From positions 1-64,000 of the forward strand of contig JAHDXW010000001.1 in assembly GCA_023383015.1 (NCBI GenBank): a stretch of DNA of 64,000 nucleotides, written 5' to 3'. Within the stretch, counting starts at the first letter, position 1; every line of letters starts with the position of its first letter. Position numbers and translations under genes: made by a program. The DNA is from Paracoccaceae bacterium (GTDB lineage Bacteria; Pseudomonadota; Alphaproteobacteria; Rhodobacterales; Rhodobacteraceae). The notes below the pieces were generated by a model. The model had not been told where the DNA came from, did not search any database, and saw only the letters and a program-made list of their open reading frames with translations. Below are positions 1 through 64,000 of the stretch, piece after piece.

Positions 1-789
1 GGCGCCGGCGGCATCATGCTGCCCAACCACTCGCCGCTGGTGGTGGCCGAGCAGTTCGGCACCCTCGCCACGCTCCACCCCGGGCGGATCGACCTCGCGC
101 TCGGCCGGGCGCCGGGCACCGACATGGCCACCGCACAGGCGCTGCGCCGCCACACCGGCGGCGAGGAGCGCTTCGCCGAGGATGTCGTCGAGCTTCTGGG
201 TTACCTCGGCGATCCGCCCGCAGACCGGCATGTCCGGGCGATTCCCGGCGAGGGCACGCATGTGCCGGTGTGGATACTGGGCTCGAGCCTCTACGGCGCC
301 CAACTCGCCGCCTGGCTCGGGCTGCCCTATGCCTTCGCCTCGCATTTCGCCCCGGCCTGGCTGGACCAAGCGCTGGCCGCGTACCGCTCCGGGTTCCGCC
401 CCTCGCCCTGGCTGGACCGGCCGCATGCGATGATGGCGGTGGGCGTCGCCGCCGCCGCCACCGACGATGAGGCGCGCTTCCTGCGCTCCTCGCAGGTTCT
501 GGCCTTCGCGCGCCTGCGCAGCGGCCGGCCCGGACGGCTGCCGCCGCCGGTCGAGGACCTCGCCGACCTGGCCCCGCCCGAGGCGCTGGCCGCCGCCGAG
601 CAGGCGCTTTCGGTGTCGGCGGTGGGCGCCCCCGGCACGATCCGCCGGCGCTTCGCCGAGATCCGCGACCGCTGGCGACCCGACGAACTGATCGTGACCG
701 GGGCCATCCACGACCCCGCCGCCCGGCTGCGCTCATTCGCGCTAGCGGGCGAGGTGCTTGCCGATCTCGCGCCGGCCGGCCCGGGTTGA
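1..789 (+). CDS. Luciferase-like flavin-dependent monooxygenase, 5'-truncated
   Basis: The reading frame is already open at base 1 and ends with TGA at 787-789, so the N-terminus lies outside the window. The visible 262 residues look like the C-terminal two thirds of a bacterial-luciferase-like (LLM class) FMN/F420-dependent oxidoreductase: a [20 protein letters not shown] segment followed by [14 protein letters not shown], typical of the MsnO8/YhbW-type subgroup. The substrate cannot be told from the sequence. The gene ends just upstream of an inverted repeat and the bciB operators, so it is probably not cotranscribed with bciB. The family call is firm; the role is unknown. Confidence 0.8.
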
Positions 790-802
790 CGGTTGCGGGC
801 CC

Positions 803-819
803 GGTCAGGGCCCCTGACC
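803..819. repeat. Perfect inverted repeat between the monooxygenase gene and bciB
   Basis: GGTCAGGG and CCCTGACC are separated by one base. The repeat lies 13 bp after the stop codon of the monooxygenase gene and touches the first PpsR-type box. There is no T-run, so it is not a convincing intrinsic terminator. It may be an operator or a transcript 3'-end hairpin. Confidence 0.5.
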
Positions 820-858
820 TGTCAGGAGGGGTGGACAGACTGTCAATCCTGATTGACA
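820..858 (+). promoter_or_regulatory. Tandem PpsR/CrtJ-type operators upstream of bciB
   Basis: Two exact TGT-N12-ACA elements are visible: 820-837 (TGTCAGGAGGGGTGGACA) and 841-858 (TGTCAATCCTGATTGACA), with 3 bp between them. This is the recognition pattern of the aerobic photosynthesis repressor PpsR/CrtJ. The second box ends 2 bp before the ATG at 861, which argues that the open reading upstream of that ATG (back to 786) is not translated. Binding itself is inferred. Confidence 0.75.
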
Positions 859-860
859 GT

Positions 861-2291
861 ATGGACATGACGGATATCGCCGCCCCCGGCCCGGGCTCTT
901 CCGGTTCGCCTCCCGCCGGCCCGCCTCCCGCCGGCCCGCCTCCCGCCGGCCCGCCTCCCTCCGGCCCGCCTCCCTCCGGCCCGCCTCCCTCCGGCCCGAC
1001 CGCACCCGGCCTGACCGCACCCGACCTCCCCGGCGGCCCGCGGCCGGGCCTGTGCACCGACTGCGGCGTCAGCCGCCTTGGCGACGGACGCGCCTGCGGC
1101 AGGGCCTGCCAGTTCATCCGTCCGGACTATCCCGCCCGCGAGCGGCAGGTGCACGGCCGCACGGCCGATCCGGGGCGGCCCGACGAGACCTTCTTCGGCC
1201 CGTTCCGGGCGATGCTGCGGGCCCGTCTGACGCCACCGGCCGAGGGCGCCCAGTGGACCGGCATCGCCACCGCCGCGGCGGCGGCACTGCTGCGGTCGGG
1301 GGCGGTCGACGCGGTGCTGGCGGTCGCGCCCGACCCCGCCGACCGCTGGCGGCCGTTGCCCGTCATCGTCACCGATCCGGCCGGACTGGCCCGCTGCCGC
1401 GGCATGCGGATGGGCTTTGCCCCGCTGCTCGCGCTTCTCGCTCCCGCCCGGGCGGCCGGGTACCGGCGGCTCGCCGTCCTCGGCATCCCCTGCCAGGTGC
1501 ATGCCCTGCGCGCGCTCGAGGCCGACCTCGGGCTCGAGCGGCTCTATGTCATCGGCACGCCCTGCTCGGACAACACCACCACCGCAAATTTCCACCGCTT
1601 CCTCGCCCTGCTCGATCCGCGGCCGGCGGCCGTCTCCTACCTCGAGTTCCGCACCGACTACCGTGTCGAGCTGCGCTACGACGACGGCCGGCCGGCCCGG
1701 ACCATCCCGTTCCTGCGGCTGCCGCTCGCCGAACTGCCGGCCGACTTCTTCCCGATGACCTGCCGGACCTGCGTCGACTACACCAACCGGCTGGCCGACC
1801 TCACCGTCGGCTACATGGGCGGCGACGGCGACCAGTGGCTCTTGGTGCGCAACGATCGCGGCCAGGAGATCGTCGATCGCATCGCGCCGCAGCTTCTTGT
1901 CGGTTCGCCCGGGCAGGGCGGACGGCGGCGCGCGGCGGTGGCGGGGTTTCTTGCCAACACCGCGCGGGCCGCGGGCGGCCTGCCCGTGCGCCGCATGCCC
2001 GGCTGGGCGCGGCCGATCGCGGCCTTCCTGCAGCCCAGGATCGGCCCTCGCGGGCTGGAATTCGCCCGGGCGCGGGTCGAGATGAAGGCCGTCGAGACCG
2101 TCCTGCACCTGCGCCGGGCCTTCCCGCGGCGTATGCGGTGGATGGTGCCTGCCCATATCTGGCGGCTGGTCGCGCCCTACGGGCTGGCCCCCGCGGCCGG
2201 CGAGGCGACGCCGCCCCCGGCCGGCCCGGACGGCACGGCCGAACGCGGTGGCGGCGCGCGATCGCTGGACGCCGGGGCCCCGCGCGGCTAG
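861..2291 (+). CDS. bciB: Divinyl (proto)chlorophyllide a 8-vinyl-reductase, BciB type
   Basis: BciB is the Fe-S/flavin 8-vinyl reductase of (bacterio)chlorophyll synthesis and belongs to the F420-hydrogenase beta-subunit (FrhB) family, unlike the NADPH-dependent BciA. The match to cyanobacterial BciB (Slr1923) is clear: EGAQWTGI, GIPCQVHALRALE, YVIGTPCSDNTT, TCRTCVDYTNRLADLTVGYMG and a GPRGLEFAR segment. Cys65, Cys68, Cys79 and Cys83 (numbered from ATG 861) and the later CxxC are likely [4Fe-4S] ligands. I chose ATG 861 (or 867) because the PpsR boxes occupy the bases just before it; no ATG, GTG or TTG follows before the first cysteine. Residues 16-45 are a Pro/Gly repeat not usual in the family. 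The gene lies about 32 kb from bchC on the opposite strand. Confidence 0.88.
   Translation: MDMTDIAAPGPGSSGSPPAGPPPAGPPPAGPPPSGPPPSGPPPSGPTAPGLTAPDLPGGPRPGLCTDCGVSRLGDGRACGRACQFIRPDYPARERQVHGRTADPGRPDETFFGPFRAMLRARLTPPAEGAQWTGIATAAAAALLRSGAVDAVLAVAPDPADRWRPLPVIVTDPAGLARCRGMRMGFAPLLALLAPARAAGYRRLAVLGIPCQVHALRALEADLGLERLYVIGTPCSDNTTTANFHRFLALLDPRPAAVSYLEFRTDYRVELRYDDGRPARTIPFLRLPLAELPADFFPMTCRTCVDYTNRLADLTVGYMGGDGDQWLLVRNDRGQEIVDRIAPQLLVGSPGQGGRRRAAVAGFLANTARAAGGLPVRRMPGWARPIAAFLQPRIGPRGLEFARARVEMKAVETVLHLRRAFPRRMRWMVPAHIWRLVAPYGLAPAAGEATPPPAGPDGTAERGGGARSLDAGAPRG
908..997 (+). repeat. Six-copy 15-bp tandem repeat inside bciB
   Basis: Three copies of gcctcccgccggccc are followed by three copies of gcctccctccggccc. 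They encode five-residue PPAGP-like and then PPSGP-like units near the BciB N-terminus. The array is in frame (15 bp units), so copy-number change would not shift the frame. Confidence 0.95.
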
Positions 2292-2324
2292 GAACGCCCG
2301 CGGAGGCCAGCGAGGATCCCGCCC

Positions 2325-3092
2325 ATGGACATGCCCGTCAACCGTTTCAAGGAGGGCCTGCGCGCGGGCCGCCAGCAGATCGGCCTGTGGAACAGCCTTC
2401 CCGGCGGCTACGTCGCCGAGGTGCTGGCCGGCGCGGGCTTCGACTGGATCGTCGTCGACACCGAGCATGCGCCCGCCGATCCGCTGACCGTCCTGCCGGC
2501 GCTGCAGGCCATGGCGCCCTATCCCGTCGCCCCGGTGGTCCGGCCGGCGGCGAACGACCCCGTGCTGGTCAAGCGGATGCTCGATCTCGGCGCACTGACC
2601 CTGATCGTACCCTACGTGCAGAACGAGGCCGAGGCAGCGGCGGCGGTGGCGGCGATGCGCTACCCGCCGCGCGGCATCCGCGGCGTGGCCGGACAGACCC
2701 GCGCCTCGCGCTTCGGCCGGGTGCCCGGCTACGGCCGCCGTGCCGAGGAGCAGCTCTGCCTGATCGTCCAGGTCGAGACGGCCGCGGCGATCGAGCGCAT
2801 CGAGGCGATCGCCGCCGTCGACGGAGTCGACGCGATGTTCATCGGCCCGTCGGACCTTGCCGCCAGCATGGGGCACCCCGGCGAGGCCGGCCATCCGGCG
2901 GTGATCGAGGCGGTCACGGCCGCGATACGGCGCATCGTCGCCGCCGGCAAGCCGGCCGGCGTGCTGACCCAGGATGCCGCCTTCACCCGGCTCTGCATCG
3001 AGGCCGGCAGCACCTTCACCGCCGTCGGCACCGATCTCGGCGTGCTGTTGCGAGGCGCCGAGGCGCTGGCCCTCGGCTTCCGCCCCGGCTGA
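2325..3092 (+). CDS. HpcH/HpaI-family aldolase (class II pyruvate aldolase)
   Basis: A 255-residue protein of the HpcH/HpaI aldolase/citrate lyase family, which cleaves 4-hydroxy-2-oxo acids into pyruvate plus an aldehyde with a divalent metal. Family signatures are GLWNSLPGGYVAEVLAGAGF, FDWIVVDTEHAP (acid/base His), VVRPAANDPVLVKRMLDLGA, PPRGIRGVAGQTRASRFG and MFIGPSDLAASMG. The length is normal. An AGGAT motif precedes the ATG. The gene follows bciB by 33 bp on the same strand and may be cotranscribed, though no metabolic link is evident. The exact substrate (4-hydroxy-2-oxoheptanedioate, 2-keto-3-deoxyrhamnonate or another) cannot be resolved. Confidence 0.88.
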   Translation: MDMPVNRFKEGLRAGRQQIGLWNSLPGGYVAEVLAGAGFDWIVVDTEHAPADPLTVLPALQAMAPYPVAPVVRPAANDPVLVKRMLDLGALTLIVPYVQNEAEAAAAVAAMRYPPRGIRGVAGQTRASRFGRVPGYGRRAEEQLCLIVQVETAAAIERIEAIAAVDGVDAMFIGPSDLAASMGHPGEAGHPAVIEAVTAAIRRIVAAGKPAGVLTQDAAFTRLCIEAGSTFTAVGTDLGVLLRGAEALALGFRPG

Positions 3093-3222
3093 CACGGCCC
3101 GCCGCACCCCCGGGCTGGCGGCCGCCGGCTGCGACAGCCGCTTTGCCGGAAGGCGGCGCCATGCTATCCTGAAGCTGTTCGGATCCCGGGCCTTCCGGGG
3201 CCGCCCCCCGGGGGAGGGACGG

Positions 3223-3726
3223 ATGCGCGGAACGTCGGGCGGCCGGGTGGCAGCGGCACTCCGGGCCGCCCTTCTCTGCGCCGGCCTCGCGCACGGCGGC
3301 ACGGCCGCTGCGCAGGGGCTGCCGCTGGTCGATTTCTACGGCTCGGGGGTCATCTCCGACCTGACCCATGCCTGCGTCGAGCAGGGCTGGACCGGGCCCG
3401 CGCCCGTCGAGGCCCGCTTCCGGCCGCCGGATGTCGCCGCCAACGGCCCGGCGACCCGCATCGTGGTGTTCGCCCCCGGCTTCACGCTTGCCTTCCGGCT
3501 GAACGCCGGCCGCCTCGACCGCATCTTCCGCGAGGTCGAGGGGGTCTACATCGGCTCGGCCGGGTTTTTCCCCGACATGCCGCCGGCGCTGCGCCTGCTG
3601 CGCCAGACGCCGGCGCTGATCGCGCCCGACACGCCGGCCGTGACCCTGAAGCTGCAGGTGCAGGGCTGGTACGGCCTGCGCGGCTGCAACCTCGACCTCG
3701 ACCTCTACCTGCTGCGCAAGCCGTGA
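3223..3726 (+). CDS. Secreted protein of unknown function, paralogue 1
   Basis: About 167 residues beginning at ATG 3223 after a GGGGGAGGGA ribosome site; the frame is open far upstream, but this start gives a clear signal peptide (hydrophobic stretch, then GGTAAAQG). The mature part opens with FYGSGVISDLTHAC and ends with GCNLDLDLYLLRKP; two cysteines, one near each end, could form a disulfide. The next gene shares the same frame of motifs (GSG...C at the start, GC...YLLR at the end), so the two are tandem paralogues. No known domain recognised. Confidence 0.7.
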   Translation: MRGTSGGRVAAALRAALLCAGLAHGGTAAAQGLPLVDFYGSGVISDLTHACVEQGWTGPAPVEARFRPPDVAANGPATRIVVFAPGFTLAFRLNAGRLDRIFREVEGVYIGSAGFFPDMPPALRLLRQTPALIAPDTPAVTLKLQVQGWYGLRGCNLDLDLYLLRKP

Positions 3727-3787
3727 CGGCGGCCGTCCGCCACGGCCCCCGCCACCCCCCAGCCCAAGGCACCCGAGGGGATTCCGC

Positions 3788-4267
3788 ATGACCCAGCCAA
3801 CGCTCCGGCAGCTTGCCCTCGCCGCCATCCTCGCCCTGTCCGCCGCGGCCCCGACGGTGGCCGCCGAGGTTGCCTTCGAGGGCTCGGGATATCTGGCCGG
3901 CCTGTCGGCCAGCTGCGGCAGCGCCACCCGGCTCGAGGGCGGGCTCGTCCGCGCGGTCTACCTGCCGGCCGGGCTCGGCGACAACGGCGAGACGGCACGG
4001 CTGTCGTTCTTCGACCGGGTCTATGCCCAGGGCTACGAGGGCGAGGGGCCGTTCGGCCGCAACTGGACGCCTGCCGCCGGCGGCGAGATCGGCGCCGCGC
4101 CGCGCCTCTACGCGGTCAGGCCGCGCGTGCGCATCCTCCAGCAGGTACCGCGCGACGTCGCCGATGACACCCCCGGGCTGCGCATTCGCGGCCAGATCCG
4201 CAACTTCTCCGGCCTCGACGGCTGCGAGGCGGCGTTCGACTTCTACCTCCTGCGGCGGCTCTGGTAG
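3788..4267 (+). CDS. Secreted protein of unknown function, paralogue 2
   Basis: A 159-residue protein with a signal peptide (LALAAILALSAAAPTVAA, cleavage after AEV or nearby). The mature sequence begins FEGSGYLAGLSASCG and ends GCEAAFDFYLLRRLW, mirroring the preceding gene 61 bp upstream. Both have a beta-rich middle with RVRILQQVP-like (paralogue 2) or LRLLRQTP-like (paralogue 1) segments. They probably arose by duplication and are exported to the periplasm. Function not recognised. Confidence 0.72.
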   Translation: MTQPTLRQLALAAILALSAAAPTVAAEVAFEGSGYLAGLSASCGSATRLEGGLVRAVYLPAGLGDNGETARLSFFDRVYAQGYEGEGPFGRNWTPAAGGEIGAAPRLYAVRPRVRILQQVPRDVADDTPGLRIRGQIRNFSGLDGCEAAFDFYLLRRLW

Positions 4268-4272
4268 CGGCG

Positions 4273-4701
4273 TCAGGCCGTATCGGGGTCGAGACCGCCA
4301 AGCTCGCAGATCACCTGCCACTCCGCATCGGCCACCGGCTGGACGGACAGGCGGGTGTTGGTGACCAGCACCATCGCCGCAAGCCGCGGGTCCGCCTTCG
4401 CCGCCTCCAGCGTCACCGGCCGCGGCAGCGGCAGGCGCGCCCGGATGGTCACGCAATCCCATTTCGGGTCGTCCGCGGTCGGGTCGGGCGCCGCCGGAGC
4501 GATCACCTCGACCGTGCCCATCACCGCCTTGCCGAGGTTGGAGTGGTAGAAGAGACCCCGGTCGCCCACCGCCATCGCGCGCATGTTGTTGCGCGCCTGG
4601 TAGTTCCGCACGCCCGTCCACGGTTCGCCGGCGGCCCCGCGGGCAAGCTGGTCGTCCCAGCTCCAGGCATCGGGTTCGGACTTGAACAGCCAGTAGCGCA
4701 T
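4273..4701 (-). CDS. EVE domain-containing protein
   Basis: A 142-residue single-domain protein starting MRYWLFKSEPDAWSWDDQ, with WTGVRNYQARNNMRAM and GDRGLFYHS: the classic EVE (PUA-like superfamily) core. EVE proteins are thought to bind modified nucleotides in DNA or RNA; bacterial members are often housekeeping-linked and sometimes lie in defence loci. Here it sits by itself between the secreted paralogues (convergent, 5 bp apart) and gpsA-tsaD, so a tRNA- or nucleotide-related housekeeping role is more likely than a defence one. Confidence 0.9.
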   Translation of the reverse strand: MRYWLFKSEPDAWSWDDQLARGAAGEPWTGVRNYQARNNMRAMAVGDRGLFYHSNLGKAVMGTVEVIAPAAPDPTADDPKWDCVTIRARLPLPRPVTLEAAKADPRLAAMVLVTNTRLSVQPVADAEWQVICELGGLDPDTA

Positions 4702-4764
4702 GCCCCGCGCCCCCCTCGCGACCGATTCGCCCCGGCCTGCCGCAACCGACCGGACCCGACCCGC

Positions 4765-5721
4765 CTATTCGGCCCTGAGCGGCCGGGCAAGCAGCCGTGC
4801 CGCCGCGGCGGCGACGTCAAGCCGCCCGGCGCAGACCTCGGCCACCGTCGCCGCCAGCGGCATCTCCACCCCCAGCCGGGCAGCCAGCGGCACCAGCGCC
4901 CCGGCCGTCGCCACCCCCTCCACCGTCATGCGGTGGTCGGTCGGCCGCCCCTCGGCCAGCGCCAGCCCGTGGGCGAAGTTGCGCGACCGCGGGGACGTGC
5001 AGGTCAGGATCAGGTCGCCAAGCCCTGCCAGCCCTGCCAGCGTCTCGGCCCGCGCCCCCAGCGCCAGCGCAAGGCGGCTGATCTCGGCATGGCCGCGGGT
5101 GATCAGCGCCGCCCGGGCGCTTTCGCCCAGCCCCGCGCCGGTCGCCAGCCCCGCGGCGATGGCCACGACGTTCTTCAGCGCCCCGCCGATCTCGGCCCCG
5201 GCCACATCGGCGGTGCGGTACAGCCGCAGCGCCGGCGTGGAGAGCGCGTGCTGCAGCCGCTCGCCGGCCGCGGCATCGGCACAGGCCAGCGTAAGCGCCG
5301 TCGGCAGGCCGCGGGCGATGTCGGCAGCGAATGAGGGGCCGGTCAGCACCGCCACGGTCGCCCGCGGGCAGGCGGCGGCGATCATGGCCGAGGGGCCGGC
5401 GCCAGTCGTCAGGTCGAGGCCCTTCATGCAGCCCACCAGTGACCGCCCGTCCAGCGCAGCCCCCGACCCGGCAAGAAAACCGCCCAGCGCCTGCATCGGC
5501 ACGGCCAGAAGCACGGTGTCCACCCCGGCCAGCGCCCGGTCAAGCGCGCCCGTCGGCGCCACCTCCGGCGGCAGGGCCACACCAGGCAGCCGCGGGCTCT
5601 GCCGCCGGGCCACCAGCGCGGCGGCATCACGGGCCCACAGCGCCACCGGCCCGCGCGCCGCCAGCGCCACCGCCAGAGCGGTGCCGAAGGCGCCGGCGCC
5701 CAGGACCGCGACGCCGCTCAT
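4765..5721 (-). CDS. gpsA: NAD(P)H-dependent glycerol-3-phosphate dehydrogenase
   Basis: GpsA reduces dihydroxyacetone phosphate to sn-glycerol-3-phosphate, the backbone for phospholipids. The 318-residue protein begins [17 protein letters not shown] (Rossmann GxGxxG), then [28 protein letters not shown], the catalytic lysine segment [15 protein letters not shown], and [17 protein letters not shown]. The length is normal. Its ATG overlaps the tsaD stop codon (ATGA at 5718-5721), so translation is coupled. The tsaD-gpsA pair is a common alphaproteobacterial arrangement. Confidence 0.96.
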
Positions 5722-6809
5722 CCCTTTGCCCCCCGCCGGCCGCCGCCGACCAGCGCCGGGGCGCCGGCATCAAGCGGCCAGCGCGGCCGGGCGACCAGAT
5801 CGGCGGGATCGGCCAGTCCCGCCCGCCACCGCTCGATCCCGGCCCAGGCGACGATCGCGCCGTTGTCGGTGCACAGCGCCGGCGGCGGGGCCACGAAGCG
5901 TGCGCCCGCCGCCGTGGCCGCGGCCTGAAGCGCCGCCCGCACCGCGCGGTTGGCCGCGACCCCGCCGGCAACCGCCAGCACCGGGGCGGGCGCAAGCGCC
6001 AGCGCCCGGCGGGTCTTCTCGGCCAGCACCTCGACCACCGCGGCCTGGAACCCCGCCGCAAGGTCGGCCACATCCGCCGCCGCCAGCCCTCCCGCCGCCG
6101 CAACCGTCGCGTCGCGGGCGCGCAGCACCGCCGTCTTGAGGCCCGAGAAGGACAGCTCGCACCCCGGCCGGTCCAGAAGCGGCCGCGGAAGGGCGAAGCG
6201 CCCCGCCCGCCCCGCCGCCGCGCACGCCTCGACCGCGGGGCCGCCGGGCTGGGGCAGGCCAAGCAGCTTGGCCACCTTGTCGAAGGCCTCGCCGGGGGCG
6301 TCGTCGATCGTGCCGCCCAGCCGGCGGAAGGACCCCGGCCCCTCAACCGCCAGGAACTGCGCGTGCCCGCCCGAGACCAGAAGCAACAGGTAGGGAAAGG
6401 CGATGCCGTCGGTCAGCCGCGGCGTCAGCGCATGCGCGGCCAGGTGATTGACGCCGACCAGAGGCAGCCCGGTCGCGGCGGCAAGCCCGCGCGCCAGCAT
6501 CACCCCCGCGAGCAGCCCGCCGATCAGCCCCGGCCCGGAGGTCACCGCGATGCCGTCGAGGTCGCGCAGGCCAACCCCTGCCCGGCCGAGCGCGGCCTCC
6601 ACGGCAAGGTCGAGCTTCTCGGCATGGGCGCGCGCGGCGATCTCGGGCACGACCCCGCCGAAGGCGGCGTGCAGTTCGGCCTGACCGAGGACCACCGAGG
6701 CCATGACCTCGCCTGGCCCGGCCCCGTCACCGGCCGGGGCGCGGACGACCGCCGCGGCGGTGTCGTCGCAGCTTGTCTCGAGCCCGAGGAAGATGGGCGT
6801 CCGGTCCAT
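5718..6809 (-). CDS. tsaD: tRNA N6-adenosine threonylcarbamoyltransferase
   Basis: TsaD (Gcp/Kae1/YgjD) transfers threonylcarbamoyl to A37 of ANN-decoding tRNAs as part of the TsaBDE complex. The 363-residue protein starts [21 protein letters not shown] and carries the metal-binding HAEKLD and NHLAAHAL segments, the ATP-binding [13 protein letters not shown], and the C-terminal [10 protein letters not shown] and [12 protein letters not shown] motifs. It is divergent from hemD with an 87-bp gap that must hold both promoters. Confidence 0.96.
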
Positions 6810-6896
6810 CGGCGGCCTTGTTCGGGGCGCGTGCGGGGCGTTGCCGGCCCGCCGGCCGGCAGGTAACAGGGGGCAGGTAGCACCGGGTTACCGGCC

Positions 6897-7616
6897 ATGC
6901 AACGCGCGCCCGCGCCTGTCGTCCTTCTGACCCGCCCGCGCGCGGCCGCCGAGCGCTTCGCCGCCATGCTGCGGGCGCAGGCCGAAGGGGCCCGGATCCT
7001 CATCGCCCCCCTGATCGAGATTGCCCCCGTCCCCTTCGCCGCCGGCCGGCCGGCCCGCGGCCTGGTGTTCACCTCGGCCGAGGGCGCGCAGCATTTCGCC
7101 GCCGGCGATCCCCGCCGGGATCTTCCGGCCTGGTGCGTGGGCGCGCACACCGCCGCGGTCGCCCGCGGCCTCGGTTTCGATGCGGCGGATGCCGGGGCCG
7201 ACGCCGATGCGCTGGTCGCGGCCCTCGCGGCGCGGCCGCCCGCCGCCCCGCTGCTGCACGCCCGCGGCGTCCACTCCCGCGGCGACGTCGCCGCGCGGCT
7301 GTCGGCCGCCGGCCTGCCGACCGCCGAGGTCGTGGTCTACGACCAGCGTTCCCTGCCACTGTCGCCGGCGGCCCGGGCGGCGGCGGCGAGCAGCGCACCG
7401 CTGGTGGTGCCGCTCTTCTCCCCCCGCACCGCCGCGCTCGCCGCCCTCGTGTTGCGCGACGCCGCGGCACCCGTTCGGGCGGCCGCGATCAGCCCGGCGG
7501 CGGCCGCGGCCTGGGCCCGTGCCGGCGGCAGGCCGGCGGCCGTTGCCGCGCGCCCCGACGCCGCCACGATGCTCGCACTGACCGGACGCCTCCTTGCCGC
7601 AGCCCGTCCGGCTTGA
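6897..7616 (+). CDS. hemD: Uroporphyrinogen-III synthase
   Basis: HemD cyclises hydroxymethylbilane to uroporphyrinogen III, the branch-point precursor of haem, cobalamin and bacteriochlorophyll. The 239-residue protein is weakly conserved as usual for the family, but shows the expected VLLTRPRAAAERFA start, GLVFTSAEGAQHF, a central GVHSRGDVAARLSAAG hinge and LVVPLFSPRTAALAAL. It heads the hemD-mic60-hemY cluster, which is conserved in alphaproteobacteria and strengthens the call. Confidence 0.9.
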   Translation: MQRAPAPVVLLTRPRAAAERFAAMLRAQAEGARILIAPLIEIAPVPFAAGRPARGLVFTSAEGAQHFAAGDPRRDLPAWCVGAHTAAVARGLGFDAADAGADADALVAALAARPPAAPLLHARGVHSRGDVAARLSAAGLPTAEVVVYDQRSLPLSPAARAAAASSAPLVVPLFSPRTAALAALVLRDAAAPVRAAAISPAAAAAWARAGGRPAAVAARPDAATMLALTGRLLAAARPA

Positions 7617-7699
7617 GGGCCCGGGGGCGAGGGGATAAGGTTCCGCCCATTGCAGACGGGGGGCGCGCGCGCCTGCCGTGGGAATCGAGGGGCGGGCAT

Positions 7700-9325
7700 T
7701 TGCCAAGATCGAAGACGCCGAAGCAGCCTTCAGCCCGGAGCGCGGAGACCGGCGACGGCGCCTGGCAGCGAGCGGATGCCGAATCGATCGCCACAGATCC
7801 CGCCGCGGCTGCAGCCGACAGTGACCGGCCCGACCCGGGTGCAGTGCCCGAGCCGGGTGCAGTGCCCGAGCCGGTTGCGGATGCCGCCGCGGATGCGGCC
7901 GGGACCCGCCAGCCGGCAGCATCGCCGGACGACCCGCCCCCGCCCGCCGAACCGCCCGCAGAACCACCTGCACCTGCCGGAGAGCCGGCAGCGGCCGCCC
8001 CGCCACCGCCGCCGGGGCGGTCCGACGGCGCCGGGCCGCAGCCCTCCCCCGGCTTCGGGGCGCCGCCGGACGAGCCGCCGCCACCGCCCCTCGGACCGCC
8101 CCCCGATCCGCCGCCCGCCGCCGCCGCCCCGTCCGGGCGCGGCCGCGGGGGCATCGGCACGCTCCTCGCTGCGGCGGCGGTCGCGGCGGGGGTGGGCTAT
8201 GTCGCCGGCCGGGCTCCGCTGCCCGAAGGATGGCCCTGGGCGAAGGGGCCCGAGGCCGAGCGGCTGGGCGCGGTCGAGCTGTCGCTCGCCGCCGCCGGAA
8301 CCGAAACCGCCGCCGCTGCCTCCGCCGCTGCCGCCGCTGCGGCCGAGGCGGCGCGCGCCGGCGCCGCGGCCGAATCCACGGCCGCCGCGCTCGCCGCCAC
8401 CGAGGCCCGGCTCTCGGCGCTGGCACCGCTTGCCGACCGCGTCGCCGCGCTGGAGGCCGGCGCGACCGGCGGGGCAGCCCGCCTCGCCGCACTCGAGACG
8501 GCGCGCAGTGACCTCGAGGCCGCGGTGGCGGGGCTTGCCGAGCGCATCGCGCTGGCCGCCGCCACCCAGGGCGGGACGCCCGACCCGGCACTGACCGGGG
8601 CGCTCGAGGCGCTGCGCAACACGCTGGCCGATGCCGCAACGAGCCTTGCAGCGCAGGAGGCGCGGCTTGCCGCCGCCGAGCGCCAGGGGGCGGAGGCCGC
8701 CACCGCCGTTGCCGCGCTTCAGCAGGCGGTGGCCGCGCTGCGCGGCGACGTCGCCGACGCGGCCGCCTCGGCGCGCGCCGCCGCCGAGGCCGAGGCCGCC
8801 GGACTGCGCGCGCAGGCCGAGGCCGAGGCACGGGCCGCGGCGGCACGCTCGGCCCTCGCGCGGCTCGATGCCGCGCTCAACGAGGGCGCGCCCCTCTCTC
8901 CGGCGCTGGAGGCACTTGCCGCCGCCGGGCTCGCCCCGCCGCCTGAGCTTGCGGCCCACGCAAGCGGCGTCGCGACGCTCGCCGCCCTTCAGGCCGCCTT
9001 CCCCGACGCCGCCCGCCGGGCGCTGGCCGCCGCCCGCGCCGCGGCACCGCCGGCCGGCGGTGCCGCAGGCCGCCTCGGCGCCTGGCTCGAGGCGCAGCTC
9101 GGCGCCCGCTCGACCACGCCGCGCGCCGGCGACGACCCCGACGCGGTGCTCTCGCGCGCCGAGGCTGCGTTGCGCGCCGGCAACCTCGCCGCTGCGCTGG
9201 CCGAACTCGACACCCTGCCCGAGGCGGCGCAGGACCCGCTCGCGCCGTGGCGCCAGGCCGCCGAGGCACGGCAGGCGGCGCTTGCCGCCGCGGCCGGGCT
9301 TGCCGCCGCCCTGGCGGCGAACTGA
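7700..9325 (+). CDS. Mic60/mitofilin-family membrane protein (COG4223)
   Basis: About 541 residues from TTG 7700, which follows GAGGGGCGG; longer in-frame starts overlap hemD. The layout is an Ala/Pro/Glu-rich disordered N-terminus (about residues 1-150), one membrane segment (GGIGTLLAAAAVAAGVGYVA, near residue 155), a long Ala-rich coiled coil, and a C-terminal mitofilin-type domain (LRAGNLAAALAELDTLPEAA). Alphaproteobacterial Mic60 is known as the ancestor of mitochondrial mitofilin and is linked to bending of intracytoplasmic membranes in phototrophs. Its place between hemD and hemY is the conserved one. Extreme alanine bias makes family scoring harder, but context supports it. Confidence 0.82.
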   Translation: MPRSKTPKQPSARSAETGDGAWQRADAESIATDPAAAAADSDRPDPGAVPEPGAVPEPVADAAADAAGTRQPAASPDDPPPPAEPPAEPPAPAGEPAAAAPPPPPGRSDGAGPQPSPGFGAPPDEPPPPPLGPPPDPPPAAAAPSGRGRGGIGTLLAAAAVAAGVGYVAGRAPLPEGWPWAKGPEAERLGAVELSLAAAGTETAAAASAAAAAAAEAARAGAAAESTAAALAATEARLSALAPLADRVAALEAGATGGAARLAALETARSDLEAAVAGLAERIALAAATQGGTPDPALTGALEALRNTLADAATSLAAQEARLAAAERQGAEAATAVAALQQAVAALRGDVADAAASARAAAEAEAAGLRAQAEAEARAAAARSALARLDAALNEGAPLSPALEALAAAGLAPPPELAAHASGVATLAALQAAFPDAARRALAAARAAAPPAGGAAGRLGAWLEAQLGARSTTPRAGDDPDAVLSRAEAALRAGNLAAALAELDTLPEAAQDPLAPWRQAAEARQAALAAAAGLAAALAAN

Positions 9326-9335
9326 GGACGAACGC

Positions 9336-10790
9336 ATGATCTGGCTGCTGCTCAAGGTCGTCATCTTCCTGGGCGCGGTAGCGGCGCTCACCTGGGGGTT
9401 CGGGCTGCTGATCGACCAGGGCGAGGGCATCCGCATCGCCGCCGGCGGCGTCGAGCTGACGCTCGGGCCGGTGCAGGCGGTGGTCGGGGCGCTGACCCTC
9501 CTGCTCGCCCTCTGGCTCCTGCTGATGACGATCGGCCTGACCGTGGCCCTGATCCGCTTTCTCAACGGCGACGAGACGGCGCTGTCGCGCTACCTGTTCC
9601 GCAACCGGCTCAAGAAGGGCTACCAGGCGCTGGCCGAGGGGCTCCTGGCCGTCGCCGCAGGCGAGGGCCGGGCCGCCCTCGCCCAGGCCGCCCGGGCAGA
9701 GCGGCTGCTCGACCGCCCCGAACTGACCGACCCGCTGACCGCCCAGGCCGCCGAACTGGCCGGCGACCGGGCGCGCGCGGCAGCCGTCTACGGCCGCCTG
9801 CTTGCCAGCGAGCGCACGCGTTTCGTTGGCCTGCGCGGCATGCTGCGCCAGAAGATCGGCGAGGGCGACAGTGCCGCCGCGTTGGCGCTTGCCAAGGAGG
9901 CCTTCGCGCTCCGGCCCCGGCACGAGGAGGTGCAGGACATCCTGCTGCGGCTGCAGGCCGAGGCGCACGACTGGAAGGGCGCCCGCGCCACCCTCGACGC
10001 CAAGACCCGCGCCGGCGCCCTTCCGCGCGATGTCTACCGCCGCCGCGACGCGGTCCTGGCGCTGCAGGAGGCGCGGGACGTCTTCGCCGAGGGCAACTCC
10101 ATCGAGGCGCGCGAGACCGCCATCGCCGCCAACCGCCTGTCGCCCGACCTCATCCCGGCGGCGGCGATGGCGGCGCGCGCCTACATCGCCGCCGGCCAGC
10201 CCAAATACGCCGCCCGCGTGCTGCGCAAGGCGTGGGAGATGCGCCCCCACCCCGACCTCGCCGCCGCCTTCGCCGAGATCGCCCCCGACGAAAGCCCGCG
10301 CGCCCGGCTGAAGCGGTTCGCCCAGCTCACCGACGCCAGCCCCGACGATCCCGAATCGCGGATGCTGTCGGCCGAACTGCTGATCGCTGCCGAGGACTTC
10401 CCCGCCGCCCGGCGGGCGATCGGCGGGCTGGTCGCGAAGCGGCCGACGGCGCGGGCGATGGCCATCATGGCCGCCATCGAGCGCGGCATGGGCGCCGACG
10501 ATGCGGTGGTCCGTGGCTGGCTGGCGCGGGCGCTGACCGCGCCGCGCGGTCCGCAGTGGGTCTGCGACAAGTGCCACTCGATCCACGCCGCATGGGCGCC
10601 GACCTGCCAGAACTGCGGCGCCTTCGACACCATGTCCTGGACCGAGCCGGTCGAGACCACCGGCCCTTCGCCGACCCAGACCGAGATGCTGCCGCTGATC
10701 GTCGGCACCCCCGCCTCCCGGCCCGGCGATGGCTCCGCCGACGGCACGGTCGTCGAGGCCGAGGCCACCGCCCCGCCCCGGCCCGACTGA
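9336..10790 (+). CDS. hemY: HemY-like tetratricopeptide membrane protein
   Basis: A 484-residue protein of the HemY_N family, begun at ATG 9336, 10 bp after mic60. Two N-terminal membrane helices (MIWLLLKVVIFLGAVAALTW and the ALTLLLALWLLLMTIGLTVA segment) precede a TPR-like domain with repeats such as ALAEGLLAVAAGEGRAAL and LSPDLIPAAAMAARAYIAAG. The C-terminus adds a zinc ribbon: WVCDKC (near residue 407) and PTCQNCG. Despite the name it is not the Bacillus protoporphyrinogen oxidase; in proteobacteria it is thought to act as a membrane scaffold tied to haem synthesis. Confidence 0.9.
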   Translation: MIWLLLKVVIFLGAVAALTWGFGLLIDQGEGIRIAAGGVELTLGPVQAVVGALTLLLALWLLLMTIGLTVALIRFLNGDETALSRYLFRNRLKKGYQALAEGLLAVAAGEGRAALAQAARAERLLDRPELTDPLTAQAAELAGDRARAAAVYGRLLASERTRFVGLRGMLRQKIGEGDSAAALALAKEAFALRPRHEEVQDILLRLQAEAHDWKGARATLDAKTRAGALPRDVYRRRDAVLALQEARDVFAEGNSIEARETAIAANRLSPDLIPAAAMAARAYIAAGQPKYAARVLRKAWEMRPHPDLAAAFAEIAPDESPRARLKRFAQLTDASPDDPESRMLSAELLIAAEDFPAARRAIGGLVAKRPTARAMAIMAAIERGMGADDAVVRGWLARALTAPRGPQWVCDKCHSIHAAWAPTCQNCGAFDTMSWTEPVETTGPSPTQTEMLPLIVGTPASRPGDGSADGTVVEAEATAPPRPD

Positions 10791-10992
10791 CCTCGCGGCG
10801 CCGGGGCAAGATGGGGCTACACAGCGCCCCCGAAGGATGCTATCCGCCCCCCACCGGGCTCTGGCCGCCCGGCTGGTCCCGCACGCCCCGCGCATCCCGC
10901 GGCTCGCAATGCGAAAGACGTGCGGTGCCAGTCGGTTGGAACGCCGCTTGTACAGCGCGCAAGGCCATAGTAGGGGCTCGTCAGGGAAGGAT

Positions 10993-11068
10993 GCCGGTGT
11001 AGCTCAGCTGGTAGAGCACGTCATTCGTAATGATGGGGTCGGGGGTTCGAGTCCCTTCACCGGCACCA
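10993..11068 (+). tRNA. tRNA-Thr (anticodon CGT)
   Basis: A full 76-nt cloverleaf: acceptor stem GCCGGTG/CACCGGC, D arm with AGCTCAGCTGGTAGAGC, anticodon loop TTCGTAA giving CGT (reads ACG), T arm GGGGGTTCGAGTCCC region, discriminator A and encoded CCA at 11066-11068. ACG is expected to be a common threonine codon in this GC-rich genome. Confidence 0.95.
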
Positions 11069-11198
11069 TCCTTCCCCCGCGCCGGTCATGCGGTACGCCC
11101 TCCGCGCAGCGTTGGCCGCAGCCCCGGCGGATGCGCCGTGGCGCGGCGCCGTGCCCGTTCCACCGCCGGGCATCCGGGCGACGGGCCGGCCGGTCCCC

Positions 11199-14100
11199 TC
11201 ACGGCTCGGGGACCAGCACCTCGCGCTTGCCCACATGGTTGGCGGCCGAGACGACGCCCGCCTCCTCCATCTGCTCGACCAGCCGGGCGGCCTTGTTGTA
11301 GCCGATGCCGAGCTTTCTCTGGATGTAGGAGGTCGAGCACTTGCGGTCGCGGGCGACGATCGCCACCGCCTGGTCGTAGAGGCCCTCGTCGGCGCCCTCG
11401 CCGCCCAGCCCCAGCGCCGTCTCGACCTCGGATTCGCGCTCCTCCTCGGGGCCCTCGAGCACGCCCGCCACATAGGCCGGCGGCCCGTAGCTCTTGAGGT
11501 GGTTGACGATCTCCTCGACCTCCTCGTCCGAGACGAAGGGGCCGTGGATGCGGGTGATGCGCGCGCCCCCGGCCATGTAGAGCATGTCGCCCATCCCGAG
11601 AAGCTGCTCGGCCCCCTGCTCGCCCAGGATCGTGCGGCTGTCGATCTTGCTCGTCACCTGAAACGAGATGCGGGTGGGGAAGTTGGCCTTGATGGTACCG
11701 GTGATGACGTCGACCGAGGGCCGCTGGGTGGCCATGATCAGGTGGATGCCCGATGCCCGCGCCATCTGTGCCAGGCGCTGGATGCAGGCCTCGATCTCCT
11801 TGCCCGCGACCATCATCAGGTCGGCCATCTCGTCGACGATGACGACGATGTAGGGAATGGCGACGGGCGCGAACTCCTCGGTCTCGTAGACCGGATCGCC
11901 GGTCTCCTCGTCGAAGCCGGTCTGGATGGTGCGGCGGAACATCTCGCCGCGCGCGAGCGCCTCGCGCACCCGGCCATTGTAGCCCTCGATGTTGCGCACG
12001 CCCATCTTGGACATCTTGCGGTAGCGCTCCTCCATCTCGGAGACGACCCATTTCAGCGCCACCACCGCCTTCCTGGGGTCGGTGACCACGGGACTGAGCA
12101 GATGCGGGATGCCGTCGTAGACGCTCAGCTCCAGCATCTTTGGGTCGATCATGATCAGCCGGCATTCCTCGGGCGAGAGCTTGTAGAGCAGCGACAGGAT
12201 CATGGTGTTGATCGCCACCGACTTGCCCGAGCCGGTGGTGCCGGCGATCAGCAGATGCGGCATCTTCGCCAGGTTCGCGACCACCGGCACCCCGGCGATG
12301 TCCTTGCCCAGCGCCAGCGGCAGGCGAAGCTGGCTGTCGCCGAAGTCGCGCGCGGCAAGGATCTCGCGCAGCAGCACCTTCTCGCGGTGGGCGTTGGGAA
12401 GTTCGATGCCGATGACCGAGCGGCCGGGAACGGTCGACACCCGCGCCGACAGCGCCGACATCGACCGCGCGATGTCGTCGGCCAGGCCGATCACCCGGCT
12501 GGCCTTCAGCCCGGGGGCGGGCTCGAGTTCGTAGAGCGTCACCACCGGGCCCGGGCGGACGCTGACGATCTCGCCCTTGACGCCGTAGTCGTCCAGCACG
12601 CTCTCCAGCATCCGCGCGTTCTCGGCCAGCGCGGAATCCGACAGCTGCGGCCGGCTCTGCCCGACCGAGTTCGACAGCAGCGACAGCGGCGGCGGGTCGT
12701 AGACGGGCGGGGGGTCGTCGAGAAGCAGGCGCGGCTGCGCCTCTGCCTGCGCCTTGCGCGAAGGCGCGGGCCGCCTGGGCGCCGGCTGCACCACGCGGCG
12801 GACCTCGGCCGAGAGCGGCGGCTGGAAGGCGGCGGCGAGGTCCGGCCAGTCCTCGCCCGCCCCCTCCTCGCCCGCGTCGGGCGCGCCGCCGGCCCCGCCC
12901 GCGGCAAGCGGGTCGTGCGCCGGCACCGGCGGGGCGGCGGCCGGCGCCGCCCGGGCGATGAAGGTCGAGACGGCGCGCAGGCTGCCGGGCAGCGCCTCGG
13001 CCGCCGGCGGGTCGGCAGGAACCGGCGCCTCGGGCAGGGCCGGCGCCGCGGGCAGGTCCGGCGCCGCGGTCGCGGCGGGACGGTGCCCGAAGACCGACCG
13101 CGCCGCCGCTGCCACCGCCGACAGCGGGGCCGAGAGCACCGAGGGGCTGGCCGCCGGCACGGCGACGGCGGCCGGTGCGGCAGGGGCCGCCGGGGCGGTC
13201 CGGCCGGTATCGGCGATCAGCGGCGGCGGCCGCCGGTCGCGGGCAAGCGGCGGGTCGCGCCGGCCGGCCGGCCCGGCGGCGGCCGGACGGGCAGCGCCAC
13301 GGGTCGCCCGCAGGCGGATCAGGTCGGCGATCTTGGCCCGCACGCGCGCCTCCGACGGCCCGCCGCCGGCAGCGGCGGCGGCCTCGGCTCCGGCCGGCGG
13401 CAACGGCTCGACCAGCTCGGGGACGGGCTCGGCCGGCGCCGACGGGACCGGCCCGGACGGCCGCGCCCCGGTGGCGTCGGCCGCGGGCCGCACCACCGGC
13501 GGCACCCGCGAGAGATAGCCCGCGCCGCGCGCCGGCCCGCCCTCGGCACCGGAGGCACCGGCCGGACCCGGGGCAGCGGCAACGGCGGGGGCCGCGGGCA
13601 GGGCGACCGTCTCTGGCGTCACCGCGGTCTCGGGCGGGCGGAGGATCGCGGTGCTGCGGAACGGCCGTTCGGGCGTCGGCGCGGCCTGGGCGGTGCCGCC
13701 CGCCGGCCGCGGCGCCGGCGCCAGCACCGGCGGCGCGGCAGGCGTCTGGCGCGGCGGCGCCGGGCGCACGACCGGCGGCTCGGCGCGGTTCGACAGGATG
13801 CGGGGCCTCTCGGGCAAGGCCGCGGGCGTGCCCGCGCGCTGGGCGGCCGGCGCGGGCACCGCGAGAGGCACGGGCATGCCCGCCGGCGCGGGCACGGGCA
13901 CGGGCACGGGCACGGGCGGCACCGCGGCGCGCACCGAGGTCGCCGCCGCGCGGATGGAGCTGCGGCGCGCGGCCCAGGCCGCCGCGCCCGCCCCCAGCCC
14001 GGCCCGCACGCCACGCAGCGCCAGCCTCGCGCCGAGGCCCGCAAGCGCCACGCCCCCGGCATAGACCGCGACGAGGCCCAGCAGCAGGAACCGGGCCAGC

Positions 14101-14678
14101 AGCCGCATCTCGCGCCGGTCGAGGCCCAGCACATAGAGCGCGAGCGCCACCATCGCGGCCAGCACCGCCACCGACAGCAGCCGCAGCCCGAAGCTGGCCG
14201 TCACCGGCGCCACGCCCAGCACCGCGCCCAGGACGGTGTCGCCGAAAAGACCGCCCAGTCCGAACGAATGCGGCCAGTCCGCCCCGGGCGTCAGGGTCGA
14301 GGCGAAGACCGCGCCCAGCGCCAGCGCGATCGGTGCGAAGACCACCCGCGACAGCGCCCGCTCGGCGCCCCGGTGGGCAAGATGGCGCCCGCCCCAGATC
14401 GCAAGGAGCGGCACAAGCCCCCAGGCGGCCAGCCCGATGACGATCATCAGCGGCGAGGCGATCGAGGCCCCGGTGCGCCCCAGCAGGTTCGCCGCCGGTG
14501 CGTCGGTGGCCGCAAGCCAGCTCGAATCGTCGGGCCGGTAGCTGGCCAGCATCGCCGCCACGGCGACGGCCAGCACGACCAGCAGCAGCCCCAGAGCCTC
14601 GCGCCCCCGCCGGGACAGGAGGGCCTGCGCCTGGGCGTTCAGGAACGGGTCGCGGTGGCGGATCTGGTAGGACGCCAT
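11199..14678 (-). CDS. ftsK: DNA translocase FtsK
   Basis: FtsK anchors at the division septum and pumps the terminus region to allow XerCD resolution. The 1159-residue protein has an N-terminal membrane domain with four or five helices (first about residues 28-45), a very long Pro/Ala/Arg-rich linker (about residues 200-620), and the RecA-like motor with Walker A GTTGSGKSVAINTM (near residue 813), MIDPKMLELSVYDGIPHLL and a VVIVDEMADLMM Walker B. The C-terminal gamma winged helix (SYIQRKLGIGYNKAARLVEQ) is intact, so KOPS reading is expected. It is longer than the usual 750-900 residues of related bacteria because of the linker. Confidence 0.96.
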   Translation of the reverse strand: MASYQIRHRDPFLNAQAQALLSRRGREALGLLLVVLAVAVAAMLASYRPDDSSWLAATDAPAANLLGRTGASIASPLMIVIGLAAWGLVPLLAIWGGRHLAHRGAERALSRVVFAPIALALGAVFASTLTPGADWPHSFGLGGLFGDTVLGAVLGVAPVTASFGLRLLSVAVLAAMVALALYVLGLDRREMRLLARFLLLGLVAVYAGGVALAGLGARLALRGVRAGLGAGAAAWAARRSSIRAAATSVRAAVPPVPVPVPVPAPAGMPVPLAVPAPAAQRAGTPAALPERPRILSNRAEPPVVRPAPPRQTPAAPPVLAPAPRPAGGTAQAAPTPERPFRSTAILRPPETAVTPETVALPAAPAVAAAPGPAGASGAEGGPARGAGYLSRVPPVVRPAADATGARPSGPVPSAPAEPVPELVEPLPPAGAEAAAAAGGGPSEARVRAKIADLIRLRATRGAARPAAAGPAGRRDPPLARDRRPPPLIADTGRTAPAAPAAPAAVAVPAASPSVLSAPLSAVAAAARSVFGHRPAATAAPDLPAAPALPEAPVPADPPAAEALPGSLRAVSTFIARAAPAAAPPVPAHDPLAAGGAGGAPDAGEEGAGEDWPDLAAAFQPPLSAEVRRVVQPAPRRPAPSRKAQAEAQPRLLLDDPPPVYDPPPLSLLSNSVGQSRPQLSDSALAENARMLESVLDDYGVKGEIVSVRPGPVVTLYELEPAPGLKASRVIGLADDIARSMSALSARVSTVPGRSVIGIELPNAHREKVLLREILAARDFGDSQLRLPLALGKDIAGVPVVANLAKMPHLLIAGTTGSGKSVAINTMILSLLYKLSPEECRLIMIDPKMLELSVYDGIPHLLSPVVTDPRKAVVALKWVVSEMEERYRKMSKMGVRNIEGYNGRVREALARGEMFRRTIQTGFDEETGDPVYETEEFAPVAIPYIVVIVDEMADLMMVAGKEIEACIQRLAQMARASGIHLIMATQRPSVDVITGTIKANFPTRISFQVTSKIDSRTILGEQGAEQLLGMGDMLYMAGGARITRIHGPFVSDEEVEEIVNHLKSYGPPAYVAGVLEGPEEERESEVETALGLGGEGADEGLYDQAVAIVARDRKCSTSYIQRKLGIGYNKAARLVEQMEEAGVVSAANHVGKREVLVPEP
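13890..13913. repeat. GGGCAC hexamer repeat (four copies) in ftsK
   Basis: Four perfect GGGCAC units encode alternating Val-Pro in the FtsK linker on the minus strand. The unit keeps the frame. Confidence 0.9.
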
Positions 14679-14687
14679 GCTGTCTCC

Positions 14688-15866
14688 TCACCCGAAAAGG
14701 CAATCGCGCAGCCGTTCGAGGCCGCGGCACATCTCGTCGACCGGCGCCACCATCGCGACGCGGACATGGCCGGCGCCCGGGTTCACCCCGTCCACCGTCC
14801 GGCCAAGGTAGCCCCCCGGCAGCACCCGCACCCCGGTCTGGCGCCACAGCTTCAGCGCCGCCGCCTCGCCGTCGGCGACCGGCAGCCACAGGAAGAACCC
14901 CCCGCCCGGCGGGCGATAGCCGGGAACGGCGCCCAGGATGGCATCCGCCGCCCGGTACTTCTCGGCATAGAGCGCGCGCGAGGCCGCGACATGGGACTCG
15001 TCGGCCCAGACCCGCGCCGAAACCTCCTGCACCGGCAGCGGCAGCGGCGCCCCGGCATAGGCGCGAAGCTGGCGCATCGCGGCGATCCCTCGCGGACCGC
15101 CGGCGACAAAGCCCGATCGCAGGCCGGGAAGGTTCGACCGCTTGGACAGCGAATGGAAGACGAAGACGCGCTCGGGGTCGGCCCCGACCTGCGCGGCGAC
15201 CTGCAGCGCCCCGGCCGGCGGCGCGTCGCGCCACACCTCCGAATAGCATTCGTCAGCGAACAGCGCGAAGTCATGGCGCTCGGCCAGCCCGATCAGCCCG
15301 GCAAGGTAGCCCGCGTCGGCCACCGCGCCCTGCGGGTTGGACGGCGAGCACAGGAAGGCGATCGCGGTCCGCTCCAGCACCTCTGCGGGCACCGCAGCGA
15401 AATCGGGCAGGAAGCCCGTCGCCGCCGTGGCCGGCAGATAGACAGGCTCGGCGCCGGCCGCGAGAGCGGCAACGGCATAGACCTGGTAGAACGGGTTCGG
15501 CATCAGCACCGCCGGCCGCCTGCCCCGCCGCGATTCGGGGCACAGGGCGATGACGGCGCCGAACAGCCCCTCTCGGGTGCCGTTCAGGGCCATGATCCGC
15601 TCGGGTCCGGCGGCGACGCCGTAGCGGCGGCCAAGCCAGGCCGAAATCGCGGCCAGCAGCGCCGCAGAGCCCTCGTTCGGCGGATAGACCGAAAAGCCCG
15701 CGATCGCCGCGGCCATCGCCTCGGCAACGAACGGCGGCGGTGGGTGGCGCGGCTCGCCGATCGTCATGTGCACGACCTCGCCGCCCGCCGGATGCCCGTC
15801 AAGCAACCGGCGCAGGCGCGGGAATGCATACTCCGGCAGGTCGGAAAACCGCCGCGGTAGGTCCAT
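14688..15866 (-). CDS. Class I/II PLP-dependent aminotransferase (DapC-like)
   Basis: A 392-residue aminotransferase from ATG 15866. Landmarks are GEPRHPPPPFV, VYPPNEGSAALLAAI, LNGTREGLF, MPNPFYQVY, the CSPSNPQGAV PLP loop, FALFADECYSEVW and the Schiff-base lysine in FHSLSKRSNLPGLRSGF. Related proteins are annotated as succinyldiaminopimelate transaminase (lysine/peptidoglycan pathway), for which the SLSKRSNLPGLRSGF segment is typical. It ends 9 bp before ftsK on the same strand, so ftsK may be cotranscribed. The substrate assignment is by family similarity only. Confidence 0.87.
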   Translation of the reverse strand: MDLPRRFSDLPEYAFPRLRRLLDGHPAGGEVVHMTIGEPRHPPPPFVAEAMAAAIAGFSVYPPNEGSAALLAAISAWLGRRYGVAAGPERIMALNGTREGLFGAVIALCPESRRGRRPAVLMPNPFYQVYAVAALAAGAEPVYLPATAATGFLPDFAAVPAEVLERTAIAFLCSPSNPQGAVADAGYLAGLIGLAERHDFALFADECYSEVWRDAPPAGALQVAAQVGADPERVFVFHSLSKRSNLPGLRSGFVAGGPRGIAAMRQLRAYAGAPLPLPVQEVSARVWADESHVAASRALYAEKYRAADAILGAVPGYRPPGGGFFLWLPVADGEAAALKLWRQTGVRVLPGGYLGRTVDGVNPGAGHVRVAMVAPVDEMCRGLERLRDCLFG

Positions 15867-15935
15867 CTTCTGCCTCATGCCCGGGGTCTGAAACGCCCCG
15901 TTTCGCGTGACGATAGCGGCGGCGCTGCGGCCGGT

Positions 15936-15981
15936 CCACAATTCGGCCGCAGTATCGGGCGGTTGCGCGGCGGAATTGTGG
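15936..15981. repeat. 15-nt inverted repeat (one mismatch) between aminotransferase and amidase genes
   Basis: Arms 15936-15950 and 15967-15981 (CCACAATTCGGCCGC and GCGGCGGAATTGTGG) flank a 16-nt centre in the 188-bp gap upstream of the aminotransferase gene. The AT-rich core stands out from the local base composition. It could be an operator of the aminotransferase-ftsK transcript or a transcript hairpin after the amidase gene. Confidence 0.6.
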
Positions 15982-16054
15982 CAGGATTGCCGCGCGGCCC
16001 GGGCCGGCGCGCCGATGCCGGCCCGCAGGCACCGGCACGGTCATGCCGTATCGG

Positions 16055-17383
16055 TCAGGCCAGTGCCGCCTCCATCGCCGCGGCCAGCACCAGAAGCGGT
16101 GCCTCGCCCTTCGGCAGGCCCATCAGCATGATCCCGGTCATCGGCGGGCCGGCCGGCAGCGTCATCGCCGGCACGCCCAGAAGGTTGGCCATGCGGGTGT
16201 TGCGCTGCGTCAGCAGGTTCTCGTGGGCGTAGTGCTCGACGTCCGCGGCGGCGCGGTCCGCGAAGGGCGGCAGGTTCGGTGTCGTCGGCAGGATCACCGC
16301 GTCCGCGCCTGCCACCCGCCCGGCCCAGAGGGCGCGCAGCGCCCGAAGCCGATGCCAGCCGGCGACGTGGTCGACCGCGCTCACCCCCGCGCCGCTGCGG
16401 AACCGGGCGAGGATCGGCGGATACATCAGCTCCGGTCCGGCCTCGATCACCTCGCGCCAGATGCCGTAGGCCTCGGGGGCGACCAGAACCGCAGACAACG
16501 CCAGCGCTTCGGCGACCTCGGACGCGGCAAGCCGCTCCACCCGGGCGCCGGCCGCCCCAAAGCGCGCGACCGCGGCCTCGAAGGCGGCCGCGGGCTCGGG
16601 GCGCAGGTCGTCAAGCGCCACGGTCTCGAGCACGAGCAGCCTGCGGCCGGCCAGCGACGCCCCGGCAAGGCCGGGGGCCGGGCCGCCGCCCAGCGCCGCG
16701 AGCATCAGTCCCGCGTCCTCCACCGTCCGGGTCAGCACCCCGACGGTGTCGAAGGACGGGGCCAGCGGCAGCGCCCCCTCCAGCGACAGCAGCCCGTGCG
16801 TCGGCTTGAACCCGACCAGCCCGTTCCACACTGCCGGCACGCGTGCCGAGCCTCCGGTGTCCGAGCCGACGGCCGCCGCCGCCAGCCCGAAGGCCACCGA
16901 CAGCGCCCCTCCGGAGGTCGACCCCCCGGGCAGGCGCGCAGGATCGAAGGCGTTGGGCGGCGTCGCCGTCATGGGGTTCAGCCCCAACCCCGAGAAGGCA
17001 AGCTCCGACAGATGCGTCTTGCCCAGGCAGACAAGTCCCTGCGCGGTGGCGTCGGCAAGCACGCGGGCATCGGCTTCCGGCGTCCGCCCGGCCAGCAGCC
17101 GGCTTCCCGCCTCGGTCGCCACCCCCGCGGAATCGAACAGGTCCTTCCAGGACACCGGCACCCCGTCCAGCGGCCCGCGCCGCGCCCCGGCCCGGGCACG
17201 GGCGCGCGCGGCCTCCGCCTCGGCCAGCGCCCGCACCGGGGTGGTGCGGGCATAGATGCGCTCGGCCTCCGGATGGGCCGCGACCGCCGCCAGAGAGGCC
17301 TCGGCCAGCTCGACGGGGTCAAGCGTCCCCGCGGCGATGGCGCGCCCCGTCGCCGCCGCCGACAAACCCTGCCACGCGCCCAT
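16055..17383 (-). CDS. Amidase signature family enzyme
   Basis: A 442-residue amidase (GatA-like fold) from ATG 17383. The catalytic Ser-cisSer-Lys triad is visible: Lys in GVPVSWKDLFD, the glycine/serine stretch PGGSTSGGALSVAFG and the nucleophile in GSDTGGSARVPA. GatB and GatC are not adjacent, and the protein is shorter than typical GatA and lacks its C-terminal features, so it is more likely a free amidase acting on a small amide than the tRNA amidotransferase subunit. Substrate unknown. Confidence 0.88.
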   Translation of the reverse strand: MGAWQGLSAAATGRAIAAGTLDPVELAEASLAAVAAHPEAERIYARTTPVRALAEAEAARARARAGARRGPLDGVPVSWKDLFDSAGVATEAGSRLLAGRTPEADARVLADATAQGLVCLGKTHLSELAFSGLGLNPMTATPPNAFDPARLPGGSTSGGALSVAFGLAAAAVGSDTGGSARVPAVWNGLVGFKPTHGLLSLEGALPLAPSFDTVGVLTRTVEDAGLMLAALGGGPAPGLAGASLAGRRLLVLETVALDDLRPEPAAAFEAAVARFGAAGARVERLAASEVAEALALSAVLVAPEAYGIWREVIEAGPELMYPPILARFRSGAGVSAVDHVAGWHRLRALRALWAGRVAGADAVILPTTPNLPPFADRAAADVEHYAHENLLTQRNTRMANLLGVPAMTLPAGPPMTGIMLMGLPKGEAPLLVLAAAMEAALA

Positions 17384-17469
17384 CGTTCGCCTCCTGCCCT
17401 CTCGCGGCGGCAAGCCTAGCGGCGCCGCAGAGCATGGACAATCCCGGGAGGGCGCGCATATCTGCGGCC

Positions 17470-18702
17470 ATGACCGATGCCAGCCACGACGTCCTGATCT
17501 GCGGCGGCGGCCTCGCCGGCGGCAGCCTCGCGCTCGCCCTCGCCGGGTCCGGGCTGAGGGTGGCGCTGGTCGACGCGCTGCCGCTCGCGGTACGGGCCGA
17601 TGCCGCCTTCGACGGCCGCGCCTACGCCCTCGCCCACGCCTCGGTGCGGATGCTGCGGGCGCTGGGCGTCTGGCAGCAGGTGGCGGCCCTCAGCCAGCCG
17701 ATCCTCGGCGTGCGGGCCGTCGACGGGCGCGTCGGCGCGCCGCCCTCGCCGCTGGCCCTGTCGCTCGGCGACGAACTCGAGGAAGGCGCTCTCGGCGCCA
17801 TGGTCGAGGACCGCGTGCTTCGACCCGCGCTGATGGCCGCCCTCGCTGCAGCGCCCCGCGTCACCCAGTTCGCCGGCGCGCGGGTCATCGCCCAGGAGAC
17901 CGGCCCCGGTGAGGCCGCCGTCACGCTCGACACCGGCGCCCGCCTCGCCGCGCCGCTCCTCGTCGGTGCCGACGGGCGGCGCAGCGGCACGGCGGCCCGC
18001 GCCGGCCTGCGCCGCACCGTCACCGCCTACGGCCAGACCGCAATCGTCTGCGCGATCACCCATGACTGCCCGCATGGCGGCATCGCCTTGCAGCGATTTC
18101 TTCCCGCCGGCCCGCTCGCCATCCTGCCGCTTCCCGGCAACCACGCCTCGATCGTCTGGAGCGAGGCCGAAGCCCAGGCCGCCGCACTGCTCGCCCTGCC
18201 CGCCGAGGACTTCCTCGCCGCCCTCGCCCCGCGCCTCGGCCACGGGCTGGGGCGGGTGGCGATGGCCGGGGCGCGCTGGTCCTACCCGCTCGAGCTGTCG
18301 CTGGCCGAGTCCATGGTCGCCCCGCGTCTGGCGCTGGTGGGCGAAGCCGCCCACGCCGTCCACCCCGTTGCCGGCCAGGGGCTCAACCTCGGCCTGCGCG
18401 ACGTCGCGGCTCTGGCCGCGGTCCTGGCCGAGGCGCGCTCCCGCGGCGAGGATCCGGGCGGCGCGCAGGTGCTGGCACGCTACGCCCGCTGGCGCGGCTT
18501 CGACACTGCCGCGATGGCCGCCGCGACCGACCTCTTCACCCGCGTCTTCTCCAACGACCTGCCCGGGCTGCGCGGCCTGCGCCGGCTGGGGATGGCGGCG
18601 GTCACCGCCGTCGGCCCCCTCCGCCGTGCCCTCGCGCGCGAAGCCGCCGGGCTGGCCGGCGACCTGCCGCCGCTGATGCGTGGCGAGGCCCCGGGCGGCT
18701 GA
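17470..18702 (+). CDS. UbiH/UbiF/Coq6-family FAD monooxygenase
   Basis: A 410-residue FAD-dependent aromatic hydroxylase starting at ATG 17470; longer in-frame starts overlap the divergent amidase. It has the dinucleotide motif VLICGGGLAGGSLALALAG, the DG motif LLVGADGRRSGTA and the C-terminal GEAAHAVHPVAGQGLNLGLRD typical of ubiquinone ring hydroxylases. It likely acts in ubiquinone synthesis; ubiquinone is the QA/QB electron acceptor of purple reaction centres. Which ring position it hydroxylates cannot be read from sequence. Confidence 0.9.
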   Translation: MTDASHDVLICGGGLAGGSLALALAGSGLRVALVDALPLAVRADAAFDGRAYALAHASVRMLRALGVWQQVAALSQPILGVRAVDGRVGAPPSPLALSLGDELEEGALGAMVEDRVLRPALMAALAAAPRVTQFAGARVIAQETGPGEAAVTLDTGARLAAPLLVGADGRRSGTAARAGLRRTVTAYGQTAIVCAITHDCPHGGIALQRFLPAGPLAILPLPGNHASIVWSEAEAQAAALLALPAEDFLAALAPRLGHGLGRVAMAGARWSYPLELSLAESMVAPRLALVGEAAHAVHPVAGQGLNLGLRDVAALAAVLAEARSRGEDPGGAQVLARYARWRGFDTAAMAAATDLFTRVFSNDLPGLRGLRRLGMAAVTAVGPLRRALAREAAGLAGDLPPLMRGEAPGG

Positions 18703-18734
18703 GCCCCGGCCGCGGCGCGCCCCGGCCGGCCGCC

Positions 18735-20021
18735 CTACCGCAGCAGGATCGCGCGGAAGTCGTTGACGTTGGTGCCGGTGGGCCCGGGCACGAACAGGTC
18801 GCCCAGTGCATCGAAGGCGGCCCAGGAATCGTTGCCGGCAAGCAGCGCCGCGGGGTCCAGCCCGCACGCGCGCAGCCGCCGGACGGTGTCGCCGTCGGCG
18901 AAGGCGCCGCCGTTGGCCTCGCTGCCGTCGATGCCGTCGGTGTCGGCGGCCAGCGCGGCGAAGGGCAGGCCCGCGGCCGCGATCGCCAGCGCCAGGGCAA
19001 ACTCGCCGTTGCGGCCGCCGCGGCCGCCGCCGCGCAGTGTCACCGTCGTCTCGCCCCCCGACAGAATCGCCACCGGCCGCGCGAAGGGGCGGTTGCGCAG
19101 CACCACCTCGCGCAGGATGGCGGCATGCACCCGCGCCACCTCGCGCGATTCCCCCTCGACTGCGTCCGACAGGATCGCCGGGGCCAGGCCGGCCGCCTGT
19201 GCCGCCGCCGCCGCCGCCTCCAGCGAGCGTGCCGCCGAGGCGATCACGCGCACCTCCGCCCCGGCGAAGGCGGGGTCGGCTGGGTCGGGCGCCGGGGCGC
19301 CGCCGGCGGCAAGGAAGCGCACCACCGCCGCCGGCAGGGCCACGCCCCAGGCGGCGGCAAGCGCCAGTGCCCCGGCCGGGGTTCCCGGGGCGGGCACGGT
19401 CGGGCCCGAGGCGACCTCGGCGGGGTCGTCGCCGGGCACGTCCGACACGACCAGGGTGACAATCCGCGCCGGCCGCGCCGCCAGCGCAAGCCGGCCGCCC
19501 TTGATCGCGCTCACCTGCCGGCGGATCGCGTTCATCACCCCGATCGGCGCGCCCGAGGCCAGCAGCGCCCGGTTCAGCGCCTGCTCGTCGGCCAGCGTCA
19601 GCCCGGTTGGCGGCGCGGGCAGCAAAGCCGAGCCGCCGCCGCAGACCAGCGCCACCACCAGATCGTCGGGCCCCAGCCCGCGCACCGCCGCAAGCAGCGC
19701 GGCGCTGGCCGCCAGCCCGGCCGCGTCGGGCACCGGATGGGCCGCCTCCAGCACCCGGATGCGCGTGGTCGGGCAGCCATAGCCGTAGCGGGTGACGACC
19801 ACCCCCTCGACCGGCCCCTCCCACAGCCGCTCGAAGGCCGCGGCCAGCTGTGCCGCCCCCTTGCCGGCCCCGACCACGACCGTCCTTCCGGCCGGCCGCG
19901 CCGGCAGGTGCGGTGCCAGCGCCGCGGCAGGGTCGGCCGCGCGCACCGCCGCATCGAACAGGCGGCAGAGAAGGGCGCGGTCCTCCCGCCGCATCCCCCC
20001 GGCGGTGGCCTCGGCGTCCAT
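18735..20021 (-). CDS. Glycerate 2-kinase (MOFRL/DUF4147 family)
   Basis: A 428-residue GckA/TtuD-type glycerate kinase phosphorylating D-glycerate to 2-phosphoglycerate. Start ATG 20021 follows GGGAGGGG. Family features are [17 protein letters not shown], an [10 protein letters not shown] segment, [55 protein letters not shown] and the C-terminal MOFRL half ([28 protein letters not shown]). It is convergent with the UbiH-type gene. In phototrophs this enzyme can serve photorespiration or the serine cycle; no companion gene is adjacent here. Confidence 0.93.
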
Positions 20022-20162
20022 CGACGGTTCCCCTCCCTGCAGCGGCCGCCGCACCCTGCCCGCGGGCCGCGCGCTTGACAAGGCCGCCCCGCCGCGGGAT
20101 GACGGCCGCCGACCCGCAACCGGGCGTTCCGTAGGCGCCAGACCGACGAGGAGAGCCGTGCC

Positions 20163-22115
20163 ATGGCCGACATCACCCTGACCTTTCCCGATGGCGCGGC
20201 GCGCAGCTTCCCTGCGGGCATCACCCCGGCCGAAATCGCCGAGTCGATCTCAAGGTCGCTCGCCCGTCGGGCGATATCGGCGCGTATCGACGGCGCCCAC
20301 TGGGATCTCCAGTGGCCGATCACCGCCGACGCCCGCATCGCCATCAACACCATGGACGACGAGGGCCCGGCGCTGGAGCTGATCCGCCACGACCTCGCCC
20401 ACATCATGGCCCGTGCCGTGCAGGACCTCTGGCCGGATGTGAAGGTCACCATCGGCCCGGTCATCAAGGACGGCTGGTACTACGACTTCGACCGCGAGGC
20501 GCCATTCACCCCCGACGACCTCGGCGCGATCGAGAAGCGCATGCGCGAGATCATCGCCGCCCGCGACCCCGTGCGCACCGAACTCTGGGACCGCGACCGC
20601 GCCATCGCCCACTACCGCGCGGCCGGCGAGCCCTTCAAGGTCGAGCTGGTCGAGGCGATCCCCGCGGGCGAGCCGATCCGCATGTACTGGCACGGCCACT
20701 GGCAGGATCTCTGCCGCGGCCCGCATCTCCAGAACACCGGCCAGGTGCCGCCCGACGCCTTCCGGCTGATGAGCGTTGCCGGCGCCTACTGGCGTGGCGA
20801 TTCCCGCAACCGCCAGCTCCAGCGCATCTACGGCGTCGCCTTCCGCAGCCGCGAGGGGCTGAAGGCGCATCTGACCATGCTCGAGGAGGCGGCGCGGCGC
20901 GACCACCGCCGACTCGGCCGCGAGATGCAGCTGTTCCACTTCCAGGAAGAGGCGCCGGGGATGGTGTTCTGGCACCCCAACGGCTGGACCGTCTACCGAG
21001 CGCTCGAGGACTACATGCGCCGCCGCCTTCGCGCCGCCGGCTACCGCGAGATCCGCACCCCCCAGGTCGTCGACCGCAAGCTGTGGGAGGCTTCCGGCCA
21101 CTGGGCGAACTACCGCGAGAACATGTTCATTACCGAGATCGACGAGGAGCATGCCAGCGAGAAGCGGGTCAACGCGCTCAAGCCGATGAACTGCCCCTGC
21201 CATGTGCAGGTGTTCAACCAGGGGATGAAAAGCTACCGCGACCTCCCGCTCAGGCTGGCCGAGTTCGGCGCCTGCCACCGCTACGAGGCGCACGGCGCCC
21301 TGCACGGGCTGATGCGGGTGCGCGGCTTCACCCAGGACGACGCCCACATCTTCTGCACCGAGGGCCAGATCGAGGCCGAGTGCGCGGGCTTCATCGGGCT
21401 CCTGTCGTCGATCTACCGCGACCTCGGCTTCGCTCGCTTCGACATCAAGCTGTCGACCCGGCCCGAGGTCCGCGCCGGCTCCGACGAGACCTGGGACCGC
21501 GCCGAGGCCGCGCTCGAAAGCGCGATCCGCAACATCACCAACGCCTATGTCGTCGATCCCGGCGAGGGCGCCTTCTACGGCCCCAAGCTCGACTTCAAGC
21601 TGACCGATGCCATCGGCCGCGAGTGGCAGTGCGGCACCTTCCAGTGTGACTTCGTGCTGCCCGAACGGCTGGGCGCCGAATACATCGGCCCCGACGGCGC
21701 CCGCCACCGGCCGGTGATGCTGCACCGGGCGATCCTCGGCAGCTTCGAGCGCTTCATCGGCATCCTGATCGAGAACTACGCCGGCCGGCTGCCGTTCTGG
21801 CTTGCCCCGGTGCAGGCGGTGGTGGCGCCGATCGTCTCTGAGGCCGACGACCATGCCCGCGCCGTGACCGCGGCGCTTGTCGCCGCCGGGGTCCGGGCCG
21901 AGGCCGACCTCAGGAACGAGAAGATCGGCTACAAGGTCCGCGAGCATTCGCTGGCCAAGGTGCCTGTCATCCTTGCCGTCGGCCGGCAGGAGGTCGAGGC
22001 CGGCACCGTCGCGCTTCGCCGCCTCGGCGAGGACGGAACCGAGTCGCTGACCGTCGCCGCCGCCGTCGCGCGACTGGCCGCCGAGGCGGTGCCGCCCGAC
22101 CTGCGCGCCGGCTGA
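20163..22115 (+). CDS. thrS: Threonine-tRNA ligase
   Basis: The 650-residue class II synthetase has the full domain set: TGS (residues 1-60, [16 protein letters not shown]), the editing domain with [12 protein letters not shown] (zinc/metal HxxxH), the SAD linker, the catalytic core with [13 protein letters not shown] (zinc Cys) and [15 protein letters not shown] (motif 2), and the anticodon-binding domain ([23 protein letters not shown]). GAGGAGAG precedes the ATG. No recognisable leader structure was found in the 141 bp upstream. Confidence 0.97.
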
Positions 22116-22146
22116 CCATGCGCAGGCCGCGGTCGCGGGCGGCGCG

Positions 22147-22503
22147 TCAGTGCGGGTCCGGGCGCCGGGCGAGCAGCGCCAGCAGCCCGCCCAGGCCGCA
22201 CATCGCGATCGGGAACATCGTGAAGACACCGAAGCCGAAGGCATGGTACATGCCCGCCGCCGAGACCAGAAGCAGTACCCCGCCGGCAAGGTTGGCCGAC
22301 CGCGCCATCGCCCCGCCGGCGATCGCCAGCACCGGGGCAAGCAGGCTCACCAGCCGGATCAGCGCGGGGTCGTCCACCGTGATGCCCACCTCGGCCAGTT
22401 CCTCGTAGCGGGCCACGAGCTCGGTATAGCCGTAGCTGAAGAAGCCCACCAGCATGCCCCAGAGCCCGCCGATCACACCCAGCATCAGGGCCGCGTTGCG
22501 CAT
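22147..22503 (-). CDS. Small four-helix membrane protein, unknown function
   Basis: A 118-residue hydrophobic protein from ATG 22503, with four predicted helices (about residues 5-25, 48-66, 69-88 and 92-112) and a short acidic loop (RYEELAEVGITVDDPAL) between the first two. The pattern is similar to DUF4064-like proteins. It is convergent with thrS, and its start is 241 bp from that of the divergent cold-shock gene. Confidence 0.7.
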   Translation of the reverse strand: MRNAALMLGVIGGLWGMLVGFFSYGYTELVARYEELAEVGITVDDPALIRLVSLLAPVLAIAGGAMARSANLAGGVLLLVSAAGMYHAFGFGVFTMFPIAMCGLGGLLALLARRPDPH

Positions 22504-22744
22504 CCGTCCCTCTCCCCGGTCACCGGCCAAGCCATAGCCGCCCCCCGCCCGCGCCGGAAGGGCCCGGGCACCGGCGAGGCGGGCTTGTCCGTTGCTTTTT
22601 TCGCGCGTTCGGGCATTCTCGGGCGTGTGGGATCAGACTTTCCGCGACCGCCTCCTGATTCAGGCTGCCGGACCACCGGAAGACCTGGCCGCATGTCCCG
22701 GGCGCTTGGTGCCCCGGGGAACTGTTGGAGATGGGAGAGGCGGC

Positions 22745-22951
22745 ATGCCTACCGGCACCGTTAAGTGGTTCAATGCAACGAAGGGGTATGGCTTCATCGC
22801 GCCGGACGGCGGCGGCAAGGACGTGTTCGTCCACATCTCGGCCGTGGAACGGGCCGGGCTGACCGGGCTGAACGACAACCAGAAGGTCAGCTTCGAACTC
22901 CAGTCGGGGCGCGACGGGCGCTCGTCGGCCACCGACCTCAGGCTTCTCTGA
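22745..22951 (+). CDS. Cold-shock protein (CspA family)
   Basis: A 68-residue single OB-fold nucleic-acid-binding protein: MPTGTVKWFNATKGYGFIAP (RNP1 KGYGFI) and KDVFVHISAVERAG (RNP2 VFVHIS). GGAGAGG sits before the ATG at 22745. The upstream 241 bp up to the divergent membrane gene includes a T-run and GC-rich inverted segments that could belong to the long 5' leader common in csp mRNAs, but nothing decisive is visible. It lies between thrS and dxs. Confidence 0.96.
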   Translation: MPTGTVKWFNATKGYGFIAPDGGGKDVFVHISAVERAGLTGLNDNQKVSFELQSGRDGRSSATDLRLL

Positions 22952-22977
22952 CGGATCGGGCCGTCAGGCCCGCCATG

Positions 22978-23001
22978 CCCCGCGGCCGCCGGGCCGCGGG
23001 G
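22978..23001. terminator. Strong GC hairpin between csp and dxs 3' ends
   Basis: CCCCGCGGCC and a matching GGCCGCGGGG fold across a short loop in the 75-bp convergent gap. It lacks a clear T-run on either strand, so it is a candidate transcript end rather than a textbook intrinsic terminator. Confidence 0.45.
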
Positions 23002-23026
23002 TTCGGCATTCCGCCCCCCCCGGCGC

Positions 23027-24946
23027 TCAGGCCCGCAGCGCCCCGAACCGCGGAACTGCCACACCCAGCGCCGCCAGCGCCGTCGCCGCGATGTCGGCGG
23101 GCGCAAGGCCGGCCGCACGATACATGGCCTCAGGGCTCGCCTGGTCGATGAAGCGGTCGGGAAGCGTCATCGTGCGGATGCGCAGACCTGCATCCAGCCT
23201 CCCGCTGCGCGCCAGCCAGTGCAGCACCTGCGCGCCGAAGCCGCCCTCCGCCCCCTGCTCCACCGTCACCAGCGCGGCATGATCGCGCGCGAGGCGGTCA
23301 ATGAGACCGGTGTCCAGCGGCCTGGCGAAACGGGCGTCGGCCACGGTGGCCGACACCCCGCGCACCGCCAGCCCCTCGGCGGCCGCGAGGCAGGCGGCCA
23401 GGTGCGCCCCGTAGGACAGGATCGCCACCCCCGTGCCCTCGCGCACCACCCGGCCGCGGCCGATCTCCAGCGGCTGGCCGCGGGCGGGAAGCTCGGCCCC
23501 CGTCCCCTCGCCGCGCGGGTAGCGGAAGGCGATCGGCCCCTCGTCCCAGGCCGCCGCGGTCGCCACCATGTGGACAAGCTCGGCCTCGTCGGCGGCGGCC
23601 ATCACGACAAAGCCGGGCAGGTTGGCCAGGAAGGCGATGTCGAAGGCACCCGCATGGGTGGCCCCGTCGGCACCCACCAGCCCGGCGCGGTCGATGGCGA
23701 AGCGCACCGGCAGGCCCTGAAGCGCCACATCATGCACCAGTTGGTCGTAGCCGCGCTGCAGGAAGGTCGAGTAGATGGCGCAGAACGGCCGCATCCCCCC
23801 CGCCGCCAGCCCGGCGGCGAAGGTCACCGCATGCTGCTCGGCGATGCCGACGTCGAACACCCGCCGCGGAAAGCGCCGCTGCATCAGGTTGAGCCCCGTG
23901 CCCTCGGGCATCGCCGCGGTCACCGCAACGATCCGGGGGTCGACCTCGGCCTGCCGCGTCAGCGCCTCGCCGAAGACCCTCGTGTAGGCCGGGGCCGACG
24001 CCGCCGCCTTTGCCTGCGCACCCGAGGTGACATCGAATCGCGCCACCCCGTGGTACTTGTCGGCCGAGGTCTCGGCCGGCCTGTAACCCTTGCCCTTGAC
24101 CGTCACGGCGTGGATCAGGATCGGCCCGTCGGCGCGCGCGCGGACGGCGCGCAGCACGCCGAGGAGCTGGCCCATGTCATGGCCGTCGATCGGCCCGACG
24201 TAGGAGAAGCCCAGTTCCTCGAACAGCGTGCCGCCCCCCGGGACGCCCGTCACCAGCTGCCGGGCGCGGCGGGCGCCCTCGCGCAGCGGCCCCGGCAGGG
24301 CCCGCTCGAAGCCTTCGGCCATCTCGCGGAATGCCGCGAAGGGCGTGTCGGCCCACAGCCGGGCAAGGTAGCGCGACATCGCCCCGACCGGCGGGGCGAT
24401 CGACATGTCGTTGTCGTTCAGGATCACGAACAGCCGCCGCCCCTCGTGGCCGGCGTTGTTCAGCGCCTCATACGCCATGCCGGCCGACATCGCCCCGTCG
24501 CCGATCACCGCGATGGCGTCGCCGACCGGCCGGCCCAGGCCGCGGGCCACCGCAAAGCCCAGCGCCGCCGAGACCGAGGTCGAGGAATGGGCCGCGCCGA
24601 AGGGGTCGTATTCGCTCTCGCTGCGCCGGGTGAAGCCCGACAGCCCGCCCTCCTGGCGCAGGCTGCGGATGCGCGGGCGCCGGCCGGTGAGGATTTTGTG
24701 GGGATAGCACTGGTGGCCGACGTCCCAGACAAGCCGGTCGAAGGGGGTGTTGAAGACGGCATGGATGGCCACCGTCAGCTCCACCACGCCCAGCGACGAG
24801 CCGAGGTGGCCGCCGGTCTCCGAGACCGCGGCGATCGTCTCGGCGCGCAGCTCCTCGGCCAGCCGCACGAGCTCGTTGTCCGGCAGGGCACGCAGGTCGG
24901 CAGGGCAGGCGACGCGGTCAAGTGTGGGCGTCTGCGGGCGGGTCAT
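23027..24946 (-). CDS. dxs: 1-deoxy-D-xylulose-5-phosphate synthase
   Basis: Dxs condenses pyruvate and glyceraldehyde-3-phosphate, the first step of the MEP isoprenoid pathway that feeds carotenoids, the bacteriochlorophyll tail and quinones. The 639-residue protein shows [13 protein letters not shown], the thiamine-diphosphate motif [18 protein letters not shown], and [18 protein letters not shown] in the pyrimidine domain. GGAGGAT precedes ATG 24946. A dxs copy directly downstream of puf is a feature of Rhodobacter photosynthesis clusters, so this copy is probably the photosynthesis-linked one; part of its expression may come by read-through of the puf terminator. Confidence 0.97.
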
Positions 24947-24990
24947 CGCGGCATCCTCCGGTCAGGGGCCCCGGCGCGGGCGGTGGCGAG

Positions 24991-25030
24991 AGAAAAGGGC
25001 GCCGTGCACGGGGGCTGCCCGGCACGGCGC
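24991..25030 (-). terminator. Intrinsic terminator downstream of the puf operon
   Basis: On the minus strand, GCGCCGTGC (25030-25022) pairs perfectly with GCACGGCGC (25007-24999) and is followed by CCTTTTCTCT. The position, after pufC and just before dxs, fits the end of the puf mRNA. A second small hairpin (TTCCTGT/ACAGGAA, 25035-25053) lies just upstream. Confidence 0.75.
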
Positions 25031-25116
25031 GAGTTTCCTGTAGCCAACAGGAAGGGAACCGGGGCACGGAGGCCCCGCAATCCGGGCCTGGCTCTCGGCC
25101 CGAACCCCGTGCGGGC

Positions 25117-25141
25117 GGCGGTGGCGCGCATGGCCACCGCC
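25117..25141 (-). other. Hairpin directly after pufC stop codon
   Basis: Perfect 9-bp arms GGCGGTGGC (25117-25125) and GCCACCGCC (25133-25141) with a 7-nt loop, only 5 nt past the pufC stop codon. It has no T-run and may protect the puf mRNA 3' region from exonucleases. Confidence 0.6.
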
Positions 25142-25146
25142 ATCCC

Positions 25147-26325
25147 TCAGTCCTGGGCCGGCTGGCCGGCCGGCGGCTCGGCCGGCGCCTCCTCGGCCGG
25201 CGTTTGGGGTGCAGTCCCCGGTGCCGGCTCGGGGGCGGGCGGCGGCGGGGCCGGCGGCGCGCTCGAGGCGAGCTCGGGCCAGTCCGAGATCATGTCGGCA
25301 CCGCCCATCGGTCGCTGATGGCCCTTGTGGCAGGTGTTGCACGCCGCCTTAGGCCCGTCGCCCAGCGGGCCGAGCCGAGCGGCCGGCAGGTCGGCCGCGA
25401 TCGGCGCCAGCCAGTCGTTGTTCAGTTCCAGCACCATCTGGATTCCCAGCGAGGCGTTGGACCACTGCGCCGTGACCTCGCCCTGCCCGGCATAGAAGGC
25501 CCGGCTGTTGTGGCAGAACACGCAGTTCACGCCCAGCGAGTTGGCGAAGTAGTTCATCAGCGCGAAGGTCCGCTCGGTGTTCTGCCAGGTCGGCAGGTCG
25601 GGCGTGGTCTCGACCCGGGCGGCAAGGTCATGCACGGTGATCTGCGCGCCGTCGACGAGGTATTTCTCCAGCGCGTCCGACGGCAGCGAGGTGTACTGGC
25701 TGGTCAGCGTCACCCGGTTCTGCACCGACGCCCAGCCGGCGGTGGCCTGCGTGACCGGCGGCGTGCCGAACCAGACGCCCGAGGGCACCGGCTCGCCGCG
25801 GTGGCAGGTGAAGCAGTTCACACCCGCATCGGTCCCGTCGTCGGCATAGGCATTGACATGCCCCGACCAGGCCTCGTTGAGCGTCCGGGTCATCTCGATC
25901 ATACGCCGCGCCACGACGGTCTGGTAGGTCTCCTCGCCGTCGAAGAGCGTGGGAATGCCGGTCCACTCCCGCATCGCCGCCACCACCCGCCCGTAGTTCG
26001 CCACGGTGAGGTCGGCGAGCAGCGGCTCGGCATCGGCGATCGCGTCGCGCGCCAGCGGGTCGCCGGGCTGCGGCACCACCGGCGGGGTGCTGGAATAGGC
26101 TGCGGCGGTGGGGTCGGGGCGGGCCGCAGCGGCGGCGAACTCGGGCACCGACATGCCGGTGCCGCGGGGGCCGGTCTGGGTCGAGACGGTGGCGAGCGCC
26201 CCGCCCCAGGTGACCACGATCCAGGCCCCGATCAGCCCCGCGCCGACGACGCCGACGATGATCCCGGGGCCGAAGACGTCGCGCGGGTTGTTCCTGTTCC
26301 AGCTGTCGAACCACTTGGGGAGCAT
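25147..26325 (-). CDS. pufC: Photosynthetic reaction-centre cytochrome c subunit, triheme type
   Basis: PufC is the periplasmic multihaem cytochrome that re-reduces the special pair. The 392-residue protein begins MLPKWFDSWNRNNP with an uncleaved membrane anchor (about residues 18-42) instead of a lipoprotein signal. Only three CxxCH motifs exist: CFTCH (171-175), CVFCH (268-272) and CNTCH (329-333). Aligning DLTVANYGRVVAAMREW and TVVARRMIEMT with tetrahaem PufC shows that the first haem site is replaced by EWTGIPTLFDGEE (about residues 120-132). The axial Met in FALMNYF, Met in RRMIEM and His in SGHV are kept. The C-terminal 50 residues are Pro/Ala/Glu-rich. Start is 1 bp after the pufM stop codon. 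Confidence 0.95.
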   Translation of the reverse strand: MLPKWFDSWNRNNPRDVFGPGIIVGVVGAGLIGAWIVVTWGGALATVSTQTGPRGTGMSVPEFAAAAARPDPTAAAYSSTPPVVPQPGDPLARDAIADAEPLLADLTVANYGRVVAAMREWTGIPTLFDGEETYQTVVARRMIEMTRTLNEAWSGHVNAYADDGTDAGVNCFTCHRGEPVPSGVWFGTPPVTQATAGWASVQNRVTLTSQYTSLPSDALEKYLVDGAQITVHDLAARVETTPDLPTWQNTERTFALMNYFANSLGVNCVFCHNSRAFYAGQGEVTAQWSNASLGIQMVLELNNDWLAPIAADLPAARLGPLGDGPKAACNTCHKGHQRPMGGADMISDWPELASSAPPAPPPPAPEPAPGTAPQTPAEEAPAEPPAGQPAQD

Positions 26326-26326
26326 C

Positions 26327-27295
26327 TCAGCCTCCGTTTCCTTGATAGGCCTCGTAGCCCCAGGGTCCGTCGTAGGCCGGGGCGAAGTTGTGCTCCTGCG
26401 CCCAGATGAACCAGTTGTCGACGACGGTGCCGGTCAGCAGGATGCCGATGCCGCCGGTGATCGGCGTCAGCACGGCAAACCACCAGGCCCAGCGGTGGAT
26501 GCCCTCCATCGTGGCGTTGAAGCCCATCGTCCAGCGCCAGAACAGGGCCGCGCGCTCCGAGGCGGTGCCGCGGTCGACGATCTGCTCGAGCTCGCGGTCG
26601 CCGCCGAAGCGCGAGACCGCGAGAATCGTCGCCCCGTGCATCGCGAACAGCAGCACCGAGCCGTAGAGGAAGACGATCGAGAGCGCGTGGAAGGGGTTGT
26701 AGTAGAGGTTGCCGTAGCGGATCGAGAACGCCGTGGTCCAGTCGAGGTGCGGGAAGATGCCGTAGGGCACCGCCTCCGACCACGACCCCATCAGGATCGG
26801 CCGGAGCAGGCCCAGGACCAGGAACAGCCAGATCGCCGCGGCGAAGGCCCAGGCGACATGCTTGCCCATCCGGTGCATCTGCGCCAGCTGGTAGACCCGC
26901 AGCCACCAGGTGCAGACCGAGATTAGCAGCATCAGGCTCGCGATGATGTACCAGCCGCCGTCGTCCAGCGGCGGGATGCGCAGCCCGTATTGCGGGCTCG
27001 GCGGCTCGAGGGCAAGCCAGAACAGCTGCCGGATGAACTCGGCGATGTCCCAGTTCACCTGCGCCAGCATGTTGAAGCCGATGATGTTCAGCCACAGCGT
27101 GCCGGTGGCCAGCGAGATCAGGCCCCACATGCCAAGGTAGATCGGACCCAGCTGGGCGTTGCCGATCCAGCCGAGCAGCGCCGAGAAGCCGGGCCGGCCG
27201 GCCCGCTCGGACATCATGTCCTCGGCGTTGTCCATCCCCCATTCAGGGGCGCCGCGCACCTGCACCTGGGTGAAGATGTTCTGATACTCGGCCAT
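26327..27295 (-). CDS. pufM: Photosynthetic reaction-centre M subunit
   Basis: PufM is one of the two membrane subunits holding the special pair, bacteriopheophytin and QA. The 322-residue protein carries the expected ligands: NPFHALS for the special-pair magnesium, AMHGAT and GIHRWAWWF for the non-haem iron, and the M-specific glutamate in [11 protein letters not shown]. The C-terminus keeps [14 protein letters not shown]. It starts 3 nt after the pufL stop codon and ends 1 nt before pufC, so the three genes are tightly coupled. Confidence 0.98.
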
Positions 27296-27298
27296 GGC

Positions 27299-28147
27299 TC
27301 ACATCCCCCCTGCCGCGCGTGCCGCCGGCCAGATCGGCAGGTCGAGCCACCAGTTCCACCATTCCGGCCAGCCCTTGGTCCACACCGGCCCGGAGATGAT
27401 GATGCACACTGCCGACCAGAAGCCGGCGTTCAGCGCCAGCAGCAGCCCCAGCCGGTGGATGCCCAGCGTGCCGACCGAGTAGCCGATGAAGTCGCGGAAG
27501 AAGGTGTCCTCGTGGTCGGGCGTCTTCATCTCCTCGCCCGGCTCGGGGTTGGCCGCCGAGAGGATGAGGCCGCCGTGCAGCGCCAGCGCCAGCGTGGTGG
27601 TGAAGAAGAACGTCACCGCCAGCATGTGCGCCGGGTTGTAGTGGAAATGCAGGTAGGCGTAGCCGGTGTTCGACACCCAGTCGAGGTGGCTGAAGATGCC
27701 GTAGGGAAAGCCATGCCCCCATGCGCCCATCAGCAGCGGCCGGAACACCACCAGCGTGACATAGGCAAGGATGGCGAAGCCGAAGGCGAAGGGCACATGG
27801 TAGCCCATCCCGAGCTTGCGGCAGATCTCCACCTCGCGCAGCGCCCAGGAGACGAAGGCGCCGATCGCGCAGATGGTGATGATCTGCCACAGCCCGCCCT
27901 CGTTCAGCGGCGCCATCGCCAGGCCGTGCCTCAGGTCGGGCGGCGCGATCGAGATCAGCCAGGGGTTCCACTCGCCCTGTTGGGCGGCCCCCCACAGGAT
28001 CAGCGCGGTGCCGAGGACGGAGAAGAAGATCGTCGTGACCCCGAAGAAGCCCACGTAGAAGGGACCCACCCAGAAGTCGAACAGGTCGCCGCCGATCAGC
28101 GTCCCTCCCCGGACGCGGTACTTTCGTTCGAAACTCAGCAATGCCAT
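27299..28147 (-). CDS. pufL: Photosynthetic reaction-centre L subunit
   Basis: A 282-residue L subunit starting [20 protein letters not shown]. Ligands are visible: SHLDWVS and [10 protein letters not shown] (bacteriochlorophyll His), ALALHGGL and [11 protein letters not shown] (iron His), and the QB glutamate in [11 protein letters not shown]. The length is normal for purple bacteria. It follows pufA after a 154-bp gap with strong hairpins, as in Rhodobacter. Confidence 0.98.
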
Positions 28148-28166
28148 TGCGTCTGACTCCGCTCTT

Positions 28167-28211
28167 GGCGGCCTTGCCGCCCGAACCCTCGTTCTTGGCG
28201 GTCCTGCCGCC
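28167..28211 (-). repeat. Two near-identical small hairpins in the pufA-pufL gap
   Basis: GGCGGCCTTGCCGCC (28167-28181) and GGCGGTCCTGCCGCC (28197-28211) are 30 bp apart and each sits in the context TCTTGGCGG...CCGCC, so they form an imperfect direct repeat of a stem-loop between pufA and pufL. Confidence 0.7.
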
Positions 28212-28249
28212 GGGGCCTCAGCCGTCGATCACGCTTGCGTCTCTGCCGC

Positions 28250-28276
28250 GGGCGGGGCCGGGCCCCGGCCCCGCCC
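28250..28276 (-). other. pufA-pufL intercistronic stability hairpin
   Basis: GGGCGGGGCCGGG pairs with CCCGGCCCCGCCC (27 nt in all) 26 nt after the pufA stop codon. In Rhodobacter, stem-loops at this place shield the upstream pufBA message from decay, giving excess LH1 over reaction centre. The same role is inferred here. Confidence 0.8.
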
Positions 28277-28301
28277 GTCGGCATGGCATGGGCGACGCGC
28301 C

Positions 28302-28472
28302 CTAGCGCGCGGCCGCCGCGGCGCGCGCGGCCGCCGCGTTCTGGAACCAGTTCACGCCGTTCGAGAGCACGACGAGATGGATCAGAACCGCCAGCAGGAA
28401 CAGGAACACGCCCTGTGCCACGAACACGCGGCGGGGGTCGAAGACCATCCAGATCTTGTAGAACTTGGCCAT
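28302..28472 (-). CDS. pufA: LH1 light-harvesting alpha subunit
   Basis: A 56-residue antenna polypeptide: [20 protein letters not shown], one membrane helix, and the bacteriochlorophyll-binding His in LIHLVVLSN followed by WFQNA. The C-terminus is an Ala/Arg tail (ten of the last eleven residues after QN are Ala or Arg). RBS GGAGGACCC lies upstream; the start is 13 nt after the pufB stop codon. Confidence 0.97.
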
Positions 28473-28485
28473 TCGCGGGTCCTCC

Positions 28486-28635
28486 TCAGAACCAGGGCGC
28501 CCAGATGTACGTGGCGATGTGAGCGACGATGGCCACGGCCGTGAACAGCCAGAGCCCGCTCATGTACACCGAGTGCAGTTCCTGCGCCTGCTCGTCGGTC
28601 AGACCCGTGAACGACAGGTCGGATTTATCAGCCAT
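28486..28635 (-). CDS. pufB: LH1 light-harvesting beta subunit
   Basis: A 49-residue antenna polypeptide beginning [20 protein letters not shown], with the conserved His of HSVYMSGLW near the membrane face, the bacteriochlorophyll-ligand His in [13 protein letters not shown], and the usual aromatic C-terminus. A strong ribosome site (CCGGAGGAAAT) precedes the ATG. Confidence 0.97.
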
Positions 28636-28754
28636 ATTTCCTCCGGAACATCAGACTGATGCCGCGCGCCCCGCGGCCGGGCCCCGGCAGGGCCTCATTG
28701 CCCCGCCGGCACGTCCGCCCCTCCCCTAGGTCGGGAGAGGGGTGAACCTCGTGT

Positions 28755-28778
28755 CCCGCCCGGGCCGGCCCGGGCGGG
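28755..28778 (-). other. 24-nt perfect palindrome between pufQ and pufB
   Basis: CCCGCCCGGGCC and its reverse complement are directly abutted in the 163-bp pufQ-pufB gap. A second weaker stem (CCCCTCCC/GGGAGAGGGG) is downstream near 28724-28742. These may mark mRNA processing or 5'-end protection of the pufBA segment. Confidence 0.65.
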
Positions 28779-28798
28779 AAGGTCGCTGTGCTGCCGCG

Positions 28799-29020
28799 TC
28801 ATGCCGAGAAGATCATCGGGGTGATGATCCGCGCCTGGCTCCAGGCGCGCGCCACCGGCCCGCGGTCGGGCCAGTGCCCCCCTCGCAGCAGCGACAGCGC
28901 CCAGGTCAGGGTCGCAAGCGGCAGGGTGGCCAGGAAGATCAGGCCGAAATAGACACGGAATTCTGCCCGCGACGGCCGGACCGGCCGGGTGAGGTGAAAG
29001 TCGGACGTCTGGTCGCTCAT
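28799..29020 (-). CDS. pufQ: PufQ, bacteriochlorophyll-linked assembly factor
   Basis: A 73-residue single-helix protein: [40 protein letters not shown] (membrane segment), and a C-terminal [14 protein letters not shown]. PufQ occurs at the head of the puf operon in Rhodobacter relatives and is tied to tetrapyrrole supply to the complexes. Its ATG overlaps the bchZ stop codon (ATGA, 29017-29020). Confidence 0.92.
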
Positions 29021-30495
29021 GTGCCGTCTCCCCTTGCTGTCGGGTTCGCTCGGTCGGCCCGCAGCGCCTCGACCGTCTCGCGGACGACGCGCTCGGCCCC
29101 TGCCGCCTGGGCGGCGCGCTCGGCGGCGTCGCGCAGGCTCTTGGCGGCCGAGATGCGGGTCAGGATTGGATGCTCGGCCACGATCCGGTCGAGCGCCGCC
29201 TGGGCGTCGGCATCCCAGGGAAAGTCGCGGTGCAGGGTCGCGGGCGTGGCGGCCGCGCGGTCCATCTCGGTGGCCAGCGGCAGGACGTGGAACAGCGCAT
29301 CGAACAGCGCGTTGCACACTTCCTGCACAAGGTAGGTGGCGCCGGCGTAGCCCATGAAGGGCGTCCCTGTCGCCCGCCGGATGGCGGCTCCGGGAAATCC
29401 CGCGGGAATGAACGCCGGGCGCGGCCCGAAGCCCTGCGCAAGCTCGGCCAGGTACATCTTCTCGTTGATCGAGCCCATCACCACCAGCGGGTGCCGCGCG
29501 CGCAGCAGTGCCCGCACCTCCTCGTTGTTGGTCTTGCGCCCCCGCACCCGGGCGACCGCGAAGGCGCAGGGCAGGCCGAGATCGCCCTCAAGGAAGTGGC
29601 GGACGCCGCGGGCGTAGGTCTCCGAGGCCACGATCGCGAACGAGGCGGTGGCGAAGAAGTCCTGCGTGACCGACCGCCACAGGTCCCACACCGGCTTGAT
29701 GGTGGAATGCTTCTCCCGGGCGATGAACGGCTCGGGGTCGAGGCCGAGCATCCCGCCCAGGGCCTGCAGGAAGCGGGTGGTCGAATCGATCCCCACCGGC
29801 GCCTGCAGGTAGGGCTTGCCCAGCAAATCGGCCAGCCCGCGGCCGAACTCGCGGTACATCACCACGCTGGCGTCGGCGTTGACGAGCTTGTTCATGTCCG
29901 CAAGGTGGGAACCGAGCGGCATGACCATGTTGACCTCGGCGCCGATCCCCTCGACCAGCCGGCGTATCTCGGCAAGGTCTGAGGGCATGTTGAAGACGCC
30001 GTACATCGGCCCGAGGATGTTGACCCGCGGCCGCGCCCCCTCCGGCCGCCTCGCCTCGGGCGGCATCCGGCCCTTGGTCATGCCGAATTCGGTGAACAGC
30101 CATGTCATCGCCCGGTCGGCGGCTTCCCACTGGTCCTCGTCGATCGTCCGCGGCAGGAAGCGCTGGATGTTGGTGCCATGCGGGGTGACACCGCCGCCGA
30201 TCATCTCGGCGATGGAGCCGGTCACCACCACCGCCGGCAGCGCGGGGTCGAGCGTGCCCCAGGCGCGCCGCATCGCGCCCTCGGTGCCCTTGCCCATCTC
30301 GTCCTCCGAAAGCCCGGTGACGACGATCGGCAGCTCGTGCGGGGGCAGCGCGTCGGTGTAGTGCAGCACGCTCGTCACCGGCAGGTTCTCGCAGCCGACC
30401 GGCCCGTCGATGACGACCTGCAGGCCCTTGACCGCCGTGAAGGCATAGACCGCACCCCAGTAGCCCCCGGCACGATCGTGATCGACGACAAGCAT
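29017..30495 (-). CDS. bchZ: Chlorophyllide a reductase subunit Z
   Basis: BchZ is one half of the catalytic NifDK-like component that reduces ring B of chlorophyllide a. The 492-residue protein starts [20 protein letters not shown] and keeps [18 protein letters not shown] (cluster Cys), [34 protein letters not shown] and [13 protein letters not shown]. Its ATG shares one base with the bchY stop codon (TGATG) and its end overlaps pufQ, so it is translated as part of the superoperon. Confidence 0.96.
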
Positions 30496-32156
30496 CAGAT
30501 CATCTCCTCGGCCTGCTCGGCCCGGCGCCGCTTCTCCAGCTTCTTCAGGTGCAGCGCCCGGAACTGCGGCTGGAGGTTGGGCTGCCCCTCCCAGACGCCC
30601 GCCGTCTCGCCGGCGCCCACACCCTCGAAGAAGGCGCGCATCCGTTCCATCCGCCCGCCGTTGCCGATCGACGCGTTCACCACCTCCTGCAGGCTGCCGG
30701 CGCCGGCCGGCCCCATGAGCGGCCGCGCCGAGATGAGGTTGGTGAAGTAGAGCGCGGGGATGCCCCGCTCCTTCGCCTTCTGCACCACCGGGGTGGTGCC
30801 GATGGCAAGGTCGGGCCGCACGGCCTCCACCGCCGCGCAGTCGTCCTCGAGGCTGGCGCGGTACCTCACCGTCACGCCGCGCGCCTCCAGCCACTCGCGG
30901 TCGGCCCGGCTGGCCTCGGTCCGCCCGCAGGCGGTGCCGACATAGGCCACCTTCGCCCCGCACTCGACCAGCAGCCGCGCCACCAGCAGCTCCGACCCCT
31001 CATAGCCCGACAGCGTGATTGTCCCCTTCACCGGCGCGGCGGACAGCGCCGCCCGGATCGCCGGCAGGAAGGCGTTCTGGGCTGCCGCCACCCTTGCCGC
31101 GGCGATCCCGAACGTGTCTCCGACAGCCGAAAGCCAGGCCGCGGTGCCGTCATGACCAACCGGCGCCGAGCCCACGGCCGGCCGCCCGGCAGCCGCGAAC
31201 TCGCGCAGCGCGGCACTGTAGAAGGGGTGGATCGCCGCCACCCCGATGCCGTCCAGAGCGGCATAGAGCTCGCGCCACTCGCGTGCCGGCACCACCGGCC
31301 CGGCGGCAAGGCCCATCGGCGCCAGCATCGCCCCGATCATCACCGGATCGGCCGGGAACATCTCGCCCAGCAGCGCCAGCGTCGGCCGCTCGCCCCGCCC
31401 GCCCGCCGGCGCCGCCACCGGCCCCGCCTCGGCCTCGGCGCGGGCATAGGCCAGCATCGCGCCGGCCAGAACGTCCTTGGCCTCGGCATGGGTCGGCACG
31501 CCGAAGCCCGGCACGTCGATGCCGACGATCCGCACGCCGTTGATCGCCGCCGGCAGCAGCTTCAGCGGCACGCCCGAGGCGGTCGGCACGCAGAGGTTGG
31601 TCACCACGATCGCGTCGTAGCGGTCGGGGTCGGCGAGCAGGTGCACCGCCTCGCGGATGTCCTCGAACAGCTTGCCTGTGACCAGCGTCTCGGAGTTGAA
31701 GGGCACATAGCCCACCGACCGCCTGGCGCCGTAGAAATGGCTGACGAAGGTCAGCCCGTAGACGCAGCAGGCCGAGCCCGACAGGACCGTGGCCACCCGC
31801 CGCATCCTCAGGCCGACGCGCAGCGAGCCGAAGGCCGGACACATGCTCTGTGGCTGGTCGTGGGGCCCGCGGGGGTAGTCGGCGGCAAGCCGGTCGAGCA
31901 GTTCCGACCCGCCTGCTGCGCGCGCTGCCCGCGCCAACTCCGCGGCGCCGGCATGGCAGCCCGCCCCGCCCGCCGGCATTGCCGGCTCCGCCTCGGCCGC
32001 GCCTCCGTCACGCGCGGCGCCCGCAATCACCGGCGCGGCATGGGCGGCGTCATAGGCGAGCTCGCCGCCCGCCGCCGCCATCCGGCCGGCCGGATCAGAC
32101 TCTCGGGGCCCGCATGGTGCCGCCTTCCGCGCCCCGGGCCGGCCAGGGTCAGGCAT
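30495..32156 (-). CDS. bchY: Chlorophyllide a reductase subunit Y
   Basis: The other NifDK-like subunit of chlorophyllide a reductase. Conserved blocks are [20 protein letters not shown] and [20 protein letters not shown] (cluster ligands), [32 protein letters not shown] and [19 protein letters not shown]. The conserved part starts at GCHAGA. I placed the start at ATG 32156, which overlaps the bchX end by 8 bp; ATG 32162 and ATG 32081 are alternatives and none has a strong Shine-Dalgarno. With 32156, an Ala/Pro-rich extension of about 65 residues precedes the conserved core, longer than in Rhodobacter. Confidence 0.94.
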
Positions 32157-33150
32157 CGTCATAGACCACTTCGAGCGACGGCCGCGGTGCATAACGCCGG
32201 CCGCGCATGTCGGCATCGGTCGCGGGCTCCAGCACGAATGCGGCCCCGGTGTCCTTTCCGTCGAACAGCGCCAGCAGCCCGTCATGGCTCAGCGGCTTCG
32301 GCCGCACCGGCGGGGCTGCCCCGACATTGTCGGCCAGCGCCTCGAACAGCCCGCCCCAGCGGCTCTGGCGGCTGCCGACGATCTCGTAGCCCGCCGACTT
32401 CCGGCGCAGGTCGTCGTCGGCCGGAATCGCCGCCAGCACCGGAATGCCTGCCGCCTGCGCGAAGGCCTGCGCCTGGCCCGCCCCGTCGTCCTTGTTGATG
32501 ACGATGCCGGCGACCCCGACGTTGCCCCCCAGCTTGCGGAAATACTCGACCGCCGAGCAGACGTTGTTGGCGACATAAAGGCTCTGGAGGTCGTTCGAGC
32601 CGACGATGATCACCTTCTGGGCCATGTCGCGCGCGATCGGCAGTCCGAAGCCGCCGCACACCACGTCGCCGAGGAAGTCCAGCAGCACGTAGTCGAAGTC
32701 CCAGTCGTGGAAGCCGAGCTTCTCGAGCAGCTCGAAGCCGTGGATGATGCCGCGCCCGCCGCAGCCGCGCCCCACCTCGGGCCCGCCGAGCTCCATCGCG
32801 AAGACACCGTTGCGCTTGAAGCAGACGTCCCCGATCCGCACCTCCTCGCCGGAAAGCTTCCTGCGCGCCGAGGTGTCGATGATGGTCGGGCAGGCCTTGC
32901 CGCCGAACAGCAGGCTCGTGGTGTCCGATTTCGGGTCGCAACCGATCAGCAGCACGCGCCGGCCGGTCTCGGCCATCATGTTCGACAGGTTGGCGAGGGT
33001 GAACGACTTGCCGATCCCGCCCTTGCCGTAAATGGCGATGATCTGGGTCTTGCGGGTCGGCTCGGCGAGGGGGATCCCGGGCAGCGGCTCGGCCGCCTCG
33101 GCGCGCAGCCGGTCGTCGAAGGCCTTCAGTGGCGGCACGTCGAGGGTCAT
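32149..33150 (-). CDS. bchX: Chlorophyllide a reductase iron protein X
   Basis: BchX is the NifH-like ATPase that delivers electrons to BchYZ. The 333-residue protein has the P-loop [31 protein letters not shown], the two cluster cysteines in [12 protein letters not shown] and [12 protein letters not shown], and a C-terminal extension usual for BchX but not BchL. Its start overlaps the bchC stop codon (ATGA, 33147-33150). Confidence 0.97.
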
Positions 33151-34085
33151 GCGGTTCCCCAGTTCAGGATCATCTTCAGGCATGCGGGGTCGCCGAAGGC
33201 GGTGGCATAGGCCGATGGCGCCGCCGCCGCAGGCCGGGCGTGGGTGATCAGCCCGCCGAGCGACAGCGCCCCTGCTTCGACCAGCGCGCGCGTCGCCGCG
33301 AGGTCGTCGCGCGTCCACTCGGCCGCGATGCGCAGCCGCGCCTCCTTCATGAAGGCCGGCGGGAAGGCAAAGGAGAGCGGCGCGGTGTAGAACCCGGCCA
33401 GCACGATCTCGCCGCCCCGGCTGATGCGCCCGACCAGGCTGTCGAGCAGCCCGCCGTTGCCGGAGGCGTCGTAGATCGCGCGATAGTCGCGGCGGGGGTC
33501 GGCGTCGGGGTGCAGCACGCGGTAGCTCTGTGCGCCTTCGGCCCGTGCAGGGTCGGTTTCCCACACCACGGGTGGCGGTGCCCCGGCCGCGACGGTGAGC
33601 CGCGCCAGCAGCCGGCCCAGCACGCCATGGCCGACGATGAGCTCGGGCAAGGCCCGGTCGAGGCCCGCCATGGCGTGGCGTGCGGTTGCCGCAAGCGCCA
33701 GCAGCGCGCCCTCGGCGCCCAGACGCGGGTCGATCCGCGTCACGCGCTCGGCCGCCGTCACCAGCCGCCCGGCGGCGCCGCCGAACAGGCCGCGCACATT
33801 CCCGAAGCAGTTCGCCCCCGGCACGAAGACATGCTCGCCCGCGCGGAACCCGCTCTCCCGCCCGGCCTCAACCACCTCGCCCGCCGATTCGTAGCCGGGC
33901 ACCAGCGGATATCCCATGCCCGGGAAGGGCGGCATCGCGCCGCTCCAGAACAGCTTCTCGGTTCCGGTCGAGATCGCCGAATGGCGGATGTCGACGACGA
34001 TGTCGCCCGGCCCGGGCGCCGCCAGCGCCAGCTCGCCCAGGCGCAGGTCGCGCGGCCCGTCGAGGATCACGGCAGTCATGTGCAT
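33147..34085 (-). CDS. bchC: 3-hydroxyethyl bacteriochlorophyllide a dehydrogenase
   Basis: BchC oxidises the C3 hydroxyethyl group to acetyl in bacteriochlorophyll a synthesis. The 312-residue medium-chain dehydrogenase-like protein has VRHSAISTG-type start ([20 protein letters not shown]), [36 protein letters not shown] and a C-terminal CLKMILNW. Start ATG 34085 follows GAGAGGGGGG. It is the first gene after tandem PpsR sites and has its own promoter inside the superoperon. Confidence 0.95.
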
Positions 34086-34154
34086 CGCGCGCCCCCCTCT
34101 CTGCCGCCGGTGCGGGCGTCGTGCCGCGGGACAGCCCCGCAGGGACACGACACG

Positions 34155-34198
34155 TGTAAGCTTAACTTGACAGTCGTGACTGTCAAACAATTTGGACA
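34155..34198 (-). promoter_or_regulatory. Tandem PpsR/CrtJ operators and promoter of bchC
   Basis: TGT-N12-ACA occurs at 34155-34172 (TGTAAGCTTAACTTGACA) and 34181-34198 (TGTCAAACAATTTGGACA), exactly 8 bp apart, the geometry known for cooperative CrtJ binding at Rhodobacter bchC. The inner half-sites form a perfect 20-nt inverted repeat, TTGACAGTC-GT-GACTGTCAA (34167-34186, 9-bp arms). On the minus strand a consensus -35 TTGACA (34186-34181) lies inside the inner half of the distal box. Confidence 0.85.
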
Positions 34199-34226
34199 GC
34201 TCCGCAAAAGAAATTGCCGCTCCGGG

Positions 34227-35348
34227 TCATCCCGGCCGTCGCGCGGTGACCACCGAGGTCACGAAGGCACGGCGCGGCCGCGGGCAGCGGATGGCGGTGA
34301 AGCCGGCCGTCGCCAGTGCCGCGGCAATCTCGCCCTGCGAGCGCGCCCGGCCGGTCCCCATCGCCATGCAGTAGAAGGCGAAGTAGGTGTCGCCCGGGCG
34401 CGACGGCCGCTCACCGCCCGACATCGGCTCGGACACCAGGACCAGCCCGCCCGGCGGCAGCGCCGCATGCACCCGCGCCAGAAGCCCCGCCACCGTGGCG
34501 TCGGCGTGGTCGTAGAGCACCCGCACAAGGCTGACCGCATCGGCGCCTTCCGGCAGCGGGTCGCTGCGGAACGAGGCAGGAAAAGTCTCTATCCGCGCCT
34601 GCAGACCCTGTTCGGCCAGGCGCCGGCCGGCCGCCGCGACCACCTCGGGCAGGTCGACCAGCGTCAGCCGCAGCCGTGGTCGGGCCGCCGCGACCGCGGC
34701 CAGGAAGGCGCCGGTGCCGCCGCCCACGTCCATCAGATGGGCGACACCGGCGGGAAGCTCGGGCAGCGTGTCCTCGGCCACCAGCTCCTGGCTGTCGGCC
34801 ATCAGCCGCGAGTAGCGCGCCGCTGCCGCCGGATCGGCGGCCGCAGCCGCCCCCAGCACATAGGGCCAGAAGGACGCAAGCTCCGTCTCCCGATCGCCGC
34901 GCAACAGCGCCACCGGGTCGGCGAGGTCGCGGTAGAACACCGCGTGATGGCCGATCATGCCGGCAAGCCCCGGCACGGCTGCAACCGCGGCGCCGCGGGC
35001 CGAGGCCATCCAGCCGCCGCCGGCGCGCTCGGCAAGGCCCAGCGCGGCGGCGGCGCGCAGCAGCGCCTCCATCCGCGCCGGCGCGATGCCGCATTCGGCC
35101 GCCAACGTCGCTGCGGTGGCCGGGGTGTCGCGCAGCCGGACCAGCAGGCCGAGTTCCACCAGCGCGCGCAGGACCTGCGCATGGACGAACCCCGCCACGA
35201 TGTCGAACAGCGCCTCGCCCTCGGCCCGGGCGATCCGGCCGACCAGCGGCAGCCGCGCCGCCAGCTGCTGGAATCGGCGGCTTCCCGCCAGCCGGTTGCG
35301 CCAGCCGCGCCAGCCGCCCCGCCCGCCGGTGCGACCCTCAGGGCCCAT
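34227..35348 (-). CDS. crtF: Demethylspheroidene/hydroxyneurosporene O-methyltransferase
   Basis: CrtF methylates the tertiary hydroxyl group of 1-hydroxy carotenoids using SAM. The 373-residue protein pairs an N-terminal winged-helix dimerisation domain (LVELGLLVRLRDTPATAATL) with a Rossmann methyltransferase: LMDVGGGTGAFLAAV (motif I), LVDLPEVV, LVRVLYDHADATV and LVSEPMSGG. Its start overlaps the end of crtE by 11 bp, so the pair is one unit. Confidence 0.94.
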   Translation of the reverse strand: MGPEGRTGGRGGWRGWRNRLAGSRRFQQLAARLPLVGRIARAEGEALFDIVAGFVHAQVLRALVELGLLVRLRDTPATAATLAAECGIAPARMEALLRAAAALGLAERAGGGWMASARGAAVAAVPGLAGMIGHHAVFYRDLADPVALLRGDRETELASFWPYVLGAAAAADPAAAARYSRLMADSQELVAEDTLPELPAGVAHLMDVGGGTGAFLAAVAAARPRLRLTLVDLPEVVAAAGRRLAEQGLQARIETFPASFRSDPLPEGADAVSLVRVLYDHADATVAGLLARVHAALPPGGLVLVSEPMSGGERPSRPGDTYFAFYCMAMGTGRARSQGEIAAALATAGFTAIRCPRPRRAFVTSVVTARRPG

Positions 35349-36207
35349 GCCGGGCGGCGACGACCGGGGTCAGCCGCTCGGCCTGCCGGCGGACCATCTC
35401 GGCCAGCATCGCCTCGCCCGGGCAGGAGGGGATGGAGGCGATCGCCCCGGCGAGGATGTCGCGCAGGTGGCGCACCGCACCAGCCGCCCCGAGCAGCGCC
35501 ACCGCGTTCGGCCGGCCGTGGCGGGCATCCTGTCCCGCGGGCTTGCCGAGGCTCGATTTCTCGCCCAGTGCATCCTTCAGGTCGTCGGCCACCTGGAAGG
35601 CCTCGCCGATCCGCGCCCCGAGCTCGTCCCATGGCTCGGGATCCTGGCCGGCAGCCAGCGCGCCCATCCGCGTCGCGGCGACAAACAGCGCCCCGGTCTT
35701 GGCGCGGTGGTAGGCGCCAAGGTCGATGGCGTCCTCGCTTTCCCAGCCCTGGCCGGCGCAGATGCCCCCCGGCATCCCGGTCTGCCCCGCCAGCGTCGCC
35801 GCCAGTGCCGCCGCCCGTTCGGGCCCCTGCCGCGCGGCCCGCGCAAGGGTCTGGAATGCCAGCACGATCAGGCTGTCGCCGGCCAGCACCGCAATCGCCT
35901 CCGAGAAGGCGCGGTGCAGCGCCGGCCGGCCGCGGCGCAGGTCGGCATCGTCAAAGCAGGGCAGGTCGTCGTGCGCGAGGCTCGCGCAGTGGATCAGCTC
36001 AAGCGCCGCCGCCGCGGCATCGGCCAGCCCCGGACGATCGTCGCCGCATGCCTGCGCCACCGACAGCAGGATCGTCGGCCGGATGCGCGCGCCTCCCGGC
36101 GTCACTGCATAATGCAGTGCCGCTGCCAGCCGCCCCGGCGCCGCCGGCCCCTGCGCGGCGCGCACCGCCTCTGCCAGCGCGGCCTCGATCCGGCTGTGGA
36201 TGGACAT
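35338..36207 (-). CDS. crtE: Geranylgeranyl diphosphate synthase
   Basis: CrtE makes GGPP for carotenoids and for the bacteriochlorophyll tail. The 289-residue trans-prenyltransferase has GGARIRPTILL, the first Asp-rich motif HDDLPCFDDADLRRG and the second (AFQVADDLKDALG). It is the first gene of the superoperon and is divergent from crtD across a 102-bp gap carrying PpsR boxes. Confidence 0.96.
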   Translation of the reverse strand: MSIHSRIEAALAEAVRAAQGPAAPGRLAAALHYAVTPGGARIRPTILLSVAQACGDDRPGLADAAAAALELIHCASLAHDDLPCFDDADLRRGRPALHRAFSEAIAVLAGDSLIVLAFQTLARAARQGPERAAALAATLAGQTGMPGGICAGQGWESEDAIDLGAYHRAKTGALFVAATRMGALAAGQDPEPWDELGARIGEAFQVADDLKDALGEKSSLGKPAGQDARHGRPNAVALLGAAGAVRHLRDILAGAIASIPSCPGEAMLAEMVRRQAERLTPVVAARHGP

Positions 36208-36232
36208 GGCGGCACCTCCGGCCCAACCGTTA

Positions 36233-36275
36233 TGTCATTCATGACTGACGTTTCACTTGTCAATCAGACTGGACA
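36233..36275. promoter_or_regulatory. PpsR/CrtJ boxes in the crtE-crtD divergent promoter
   Basis: One exact box, 36258-36275 (TGTCAATCAGACTGGACA), and one with a single deviation in the last half-site, 36233-36250 (TGTCATTCATGACTGACG), lie 7 bp apart. TTGACA on the minus strand (36263-36258) can serve crtE; on the plus strand TTGTCA (36257) and TATCCT (36279) are spaced 16 bp and can serve crtD. Binding is inferred. Confidence 0.78.
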
Positions 36276-36309
36276 GTCTATCCTCCCCTGTCAAGCAGGG
36301 AGGGGCGTC

Positions 36310-37902
36310 TTGGCGAGGGCCGCGCAGCAGCAGGTGGTGGTGATCGGGGCCGGCATGGGCGGGCTCGCGGCGGCCATCGACCTCGCTGCGGCCGGCCTTG
36401 CCGTCACCGTGGTCGAGCGCGCGGACGGCCCCGGCGGCAAGATGCGCACCCTCCCCTCGGCCGCCGGCCCGGTCGATGCCGGGCCCACCGTCCTCACCCA
36501 GCGGGCAGTCTTCGACGACCTCTTCGCCGCCGCCGGTGCCCGCCTCGACGCCCTTGCGCCGCTGGTGGCCGAGCCCGTGCTCGCCCGCCACTTCTGGCCC
36601 GGCGGCGCCCGGCTCGACCTGTCGTCTGACCGCGACGCCTCGGCCGCCGCGGTCGCCGCCTTCGCCGGTGCCGCGGATGCCGCCGCCTTCCGCGCCTTCG
36701 CCGCCAGGGCCGGGCGGCTCCGCGCGGCCTTCCAGGCACCGGTGATCGCCGCCTCGCGGCCCGACCGCCCCGGCATCGCCCGGGCGCTCCTTCGCGCGCC
36801 GGGTCTCCTTCGCGCGATGGCCCCCCTCTCCAGCCTTGCCCGCGTCACCGCTGCAAGCTTCCGCGACCCCCGGCTCGCCCAGCTCTTCGCCCGCTACGCC
36901 ACCTATGTCGGCGGCGCCCCCGACCGCACCCCGGCCCTCCTCATGCTCATCTGGGCCACCGAGGAGCAGGGGGTCTGGCGGGTCGACGGCGGAATGCACC
37001 GCCTCGCGCTGGCCATGGCCGGCCTTGCCCGCAGCCGCGGCGCGGCCTTCCGCTTCGGGGCCGAGGCGGCGGCGGTCGAGGTCGCCCTCGGCCGTGCGGC
37101 GGCCGTGCGGCTGGCCGACGGCACCAGCCTGCCGGCGGCAGCGGTGGTCTGCAACGCCGACCCGCGGGCGCTTGCCCTCGGTCTCCTCGGCCGGCCGGCG
37201 GCCGCGGCGGTGGACGCCGCGGCGGTGGCCCCGCCAAGCCATTCCGCGCATGTCTGGACCTTCGCCGCCCGCCTCGCGGGGCTGCCCCTCCTGCACCACA
37301 ACCTCTTCTTTCCCGCCTCCCCCGGCAGCGAGTTCGCCGACCTCGCCGCCGGCCGGATGCCGCGGGCGCCGACGCTCTACCTCTGCGCCCAGGACCGCGG
37401 CGCCGGTCGACGCGCCCCCGCCGGCCCCGAGCGCGTGCAGATCATCGCCAACGGCCCGCCGCTCGCCGGAGCGCCGCCGGACCCCCGCCGCGCCGCCGAG
37501 GAGGCCGAACGATGCCGGATGCAGGTCTTCACGGCTCTGGCGCCCTTCGGGCTGCGGGTCGATCCCCGGCCGGACACCGGATCATTGACCACGCCGGCGG
37601 ATTTCGCGGCGCTGTTCCCGGGCTCGGCCGGTTCCCTCTACGGCCCCAGCCCCCATGGGCTGACGGCGTCGCTCAAACGGCCGACGGCGCGCTCGCGCCT
37701 GCCTGGCCTCTACCTGGCGGGGGGCGGGGTGCATCCGGGTCCGGGCATTCCCATGGCCACGCGCTCCGGCAGGCACGCGGCCGCGGCGATCTTGGCGGAC
37801 CTTGCTTCGACATCGCCGTCCCGCCCGACGGCTATGCCTGGTGGTATCTCGACGCCATCAGCCACGACGGCGCGCGGGCGGTCTCGGTCATCGGCTTCAT
37901 AG
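36310..37902 (+). CDS. crtD: Hydroxyneurosporene/methoxyneurosporene desaturase (CrtD)
   Basis: CrtD introduces the 3,4 double bond of spheroidene-type carotenoids. Start TTG 36310 follows AGGGAGGGG; the only upstream ATG candidates lie in the PpsR boxes. The protein (530 residues) has the FAD dinucleotide motif VVVIGAGMGGLAAAIDLA, VERADGPGGKMRT, VDAGPTVLTQR, the central RYATYVGGAPDRTPALL and the C-terminal GLYLAGGGVHPGPGIPMATR. The last 30 or so residues after AAAILADLA are Ser/Thr/Arg-rich and overlap the conserved N-terminal coding region of crtC in another frame. Confidence 0.93.
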   Translation: MARAAQQQVVVIGAGMGGLAAAIDLAAAGLAVTVVERADGPGGKMRTLPSAAGPVDAGPTVLTQRAVFDDLFAAAGARLDALAPLVAEPVLARHFWPGGARLDLSSDRDASAAAVAAFAGAADAAAFRAFAARAGRLRAAFQAPVIAASRPDRPGIARALLRAPGLLRAMAPLSSLARVTAASFRDPRLAQLFARYATYVGGAPDRTPALLMLIWATEEQGVWRVDGGMHRLALAMAGLARSRGAAFRFGAEAAAVEVALGRAAAVRLADGTSLPAAAVVCNADPRALALGLLGRPAAAAVDAAAVAPPSHSAHVWTFAARLAGLPLLHHNLFFPASPGSEFADLAAGRMPRAPTLYLCAQDRGAGRRAPAGPERVQIIANGPPLAGAPPDPRRAAEEAERCRMQVFTALAPFGLRVDPRPDTGSLTTPADFAALFPGSAGSLYGPSPHGLTASLKRPTARSRLPGLYLAGGGVHPGPGIPMATRSGRHAAAAILADLASTSPSRPTAMPGGISTPSATTARGRSRSSAS

Positions 37903-38729
37903 GCTCGGTGTTCTCGCCCTGGTACCGCTGGTCGGGGCGGCGCGATCCGGCCGACCACTGCTGCCTCAACGTCGTCACCTGCGGCCCCGGCGGGCGCTGG
38001 ACGATGACCGACCGCGGCCGCTCGGCGCTCCGCCTGTCGGCCGATTCGCTTCGGATCGGCCCCTCGGCCATGCACTGGGACGGCCGCCAGCTGACGGTGG
38101 AGATCGACGAGGCGACCTGGCCCCGCCCGGGACGGCTGCGCGGCCGGGTGGTGCTGACGCCCGCGGCCGTCACCGCGGTCGAGGCGGCACTGACGCCCTC
38201 GGGCGCCCATGTCTGGCGACCTTTTGCGCCGGTGGCCGAGGTCCGGGTCGATCTCGACCGACCGGGCTGGACGTGGGACGGCCACGGCTACCTCGACGCC
38301 AACTTCGGCACCGCCGCGCTCGAGGCCGACTTCGACTTCTGGACCTGGGGGCGCTTTCCGACCGCCCGCGGCGCGGTCGTGCACTACGACGCCCGCCGGC
38401 GCGACGGCGGCGAGCTTGCCCTCGGCGTCGCCTTCGACCGCGAGGGTGGGGCATGCGAAGTCAAGGCGCCGCCGGCGGCCGCGCTCGGGCCCACGCTCTG
38501 GCGCCTGGCGCGCACCACCCGCGCCGACGCCGGCTACCGGCCGGCCGTGGTGCGCAGCCTCCTCGACGCCCCCTTCTACGCCCGCGCCATGGTGCGCAGC
38601 CGCTTCGACGGCGACGAGACGGTGGGCGTTCACGAGTCGCTCGATCTCCGCCGCTTCCGACACCCCTGGCTGATGCCGATGCTGGCGCTCCGGGTGCCGC
38701 GGCGGGCGCGCTGGACGCCTCCGGGCTGA
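37797..38729 (+). CDS. crtC: Acyclic carotenoid 1,2-hydratase (CrtC), start codon unresolved
   Basis: CrtC hydrates neurosporene or lycopene at C1,2. Recognisable blocks are IGFIGSVFSPWYRWSG, DHCCLNVVTCGPGGRWTMTD, GPSAMHWDG, HVWRPFAPVAEVRVDL, DANFGTAALEADFDFWTWGR and VHESLDLRRFRHPWL. The coordinates give the extent of CrtC-like reading, from GPCFDIAVPPDGYAWWYLDA onward, not a start codon: in this frame no ATG, GTG or TTG lies between ATG 37512, deep inside crtD, and GTG 37908, 6 bp past the crtD stop codon. GTG 37908 would remove the first conserved segment. Translation may begin at a rare codon or by coupling or frameshifting from crtD. The protein ends normally. Confidence 0.85.
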   Translation, partial: GPCFDIAVPPDGYAWWYLDAISHDGARAVSVIGFIGSVFSPWYRWSGRRDPADHCCLNVVTCGPGGRWTMTDRGRSALRLSADSLRIGPSAMHWDGRQLTVEIDEATWPRPGRLRGRVVLTPAAVTAVEAALTPSGAHVWRPFAPVAEVRVDLDRPGWTWDGHGYLDANFGTAALEADFDFWTWGRFPTARGAVVHYDARRRDGGELALGVAFDREGGACEVKAPPAAALGPTLWRLARTTRADAGYRPAVVRSLLDAPFYARAMVRSRFDGDETVGVHESLDLRRFRHPWLMPMLALRVPRRARWTPPG

Positions 38730-38746
38730 GGCGCGGCCGCCGGCCC

Positions 38747-39721
38747 CTACCCCGGGCTCATCCCGCGCAGCCGCTCGGACCGGCGGCGGAGCAGTTCCAC
38801 CGCCGTCAGCAGCGCCACCGACACCACCACCAGCACCGTCGCCACCGCCAGGATCGAGGGCGAGATCTGCTCCCTGATCCCGTTCCACATCGCCCGCGGG
38901 ATCGTCTGCTGGTCATGTGCGCCTATGAACAGCACCATCACCACCTCGTCGAACGAGGTGACGAAGGCGAACAGCGCCCCCGAGATCACCCCGGGCAGGA
39001 TCAGGGGCATCTGCACCCGGAAGAAGGTCCGCACCGGTCCCGCGCCGAGCGACGCGGCCGCCCGCACCAGGCTGCGGTCGAAGCCGGTCAGCGTCGCGGT
39101 GACGGTGATGATCACGAATGGGATGCCGAGCGTGGTGTGGGCCAGGATGATGCCGAGGTAGGTTCCCGCGAGCTTCCAGTCGAAGTCCAGCCGCAGCGCA
39201 GGCGGGTCGAGCGCGAGCTTCGGCAGCGGCAGTCCCGGATTGGAGTAGAAGAAGAAGACGCCGGTGGCCGAGATGATGATCGGCACGATCATCGGCGAGA
39301 CGAGGATCGCCATGACCGCCTTGCGCGCCGGCATCTCCGAGCGGGCCAGTCCCAGCGCCGCCAGCGTCCCGAGCACCGTCGCGAGCACGGTTGCGAACAC
39401 CCCGACGATGGCCGAGTTCTTGGCCGCCCGCACCCATGTGGCGTTGTTCCAGGCGTCCGCCCACCAGCCCGCATCGCGCGGCGCATCCGGCGCGACCATG
39501 CCGAAGGTCAGGAGGTTGTCGTACCAGCGCAGCGAATAGCCCTCGGGATCGAGGGTCAGCATCCTCTCGGTGAAGGTGAAGTAGGGCTCGGCGTTGAACG
39601 ACAGCGGGATGATGACAAGGATCGGGGCGATCAGGAACAGCAGCACCAGCCCGCAGATCACCCTGAAGGTCAGCGCCCACAGGCGTTCGAGCGCGCTGGC
39701 ATGCGACGGGATCGCGGCCAT
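38747..39721 (-). CDS. ABC transporter permease, spermidine/putrescine type (PotC-like)
   Basis: A 324-residue inner-membrane permease of the binding-protein-dependent family, with about six helices, the EAA loop (VRAAASLGAGPVRTFFRVQMP) and the PotC-like LSFNAEPYFTFTERMLTL region. It is the last gene of an ATPase-binding protein-permease-permease operon transcribed toward crtC. Substrate by family: polyamine or a related small cation; related systems also carry other solutes. Confidence 0.88.
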   Translation of the reverse strand: MAAIPSHASALERLWALTFRVICGLVLLFLIAPILVIIPLSFNAEPYFTFTERMLTLDPEGYSLRWYDNLLTFGMVAPDAPRDAGWWADAWNNATWVRAAKNSAIVGVFATVLATVLGTLAALGLARSEMPARKAVMAILVSPMIVPIIISATGVFFFYSNPGLPLPKLALDPPALRLDFDWKLAGTYLGIILAHTTLGIPFVIITVTATLTGFDRSLVRAAASLGAGPVRTFFRVQMPLILPGVISGALFAFVTSFDEVVMVLFIGAHDQQTIPRAMWNGIREQISPSILAVATVLVVVSVALLTAVELLRRRSERLRGMSPG

Positions 39722-39725
39722 CGCC

Positions 39726-40979
39726 CTAGCCCAGCTTCATGTTGTCGATGCCCACCAGCCGGTCGTAAAGCCAGTAGAGCAGAAGCACCGCCGCCAGCAG
39801 CAGCGCCGCCAGCGCCGCCGCGAGCGACCAGTTGAGCGTGTTCTGCATGTGGAAGGCGATCTGGTTCGAGATCAGCTGCCCCGACGCCCCGCCCACAAGC
39901 GCCGGCGTGATGTAGTATCCGACCGCGAGGATGAAGACGAGCATCGCCCCCGCGCCGATCCCCGGCACCGTCAGCGGCAGGTAGATGCGGCGGAACGTCG
40001 TCCAGCTTGTCGCCCCCAGCGAGCGGGCGGCGCGGGCATAGGCCGGCGGGATCGTCTTCATCACCGAGTACAGCGGCAGGATCATGAACGGCAGCAGGAT
40101 GTGGGTCATCGCCACGATCGTTCCGGTCTGGTTGTACATCATCGACAGCCGCCCGCCCTCGTCCACGATTCCCAGCGCGACCAGGACGTTGTTGACCACT
40201 CCCTGTCCCTGCAGCAGCACGATCCAGCTTGACGTGCGCACCAGGAGCGATGTCCAGAACGGCAGCAGCACCAGGATCATCAGCATGTTGGCCCGCCGCA
40301 CGGGCAGCGTCGCCAGGAGGTGCGCAACCGGGAAGCCGAGTGCCAGGCAGACCACGGTGATCACCGCCGACAGCGCGAAGGTGCGCAGGAACAGGCTGAC
40401 ATAGACCCGTTGCTCGGGCGCCACCCGCACGATGCCGCCCCCGGCATCGCGGCGCAGGTCAAGGGCCGCGAGGTAGAAGTTGGCGGTGTAGCGGGCCGAG
40501 GCCCCGCGCATCACCGTCCACAACTCCTCGCGCCCCCAGTCGGGGTTCAGCGCCAGCAGGGCCTCGCGGTATGGCGGCTCCAGCCCGCCGGCCGCGCGCC
40601 CGGTGGCGGTGAACAGCGACCGCGAGCCCGGCAGCTCGTAGTTGATCCGCGTGCCCACCGTGCCCACCGTGCGGCTGGCCGCGGCCAGCCGCAGGTCGGC
40701 AGCCAGCGCGGCAAATGCCGCCTCGTCGACCGGCGTGCCGCGCGGGTTGGCGGCGAACCATGCTGTCAGCTCCGGCATGTTCGCCGCGAACTGGACGTTG
40801 TTGACCGACCGCAGCAGCATCTGCCCGATCGGCCAGACAAAGCTGACGAGGACGAACAGCAGCAGCGGCGCCACCAGCAGCGCGGCGCGCAGCCGCGCCC
40901 GCCGTGAGGCGCGCGCCAGCGCCGCCCTCAGCGGCATCCCGTCCGCGGTGGTCAGCGCTGCCGCCCCCGGTTCCGCCAT
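39726..40979 (-). CDS. ABC transporter permease, spermidine/putrescine type (PotB-like)
   Basis: A 417-residue permease with a first helix (LRAALLVAPLLLFVLVSFVW), a roughly 150-residue extracytoplasmic segment, and then a block of helices with an EAA loop (YARAARSLGATSWTTFRRIYLP). It is longer than typical PotB because of the extended first periplasmic loop. It lies 4 bp from the next permease gene, so both are cotranslated. Confidence 0.88.
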   Translation of the reverse strand: MAEPGAAALTTADGMPLRAALARASRRARLRAALLVAPLLLFVLVSFVWPIGQMLLRSVNNVQFAANMPELTAWFAANPRGTPVDEAAFAALAADLRLAAASRTVGTVGTRINYELPGSRSLFTATGRAAGGLEPPYREALLALNPDWGREELWTVMRGASARYTANFYLAALDLRRDAGGGIVRVAPEQRVYVSLFLRTFALSAVITVVCLALGFPVAHLLATLPVRRANMLMILVLLPFWTSLLVRTSSWIVLLQGQGVVNNVLVALGIVDEGGRLSMMYNQTGTIVAMTHILLPFMILPLYSVMKTIPPAYARAARSLGATSWTTFRRIYLPLTVPGIGAGAMLVFILAVGYYITPALVGGASGQLISNQIAFHMQNTLNWSLAAALAALLLAAVLLLYWLYDRLVGIDNMKLG

Positions 40980-41032
40980 CGCCCCCTCGCGTCAGGGGGG
41001 CCGGGACGCGCCCGGCCCCCGCCGCCCGGCCT

Positions 41033-42118
41033 TCAGTTGGCCAGAAGCCAGGCGTTGAAGCGCTCGTTCAGCTCGGCGTCGTAGTCGACCCAGAACTCGT
41101 AGCTCGAGAACAGCGCGTTGGTCAGGTTCTCGGGCGAGGTCGGCAGGTTCGGCGGCATCGGCGTCTTGCCGTCGATCTGGAACACGCCCACAAGCGGCGC
41201 CGACGACCGGCGCGTCGGGCCATAGCTGATCCACTCCGCGGCGCGGGCGAGCGGCTCGGTCGAGGTCGCGAAGGCGATGAACTGCATCGCCGCGTCCTTG
41301 TTCGGCGTCCCGCGCGGCATGGCATAGCCCTCGGGCTCGTAGACCTGCCCGTCCCAGACGATGGCGAAGGGCTTGCCCTCGCCGACCGCGGCGTTGAAGA
41401 TCCGCCCGTTCCAGGCGATCGTCATCACCACCTCGCCGTCGGCCAGAAGCTGCGGCGGCTGCGAGCCGGCCTGCCACCACACGATCTCGGACTTGATGGT
41501 GTCCAGCTTGGCAAAGGCGCGGTCCACTCCCTCCGGCGTGCCCAGCACCGCATAGACCTGGTCGGCGGGAACGCCGTCGCCCATCAGCGCCATCTCCAGC
41601 GTCGCCTTGGCGCCGCGGCGCACGCCGCGCTTGCCGGGGAAGCGCTGCAGGTCGAAGAAATCGGCAATCGTAGCCGGCGGGTCGCCGGCGAACTTGGTGG
41701 TGTCGTAGGCGTAGATGGTGGCGAAGACGTCGGTGCCGGCCATGCATTCGGTCAGCGTGCCGGGCAGGAAGTCGTCCACCGCCGGCGTGCCGTCGGGCGC
41801 GGGGGGCAGCGACGCGGGGTCGATCGGCTCCAGCAGCCCCTCGTCGCACATCCGCACCGCATCGGCGTATTCGATCGAGGCGACGTCGACGGTGACGTTG
41901 TTGGCCTCGACCATCGCCTTGATCGGCGTCGCCGGGTTGTCGGCATCGACCGAGATCACGCGGATGCCGGTCGCGGCCGTGAACGGCTCGTGGAAGGCCT
42001 TCACCTGGCTGTTGGTGTAGGCCCCGCCCCAGCCGAGGACGGTGATCTCCTGCGCCGCCGTGCCCGAGGCGAGCCCGAGCGCCAGTGCCGAGGTCGCCAG
42101 CAGCGTTCGTGTCGTCAT
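41033..42118 (-). CDS. Extracellular solute-binding protein, PotD/PotF family
   Basis: A 361-residue periplasmic protein with a signal peptide (LLATSALALGLASGTAAQ), then EITVLGWGGAYTNSQVKAF at the start of the mature protein and features such as VASIEYADAVRMCDEGLLEPID, IWAYD-like IYAYDTTKF and TIAWNGRI. This is the polyamine-type binding protein fold; the lack of clear PotD ligand residues leaves the solute open. ATG 42118 has GGGAGAA upstream. Confidence 0.9.
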   Translation of the reverse strand: MTTRTLLATSALALGLASGTAAQEITVLGWGGAYTNSQVKAFHEPFTAATGIRVISVDADNPATPIKAMVEANNVTVDVASIEYADAVRMCDEGLLEPIDPASLPPAPDGTPAVDDFLPGTLTECMAGTDVFATIYAYDTTKFAGDPPATIADFFDLQRFPGKRGVRRGAKATLEMALMGDGVPADQVYAVLGTPEGVDRAFAKLDTIKSEIVWWQAGSQPPQLLADGEVVMTIAWNGRIFNAAVGEGKPFAIVWDGQVYEPEGYAMPRGTPNKDAAMQFIAFATSTEPLARAAEWISYGPTRRSSAPLVGVFQIDGKTPMPPNLPTSPENLTNALFSSYEFWVDYDAELNERFNAWLLAN

Positions 42119-42190
42119 CGTCGTTCTCCCATGTTGTCCGTCCGGTCGTCGCGCCCGCCGGCCCCCGGACGGGCCCCGGCGGGTGTCATC

Positions 42191-43294
42191 TCAGGCGGCG
42201 TCGAGCGCCCGGCAGTCCTCCGGCCGCCAGCCGATCTGAATCCGCGCGCCCGGCACCAGCCGCACGGCGTCCGGCGCGTTGCGGTACTTCATCACGAAGT
42301 CGTCGTTGCCGGCAACGTTCAGCCGCACGCGGAAGATGTCGCCCATGTAGATGAATTCCAGCACCTCGGCCTCGACCAGATGCACCCCCCGGGGCAGCCG
42401 CTCGGGCCGCACCTCTACCCGCTCCGGCCGGATCGACACGCGCGTCCGCACGCCCTGCCGCGAGACGTTCACGGGGCGCGCGTCGATCACCGTCCCTCCG
42501 TCCAGCCGCACCGTGCAGCGCTCGCCGGCGATGGTCTCCACCGTGCCATCGAGCGTGTTGTTCTCGCCGATGAAGCTGGCCACGAAGCTGTTCATCGGCT
42601 GCTCGTACAGCACCTCCGGCGCGGCAAGCTGCTGGATCACCCCGTCGTTGAAGACCGCGATGCGGTCCGACATCGTCAGCGCCTCACCCTGGTCATGGGT
42701 GACATAGACGACCGTGATTCCCAGCCGCTCGTGCAGGTGCTTGATCTCGAACTGCATGTGCTCGCGCAGCTGCTTGTCCAGGGCGCCCAGCGGCTCGTCC
42801 ATCAGCACCAGTGCCGGGTCGAAGACCAGTGCCCGCGCGAGCGCGATGCGCTGCTGCTGGCCACCCGACAACTGCCCCGGCCGGCGGCCCGCGAACCCCT
42901 TCATCTGCACCATGTCCAGCGCCCGGGCGATCTTGGCCTCGCGCTCGGCCCGGCCGATGCCGCGCACCTCGAGCGGGAAGGCGAGGTTCTCGCCCACCGT
43001 CAGGTGCGGAAACAGGGCGTAGTTCTGGAACACCATGCCGATGCCGCGCCTGTGCGGCGGCACGGTGGTGATCGGCCGGCCACCAAGGCGGATCTCGCCG
43101 TGGGTGGCGGTCTCGAAGCCGGCAAGCATCATCAGGCAGGTCGTCTTGCCCGACCCCGAGGGGCCGAGCATGGTCAGGAACTCGCCCCGCGCGATGGCGA
43201 GGTTGAGATCCTTCACGACCAGCGTGACGCCGTCGTAACTCTTCTGGACGCGCTCGAACGCGACGAAGGTCCGGTCAATGTCATCCGGCGCCAT
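42191..43294 (-). CDS. ABC transporter ATP-binding protein, PotA-like
   Basis: A 367-residue ATPase: Walker A GPSGSGKTTCLMMLAG, Q-loop VFQNYALFPHLTVGEN, signature LSGGQQQRIALARAL, Walker B LVLMDEPLGALD and a C-terminal TOBE-type domain (VSIRPERVEVRP). It is the first gene of the four-gene polyamine-type operon. The next gene starts 72 bp downstream after a GC-rich stretch that could form a hairpin between ATPase and binding-protein genes. Confidence 0.93.
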   Translation of the reverse strand: MAPDDIDRTFVAFERVQKSYDGVTLVVKDLNLAIARGEFLTMLGPSGSGKTTCLMMLAGFETATHGEIRLGGRPITTVPPHRRGIGMVFQNYALFPHLTVGENLAFPLEVRGIGRAEREAKIARALDMVQMKGFAGRRPGQLSGGQQQRIALARALVFDPALVLMDEPLGALDKQLREHMQFEIKHLHERLGITVVYVTHDQGEALTMSDRIAVFNDGVIQQLAAPEVLYEQPMNSFVASFIGENNTLDGTVETIAGERCTVRLDGGTVIDARPVNVSRQGVRTRVSIRPERVEVRPERLPRGVHLVEAEVLEFIYMGDIFRVRLNVAGNDDFVMKYRNAPDAVRLVPGARIQIGWRPEDCRALDAA

Positions 43295-43410
43295 GAAGCG
43301 GCCACTCTCCCCGTCTCCGGCGCGTCTGCGCGCGCCCTTCCCTGCGGTCTACCCGCAATGCAGGCCGCGATGCAACGCGAAGCTGCGCCCATCGCGCCGC
43401 ACCGGCGCCC

Positions 43411-44316
43411 TCAGGCCGCCGCCTCGGCGCAGCCGGCGCCGAAGGGCTCGGGCTCGAGCGTCGCATGGGCGATGGCGTGGCGGCCGGCGAGCGCGGCGCG
43501 CGCGGCGCGCAGCACGCGCGCCTGGTCGGCGCCGTCGGCCAGCACCAGATGCGCCTGAACCGCAAGCCGCCCCTCGTCGATCTGCCACAGGTGCAGGTGG
43601 TGGACCGAGGCCACCCCCGGCACCGCCGCCAGCGTCGATGCCACCGCCTCCGGCCCCGGATCCTCCGGCGCCCCCAGCATCAGCAGGCGCACCACCGGGC
43701 GCAGCTCGCCCGCCACCATCCACAGGATGTATGCCGCGATCGCCAGCGTCGCGAGCGGGTCGATCAGCCGCCAGTCGTAAAGCAGGATCAGCGTTCCGGC
43801 CACGATCACCGCCACCGAGCCCAGCGCATCGGCAAGGTTGTGCAGGAAGGCGGCGCGGACGTTGGCGCTTTCCTTCGCCAGCCGCCAGGTCAGCGCCGCG
43901 GTCGCGGCATCGACGGCAAGCGCCACCGCGGCCACGGCGACGACCACCCAGCCCTCCACCGCCGGCGGGTCCAGAAGCCGCATCAGCCCCTCGGCGGCGA
44001 GATACAGTGCCACCAGCGCCAGCGCGGCGTAGTTGACGAGGGCCGCGATCGTCTGGGCCCGGCCGTAGCCGAACGACATCGCCGGCGTCGCCGCCCGCCG
44101 CGCCACCCGCCGCGCCGCCCAGGCGAGCAGGAGGGCGAGCGCATCGGAGAGATTGTGCATGGCGTCGGCCAGAAGCGCGATCGAGCCGGAGACCAGCCCG
44201 CCCGCGATCTGCACCGCCGTCAGACCGAGGTTGGCCGCCACTGCCCAGCCGAGCAGCCGGTCGCCGGCGGCATGGTGGTGGTTGTGGTGGCCCGGTCCGG
44301 TGTGGTCGTGCGGCAT
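43411..44316 (-). CDS. Cation diffusion facilitator (zinc/cobalt/cadmium exporter type)
   Basis: A 301-residue CDF protein with a His-rich N-terminus (GPGHHNHHHAAG), six membrane helices with the metal-site pattern in LLADAMHNLSDALALLLA and AAFLHNLADALGSVAV, and a cytoplasmic C-terminal domain ending near HLHLWQIDEGRLAVQAHLVL. It exports Zn(II)-like cations against the proton gradient. It starts 3 bp after the end of polA, so the two may share a transcript. Confidence 0.94.
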   Translation of the reverse strand: MPHDHTGPGHHNHHHAAGDRLLGWAVAANLGLTAVQIAGGLVSGSIALLADAMHNLSDALALLLAWAARRVARRAATPAMSFGYGRAQTIAALVNYAALALVALYLAAEGLMRLLDPPAVEGWVVVAVAAVALAVDAATAALTWRLAKESANVRAAFLHNLADALGSVAVIVAGTLILLYDWRLIDPLATLAIAAYILWMVAGELRPVVRLLMLGAPEDPGPEAVASTLAAVPGVASVHHLHLWQIDEGRLAVQAHLVLADGADQARVLRAARAALAGRHAIAHATLEPEPFGAGCAEAAA

Positions 44317-44319
44317 GGC

Positions 44320-47106
44320 TCAGTGCGCCTCCGCCCAGTTGGCGCCGTGGCCGGCATCGACCGTCAGCGGCACCGACAGCTTCACCGCCGGCTCGGCCGC
44401 CGCCTCCATCACCGCGCGGACGCGGGCGACGGTCTCGTCCACCGCACCCTCCTCGACCTCGAAGACAAGCTCGTCGTGCACCTGCAGCAGCATCGTCGCC
44501 GGCAGCCCCTCCAGGGCCGCCGGCATCCGTATCATCGCCCGGCGGATGATGTCGGCCGCGGTGCCCTGGATCGGCGCGTTGATCGCCGCGCGGCGGGCGA
44601 AGCCGGCGGTGGGGCCCCTGGCGTTGATCTCGGGGGTGTGGATCCGGCGCCCGAACAGTGTCTCGACATGCCCTTTCTCGCGGCCGAAGCCGATGGTGGC
44701 GTCCATGTAGGCGCGGATGCCGGGGAAGCGGGCGAAGTAGGTGTCGATGAAGGCCTGCGCCTCGTCGCGCGGGATGCGCAGGTTCCTCGCCAGCCCGAAG
44801 CCCGAGATGCCGTAGATCACGCCGAAATTGATCGCCTTGGCGCGCCGGCGCACCTCGGGCGTCATCTGCTCGAGCGGCACGCCGAACATCTCGGAGGCCG
44901 TCATCGCATGGATGTCCTGCCCCTTGCGGAACGCCTCCTTGAGCGCGGCGATGTCGGCGATGTGGGCCAGGATGCGCAGCTCGATCTGGCTGTAGTCGAG
45001 GCTCACGAGCCGCATCCCCGGCCCGGCGACGAAGGCCTCGCGGATGCGCCGCCCCTCCTCGGTGCGCACGGGAATGTTCTGCAGGTTGGGGTCGGTGGAT
45101 GCAAGCCGCCCGGTCGCCGCCCCCGACTGGATGTAGGATGTGTGCACCCGCCCGGTCTCGGGGTTGATCGCCTGCTGCAGCGCGTCGGTGTAGGTCGACT
45201 TCAGCTTCTGCAGCTGGCGGTAGTCGAGGATGCGGCCGGGCAGGTCGTGCTCGGTGGCCAGATCCTCCAGCACGTCGGCGGTGGTCTGCCACTGCCCGGT
45301 CTTCGTGCGGGTGCCGCCGGGCAGGCCCATCCGGCCGAACAGGATCTCGCCCACCTGTGCCGCCGACTGGACGTTGAACGCCTCGCCCGCCAGAGCGTGG
45401 ATCTCGGCCTCGAGCCCCGCCATCTTCTGCGCGAAGGCGGCCGACATGCGCGACAGCGTCCCGCGGTCCACCAGGATGCCCGCCATCTCCATCCCGGCCA
45501 GCACCGGCACCAGCGGCCGCTCCAGCGTCTCGTAGACGCTCGTCACCCGCGCCCGCGGCAGTTCGGGCCGGAACCGCTGCCACAGGCGCAGCGTCACGTC
45601 GGCATCCTCGGCCGCATAGCGCGTCGCCCGGTCGACCGGCACGCGGTCGAAGGTGATCGCCGCCTTGCCGGTGCCGATCAGCTCCTTGATCGGAATCGGG
45701 GTATGGCGGAGGTAGCGGTCCGACAGCTCGTCCATGCCGTGGCCGTGCAAGCCGGCATGCAGCGCGTAGGACATCAGCATCGTGTCGTCCACCGGCGCCA
45801 TGCGGATGCCGTGGCGGGCCAGGATCTTCCAGTCGTACTTGATGTTCTGGCCGATCTTCAGGACCGCCGGGTCCTCCAGCGCGGGCCGCAGCCGCGCCAG
45901 CGCGTCGTCGCGGGCGATCTGGCCCTCCACCGGGGCGTCGGCATCGAACAGGTCGCCCCCCCTGCGATGGCCGAGCGGGATGTAGCAGGCCCGCCCCGGC
46001 GCCAGCCCCAGCGAGACGCCGACCAGTTCCGCCCGCATCTCGTCAAGGCTCGTCGTCTCGGTGTCGATGGCGACATGGCCCTGCTCGCGGATCGCCGCGA
46101 TCCAGCGGTCCAGCGTGTCCAGGTCGCGGACGCACTCGTAGGCGTCGGGGTCGATGGGCGCGGCAGCGGGGGCCGGCGCCGCCGCGGCTGGCGTTGCCTC
46201 GGCCGCCGGGGGCGGCGCGACCTTCAGCTTCTCCGCCACCCGGCGGGTTAGGGTGCGGAACTCCATCTCGGCCAGAAACGCCATCAGCCGCCCGGGGTCG
46301 GGCATCCGCACCTCGAGATCGTCGAGCGTCACGTCGAGCGGCGTGTCGCGCTTCAGCGTGACCAGCGCCTTCGAGATGCGGATGCGGTCGGCGTTCTCCA
46401 CCAGCGCCTCGCGCCGCTTCGGCTGGCGGATCTCGCCGGCGCGCTCCAGAAGCGTGTCGAGATCGCCGTAGTCCTGGATCAGCTGCGCCGCGGTCTTGAT
46501 GCCGATTCCCGGGGCGCCGGGTATGTTGTCGACCGAGTCGCCGGCCAGCGCCTGCACGTCCACCACCTTCTCCGGCGGCACCCCGAACTTCTCGATCACC
46601 TCGTCACGGCCGATGAGGCGGTCCTTCATCGGGTCGCGCATCATCACGCCGTCGCCGACCAGCTGCATCAGATCCTTGTCGGAGGAGACGATGGTCACCC
46701 TCCCGCCGGCCTCGGACGCGTGGCGCGCGAGCGTGGCGATGATGTCGTCGGCCTCGTAGTTCTCGGCCTCCAGGCAGGCGACGTTGAAGGCCCGCGTCGC
46801 CTGCCGCGTCAGCGGGAACTGCGGCCGCAGGTCCTCGGGCGGTTCGGGGCGGTTGGCCTTGTAGTCGGGATAGAGCGCGTTGCGGAAGGTCGTCGCCGAA
46901 TGATCGAACACCACGGCGATGTGCGTCGGTGCCTCGCCGCCGTTGTCGCGCGTGATCTCGTTCCACAGGATGTTGCAGAACCCCGCCACAGCTCCCACCG
47001 GCAGCCCGTCCGACTTGCGCGTGAGCGGGGGCAGCGCGTGGTAGGCGCGGAAGATGTAGGCCGATCCGTCGATCAGGTGCAGGTGATGGCCCTTGCCGAA
47101 GGTCAT
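44320..47106 (-). CDS. polA: DNA polymerase I
   Basis: A 928-residue Pol I with all three domains: the 5'-3' nuclease (about 1-290, LIDGSAYIFRAYHALPPLT), the 3'-5' exonuclease with an intact DxE motif (VAIDTETTSLDEM), and the polymerase with LVSLDYSQIELRILAHI (motif A) and LLQVHDELVFEVEEGAVD (motif C). ATG 47106 is preferred over an upstream in-frame ATG at 47169, which gives a non-family extension. Confidence 0.97.
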   Translation of the reverse strand: MTFGKGHHLHLIDGSAYIFRAYHALPPLTRKSDGLPVGAVAGFCNILWNEITRDNGGEAPTHIAVVFDHSATTFRNALYPDYKANRPEPPEDLRPQFPLTRQATRAFNVACLEAENYEADDIIATLARHASEAGGRVTIVSSDKDLMQLVGDGVMMRDPMKDRLIGRDEVIEKFGVPPEKVVDVQALAGDSVDNIPGAPGIGIKTAAQLIQDYGDLDTLLERAGEIRQPKRREALVENADRIRISKALVTLKRDTPLDVTLDDLEVRMPDPGRLMAFLAEMEFRTLTRRVAEKLKVAPPPAAEATPAAAAPAPAAAPIDPDAYECVRDLDTLDRWIAAIREQGHVAIDTETTSLDEMRAELVGVSLGLAPGRACYIPLGHRRGGDLFDADAPVEGQIARDDALARLRPALEDPAVLKIGQNIKYDWKILARHGIRMAPVDDTMLMSYALHAGLHGHGMDELSDRYLRHTPIPIKELIGTGKAAITFDRVPVDRATRYAAEDADVTLRLWQRFRPELPRARVTSVYETLERPLVPVLAGMEMAGILVDRGTLSRMSAAFAQKMAGLEAEIHALAGEAFNVQSAAQVGEILFGRMGLPGGTRTKTGQWQTTADVLEDLATEHDLPGRILDYRQLQKLKSTYTDALQQAINPETGRVHTSYIQSGAATGRLASTDPNLQNIPVRTEEGRRIREAFVAGPGMRLVSLDYSQIELRILAHIADIAALKEAFRKGQDIHAMTASEMFGVPLEQMTPEVRRRAKAINFGVIYGISGFGLARNLRIPRDEAQAFIDTYFARFPGIRAYMDATIGFGREKGHVETLFGRRIHTPEINARGPTAGFARRAAINAPIQGTAADIIRRAMIRMPAALEGLPATMLLQVHDELVFEVEEGAVDETVARVRAVMEAAAEPAVKLSVPLTVDAGHGANWAEAH

Positions 47107-47237
47107 GCGCGCGGTCCTCTGGTGATCCGTCCAGTCTGGCACGACCGCCGGGCCGGTGCCACCGTCCACGGGCGTTCCCCCGCCGGTGCCGGCATGGCAG
47201 GATGGCGGCGCCGGCGGCGGGTTTCAGGGGGGCGGCG

Positions 47238-47435
47238 ATGCGGATGGTTCTTGGCGGGCTCGCGGGCGGGTCCGTTCTGGCGGTCCTTGTCTTCGCCGGC
47301 GGCATCATCGGCGGCGATCTCCTCGGCGTCTCGCAGGCCGAGGGCGCCTATGCGATGGGCGTCGCCTTCGTCTGGACGCCGCTCGGCTTCGTCCTCGGCT
47401 TCGCCCTCGGCGCGGTCGCGGCCAGGCGCCGCTAG
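47238..47435 (+). CDS. Small two-helix membrane protein, unknown function
   Basis: A 65-residue hydrophobic protein, MRMVLGGLAGGSVLAVLVFA, with two membrane helices (residues 3-24 and 38-60) and a basic end (RRR). Start ATG 47238 follows GGGGGGCGG. It is divergent from polA. No known family recognised. Confidence 0.65.
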   Translation: MRMVLGGLAGGSVLAVLVFAGGIIGGDLLGVSQAEGAYAMGVAFVWTPLGFVLGFALGAVAARRR

Positions 47436-47547
47436 GGGGCGGCCGCCCCGGCTTCGGCCGGCCCGCCGCCCGCCCAACCGCAGGACAGGCCTCGACACCT
47501 GGTTAATGCCGACTTTCCATTCCTGCGATATCAAAGGCTTGCAGCCT

Positions 47548-47563
47548 GTCCCACGCGTGGGAC
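47548..47563. repeat. Perfect 16-bp palindrome in a convergent gap
   Basis: GTCCCACGCGTGGGAC is self-complementary and lies in the 165-bp gap between two converging small genes, next to an AT-richer stretch (ttaatgccgactttccattc). No T-run follows on either strand. It may be a protein-binding site. Confidence 0.6.
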
Positions 47564-47600
47564 GCTGGCCCCGCCGCGGCGCCGGCGCGGCGGCCGCGCC

Positions 47601-47798
47601 TCAGTGCCCGCCAGCCCCCTCGGCCAGAAGGAATCGCTTGTCGCAATAGGGGCATTCCACCCAGCCGGCCGCGGCGTCGATCGACAGCCAGACGCGGGGA
47701 TGGCCAAGCGGCCCCTGGCCACCGTCGCAGGCGATGCGCCGCGCCTGCACGATCGCGGTCTCGGGGGCCTCATGGGCGGGGGCGGCGGCGCGGTCCAT
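47601..47798 (-). CDS. Zinc-finger domain protein (zf-CHCC/NDUFS6-like)
   Basis: A 65-residue protein from ATG 47798 with one Cys from ARRIACDGG, the WVECPYCDKRFLL pair and GHPRVWLSID: the CHCC zinc-finger fold found in the bacterial relatives of the complex I subunit NDUFS6. Such proteins are common in alphaproteobacteria and often stand alone. Role probably in complex I assembly, by family only. Confidence 0.85.
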   Translation of the reverse strand: MDRAAAPAHEAPETAIVQARRIACDGGQGPLGHPRVWLSIDAAAGWVECPYCDKRFLLAEGAGGH

Positions 47799-47894
47799 CG
47801 GGGGCTCCGGGGCATGGCGGGTCGGCGGGCGCATCATAGCGGGCCTGACGGGCCGGGCAAGGCGGGTGCGGCACCGCGGCAGTGCCGCCCGCGC

Positions 47895-48494
47895 TCACGG
47901 CCCGCAGGCGGCCAGCAGCGCGGCGTGGCGGGCGGCATAGCCCGCCCGCACCTCGGCCGGCGGACGCGGCCTGATCGTCCGGCCCGCCACCAGCGCGGGG
48001 TCGGGCCGCCCGAAGAAGCGGTCGGCCTCGGCAGCCGTGAAGCCCGCGATCTGCGTCGCCTCCAGCCAGGCCGACAGCCTGTCGGCCCGCTTGACCACCC
48101 GCGCCACCGCCTCGGGCAGGCTGGCCGGCAGGCCGAAGCGCAACCGGATCGCTGCCGCCAGCCGGGCGTCCAGCTCGGCATAGCCCGGCCCGATGGCCGC
48201 CTTCACCGGGCTGATCATGTCGCCGATGACATATTCGGGGGCGTCGTGCAGCAGCGCCGCCAGCCGCCAGCGCGGCGGCGCCTCCGGCGCGATCCGGCCG
48301 AACAGCTCCTCCACCAGAAGCGAATGCTCGGCCACCGAATAGGGCCAGTCACCGGTCGTCTGGCCGTTCCAGCGCGCGACGAAGGCCAGCCCGTGGGCGA
48401 TGTCCTCGACCTCGATGTCGACCGGCGTGGGGTCGAGCAGGTCAAGCCGGCGCCCCGAGAGCATCCGCTGCCATGCCCGCGCCGGTCTTGCCAT
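47895..48494 (-). CDS. HD-domain phosphohydrolase (YfbR-like)
   Basis: A 199-residue HD-domain protein with VAEHSLLVEELFG, the metal pair in AALLHDAPEYVIGDMISPVK, and the lower Asp in VKRADRLSAWLEATQIAGF. This is the YfbR-type HD hydrolase fold acting on nucleotides. ATG 48494 is preferred because the next upstream start adds 18 unconserved residues. Confidence 0.88.
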   Translation of the reverse strand: MARPARAWQRMLSGRRLDLLDPTPVDIEVEDIAHGLAFVARWNGQTTGDWPYSVAEHSLLVEELFGRIAPEAPPRWRLAALLHDAPEYVIGDMISPVKAAIGPGYAELDARLAAAIRLRFGLPASLPEAVARVVKRADRLSAWLEATQIAGFTAAEADRFFGRPDPALVAGRTIRPRPPAEVRAGYAARHAALLAACGP

Positions 48495-48680
48495 CGCCCC
48501 GCCGCTCACGCTGCCTGCACGGGGGCGCTCAGGCTGCGCCGCGCGCAAGCAGCACGACGCCCGAAAACGATAGTGCCGCGCATCCGGCAGCGGGCCGCAC
48601 CGGGAGCGTCCGGAAGTCTGCCGGATCGCAGATCGAACCGGGCCTTGGCGATCGCCGGGCCACGGGCATGCGGCCCAGGC

Positions 48681-49340
48681 TCATTCCTGCCGTCCCCCGG
48701 GCTGCCGCAGCTTGCGCAGGACGACCTGCTTGGCCTGCACCATCACGATCACCAGTTCCTTCGCGTGACGGCCGAGGAAGTCGTGCGCGGCGAAGGCGAC
48801 GCCACCCTTCCACCAGCCGCCGAGGCCGTAGTCGTCAAGCGCGATGATGCCGACCGGCACCACCTTGGCGAGGGCCATCTCCATGTCGGCCAGCGCGCCT
48901 TCGTAGCGGTGGTCGCCGTCGATGTAGACGAAATCGAGGCTCTCGTCGTCAAAGCGGGACATCACGTCCGACGAGGAGCCGCGGCACAGTTCGACCTGGC
49001 CCGAGGCGATCTCGGCCGCGAAGCGTCCGCGCACACCCTCGTAGAGGCTCGGCATGTCGTTGGACGACCCCGCGGCGTACGACGCCTCGCGGAGTGTCGG
49101 GTCGTCGCTGTTCTGCCAGGGATCTACGAGGTAGAGCTTTGCGGGCTTCGCCACATCGAGGATGCGGCGCGAATAGTCGCCCCTGAACACGCCGATCTCG
49201 ACCCCGGTGCCGCCCGGGCGGAAATGCCTGAGCACGTTGACCCGCGCACGCGGTCCAAGCCCCGCCGGCGCTGCCGCGCCCGGTTCCCGGGAAGCCTTCG
49301 GATCGGGCCGGACGCCTGCCGTCGGTCGGGCCGTCGACAT
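48681..49340 (-). CDS. Class I SAM-dependent methyltransferase
   Basis: A 219-residue protein with [20 protein letters not shown] (SAM motif I), [27 protein letters not shown] and [16 protein letters not shown], typical of the Methyltransf_24/TylF-like group. The first 25 residues are Pro/Arg-rich. It is divergent from ahcY, which recycles the SAH product, but SAM enzymes are so common that the neighbourhood may be chance. Substrate unknown. Confidence 0.85.
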
Positions 49341-49350
49341 CGCTCCCTCC

Positions 49351-49428
49351 GGTCGCGGCTACGCTGTTTTCTGGTCTACGGGCTGCTCATTGTGAGGGTC
49401 AATACCAGATGGTAAGTCAGCCGCGACC
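49351..49428 (+). promoter_or_regulatory. Structured leader of ahcY (nested hairpins)
   Basis: GGTCGCGGCT (49351-49360) and AGCCGCGACC (49419-49428) can pair perfectly, enclosing TCTGGT/ACCAGA (49370-49375, 49404-49409) and CTCA/TGAG (49386-49389, 49393-49396). The outer stem ends 7 nt before the AAGGAG ribosome site of ahcY. It does not match SAH, SAM-SAH or SAM-II riboswitch sequences I can recall. An operator with dyad symmetry is the alternative. Confidence 0.45.
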
Positions 49429-49450
49429 CGATCTGAAGGAGTGGACGCAG

Positions 49451-50842
49451 GTGACCGATTATTTGGTGAAGGACATCGCCCTCGCCGACTTCGGCCGCAA
49501 GGAGCTGATGATCGCCGAGACCGAGATGCCGGGGCTGATGGCGCTGCGCTCGGAGTTCGGCGAATCGAGGCCGCTCACCGGCGCGCGCATCGCCGGCTCG
49601 CTGCACATGACGATCCAGACCGGCGTGCTGATCGAGACGCTGGTGGCGCTCGGGGCGCAGGTGCGCTGGGCCTCGTGCAACATATTCTCCACCCAGGACC
49701 ACGCCGCCGCCGCGATCGCCGCCGCCGGGGTGCCGGTGTTCGCCCGCAAGGGCGAGAGCCTGAAGGAGTACTGGGAGTACACCGACCGGATCTTCCAGTT
49801 CGCCGAGGGCACCGCGAACATGATCCTCGACGACGGCGGCGACGCCACGCTCTATGTGCTGATCGGCGCCCGTGTCGAGGAGGGCGAGACGGCCCTGATC
49901 GCCAGCCCCGGGTCGGAGGAGGAGGAGTGCCTCTTCGCGCAGATTCGCAGGCGCATGGCCGAGACCCCGGGCTGGTTCGTCCGCCAGCGCCACGCCATCC
50001 GCGGCGTCTCGGAGGAAACGACGACCGGCGTCGCCCGGCTCTACAAGATGATGGAGAAGGGGCACCTGCCCTTCCCCGCCTTCAACGTCAACGACAGCGT
50101 CACCAAGTCGAAGTTCGACAACAAGTACGGCTGCAAGGAAAGCCTCGTCGACGGCATCCGCCGCGCCACCGACACCATGATGGCCGGCAAGGTCGCCGTG
50201 GTGTGCGGCTACGGCGACGTCGGCAAGGGCTCGGCGGCCAGCCTGCGCGGCGCCGGCGCCCGCGTCGTGGTGACCGAGATCGACCCGATCTGCGCCCTCC
50301 AGGCGGCGATGGACGGCTACCAGGTCGTTACCCTCGAGGACGTGGTGCGCTCGGCCGACATCTTCATCACCACCACCGGCAACAGGGACGTCATCCGCAT
50401 CGAGCACATGCGCGAGATGAAGGACATGGCGATCGTCGGCAACATCGGCCACTTCGACAACGAGATCCAGGTCGCCGCCCTGCGCAACCACAAGTGGACT
50501 AACATCAAGGACCAGGTCGACCTGATCGAGATGCCCTCGGGCAACCGCATCATCCTACTCTCCGAGGGGCGGCTGCTGAACCTCGGCAACGCCACCGGAC
50601 ACCCGAGCTTCGTGATGTCGGCCTCCTTCTCCAACCAGGTGCTCGCCCAGATCGAGCTCTGGGCCCGTGCCGACCAGTACGAGAACCGGGTCTACGTCCT
50701 GCCCAAGCACCTCGACGAGAAGGTGGCGCGGCTGCATCTGGCCAAGATCGGCGCGAAGCTCACCGAACTCCTGCCCGAGCAGGCCGACTACATCGGGGTC
50801 AAGCCCGAAGGGCCGTTCAAGCCTTCGCACTACCGATACTGA
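49451..50842 (+). CDS. ahcY: Adenosylhomocysteinase (SAH hydrolase)
   Basis: SAH hydrolase splits S-adenosylhomocysteine to adenosine and homocysteine. The 463-residue protein starts at GTG 49451, 9 nt after AAGGAG; the in-frame ATG 49409 would add 14 residues lying inside the leader hairpin. Signatures are the N-terminal [55 protein letters not shown] (catalytic Lys/Asp), the NAD-binding [18 protein letters not shown] and the C-terminal FKPSHYRY. Bacteriochlorophyll and carotenoid methylation use SAM, so SAH removal matters here. Confidence 0.97.
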
Positions 50843-50996
50843 TCGCGTGCCAGCCGGGGGCCGTCGGCTGCACCGGGCCGCCGTGCGCACCGCGGCCGGG
50901 CACCTCGGCCCTTTTCGCGGCGCCGCCGCTCGCATAGGCTCGCCGCCAGGGCGGGACAACCGCCCCTGACCAACGAGAGCCAACGAGGAGACCGCG

Positions 50997-51338
50997 ATGA
51001 GCAAGCGCGACGAGCTGATCAGCCGCTACGCCGAGGATCTGCGCACCAAATGCGGCATGACGCCCGACATGGGCCTCCTGACCAAGGTCACGATCGGCTG
51101 TGGCCCGACCATCTACAACCCCGACTCCGCCGTCGTTGCGGCCAGCGACAGGGCCGAGCTCGAGCGCGTCAGGACCAGCTTCCTGATCAGGAAGCTCGGC
51201 CTTCCCGACGGCCCCCAGCTGATGGACGCCATCAACGCGGTGATCGACACCTACGGCCGTTCCGAGCGCAGCAAGTATCGCGCGGTGATCTACTACATGC
51301 TCGTCAAGCACTTCGGCAGGGAAGCCGTCTACGGCTGA
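50997..51338 (+). CDS. DUF2853 family protein
   Basis: A 113-residue helical protein, MSKRDELISRYAEDLRTKCG, with GLLTKVTIGCGPTIYNPDSA and SFLIRKLGLPDGP, matching the DUF2853 family common in marine Rhodobacterales. GAGGAGA precedes the ATG. An intrinsic terminator follows at 51498-51539. Function unknown. Confidence 0.88.
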   Translation: MSKRDELISRYAEDLRTKCGMTPDMGLLTKVTIGCGPTIYNPDSAVVAASDRAELERVRTSFLIRKLGLPDGPQLMDAINAVIDTYGRSERSKYRAVIYYMLVKHFGREAVYG

Positions 51339-51497
51339 CGGCCGGCGGCCGGTGGTTGGGCCGAAAGACGGCAATCGCTGAAAATCGCGGGGATATTGCG
51401 GTTGCGGCGGGGCGCTGCGGAGTGCAATCTGCCTGCAACAGGCCAGAACGGCCGGGACCTTGACAGTCACGTGTGGTGCGAAGGGAGCACGTGGGGT

Positions 51498-51539
51498 GAT
51501 GGGGGGTTCCGGTCGGGGTCCGGGGCCCCCCATCTTTTT
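51498..51539 (+). terminator. Intrinsic terminator after the DUF2853 gene
   Basis: GATGGGGGG (51498-51506) pairs with CCCCCCATC (51526-51534) and is followed by TTTTT (51535-51539). It ends plus-strand transcripts just before the converging tamB gene. Confidence 0.85.
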
Positions 51540-51556
51540 GCGGGCCGCCGGCGCTG

Positions 51557-54500
51557 TCAGTAATCGCGCTCGAAGAACAGCCCGATGCCGGTGCGCCCGT
51601 CCGAGGTGGCGGTGCCGCGCACGGTCAGCGACGGGCTGACGTCGATGTTCAGCCGCACCGCGCTGCGCCCGTCGGCGCCCACCGTCACGTCGGTGTAGAT
51701 GTTCTCGGTCAGGTAGCGGCCGGCCCGCACCGCCGCGGTTCCGTCGGCATCGGTCGAGACGTCGAGATCGTCCAGCCCGAAGCCGCGGCGCAGCCGGCCG
51801 ACCACGCCCTCGCCCCCGCGCCCGGCAAGCGTCGCCACCGCCGAGGCAAGCTGCGCCGCCTGCAGGGCCGAGATCGTCTCGATCCCCTTGCCGAACAGCA
51901 GCCGCGCCAGCACCTCCTCCTCGGGCAGTTCGGGCGCCGAGAGGAAGCGGATGGCCGGCTCGGTCGCCTCGCCCTCGACCTCGATGCGCACGGTGATGCC
52001 CTCGGCCTCGGTCACCGCCGCAAGCCTCAGGTAGGGAGCGAACTGGCCCTGCAGCTGCGCCTGCCCCTCGGTCAGCTGGAAGCGCCGGCCGAGCAGGTCG
52101 AGCCGCCCGCGGATCAGCGAGAAGCCGCCGATCGGGACCACCGCCGCGGTCGTGCCGGCAAGCTCCAGGGCGCCTCCGAGCTCGGCGTCGAGTCCGCGGC
52201 CGCGGACGAAGATGCGCCGCGGTGCCTCGATGCGCAGCGCCAGCGCGAAGGGGCGGGCCGGGGCGGCGGCGTCGTCCGCGGCGGCGGCGTCCAGCCCGGC
52301 CCGGGCGCGGGTGGCGCGCACCTCTGCCGGCTCGCCGACATGGCGCAGCGGCGGAACCGGCGCCGAGCCGCCGAGGCCGGTGGAGGGGATGCGCAACTCG
52401 GTCTCGTCCAGCCCCAGCGTGCCGGCGATGCGCGCGCCGCCGGCGAGCGGCCCGGTGACCGACAGAGCGCCGCTCACCCGCGTGTCGTAGAGCGCGGGGT
52501 CGGTGAAGCGCGCCCGCTCGAGCCGCGCCGAGAGATCGGCCGCGAAGGGGGCCGACAGCGCCACCGGCCCGTCAACGGCGATCCGCCCGCCGCCCTGCAC
52601 CCGGCCGGCCGCCGACAGGGTCGCCTGCCCGCCCGCAAGCGTCACGGCAAGCCCGAGATCCTCGAGAGTGACGCCATAGGTCGGGTCGACCAGCCGCGCC
52701 CCCTCGGCGGTCACCTGCCCCGACAGCGAGGCCGCCGCCAGCGGCCCGCGCAGGGCAAGGTCGAAGCGCGCCGCCCCGGCGACCGAACGCGGCATGATGA
52801 AGGGGTTGGCAAGGCCGAGCACCGCCCCGCCGGTGACGGCAAGGTCGGCGCGGCCGAGGTCGGGCGCGACCCCGCCGGCCAGCCGTACCGCGATTCCCCC
52901 CGGACCATCGGCCCGCAGGTCGAGCGTGTAGCCGGCCGGCCCCTGGCCGATCGTGCCCCCAGCCGTCAGCGGGCCGGGAAAGCCGGGCAGCAGCGTCGCA
53001 AGGTCGGCCAGCCGCGCCGACAGCGTCACCTGCCCGGCCGCGCCATCATGCGTCCCCGAGGCCTCGGCGGTCAGCCGCGGGCCGGTCAGCGCCAGCCGGT
53101 TCAGCCGGATGCGCCCGCCCTCCTCCTCGGCCTCGGCCAGCAACCGCATCTCGCCCGACAGGATCGCGTCGGCCGCCGGGTTGCCCAGCCGCAGCGACCT
53201 GCCCACCCCGCCCAGCCGCAGCCGCCGGACCGCCCCGGCCTCGACCAGCCGCGCCTCGGCCGTCAGCGCCCCGCCCCACCCCGGGCCTGCCCGCGCGAGG
53301 TCGGATGCCACGAGGTCGGCGGCAAGGTCGCTCGCCCCCGGCCGGATGCGCCCCGAGGCGCGGGCCGCAAGGCCGCCGGCCTCCAGCGTCGCCCAGGCGA
53401 TGTCCACCGTCTCGCCCTGCCGACGGGCGTCCAGCGTGATCCGCGTCTCGCCCGCCAGCAGCCGGTCGAGCGGCGCGATCCCGGCCGACAGGCCCCGGCC
53501 GCTGCCGGCGAGCGCAAGGCGCTGCACGCCTGCCGCATCCTCGGCGTCAAGCCGCGCCGCCAGCGCCCCGCCAAGACCCAGGCCCAGCCGGCCGAGGTCG
53601 GGCAGGATGACGTCAAGCCCCAGCCGCGCAACCCCCCCGGCGAGGCTGGCCGCCCCCCGCGCGGCGACCCCGGCCGCCTCGACCGACAGCGCCGGGACCT
53701 CCACCGCCCCGTCGCCGCCGCGCCGGGCCTCGAAAGCGATCGACGCCTCGCCGGCCAGCAGCCGCTCCACCTCGGGCACGCCCAGCGCCACGTCGCGCAG
53801 GCCGCCCGCGAAGCTCAGCGCCTGTTCGCCGCCGGCAAGCCGCGCTTCGATCCGCCCCGCCAGTGCCCCGCCCCAGGGCGGGCCCAGCGCGGCAAGGTCG
53901 GCCAGCGCGACATCCGCCGCAAGCCGGCTTCCCGACGCCCCGGCCTGCCCGGCGCCCCGAAGCCGCAGCGCCCCGGCATCGACGGCCAGCATGCCGATCC
54001 CCACCTCGGCGCCCCGGCGGGTGGCCTCGAGCGTGACGGTGCTGGTCCCGGCAAGCAAGCGGTCAAGCTCTGCCACGCCCACGGCAAGGTCGCGGCCCTC
54101 GGCCCGCAGCCGGATCGCCTCGGCCCCCGCCCCGCCCGGCGAGAGCCGCAGGTCGGCCTCGGCCGCCCCCCCCCAGCCGGGCCCGAGCGCGGCAAGGTCG
54201 GCGAAGGTCAGCCGCGCCACGAGGTCGCTGCCCGCCGGCCGCAGGACGCCGGAGCCCTCGGCCGCGAGGCTGGCGGCGGCGACGGCGAAACGCTCCACCG
54301 TGATGTCGTCGCCGGCCCGGCGCAGCTCCGCGGCCACGGTGGCGCGGCCCGACAGCAGCCGGTCGATCTCGGCGATGCCGATGGCAAGCCCCTCGGCGGT
54401 TCCCTCGACGGCCAGGCTCTGCGCGCCATCCGCCTCGCGCAGGCTGGCCGTGGCTGCGAGCGCCCCTCCCCAGGGGCGGCCCAGCGCCGCCAGGTCGGCG

Positions 54501-56590
54501 AAGGCGACCTCGGCGGTAAGCGCGGTCGCCCCGGGGGCGATGCGCCCGGCGGCCGCCGCGGCCAGCGTGCCGGCCGCCACCTCCAGCTGCTCGACCACCA
54601 GCGCCGCCCCCTCGCGCGTGCCGGCGAAGGTGATGCGGCTTTCCCCCGCGAGCAGCCGGTCAAGCTCGGCGATGCCGGTCCTCAGATCGCGGCCGGTGGC
54701 GCTGAAGGCGATGCTCTCCCCGCCCGGGGCGCCGCGCGGGCGCACCGCAAGCCCCGCCTCCGCCGCCCCGCCCCAGCCCGGCCCCAGCACTGCGAGATCG
54801 GCAAACGACAGCCGCGCGTCGAAGCTCGAGCCGGCGGAGCGGATACTGCCCGCCCCGTCCAGCCTCAGCGTCGTGGCCGCCACCGACAGCGCCCGCACCG
54901 TGGTTCCGCTGGCGTCGCGCAGGAGGTCGAGCGCCACCCGCGACCGCCCGGCGAGCAGCCCGTCGATCTCGGCCACCCCCAGCGCGAGGTCCTGCCCGGC
55001 CAGCGCCACCGCCCCGTCGGTCGCACCCGAGGCCGGCTCGAACCGGCCGCGGAAGCTTGCCAGCCCGTTGCCGCCCAGCGGCTGGCCGGCCAGCGCCGAC
55101 AGCCGCGCCAGGTCATCGAACCGCAGCAGGCCGCGGCCCTCCACCGCCAGGGGCCCGCCGGTTCCCGCATGCAGGATCAGCGCCGCGCTCACCCCGTAGC
55201 CGGCGCCCTCCACCCGGAGGTCGGGCAGCACAAGCGGCCGGCCCTGCTGCCAGTCGGCCACCGCCCGGCCGCGCAGCACCGGTCCCAGCGCCTCCGCCAG
55301 CGCGGGGTCGGCCGGCCGAAGGCCGGTGCCGTCGAGGTCCACCGCGGCATGCACCCGCGGCCCCCCGGGCCCGCGTGCGATCCGCCCCTCGCCGGCCAGC
55401 ACCAGCCGGTCGAAGGCCATCGCCGGCCCGTCGAAGCCCACCACCTCGGCCGCTAGCGTCCAGTCGTCCGAGCGTGCGGCGTCGAAGCCCATCCGCAGCT
55501 CGGCCCGCCCGACGCGGGTCGGCCCGCCGGCCAGCGGCAGCAGCAGTGGCGCGCCGTCGGCGGCGGCGATCCGCAGGTTCAGCTCGAAGGCCTGCGGCAG
55601 CCCGTCTGCGGCAACCGTCAGCCGCCCTGCCAGCCGCGCCGCGGCGGCGCTGGCGGCCAGCAGCGGCATCTCCAGCCGGCCGTCGGGATAGGCCGTGCCC
55701 TCGGCCACCAGCCGCGTCTCGGGGCCGAAGAAGCCGGCGTAGGCCGGCGCGACCAGCGCCGCCACCTCGCCGCCCAGCATGGCCCGGAAGCGCCGCTCGC
55801 CCCCCGGGCCGCCCGCGAGCGTCAGGCTGCCGGTCACCCGTTCCTGCCCGCCGGTCGCCAGCCGCATCTCGGCGCCGAAGGCGTCGAGCGGCCCCTCGCC
55901 CTGCAGCCCGAGCGCCAGCGCCGGCGCCCCCGGCAACCCGATCAGCCCCGCCGCGATCCCCTCCGGCCCCTCGTCCAGCGTCACCGCGAGCCGCAGCACC
56001 CGCGTCGCGTTGGCGAAGGCGGCATCGACATCGAACCGCCCCGCCGCCCCGTCAATGCGCTCCACCCCCAGCCGCGCCGCGCCCTCGCCGCCGGCCAGTT
56101 GCATCGTGCCGTCGATTCGCACCACGGCGGCCTGGCCCAGGACAGCCGCCCCGATCTCGACCCGCGCGGCCGCCACCGTGCCGATGGCCACCGACACCGG
56201 CAGGTCGGGCAGGCTGAAGCCTGCGGCCTCCGGCGCCGGCAGGCCGGCCGCATCGCCCCCCGCCTCCGGCATCCGCGGCAGCAGCACCTCGGCCGCGGTC
56301 AGCGCCTCGACCTCGATGCGCCCTGACAGCAGCGCGCCGCGGTTCCACTGCAGGGTCACGTCGTTCAGCGTGATCCAGACACCGGCGTCATCGGCGATCG
56401 ACATCTGCCGGATGGTCGCCCGCGACGACAGGGCGCCGGCAAAGCCCTCGATGTGCACCACTCGCCCGGCGCCGGAAAGGTTGTCCTCGAGGAACCGGAC
56501 GAGAAAGCCGCGCTCGTCCTCCTGCGCGGCCGCGCCGGGCGCCAGCAGTGCCAGCCCCGCGCCGAGTGCCGCTGCCAGGAGCGCCCGCAT
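51557..56590 (-). CDS. tamB: Translocation/assembly module subunit TamB
   Basis: TamB spans the periplasm from an N-terminal inner-membrane anchor and, with TamA, supports outer-membrane protein or lipid transfer. The 1677-residue protein begins with a signal-like segment (LLAAALGAGLALLAPGAAAQ) and ends in the conserved DUF490 region with IGGFSLIRGRLDLLGRRFQL, FLSAPELPEEEVLARLLFGK and a final Tyr-containing FFERDY. Most of the chain is beta-rich repeats of about 100 residues with ADLAALGPGWGG-like anchors. Its ATG overlaps the tamA stop codon (ATGA, 56589-56592 region), so translation is coupled. Confidence 0.93.
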   Translation of the reverse strand: MRALLAAALGAGLALLAPGAAAQEDERGFLVRFLEDNLSGAGRVVHIEGFAGALSSRATIRQMSIADDAGVWITLNDVTLQWNRGALLSGRIEVEALTAAEVLLPRMPEAGGDAAGLPAPEAAGFSLPDLPVSVAIGTVAAARVEIGAAVLGQAAVVRIDGTMQLAGGEGAARLGVERIDGAAGRFDVDAAFANATRVLRLAVTLDEGPEGIAAGLIGLPGAPALALGLQGEGPLDAFGAEMRLATGGQERVTGSLTLAGGPGGERRFRAMLGGEVAALVAPAYAGFFGPETRLVAEGTAYPDGRLEMPLLAASAAAARLAGRLTVAADGLPQAFELNLRIAAADGAPLLLPLAGGPTRVGRAELRMGFDAARSDDWTLAAEVVGFDGPAMAFDRLVLAGEGRIARGPGGPRVHAAVDLDGTGLRPADPALAEALGPVLRGRAVADWQQGRPLVLPDLRVEGAGYGVSAALILHAGTGGPLAVEGRGLLRFDDLARLSALAGQPLGGNGLASFRGRFEPASGATDGAVALAGQDLALGVAEIDGLLAGRSRVALDLLRDASGTTVRALSVAATTLRLDGAGSIRSAGSSFDARLSFADLAVLGPGWGGAAEAGLAVRPRGAPGGESIAFSATGRDLRTGIAELDRLLAGESRITFAGTREGAALVVEQLEVAAGTLAAAAAGRIAPGATALTAEVAFADLAALGRPWGGALAATASLREADGAQSLAVEGTAEGLAIGIAEIDRLLSGRATVAAELRRAGDDITVERFAVAAASLAAEGSGVLRPAGSDLVARLTFADLAALGPGWGGAAEADLRLSPGGAGAEAIRLRAEGRDLAVGVAELDRLLAGTSTVTLEATRRGAEVGIGMLAVDAGALRLRGAGQAGASGSRLAADVALADLAALGPPWGGALAGRIEARLAGGEQALSFAGGLRDVALGVPEVERLLAGEASIAFEARRGGDGAVEVPALSVEAAGVAARGAASLAGGVARLGLDVILPDLGRLGLGLGGALAARLDAEDAAGVQRLALAGSGRGLSAGIAPLDRLLAGETRITLDARRQGETVDIAWATLEAGGLAARASGRIRPGASDLAADLVASDLARAGPGWGGALTAEARLVEAGAVRRLRLGGVGRSLRLGNPAADAILSGEMRLLAEAEEEGGRIRLNRLALTGPRLTAEASGTHDGAAGQVTLSARLADLATLLPGFPGPLTAGGTIGQGPAGYTLDLRADGPGGIAVRLAGGVAPDLGRADLAVTGGAVLGLANPFIMPRSVAGAARFDLALRGPLAAASLSGQVTAEGARLVDPTYGVTLEDLGLAVTLAGGQATLSAAGRVQGGGRIAVDGPVALSAPFAADLSARLERARFTDPALYDTRVSGALSVTGPLAGGARIAGTLGLDETELRIPSTGLGGSAPVPPLRHVGEPAEVRATRARAGLDAAAADDAAAPARPFALALRIEAPRRIFVRGRGLDAELGGALELAGTTAAVVPIGGFSLIRGRLDLLGRRFQLTEGQAQLQGQFAPYLRLAAVTEAEGITVRIEVEGEATEPAIRFLSAPELPEEEVLARLLFGKGIETISALQAAQLASAVATLAGRGGEGVVGRLRRGFGLDDLDVSTDADGTAAVRAGRYLTENIYTDVTVGADGRSAVRLNIDVSPSLTVRGTATSDGRTGIGLFFERDY

Positions 56591-58425
56591 CAGAAGGCCT
56601 GTCCGATGCCGACGTAAAGCTGCACGCCCTCGCCGGTGCGGCCCGACACCGGGGCGGCGACGTCCAGCCGGATCGGCCCGATCCCGGTGTCGTAGCGCAG
56701 GCCGAGGCCGGCGCCCGCATGCCATTCGCCGCCGTCGAAGACACCCGCCGCCACCATCCCGGCATCGCCGAAGGCGACAAGGCCGATGGTGTCGGTCAGC
56801 TTCAGCCGCGCCTCGGCCGACAGGCCGAGGAAGCTGCGCCCGCCGATCCGCGTCGTGCAGCCCGGACCGCAGGTGACCTCCACCCCCAGCGACTGGAACG
56901 GCTGGCCGCGGACGCTGCCGCCGCCGCCGGAGTAGAACAGCATCTCGCGCGGCGTGCCGAGCAGCCCCGCCCCCAGCACCGCCCCCGCCTGCAGCCGCCC
57001 CGCCAGCACCAGCCGTCCCGTGCCCGGCCCCCAGTAGGCGCGTGCATCCAGCGTCAGGCGGGCGCCGCTGTCGGCATCCCCGGTCAGGCCGAGGAAGGGT
57101 GTCGCCCGCGCCTCGAGATAGAAGCCCTCATGCGCGTCCAGCGGCTTGTCGCGGCGGTCCCAGACCAGGCCGAGGGGGGCGGAGAGGATGCCGAAGGTCT
57201 CGGGCCCGAGGCCGTTGGTGACATGCTCGATGCGCAGCGCCAGCCCGCCCTCGACGCTCAGCCGGTCCGAGAAACGGTGCACGAGCCCTGCCTCGATGGC
57301 GCCGCGGGTGGCGGTGTAGTCGCGGTACTCCACCCGCCCGGCCACCGCGCCCAGCGCAAGCTCGGTGTCGGGGGTGAAGGTCGCCGGCCGCGTCAGCCGC
57401 GCCGCGATGCGGTAGGAAAGCCCGCCCTCCTGCGCGCCGATGCCGCCGATCTCGCCCTCGACGCGCAGCCGCTCGGCGCCGCCCATGAGGTTGCGATGCA
57501 ACCAGTAGCCCGTCAGCTTCAGCCCCTCGAACGAGGCCAGCTCGGCCCCCAGCCCGAAGCGGCGCGGCTGTTCCTCGACCAGCGCGGCGGTGATGTCCAT
57601 CCGCGCCCCGGGGCCGAGCGTCTCGGCCTCGGCCAGCGCGACCGAACGGAAGACGCCCGTGCGCCGCAGCCGCGCCGCGGCCTTCGCCAGCACCGCGGGG
57701 TCGAAGACCTCGCCCTCGGGCAGCCCGGCGATGGCGAGCACGCGCGCCGGGCGCATGCGGTCGGCGCCGCTGATGCGGAGCGCCCCGAAGCGCACCTGCG
57801 GCCCGGGCGCGACCAGGAAGCGCGCTGCGATCTCGGCCCGGCGGTGGTCGGCGACGATGTCCTGGCCGGCCGGCCGGGCCTTGGCGTGGCCCTGCGCCCG
57901 CCAGCCCTCCACCGCCGCCTCGAGCGCCTCCTGCATGGTGCCGCTGCGCGCCGGCGCGCCGGAGGCGAAGTCCCCGGGCAGAACCGTGCCGGGGGCGAGG
58001 GGGGCGATCTCGGCCAGGGCGAAGCTGAAGGGCGGGCCCGGCTCCACCGTCACCTCGACCGCGGCAACGCGGGCCGGCGCGGCCAGAGGGGGGATCTCGG
58101 CCGCCTCGCGCCCGTCGAGCGCGATGCGCACGACGCCGGAATAGTACCCCTCGCCGTACAGCGCCGCCACCAGCCGCGCATAGTCGGCGCGGGCGGCGGC
58201 GACGATCTCCTGGGCGTCCTCGACCCCCTCGCGGTTGGCCTGCACCAGCAGCGAGGCCGCCCGCAGCACCTCGCGCAGCCTGTCCTCCGCGCCGGGGGTG
58301 ACAAAGGCGAAGCGCTCGATCGCCACCGCCGGCGCGGCGCCCAGCACCCATGCAAGCAGGGCGGCGGCCGCAAGGCCCCGCCCGGTCGCGCGCCGCAGAA
58401 GGCACCCCGTGACCCGAGTCAGCAT
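56590..58425 (-). CDS. tamA: Outer-membrane protein assembly factor TamA (Omp85 family)
   Basis: A 611-residue Omp85 protein from ATG 58425: signal peptide (LAAAALLAWVLGAAPAVA), POTRA domains (RIALDGREAAEIPPL and ADRMRPARVLAIAGLPEGEVF segments), and a C-terminal beta-barrel with the Omp85 motif in FYSGGGGSVRGQPFQSLG and an aromatic last residue (VGIGQAF). It is divergent from the MauG-like gene and pairs with tamB as a two-gene operon. Confidence 0.94.
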   Translation of the reverse strand: MLTRVTGCLLRRATGRGLAAAALLAWVLGAAPAVAIERFAFVTPGAEDRLREVLRAASLLVQANREGVEDAQEIVAAARADYARLVAALYGEGYYSGVVRIALDGREAAEIPPLAAPARVAAVEVTVEPGPPFSFALAEIAPLAPGTVLPGDFASGAPARSGTMQEALEAAVEGWRAQGHAKARPAGQDIVADHRRAEIAARFLVAPGPQVRFGALRISGADRMRPARVLAIAGLPEGEVFDPAVLAKAAARLRRTGVFRSVALAEAETLGPGARMDITAALVEEQPRRFGLGAELASFEGLKLTGYWLHRNLMGGAERLRVEGEIGGIGAQEGGLSYRIAARLTRPATFTPDTELALGAVAGRVEYRDYTATRGAIEAGLVHRFSDRLSVEGGLALRIEHVTNGLGPETFGILSAPLGLVWDRRDKPLDAHEGFYLEARATPFLGLTGDADSGARLTLDARAYWGPGTGRLVLAGRLQAGAVLGAGLLGTPREMLFYSGGGGSVRGQPFQSLGVEVTCGPGCTTRIGGRSFLGLSAEARLKLTDTIGLVAFGDAGMVAAGVFDGGEWHAGAGLGLRYDTGIGPIRLDVAAPVSGRTGEGVQLYVGIGQAF

Positions 58426-58588
58426 ACGCCGACAATGGCATGGCCGCCGCCCCTGAACAATGCGGCCGGGGCGGGCGGTGGCGGCGGGTCGGGGCACCGC
58501 GGGCGCGCGGGCCTTCCCACCGGCGCTTCGGCGTGCTTCACTCCGGTCCGGGCACGCGCAACGCGCCCGCCAGCAGAGGTGACATGCG

Positions 58589-59929
58589 GTGAAGCCCTGG
58601 CTGATCGGTGCCGCCGGCGCCGCCCTTGCCACCGCGGTCCTCGCCGCGGACGAGGCCGAGCCCCCGCCGTTGCCCGAACCGCTGACCGACGCCGCCTATC
58701 GCCCGGTCGATCCGGCCGCGGCCGGGCTCGGCCAGTTGCTCTTCTACGACCGGCTGCTGTCGGGCAACCGAGACATCGCCTGCGCCACCTGTCACCATCC
58801 CCGCCACGGCACCTCCGACGGGCTGTCGCTGGGGCTCGGCGCCGGCGGTCTCGGCCTCGGCCCCGGCCGCCGGCCCGACCCCGCCGCAGCCCGGCCGCCG
58901 CGCCGGCAGGCGCGCAACGCCCCGGCGCTGTGGAACCTCGGCGCCACCGAGCTCACCGCGCTGTTCCACGACGGCCGGCTGGAGGTTGACGAGAGCCGCG
59001 ATTCTGGCCTGCGCGGCCCGGTGGCCGACGAGCTTCTGCAGGGCCTTCCGGGCATGCTCGCGGCGCAGGCGATCTTCCCCCTCCTGTCGCATGACGAGAT
59101 GGCCGGCCCCCCGGGCAGCAACCCGGTGGCCGACGCCCTGGCCGAGGGGCGGATCACCGGCCCCGACGGGGCGATCGCCCGCATCCTCGCCCGCCTCGAG
59201 GCGCTGCCCGCCTATCGCGAGGGCTTCGCCTCCGCCTTCGACGACATCGCCGCGGGCGCTCCGATCGGCCTTGTCCATGTGACCTCCGCCCTGGCGGCCT
59301 TCATCGCCTTCGAGTTCCGCTCCGACACCAGCCTCTACGACCTCCACCTCTGGGGGGCCGAGCGGCTGGAGGAGGACGCCCGCGCCGGCAAGATGCTGTT
59401 CTTCGGCAGCGCCGGCTGCGCCGACTGCCACGCCGGCCCGCTGTTCACCGACCATGGCTTCCACGCCATGGGCCAGCCCCAGATCGGCCCCGGGCCCGAT
59501 GCGGCATCCCTGGGCCACGGCCGCGACACCGGGCGCGCCCGGATCAGCGGGCGGGCGGCGGACGCCTATGCCTTCCGCACCCCGCCGCTGCGCAACGTCA
59601 CCGTCACCGGCCCCTGGGGGCATGCCGGCGCGTTCACCGACCTCGCGGCGTTCCTGCGCCACCACGCCGACCCGGTGGCCGGCCTCGCCGCCTACCGGCG
59701 GCAGGCACGCCTTCCCCCGCCCGAGGATCCCGCCGACTGGGCGGTGATGGACGACCCTGCCGCCCGCGCGGCCATCGCCGCCGCGGTCACCCGGCCGCCG
59801 GTCGCGCTCTCGGCGGCCGACATCGCCGCGCTCGTCGCATTTCTCGACAGCCTCACTGACGAGGACGCGCTTGCCGGCCGGCTCGGCATTCCGGAGGCGG
59901 TGCCCAGCGGCCTTCCCGTGGATCGCTGA
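58589..59929 (+). CDS. Dihaem cytochrome c peroxidase, MauG-like family
   Basis: A 446-residue exported protein from GTG 58589 (AGAGG upstream) with a signal peptide ending near LAADEAE. It has two haem motifs, CATCH (near residue 68) and CADCH (near residue 276), FYDRLLSGNRDIAC, and GPWGHAGAFTDL before the C-terminal helices, the architecture of bacterial dihaem peroxidase/MauG-like proteins. Without methylamine dehydrogenase genes nearby, a MauG role is not implied; peroxide defence or a free dihaem enzyme is equally possible. Confidence 0.9.
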   Translation: MKPWLIGAAGAALATAVLAADEAEPPPLPEPLTDAAYRPVDPAAAGLGQLLFYDRLLSGNRDIACATCHHPRHGTSDGLSLGLGAGGLGLGPGRRPDPAAARPPRRQARNAPALWNLGATELTALFHDGRLEVDESRDSGLRGPVADELLQGLPGMLAAQAIFPLLSHDEMAGPPGSNPVADALAEGRITGPDGAIARILARLEALPAYREGFASAFDDIAAGAPIGLVHVTSALAAFIAFEFRSDTSLYDLHLWGAERLEEDARAGKMLFFGSAGCADCHAGPLFTDHGFHAMGQPQIGPGPDAASLGHGRDTGRARISGRAADAYAFRTPPLRNVTVTGPWGHAGAFTDLAAFLRHHADPVAGLAAYRRQARLPPPEDPADWAVMDDPAARAAIAAAVTRPPVALSAADIAALVAFLDSLTDEDALAGRLGIPEAVPSGLPVDR

Positions 59930-59987
59930 TCTGCCCGGTTGCGCGCCGCCGGCACGGCACCACGATTGCGGGAATTCCGGGCCGGCG

Positions 59988-60839
59988 CTACCGGCGGGGT
60001 CTTTCCGCGGCCGGATCCCCGGCATCGCCGAGCCGCGCCAGTTCGCTGTCCAGCGCCGCGCCCAGAAGAACGACGAAGGCGCCGAGATAGAACCAGGTGA
60101 GCAGCGCGATGACCGCACCGATCGAGCCGTGGATCCGATTGTAATCCGCGAGCCCGGCAAGAAACTGCGAGAATGCGGCCGAGGCCGCCGCCCAGACCCC
60201 CACCGCGATCAGCAGCCCCGGCGTGATCAGCCGCGTGCGCTGTCGCGGCCGGTTCGGCCCGTGGCGGAACAGCAGCGCGACGCCAAGCACGATCACCGCG
60301 ACGGCAAGCGCCCAGCGCAGCGCCGACAGCGCCAGCCCGGTCCACGGCCCGAGCGGCACGAAGGCCAGCACCACCGGCGCCACGACCACCGCCGCAAGCG
60401 CCACGATTCCCAGCCCCATCAGCACCATCGTCAGGGCCAGCGCCGCCAGCAGATGCCCCAGGCCGCCGCGGTTCTCGACCCCGTGCACCGCGTTCAGCCC
60501 CTGGATCATCGCCCCGACGCCCGACCGCGCCGACCACAGCGCCACCAGGAGCGACAGCACCGAGGCCCAGTGCAGTCCGACCTCGTTGGAGGCAACCAGA
60601 GTCGCGACCTGCGCCTCGATCAGTGCGAAGGCATCCTCCGGCACGAATTCGGCCAGCAGCCCCAGCTGGGCGGCGACTGCCGCGGGGTCGGCCCAGAAGC
60701 CCCACAGCGCGATCAGCGCGGCAAGGCCCGGAAACAGCGAGAACAGCGCGAAGAACGCGACGCCCGCGGCGATCAGGCCCAGATGCCGCTCGCCGACGAT
60801 CCGCCATGCCCCGGCAAGCGCCGCCAGCCACCGACCCAC
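59988..60839 (-). CDS. YihY/BrkB-family inner-membrane protein
   Basis: A 283-residue protein with six helices and the family motif GLIAAGVAFFALFSLFPGLAALIAL, ALWSARSGVGAMIQGLNAVHG, and SIGAVIALLTWFYLGAFVVLLGAALDSEL. Start GTG 60839 is preceded by GGGAGG. These proteins were once called RNase BN, but that activity is not theirs. Role unknown, probably envelope-related. The gene is convergent with the dihaem peroxidase and follows hvrA by 28 bp. Confidence 0.92.
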   Translation of the reverse strand: MGRWLAALAGAWRIVGERHLGLIAAGVAFFALFSLFPGLAALIALWGFWADPAAVAAQLGLLAEFVPEDAFALIEAQVATLVASNEVGLHWASVLSLLVALWSARSGVGAMIQGLNAVHGVENRGGLGHLLAALALTMVLMGLGIVALAAVVVAPVVLAFVPLGPWTGLALSALRWALAVAVIVLGVALLFRHGPNRPRQRTRLITPGLLIAVGVWAAASAAFSQFLAGLADYNRIHGSIGAVIALLTWFYLGAFVVLLGAALDSELARLGDAGDPAAERPRR

Positions 60840-60867
60840 GCCACCGCCTCCCGGGCGCGCCGGCCGG

Positions 60868-61200
60868 TCAGCCGATGCGCAGCCCTTCCAGCGAACGGCC
60901 TGCCGCCAGCGCCTCGACCACCCAGCCCGGGCGGCGCCCGCGGCCGCTCCACGTCAGCGCCGGGTTCTCGGGATGGCGGTATTTCGCGGCGCCGGTGGGG
61001 GCGGATTTCCTGCGTTTTGCCGGCGCCGGTTCGACCAGTTCGGCCAGGGACGAGAAACCCCGCGATCTCGCCAATTCCTCCAGCTCGCGCCGGGCGGCAT
61101 CCTTGCGCCGCGCCTCGAAGCTGTCGATCGCGGCATCGACGCGCCGGCGCAATTTCCGCAGTTCGTCCAGCTGCATTCCGTCGAGGTCGATCTGTTCCAT
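60868..61200 (-). CDS. hvrA: HvrA-type H-NS family regulator
   Basis: A 110-residue histone-like protein: an N-terminal coiled coil (DGMQLDELRKLRRRVDAAID), a linker with PAKRRKSAP, and the C-terminal H-NS DNA-binding motif KYRHPENPALTWSGRGRRPG (the RGRRP loop enters the minor groove). In Rhodobacter capsulatus HvrA, and its relative SPB in R. sphaeroides, modulate puf and puh expression in response to low light. A paralogue with a different role cannot be excluded. About 25 kb from the photosynthesis genes. Confidence 0.85.
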   Translation of the reverse strand: MEQIDLDGMQLDELRKLRRRVDAAIDSFEARRKDAARRELEELARSRGFSSLAELVEPAPAKRRKSAPTGAAKYRHPENPALTWSGRGRRPGWVVEALAAGRSLEGLRIG

Positions 61201-61308
61201 TCCGGGTACCTTGCGATTCGTTCGGCATTCCGTGCCATTAAGCACCGGCGATTCGGCAAGGCAACCGAAAAGGAAACCGGCGAACTGGCCGCGTCCGGTT
61301 TCCGCCGG

Positions 61309-62397
61309 TCAGCCGACCGGGGCGACGCAGTCGCAGACGCGCATCCGCACCCGCTGGCCGACCGCCATCGGCGCGCCGGGGCCCGAGATCACCAGCATGC
61401 AGGTCTCGCCGTCCTGCACCCAGTAGATCTGGTCGTGGCCGCGGAACTCGCGCCCGACCACCGTCGCCGCGCCGGCGGCGTCGGGCTCAAGCAGGATCTG
61501 CTCGGGCCGCACCGCCAGCTGCACCGCCCCGTTTGCGGCCCGCGTCAGCGGCAGCCGGCCGAAGGGGGTGTCGGCCGCCATCCCCTCGGCCCGGCCGGCG
61601 ACGATGTTCGACCGGCCGAGGAAGCTGGCCACGAAGGCGCTGGAGGGGTTGCGGTAGATCTCGTCGGGCGTGCCCAGCTGGCGCAGCTGGCCTGCCTCCA
61701 TCACCGCGATCCGGTCCGACAGCGCCAGCGCCTCCTCCTGGTCGTGGGTGACGAGGATGGCCGCCGAGCCCGCGGCCTTCAGCAGCCGCCGCACCTCCTG
61801 GCGTGTCTCGACCCGCATCGTCGCGTCGAGGTTCGAGAACGGCTCGTCCATCAGCACCAGCGGCGGCGCCACGGCCAGCGTGCGCGCCAGCGCCACCCGC
61901 TGCTGCTGGCCCCCCGACAGCTCGTGCGGGCGGCGGGCGGCCAGATCTGCAAGCCCGACCAGCGCCAGCATCTCGCCCGCCCGGGCGACGGCGGCGGCGC
62001 GGCCCATCCGCCGCAGGCCGAAGCGGACGTTGTCCAGCACCGTCAGATGCGGAAAGAGCGCGTAGTCCTGGAAGACGAAGCCGATCCCGCGCGCCTCGGG
62101 CGGCAGCTGGGAGATGTCGCGCCCGCGCAGCAGGATGCGCCCCGCATCCGGCGTCTCGAAGCCGCCGATCAGCCGCAGCGTCGTGGTCTTGCCGCAGCCC
62201 GACGGGCCGAGCAGCGACAGAAGCTCGCCCTCGCCCACCGCGAACGAGACCCGCTCCACCGCCGCCGCCTCGCCGCGGCGGAACCGCTTCGACAGCCCCT
62301 CCACCTCCAGCAGCACGCGGTGCGGCCGCTGCCGGAAGCCGAGCGGCGAGGCCTCGGCCGGCAGGCGGAACGGGCGGGCGCAGGCGATCTGGTTCAT
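61309..62397 (-). CDS. Orphan ABC transporter ATP-binding protein (PotA/FbpC-like)
   Basis: A 362-residue ATPase from ATG 62397: Walker A GPSGCGKTTTLRLIGG, VFQDYALFPHLTVLDN, signature LSGGQQQRVALARTL, Walker B LVLMDEPFSNLD, and a TOBE-like C-terminus (VRPEQILLEP). No permease or binding-protein gene is adjacent. It may complete a system elsewhere; in related bacteria lone ATPases sometimes serve glycerol-3-phosphate, sugar or iron importers. The neighbour glpR/glpD makes glycerol-related uptake conceivable, but that is only proximity. Confidence 0.88.
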   Translation of the reverse strand: MNQIACARPFRLPAEASPLGFRQRPHRVLLEVEGLSKRFRRGEAAAVERVSFAVGEGELLSLLGPSGCGKTTTLRLIGGFETPDAGRILLRGRDISQLPPEARGIGFVFQDYALFPHLTVLDNVRFGLRRMGRAAAVARAGEMLALVGLADLAARRPHELSGGQQQRVALARTLAVAPPLVLMDEPFSNLDATMRVETRQEVRRLLKAAGSAAILVTHDQEEALALSDRIAVMEAGQLRQLGTPDEIYRNPSSAFVASFLGRSNIVAGRAEGMAADTPFGRLPLTRAANGAVQLAVRPEQILLEPDAAGAATVVGREFRGHDQIYWVQDGETCMLVISGPGAPMAVGQRVRMRVCDCVAPVG

Positions 62398-62554
62398 CGG
62401 GCCGTCGTCATCCCCCTGGCAGCGGGCCGGGCGCGACCGCACTCCTAGCAATTGACTCAGCTATTTCCACAGGCGCCCGGAGTCAACGCCCGCGCGCGCC
62501 GCATTCATGCCGCAACCCCCGCAGGCGTCCTGCCGCAGACGGCCGGCGGCGCCC

Positions 62555-63313
62555 TCAGGCCAGGATCACCGCCGTCCCGGCAGCCGCTGCCACACGGGCG
62601 GCCGGCGCCGGCGGCGGCATGTCGGTGACCAGCGCGTCGACATCGCCCAGCCCCGCCACCCGCACCGGCGCCGCGCGCGCGAACTTGGCCGCATCGGCAA
62701 CCAGCAGGCGGCGCCGGGCGCCCGACAGCGCCACCCGGCTGACTGCCGCCTCGCGCAGGTCGTAGTCAAGCAGGCTGCCCGCGGCATCGACCGCCGAGAT
62801 GCCGATGATCGCAAGGTCGGGGCGGAAGCCGCGCAGCGCCTCGGCCGCCATCTCGCCGACCAGGCCCGCGTCGGCCTGCCGCAGCGTGCCGCCGGTGACG
62901 ACCACATCCGCCCCGCCGCCCTCGGCGAGGATCGCCGCGACCGTCAGGTTGTTCGTCACCACCATCAGGCCGCGCCGCGCCAGCAGGGCGCGGGCCACCG
63001 CCTCGCAGGTGGTGCCGATGCCGAGGAACAGCGCCGCCGCCTCGGGCACCTCGGCGGCCGCGCGACGGCCGATCGCTTCCTTGGCCGCCTCGTTCAGCCG
63101 CCGCCGCTCGGCATAGGCGATGTTGGCGACACCCGAGGGCGGAATCGCCCCGCCGTGGACGCGCATCAGCCGGCCGGCGGCGGCCAGCTCGCCGAGGTCG
63201 CGCCGCACCGTCTGCACCGTCACCCCCAGCCGGCGGGCAAGCTCGTCGACCAGCACCCGCCCCTCGGCGCGGGCGATGGCAAGGATCTCCGCCTGCCGCA
63301 GGTTCTGCGCCAT
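62555..63313 (-). CDS. glpR: DeoR-family regulator, GlpR-like
   Basis: A 252-residue regulator from ATG 63313 with the DeoR helix-turn-helix (LVDELARRLGVTVQTVRRDL, AAGRLMRVHGGAI) and a sugar-phosphate-sensing C-terminal domain (LFLGIGTTCEAVARAL, VVTNNLTVAAIL, GGTLRQADAGLVGEMA). Divergent from glpD across 115 bp, the usual arrangement for a glycerol-3-phosphate-responsive repressor. Symbol rests on this context and family. Confidence 0.86.
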   Translation of the reverse strand: MAQNLRQAEILAIARAEGRVLVDELARRLGVTVQTVRRDLGELAAAGRLMRVHGGAIPPSGVANIAYAERRRLNEAAKEAIGRRAAAEVPEAAALFLGIGTTCEAVARALLARRGLMVVTNNLTVAAILAEGGGADVVVTGGTLRQADAGLVGEMAAEALRGFRPDLAIIGISAVDAAGSLLDYDLREAAVSRVALSGARRRLLVADAAKFARAAPVRVAGLGDVDALVTDMPPPAPAARVAAAAGTAVILA

Positions 63314-63328
63314 CCCTCGCCCCCGGTC

Positions 63329-63392
63329 GCGAAACGAAACCCTGATGCCACAATTCGCGCCAAAAGCGAACAGAAAAGTTGACAAAGCGAAA
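63329..63392. promoter_or_regulatory. Putative GlpR operators and glpD promoter
   Basis: GCGAA occurs three times (63329, 63366 and 63387), and TTCGC (63354) pairs with the second copy across 7 nt, giving half-site dyads. A perfect -35 TTGACA lies at 63379-63384, overlapping the array. The spacing of the first two copies (37 nt) and the next (21 nt) is compatible with repressor sites on one DNA face. Operator identity is inferred. Confidence 0.55.
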
Positions 63393-63428
63393 ATGCTGCG
63401 CGACACCGCGCTGCACGCGGGGTGGTCC

Positions 63429-64000
63429 ATGGCAGAACCGGTCGATCTGTTCGTCATCGGCGGTGGCATCAACGGCTGCGGCATCGCCCGCGACGCCGCC
63501 GGCCGCGGCCTGAAGGTCACGCTGGCCGAGATGGGCGATCTTGCCCAGGCGACCTCGTCGGCCTCGACCAAGCTTTTCCACGGCGGGCTGCGGTATCTCG
63601 AGTACTACGAGTTCCGCCTCGTGCGCGAGGCGCTGCGCGAGCGCGAGACGCTGCTTGTCGCGATGCCGCACATCGCCTGGCCGCTGCGCTTCGTGCTGCC
63701 CCACCACCGCGGGCTGCGACCGGCCTGGCTGTTGCGGCTTGGCCTGTTCATCTACGACCATCTTGGCGGGCGGAGGATCCTGCCCGCGACCCGCACGCTT
63801 GACCTGCGCCGCGACCCCGCCGGCGCGCCCCTGCGGGCAGGCTTCATCCGCGGCTTCGAGTACTCCGACTGCTGGGTAGAGGATTCGCGGCTGGTGGCGC
63901 TGAACGCCCGCGACGCCGCCGGGCGCGGCGCCCGCATCCTGACCCGCTGCCGCGTGACCGCCGCCCGCCGCGGCGCCGAGGCCTGGCAGGTCGAGCTTGC
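63429..64000 (+). CDS. glpD: Aerobic glycerol-3-phosphate dehydrogenase, 3'-truncated by the window
   Basis: GlpD oxidises glycerol-3-phosphate at the membrane, passing electrons to quinone. The 190 residues seen start MAEPVDLFVIGGGINGCGIA (FAD Rossmann motif), then SSASTKLFHGGLRYLEYYEF, a typical GlpD substrate loop, and EYSDCWVEDSRLVALNARDA. The frame is open to the window end. The gene is divergent from glpR. Confidence 0.95.
   Translation, partial: MAEPVDLFVIGGGINGCGIARDAAGRGLKVTLAEMGDLAQATSSASTKLFHGGLRYLEYYEFRLVREALRERETLLVAMPHIAWPLRFVLPHHRGLRPAWLLRLGLFIYDHLGGRRILPATRTLDLRRDPAGAPLRAGFIRGFEYSDCWVEDSRLVALNARDAAGRGARILTRCRVTAARRGAEAWQVEL

Follow-up and report, generated by a model that had tools for sequence, protein, structure and literature searches.

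A three-haem PufC of the Dinoroseobacter shibae kind and a probably exchanged haem-1 module in the Rhodobacteraceae

Which haem is missing from a reaction-centre cytochrome with three haem-binding motifs, and how was that state reached? The question is raised by the pufC gene of the window, the 64,000-nucleotide stretch of DNA analysed here. The gene occupies positions 25147..26325 of the minus strand, starts with ATG and encodes a cytochrome subunit of 392 residues with three CxxCH motifs. In a profile search, the protein scored 311.1 bits against PF02276 (cut-off 22.4) and 311.6 bits against the NCBIfam equivalog NF040706 (cut-off 150). It follows pufL and pufM in the puf operon, within a photosynthesis cluster that has the standard order on the minus strand: a pufQ-like ORF (28799..29020), pufB for LH1 beta (28486..28635, PF00556), pufA for LH1 alpha (28302..28472, PF00556), pufL (27299..28147, PF00124), pufM (26327..27295, PF00124), pufC and dxs (23027..24946; TIGR00204, 747 bits), the last being the gene usually found downstream of pufC. 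The pufQ-like ORF (MSDQTSDF...IITPMIFSA) was named from its position and resemblance, and had no match among the NCBIfam profiles. No second PufC was found in the genome of the window organism. Near the end of the window, an ORF on the plus strand (58583-59926) carries two CxxCH motifs (CATCH and CADCH) and is possibly related to di-haem cytochrome c peroxidases.

The three motifs noticed in a sequence-only reading of this DNA are borne out: CFTCH at residues 171-175 for haem 2 (25801..25815), CVFCH at 268-272 for haem 3, beside the special pair (25510..25524), and CNTCH at 329-333 for haem 4 (25327..25341), all on the minus strand, as are the PufC features given below. No fourth CxxCH is present in the open frame of pufC, including its upstream extension. 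In the place of the haem-1 site stands REWTGIPTLFDGEE; the position itself reads REWTGIPTLFDGEETYQT, with neither Cys nor His, in agreement with the earlier statement that Cys and CxxCH are lacking there. The lost site spans residues 120-132 (EWTGIPTLFDGEE; 25930..25968). The axial ligand is also gone: position 115, which is Met in every four-haem row of the alignment (29 of 29 from the family, 10 of 10 from the outgroup), is Val, Leu or Ile in every three-haem row and Val115 in the window protein (25981..25983). With three motifs and Val115, the protein differs from a four-haem PufC on both counts.

Are the remaining haem sites intact? Ligands were assigned from the outgroup rows of the alignment and from PMC12079452. 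On this basis, Met142 (25900..25902) is the predicted sixth ligand of haem 2, Met257 (25555..25557) that of haem 3, and His156 (25858..25860) the predicted distal ligand of haem 4. These three residues and His175, His272 and His333 are invariant across 35 three-haem, 29 four-haem family and 10 outgroup rows. The Met of the FALMNYF motif had been read as the ligand of the next haem; it is indeed kept, but it is Met257 and occupies the ligand position of haem 3, whereas haem 2, the next haem in the sequence, uses Met142. Since the haem-1 ligands are lost and the six others retained, haem 1, the farthest from the special pair, would be absent together with both its ligands, while haems 2 (His175/Met142), 3 (His272/Met257) and 4 (His333/His156) appear complete. 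The sequence, the full set of retained ligands and the structures of three-haem relatives all support a three-haem PufC without the distal haem.

Is the loss confined to the haem-1 site? The four-haem PufC of Roseobacter, Roseovarius litoreus, Tateyamaria omphalii DOK1-4 and Blastochloris belong to the same family, share the place in the puf operon and have the same ligand positions for haems 2-4. They differ in possessing a haem-1 CxxCH and Met, and also in the sequence class of residues 73-143 (25897..26109 in the window), the haem-1 module. The earlier view that the surroundings of the lost site are retained needs correction in view of this difference, and so does the picture of a single site gone from an otherwise unchanged protein, since the difference extends over a complete segment of some 70 residues, which was apparently exchanged as a unit. 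In pairwise comparisons and trees, the module is the sole part of pufC whose sequence tracks haem number. Between three-haem and four-haem sister proteins, mean identity is 9-54% in residues 73-143 and about 60-100% elsewhere. Over short stretches of these protein pairs, the excess of sequence difference linked to haem state ranges from +0.09 to +0.45 at residues ~65-148, compared with -0.002 to +0.034 in the rest of the protein.

The phylogenies of the module and of the rest of the gene are in conflict. When residues 76-143 are left out, three-haem and four-haem pufC genes are mixed in the tree, and the haem state changes 16 times; well-supported branches force at least 10 of these changes. 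A single three-haem clade is rejected by this part of the gene (p-AU 2.4e-7), at a cost of 367 log units. Mixed pairs on well-supported branches include L105/L135 in Litoreibacter, L088/L006 (Tateyamaria), L086/L018 (Rhodophyticola), L059/L048, and D. shibae (L055) with Dinoroseobacter sp. MO_035.B25 (L104); L055 was identified as D. shibae from its protein, which matches the chain of 8YY9 exactly over the compared stretch. The neighbouring pufM gene, taken alone, again pairs L105 with L135, L086 with L018 and L088 with L006, and its tree requires at least eight changes of state. By contrast, the module alone places all three-haem sequences in one clade with support of 100/100. Its upstream flank, residues 73-114, which contains neither the loop nor the ligands, gives the same clade (100/99.9), whereas a control segment as large as the module (residues 177-247) needs 17 changes of state.

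How much weight can such short segments bear? The module rejects the rest-of-gene tree at about 15 log units per column, and the control rejects it as well, at about 3 per column and thus about five times more weakly; short segments evidently reject other trees easily, and the contrast between the two counts for more than the p-value. Topology tests of single pairs on the 42 flank columns gave borderline p-AU values of 0.05-0.12. With these limits of short segments, the number of exchanges is a rough figure. The finding of a single module clade, while the rest of pufC and pufM mix the two states, points to intragenic recombination. The window protein groups with the three-haem L067 inside a mixed clade, and the pattern of exchange comes from other lines of the family and not from the window's own.

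Mosaic genes are found in several genera. For example, the three-haem PufC of Sedimentitalea arenosa (L056, the same gene as L078) is 83% identical to the four-haem L082 over residues 1-70 and 78% over residues 146-352, but only 34% over residues 73-143. Against the three-haem L059, the corresponding values before, within and after the module are 67%, 73% and 63%. Two strains of one named species provide a second case: Tateyamaria omphalii DOK1-4, with four haems, and KCTC 12333, with three, share 87% and 83% of residues before and after the module and 28% within it. In the genus that includes Roseovarius, module DNA is 43-54% identical between states and 70-85% within them (four-haem L224-L226; three-haem L229, L230, L232 and L233), whereas pufL, pufM and the rest of pufC are equally alike within and between haem states. 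The open-access literature that was searched contained no earlier description of pufC mosaics or of an exchangeable haem-1 module.

Could the haem-1 site have been lost many times independently, with the freed lobe evolving fast and the constraints of the fold making the loops converge? This is the strongest of the alternatives, and residues that pack against the place of the missing haem might plausibly have converged to some extent. It would also account for the absence of visible recent transfer: among the compared pairs, no near-identical module was found on divergent backgrounds (the largest excess was +0.10), and three-haem modules differ from one another more than their backgrounds do (mean -0.069). 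If exchange took place, these values mean that the exchanges are old or that the module evolves fast, and the breakpoints are not placeable to the base. Convergence fits less well with the recurrence of the loop WTGIPxL...YQT at nearly equal length, or with residues 121-145 (WTGIPDLLAGEENYQTVVARRMIQM), which Sedimentitalea L056 shares without any difference with L059 and L067, to which its background is just 59-67% identical. Nor would it readily bring the upstream flank, free of loop and ligands, into one clade. Repeated independent loss is therefore considered unlikely.

A second possibility is a single loss of haem 1 in an ancestor. Vertical descent would then have passed on the three-haem state, an intermediate between four-haem PufC and reaction centres that lack the cytochrome. 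The idea of an intermediate stage has been published (PMC12079452), and the single clade of the module taken alone would agree with it. However, a single three-haem clade is rejected by the rest of pufC and disagrees with pufM. Three-haem and four-haem genes are also found together in a single genus, and in strains given the same species name. A single vertical loss is therefore very improbable. The preferred reading is that the haem-1 module of about 70 residues (73-143 in the window protein) exists as two sequence classes in the Rhodobacteraceae, and that it has passed repeatedly from one pufC gene to another by recombination in the conserved flanking sequence. As the outgroup genes are all four-haem, four haems are taken as ancestral. 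The three-haem state would then not have been reached by an isolated deletion in the lineage of the window organism.

Which of the known three-haem cytochromes does the window protein resemble? Three-haem PufC has been solved in D. shibae (8YY9) and Rhodovulum sulfidophilum (9WQV). Two kinds can be distinguished in the family; in the common one, which includes the window protein and that of D. shibae, the WTGIPxL loop is present and the haem-2 Met is kept. Judged by its residues, the window protein is a further example of this kind: the haem-1 CxxCH and Met are lost, and the ligands of haems 2-4, including the haem-2 Met, are conserved. The best match in the PDB, by sequence and by structure, is D. 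shibae 8YY9 (469 bits in sequence), followed by R. sulfidophilum 9WQV (292 bits). An AlphaFold model of poor quality (20 sequences, mean pLDDT 56) was used solely for ordering the PDB matches; these also identified the source organism of 9WQV.

The D. shibae protein (PDB 8YY9, 8YZ2, 9JPB; 9LTS) likewise has three haems, lacks haem 1, has a WTGIPDL loop and keeps the haem-2 Met. Three haems were shown in its purified complex, in which the Met/Cys/Cys/His ligands of haem 401 are replaced by Leu117/Asp128/Leu130/Glu131 and the pocket is absent (PMC12079452). It begins with an N-terminal transmembrane helix (PMC12079452) and has no lipobox Cys; the window protein has a corresponding helix at residues ~18-41 (26203..26274), also without a lipobox Cys, and is probably anchored in the same way. 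The two proteins are about 59% identical and differ in a four-residue insert before haem 2 and in a C-terminal tail, both present in the window protein. The tail is rich in Pro, Ala and Glu, comprises about 37 residues (PPAPPPPAPEPAPGTAPQ...; 25150-25263) and is absent from most aligned three-haem relatives.

Rhodovulum had been offered as the parallel in the sequence-only reading. The comparison holds for haem number and for the missing haem-1 CxxCH, and fails at haem 2, where Rhodovulum has Cys in the ligand position and the window protein keeps Met142, as D. shibae keeps its Met. The Rhodovulum protein also differs in its loop (WVGxxVVLYDxGE) and in its long branch in the tree. Three Rhodovulum-like PufC of genus g366 (L074, L192 and L193) all have Cys147 in place of the haem-2 Met. 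The PufC from the genus of G367 closely matches 9WQV and likewise shows a differing loop and a Cys facing haem 2. Reportedly, Alric et al. in 2004 found ligation by Cys148 and a very low potential in R. sulfidophilum. That the window protein is itself a Rhodovulum-type cytochrome with a Cys-ligated haem 2 has the equal haem number in its favour, and the module tree does not reject both kinds as one clade (p-AU 0.42); nevertheless, Met142 and the gap between 469 and 292 bits leave it hardly credible. Least probable of all is a sequencing or assembly error that hides a fourth CxxCH, since the frame is intact and the loop at the haem-1 place, with W-T-G-I as invariant columns, is common to 18 related proteins and to the independently solved D. 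shibae structures, which speaks against decay as well as error. On balance, the product of the gene is probably a functional three-haem PufC like that of D. shibae, with its haem state carried by an exchangeable haem-1 module.

How widespread is the three-haem form? Among 397 sampled genomes of the Rhodobacteraceae, 20 of the 74 PufC genes encode three CxxCH motifs; in other families of the same class, none of 17 PufC genes does. Named carriers include Sedimentitalea arenosa, Rhodosalinus halophilus, several Roseovarius species, Tateyamaria omphalii KCTC 12333 and Marinibacterium profundimaris. In many Rhodobacteraceae, the place of pufC is filled by PufX, and such operons lack the cytochrome. 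A second species of the window's genus has a PufX-like ORF of 78 residues at the pufC place beside pufL and pufM (L240; G002 C11, 2405-2641, minus strand), and no reaction-centre gene was found in a third (G001). A single genus thus spans three-haem PufC, PufX and apparently no phototrophy.

What would the absence of the distal haem mean for electron donors? In the model proposed for D. shibae, cytochrome c2 docks close to the membrane at a distance of 18.4 A from haem 403 (haem 3 here), and not at the distal haem as in four-haem complexes (PMC12079452). By analogy, a donor of the cytochrome c2 type would most likely dock near the membrane in the window organism and pass electrons through haem 3 to the special pair, and the distal entry of four-haem complexes would not be needed. 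Two candidate donors are encoded in its genome: a c2-type cytochrome (L238; G000 C1:417597) and a membrane-tethered two-domain c-type cytochrome (L214). The latter (G000 C12, ~13495-14700, minus strand) has a membrane anchor and two domains resembling c2 or c-550, each with a single CxxCH; Glu/Pro/Ala/Gln repeats make up the linker of about 110 residues between them. It is a possible tethered, two-headed electron shuttle. HiPIP was considered as a donor that might track haem number; it is present in one of 63 genomes and explains nothing.

Probably, the choice between three and four haems in the Rhodobacteraceae lies in one exchangeable segment of about 70 codons in pufC, which has moved between lineages many times, so that haem number, and probably the docking place of the donor, could be switched in a single recombination step. 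The three-haem form was previously read by the D. shibae authors as possibly lying halfway on the path from reaction centres with four haems to those without the cytochrome (PMC12079452). The pattern of exchange argues for reversible alternatives and not for one-way steps: both haem numbers would be kept side by side in one family and swapped through one short segment. The purpose of the distal haem, an old question, becomes directly testable. Cultured strains that differ mainly in the pufC module offer natural pairs for swapping it and for measuring kinetics: Tateyamaria omphalii DOK1-4 with KCTC 12333, and Roseovarius litoreus with R. gaetbuli.
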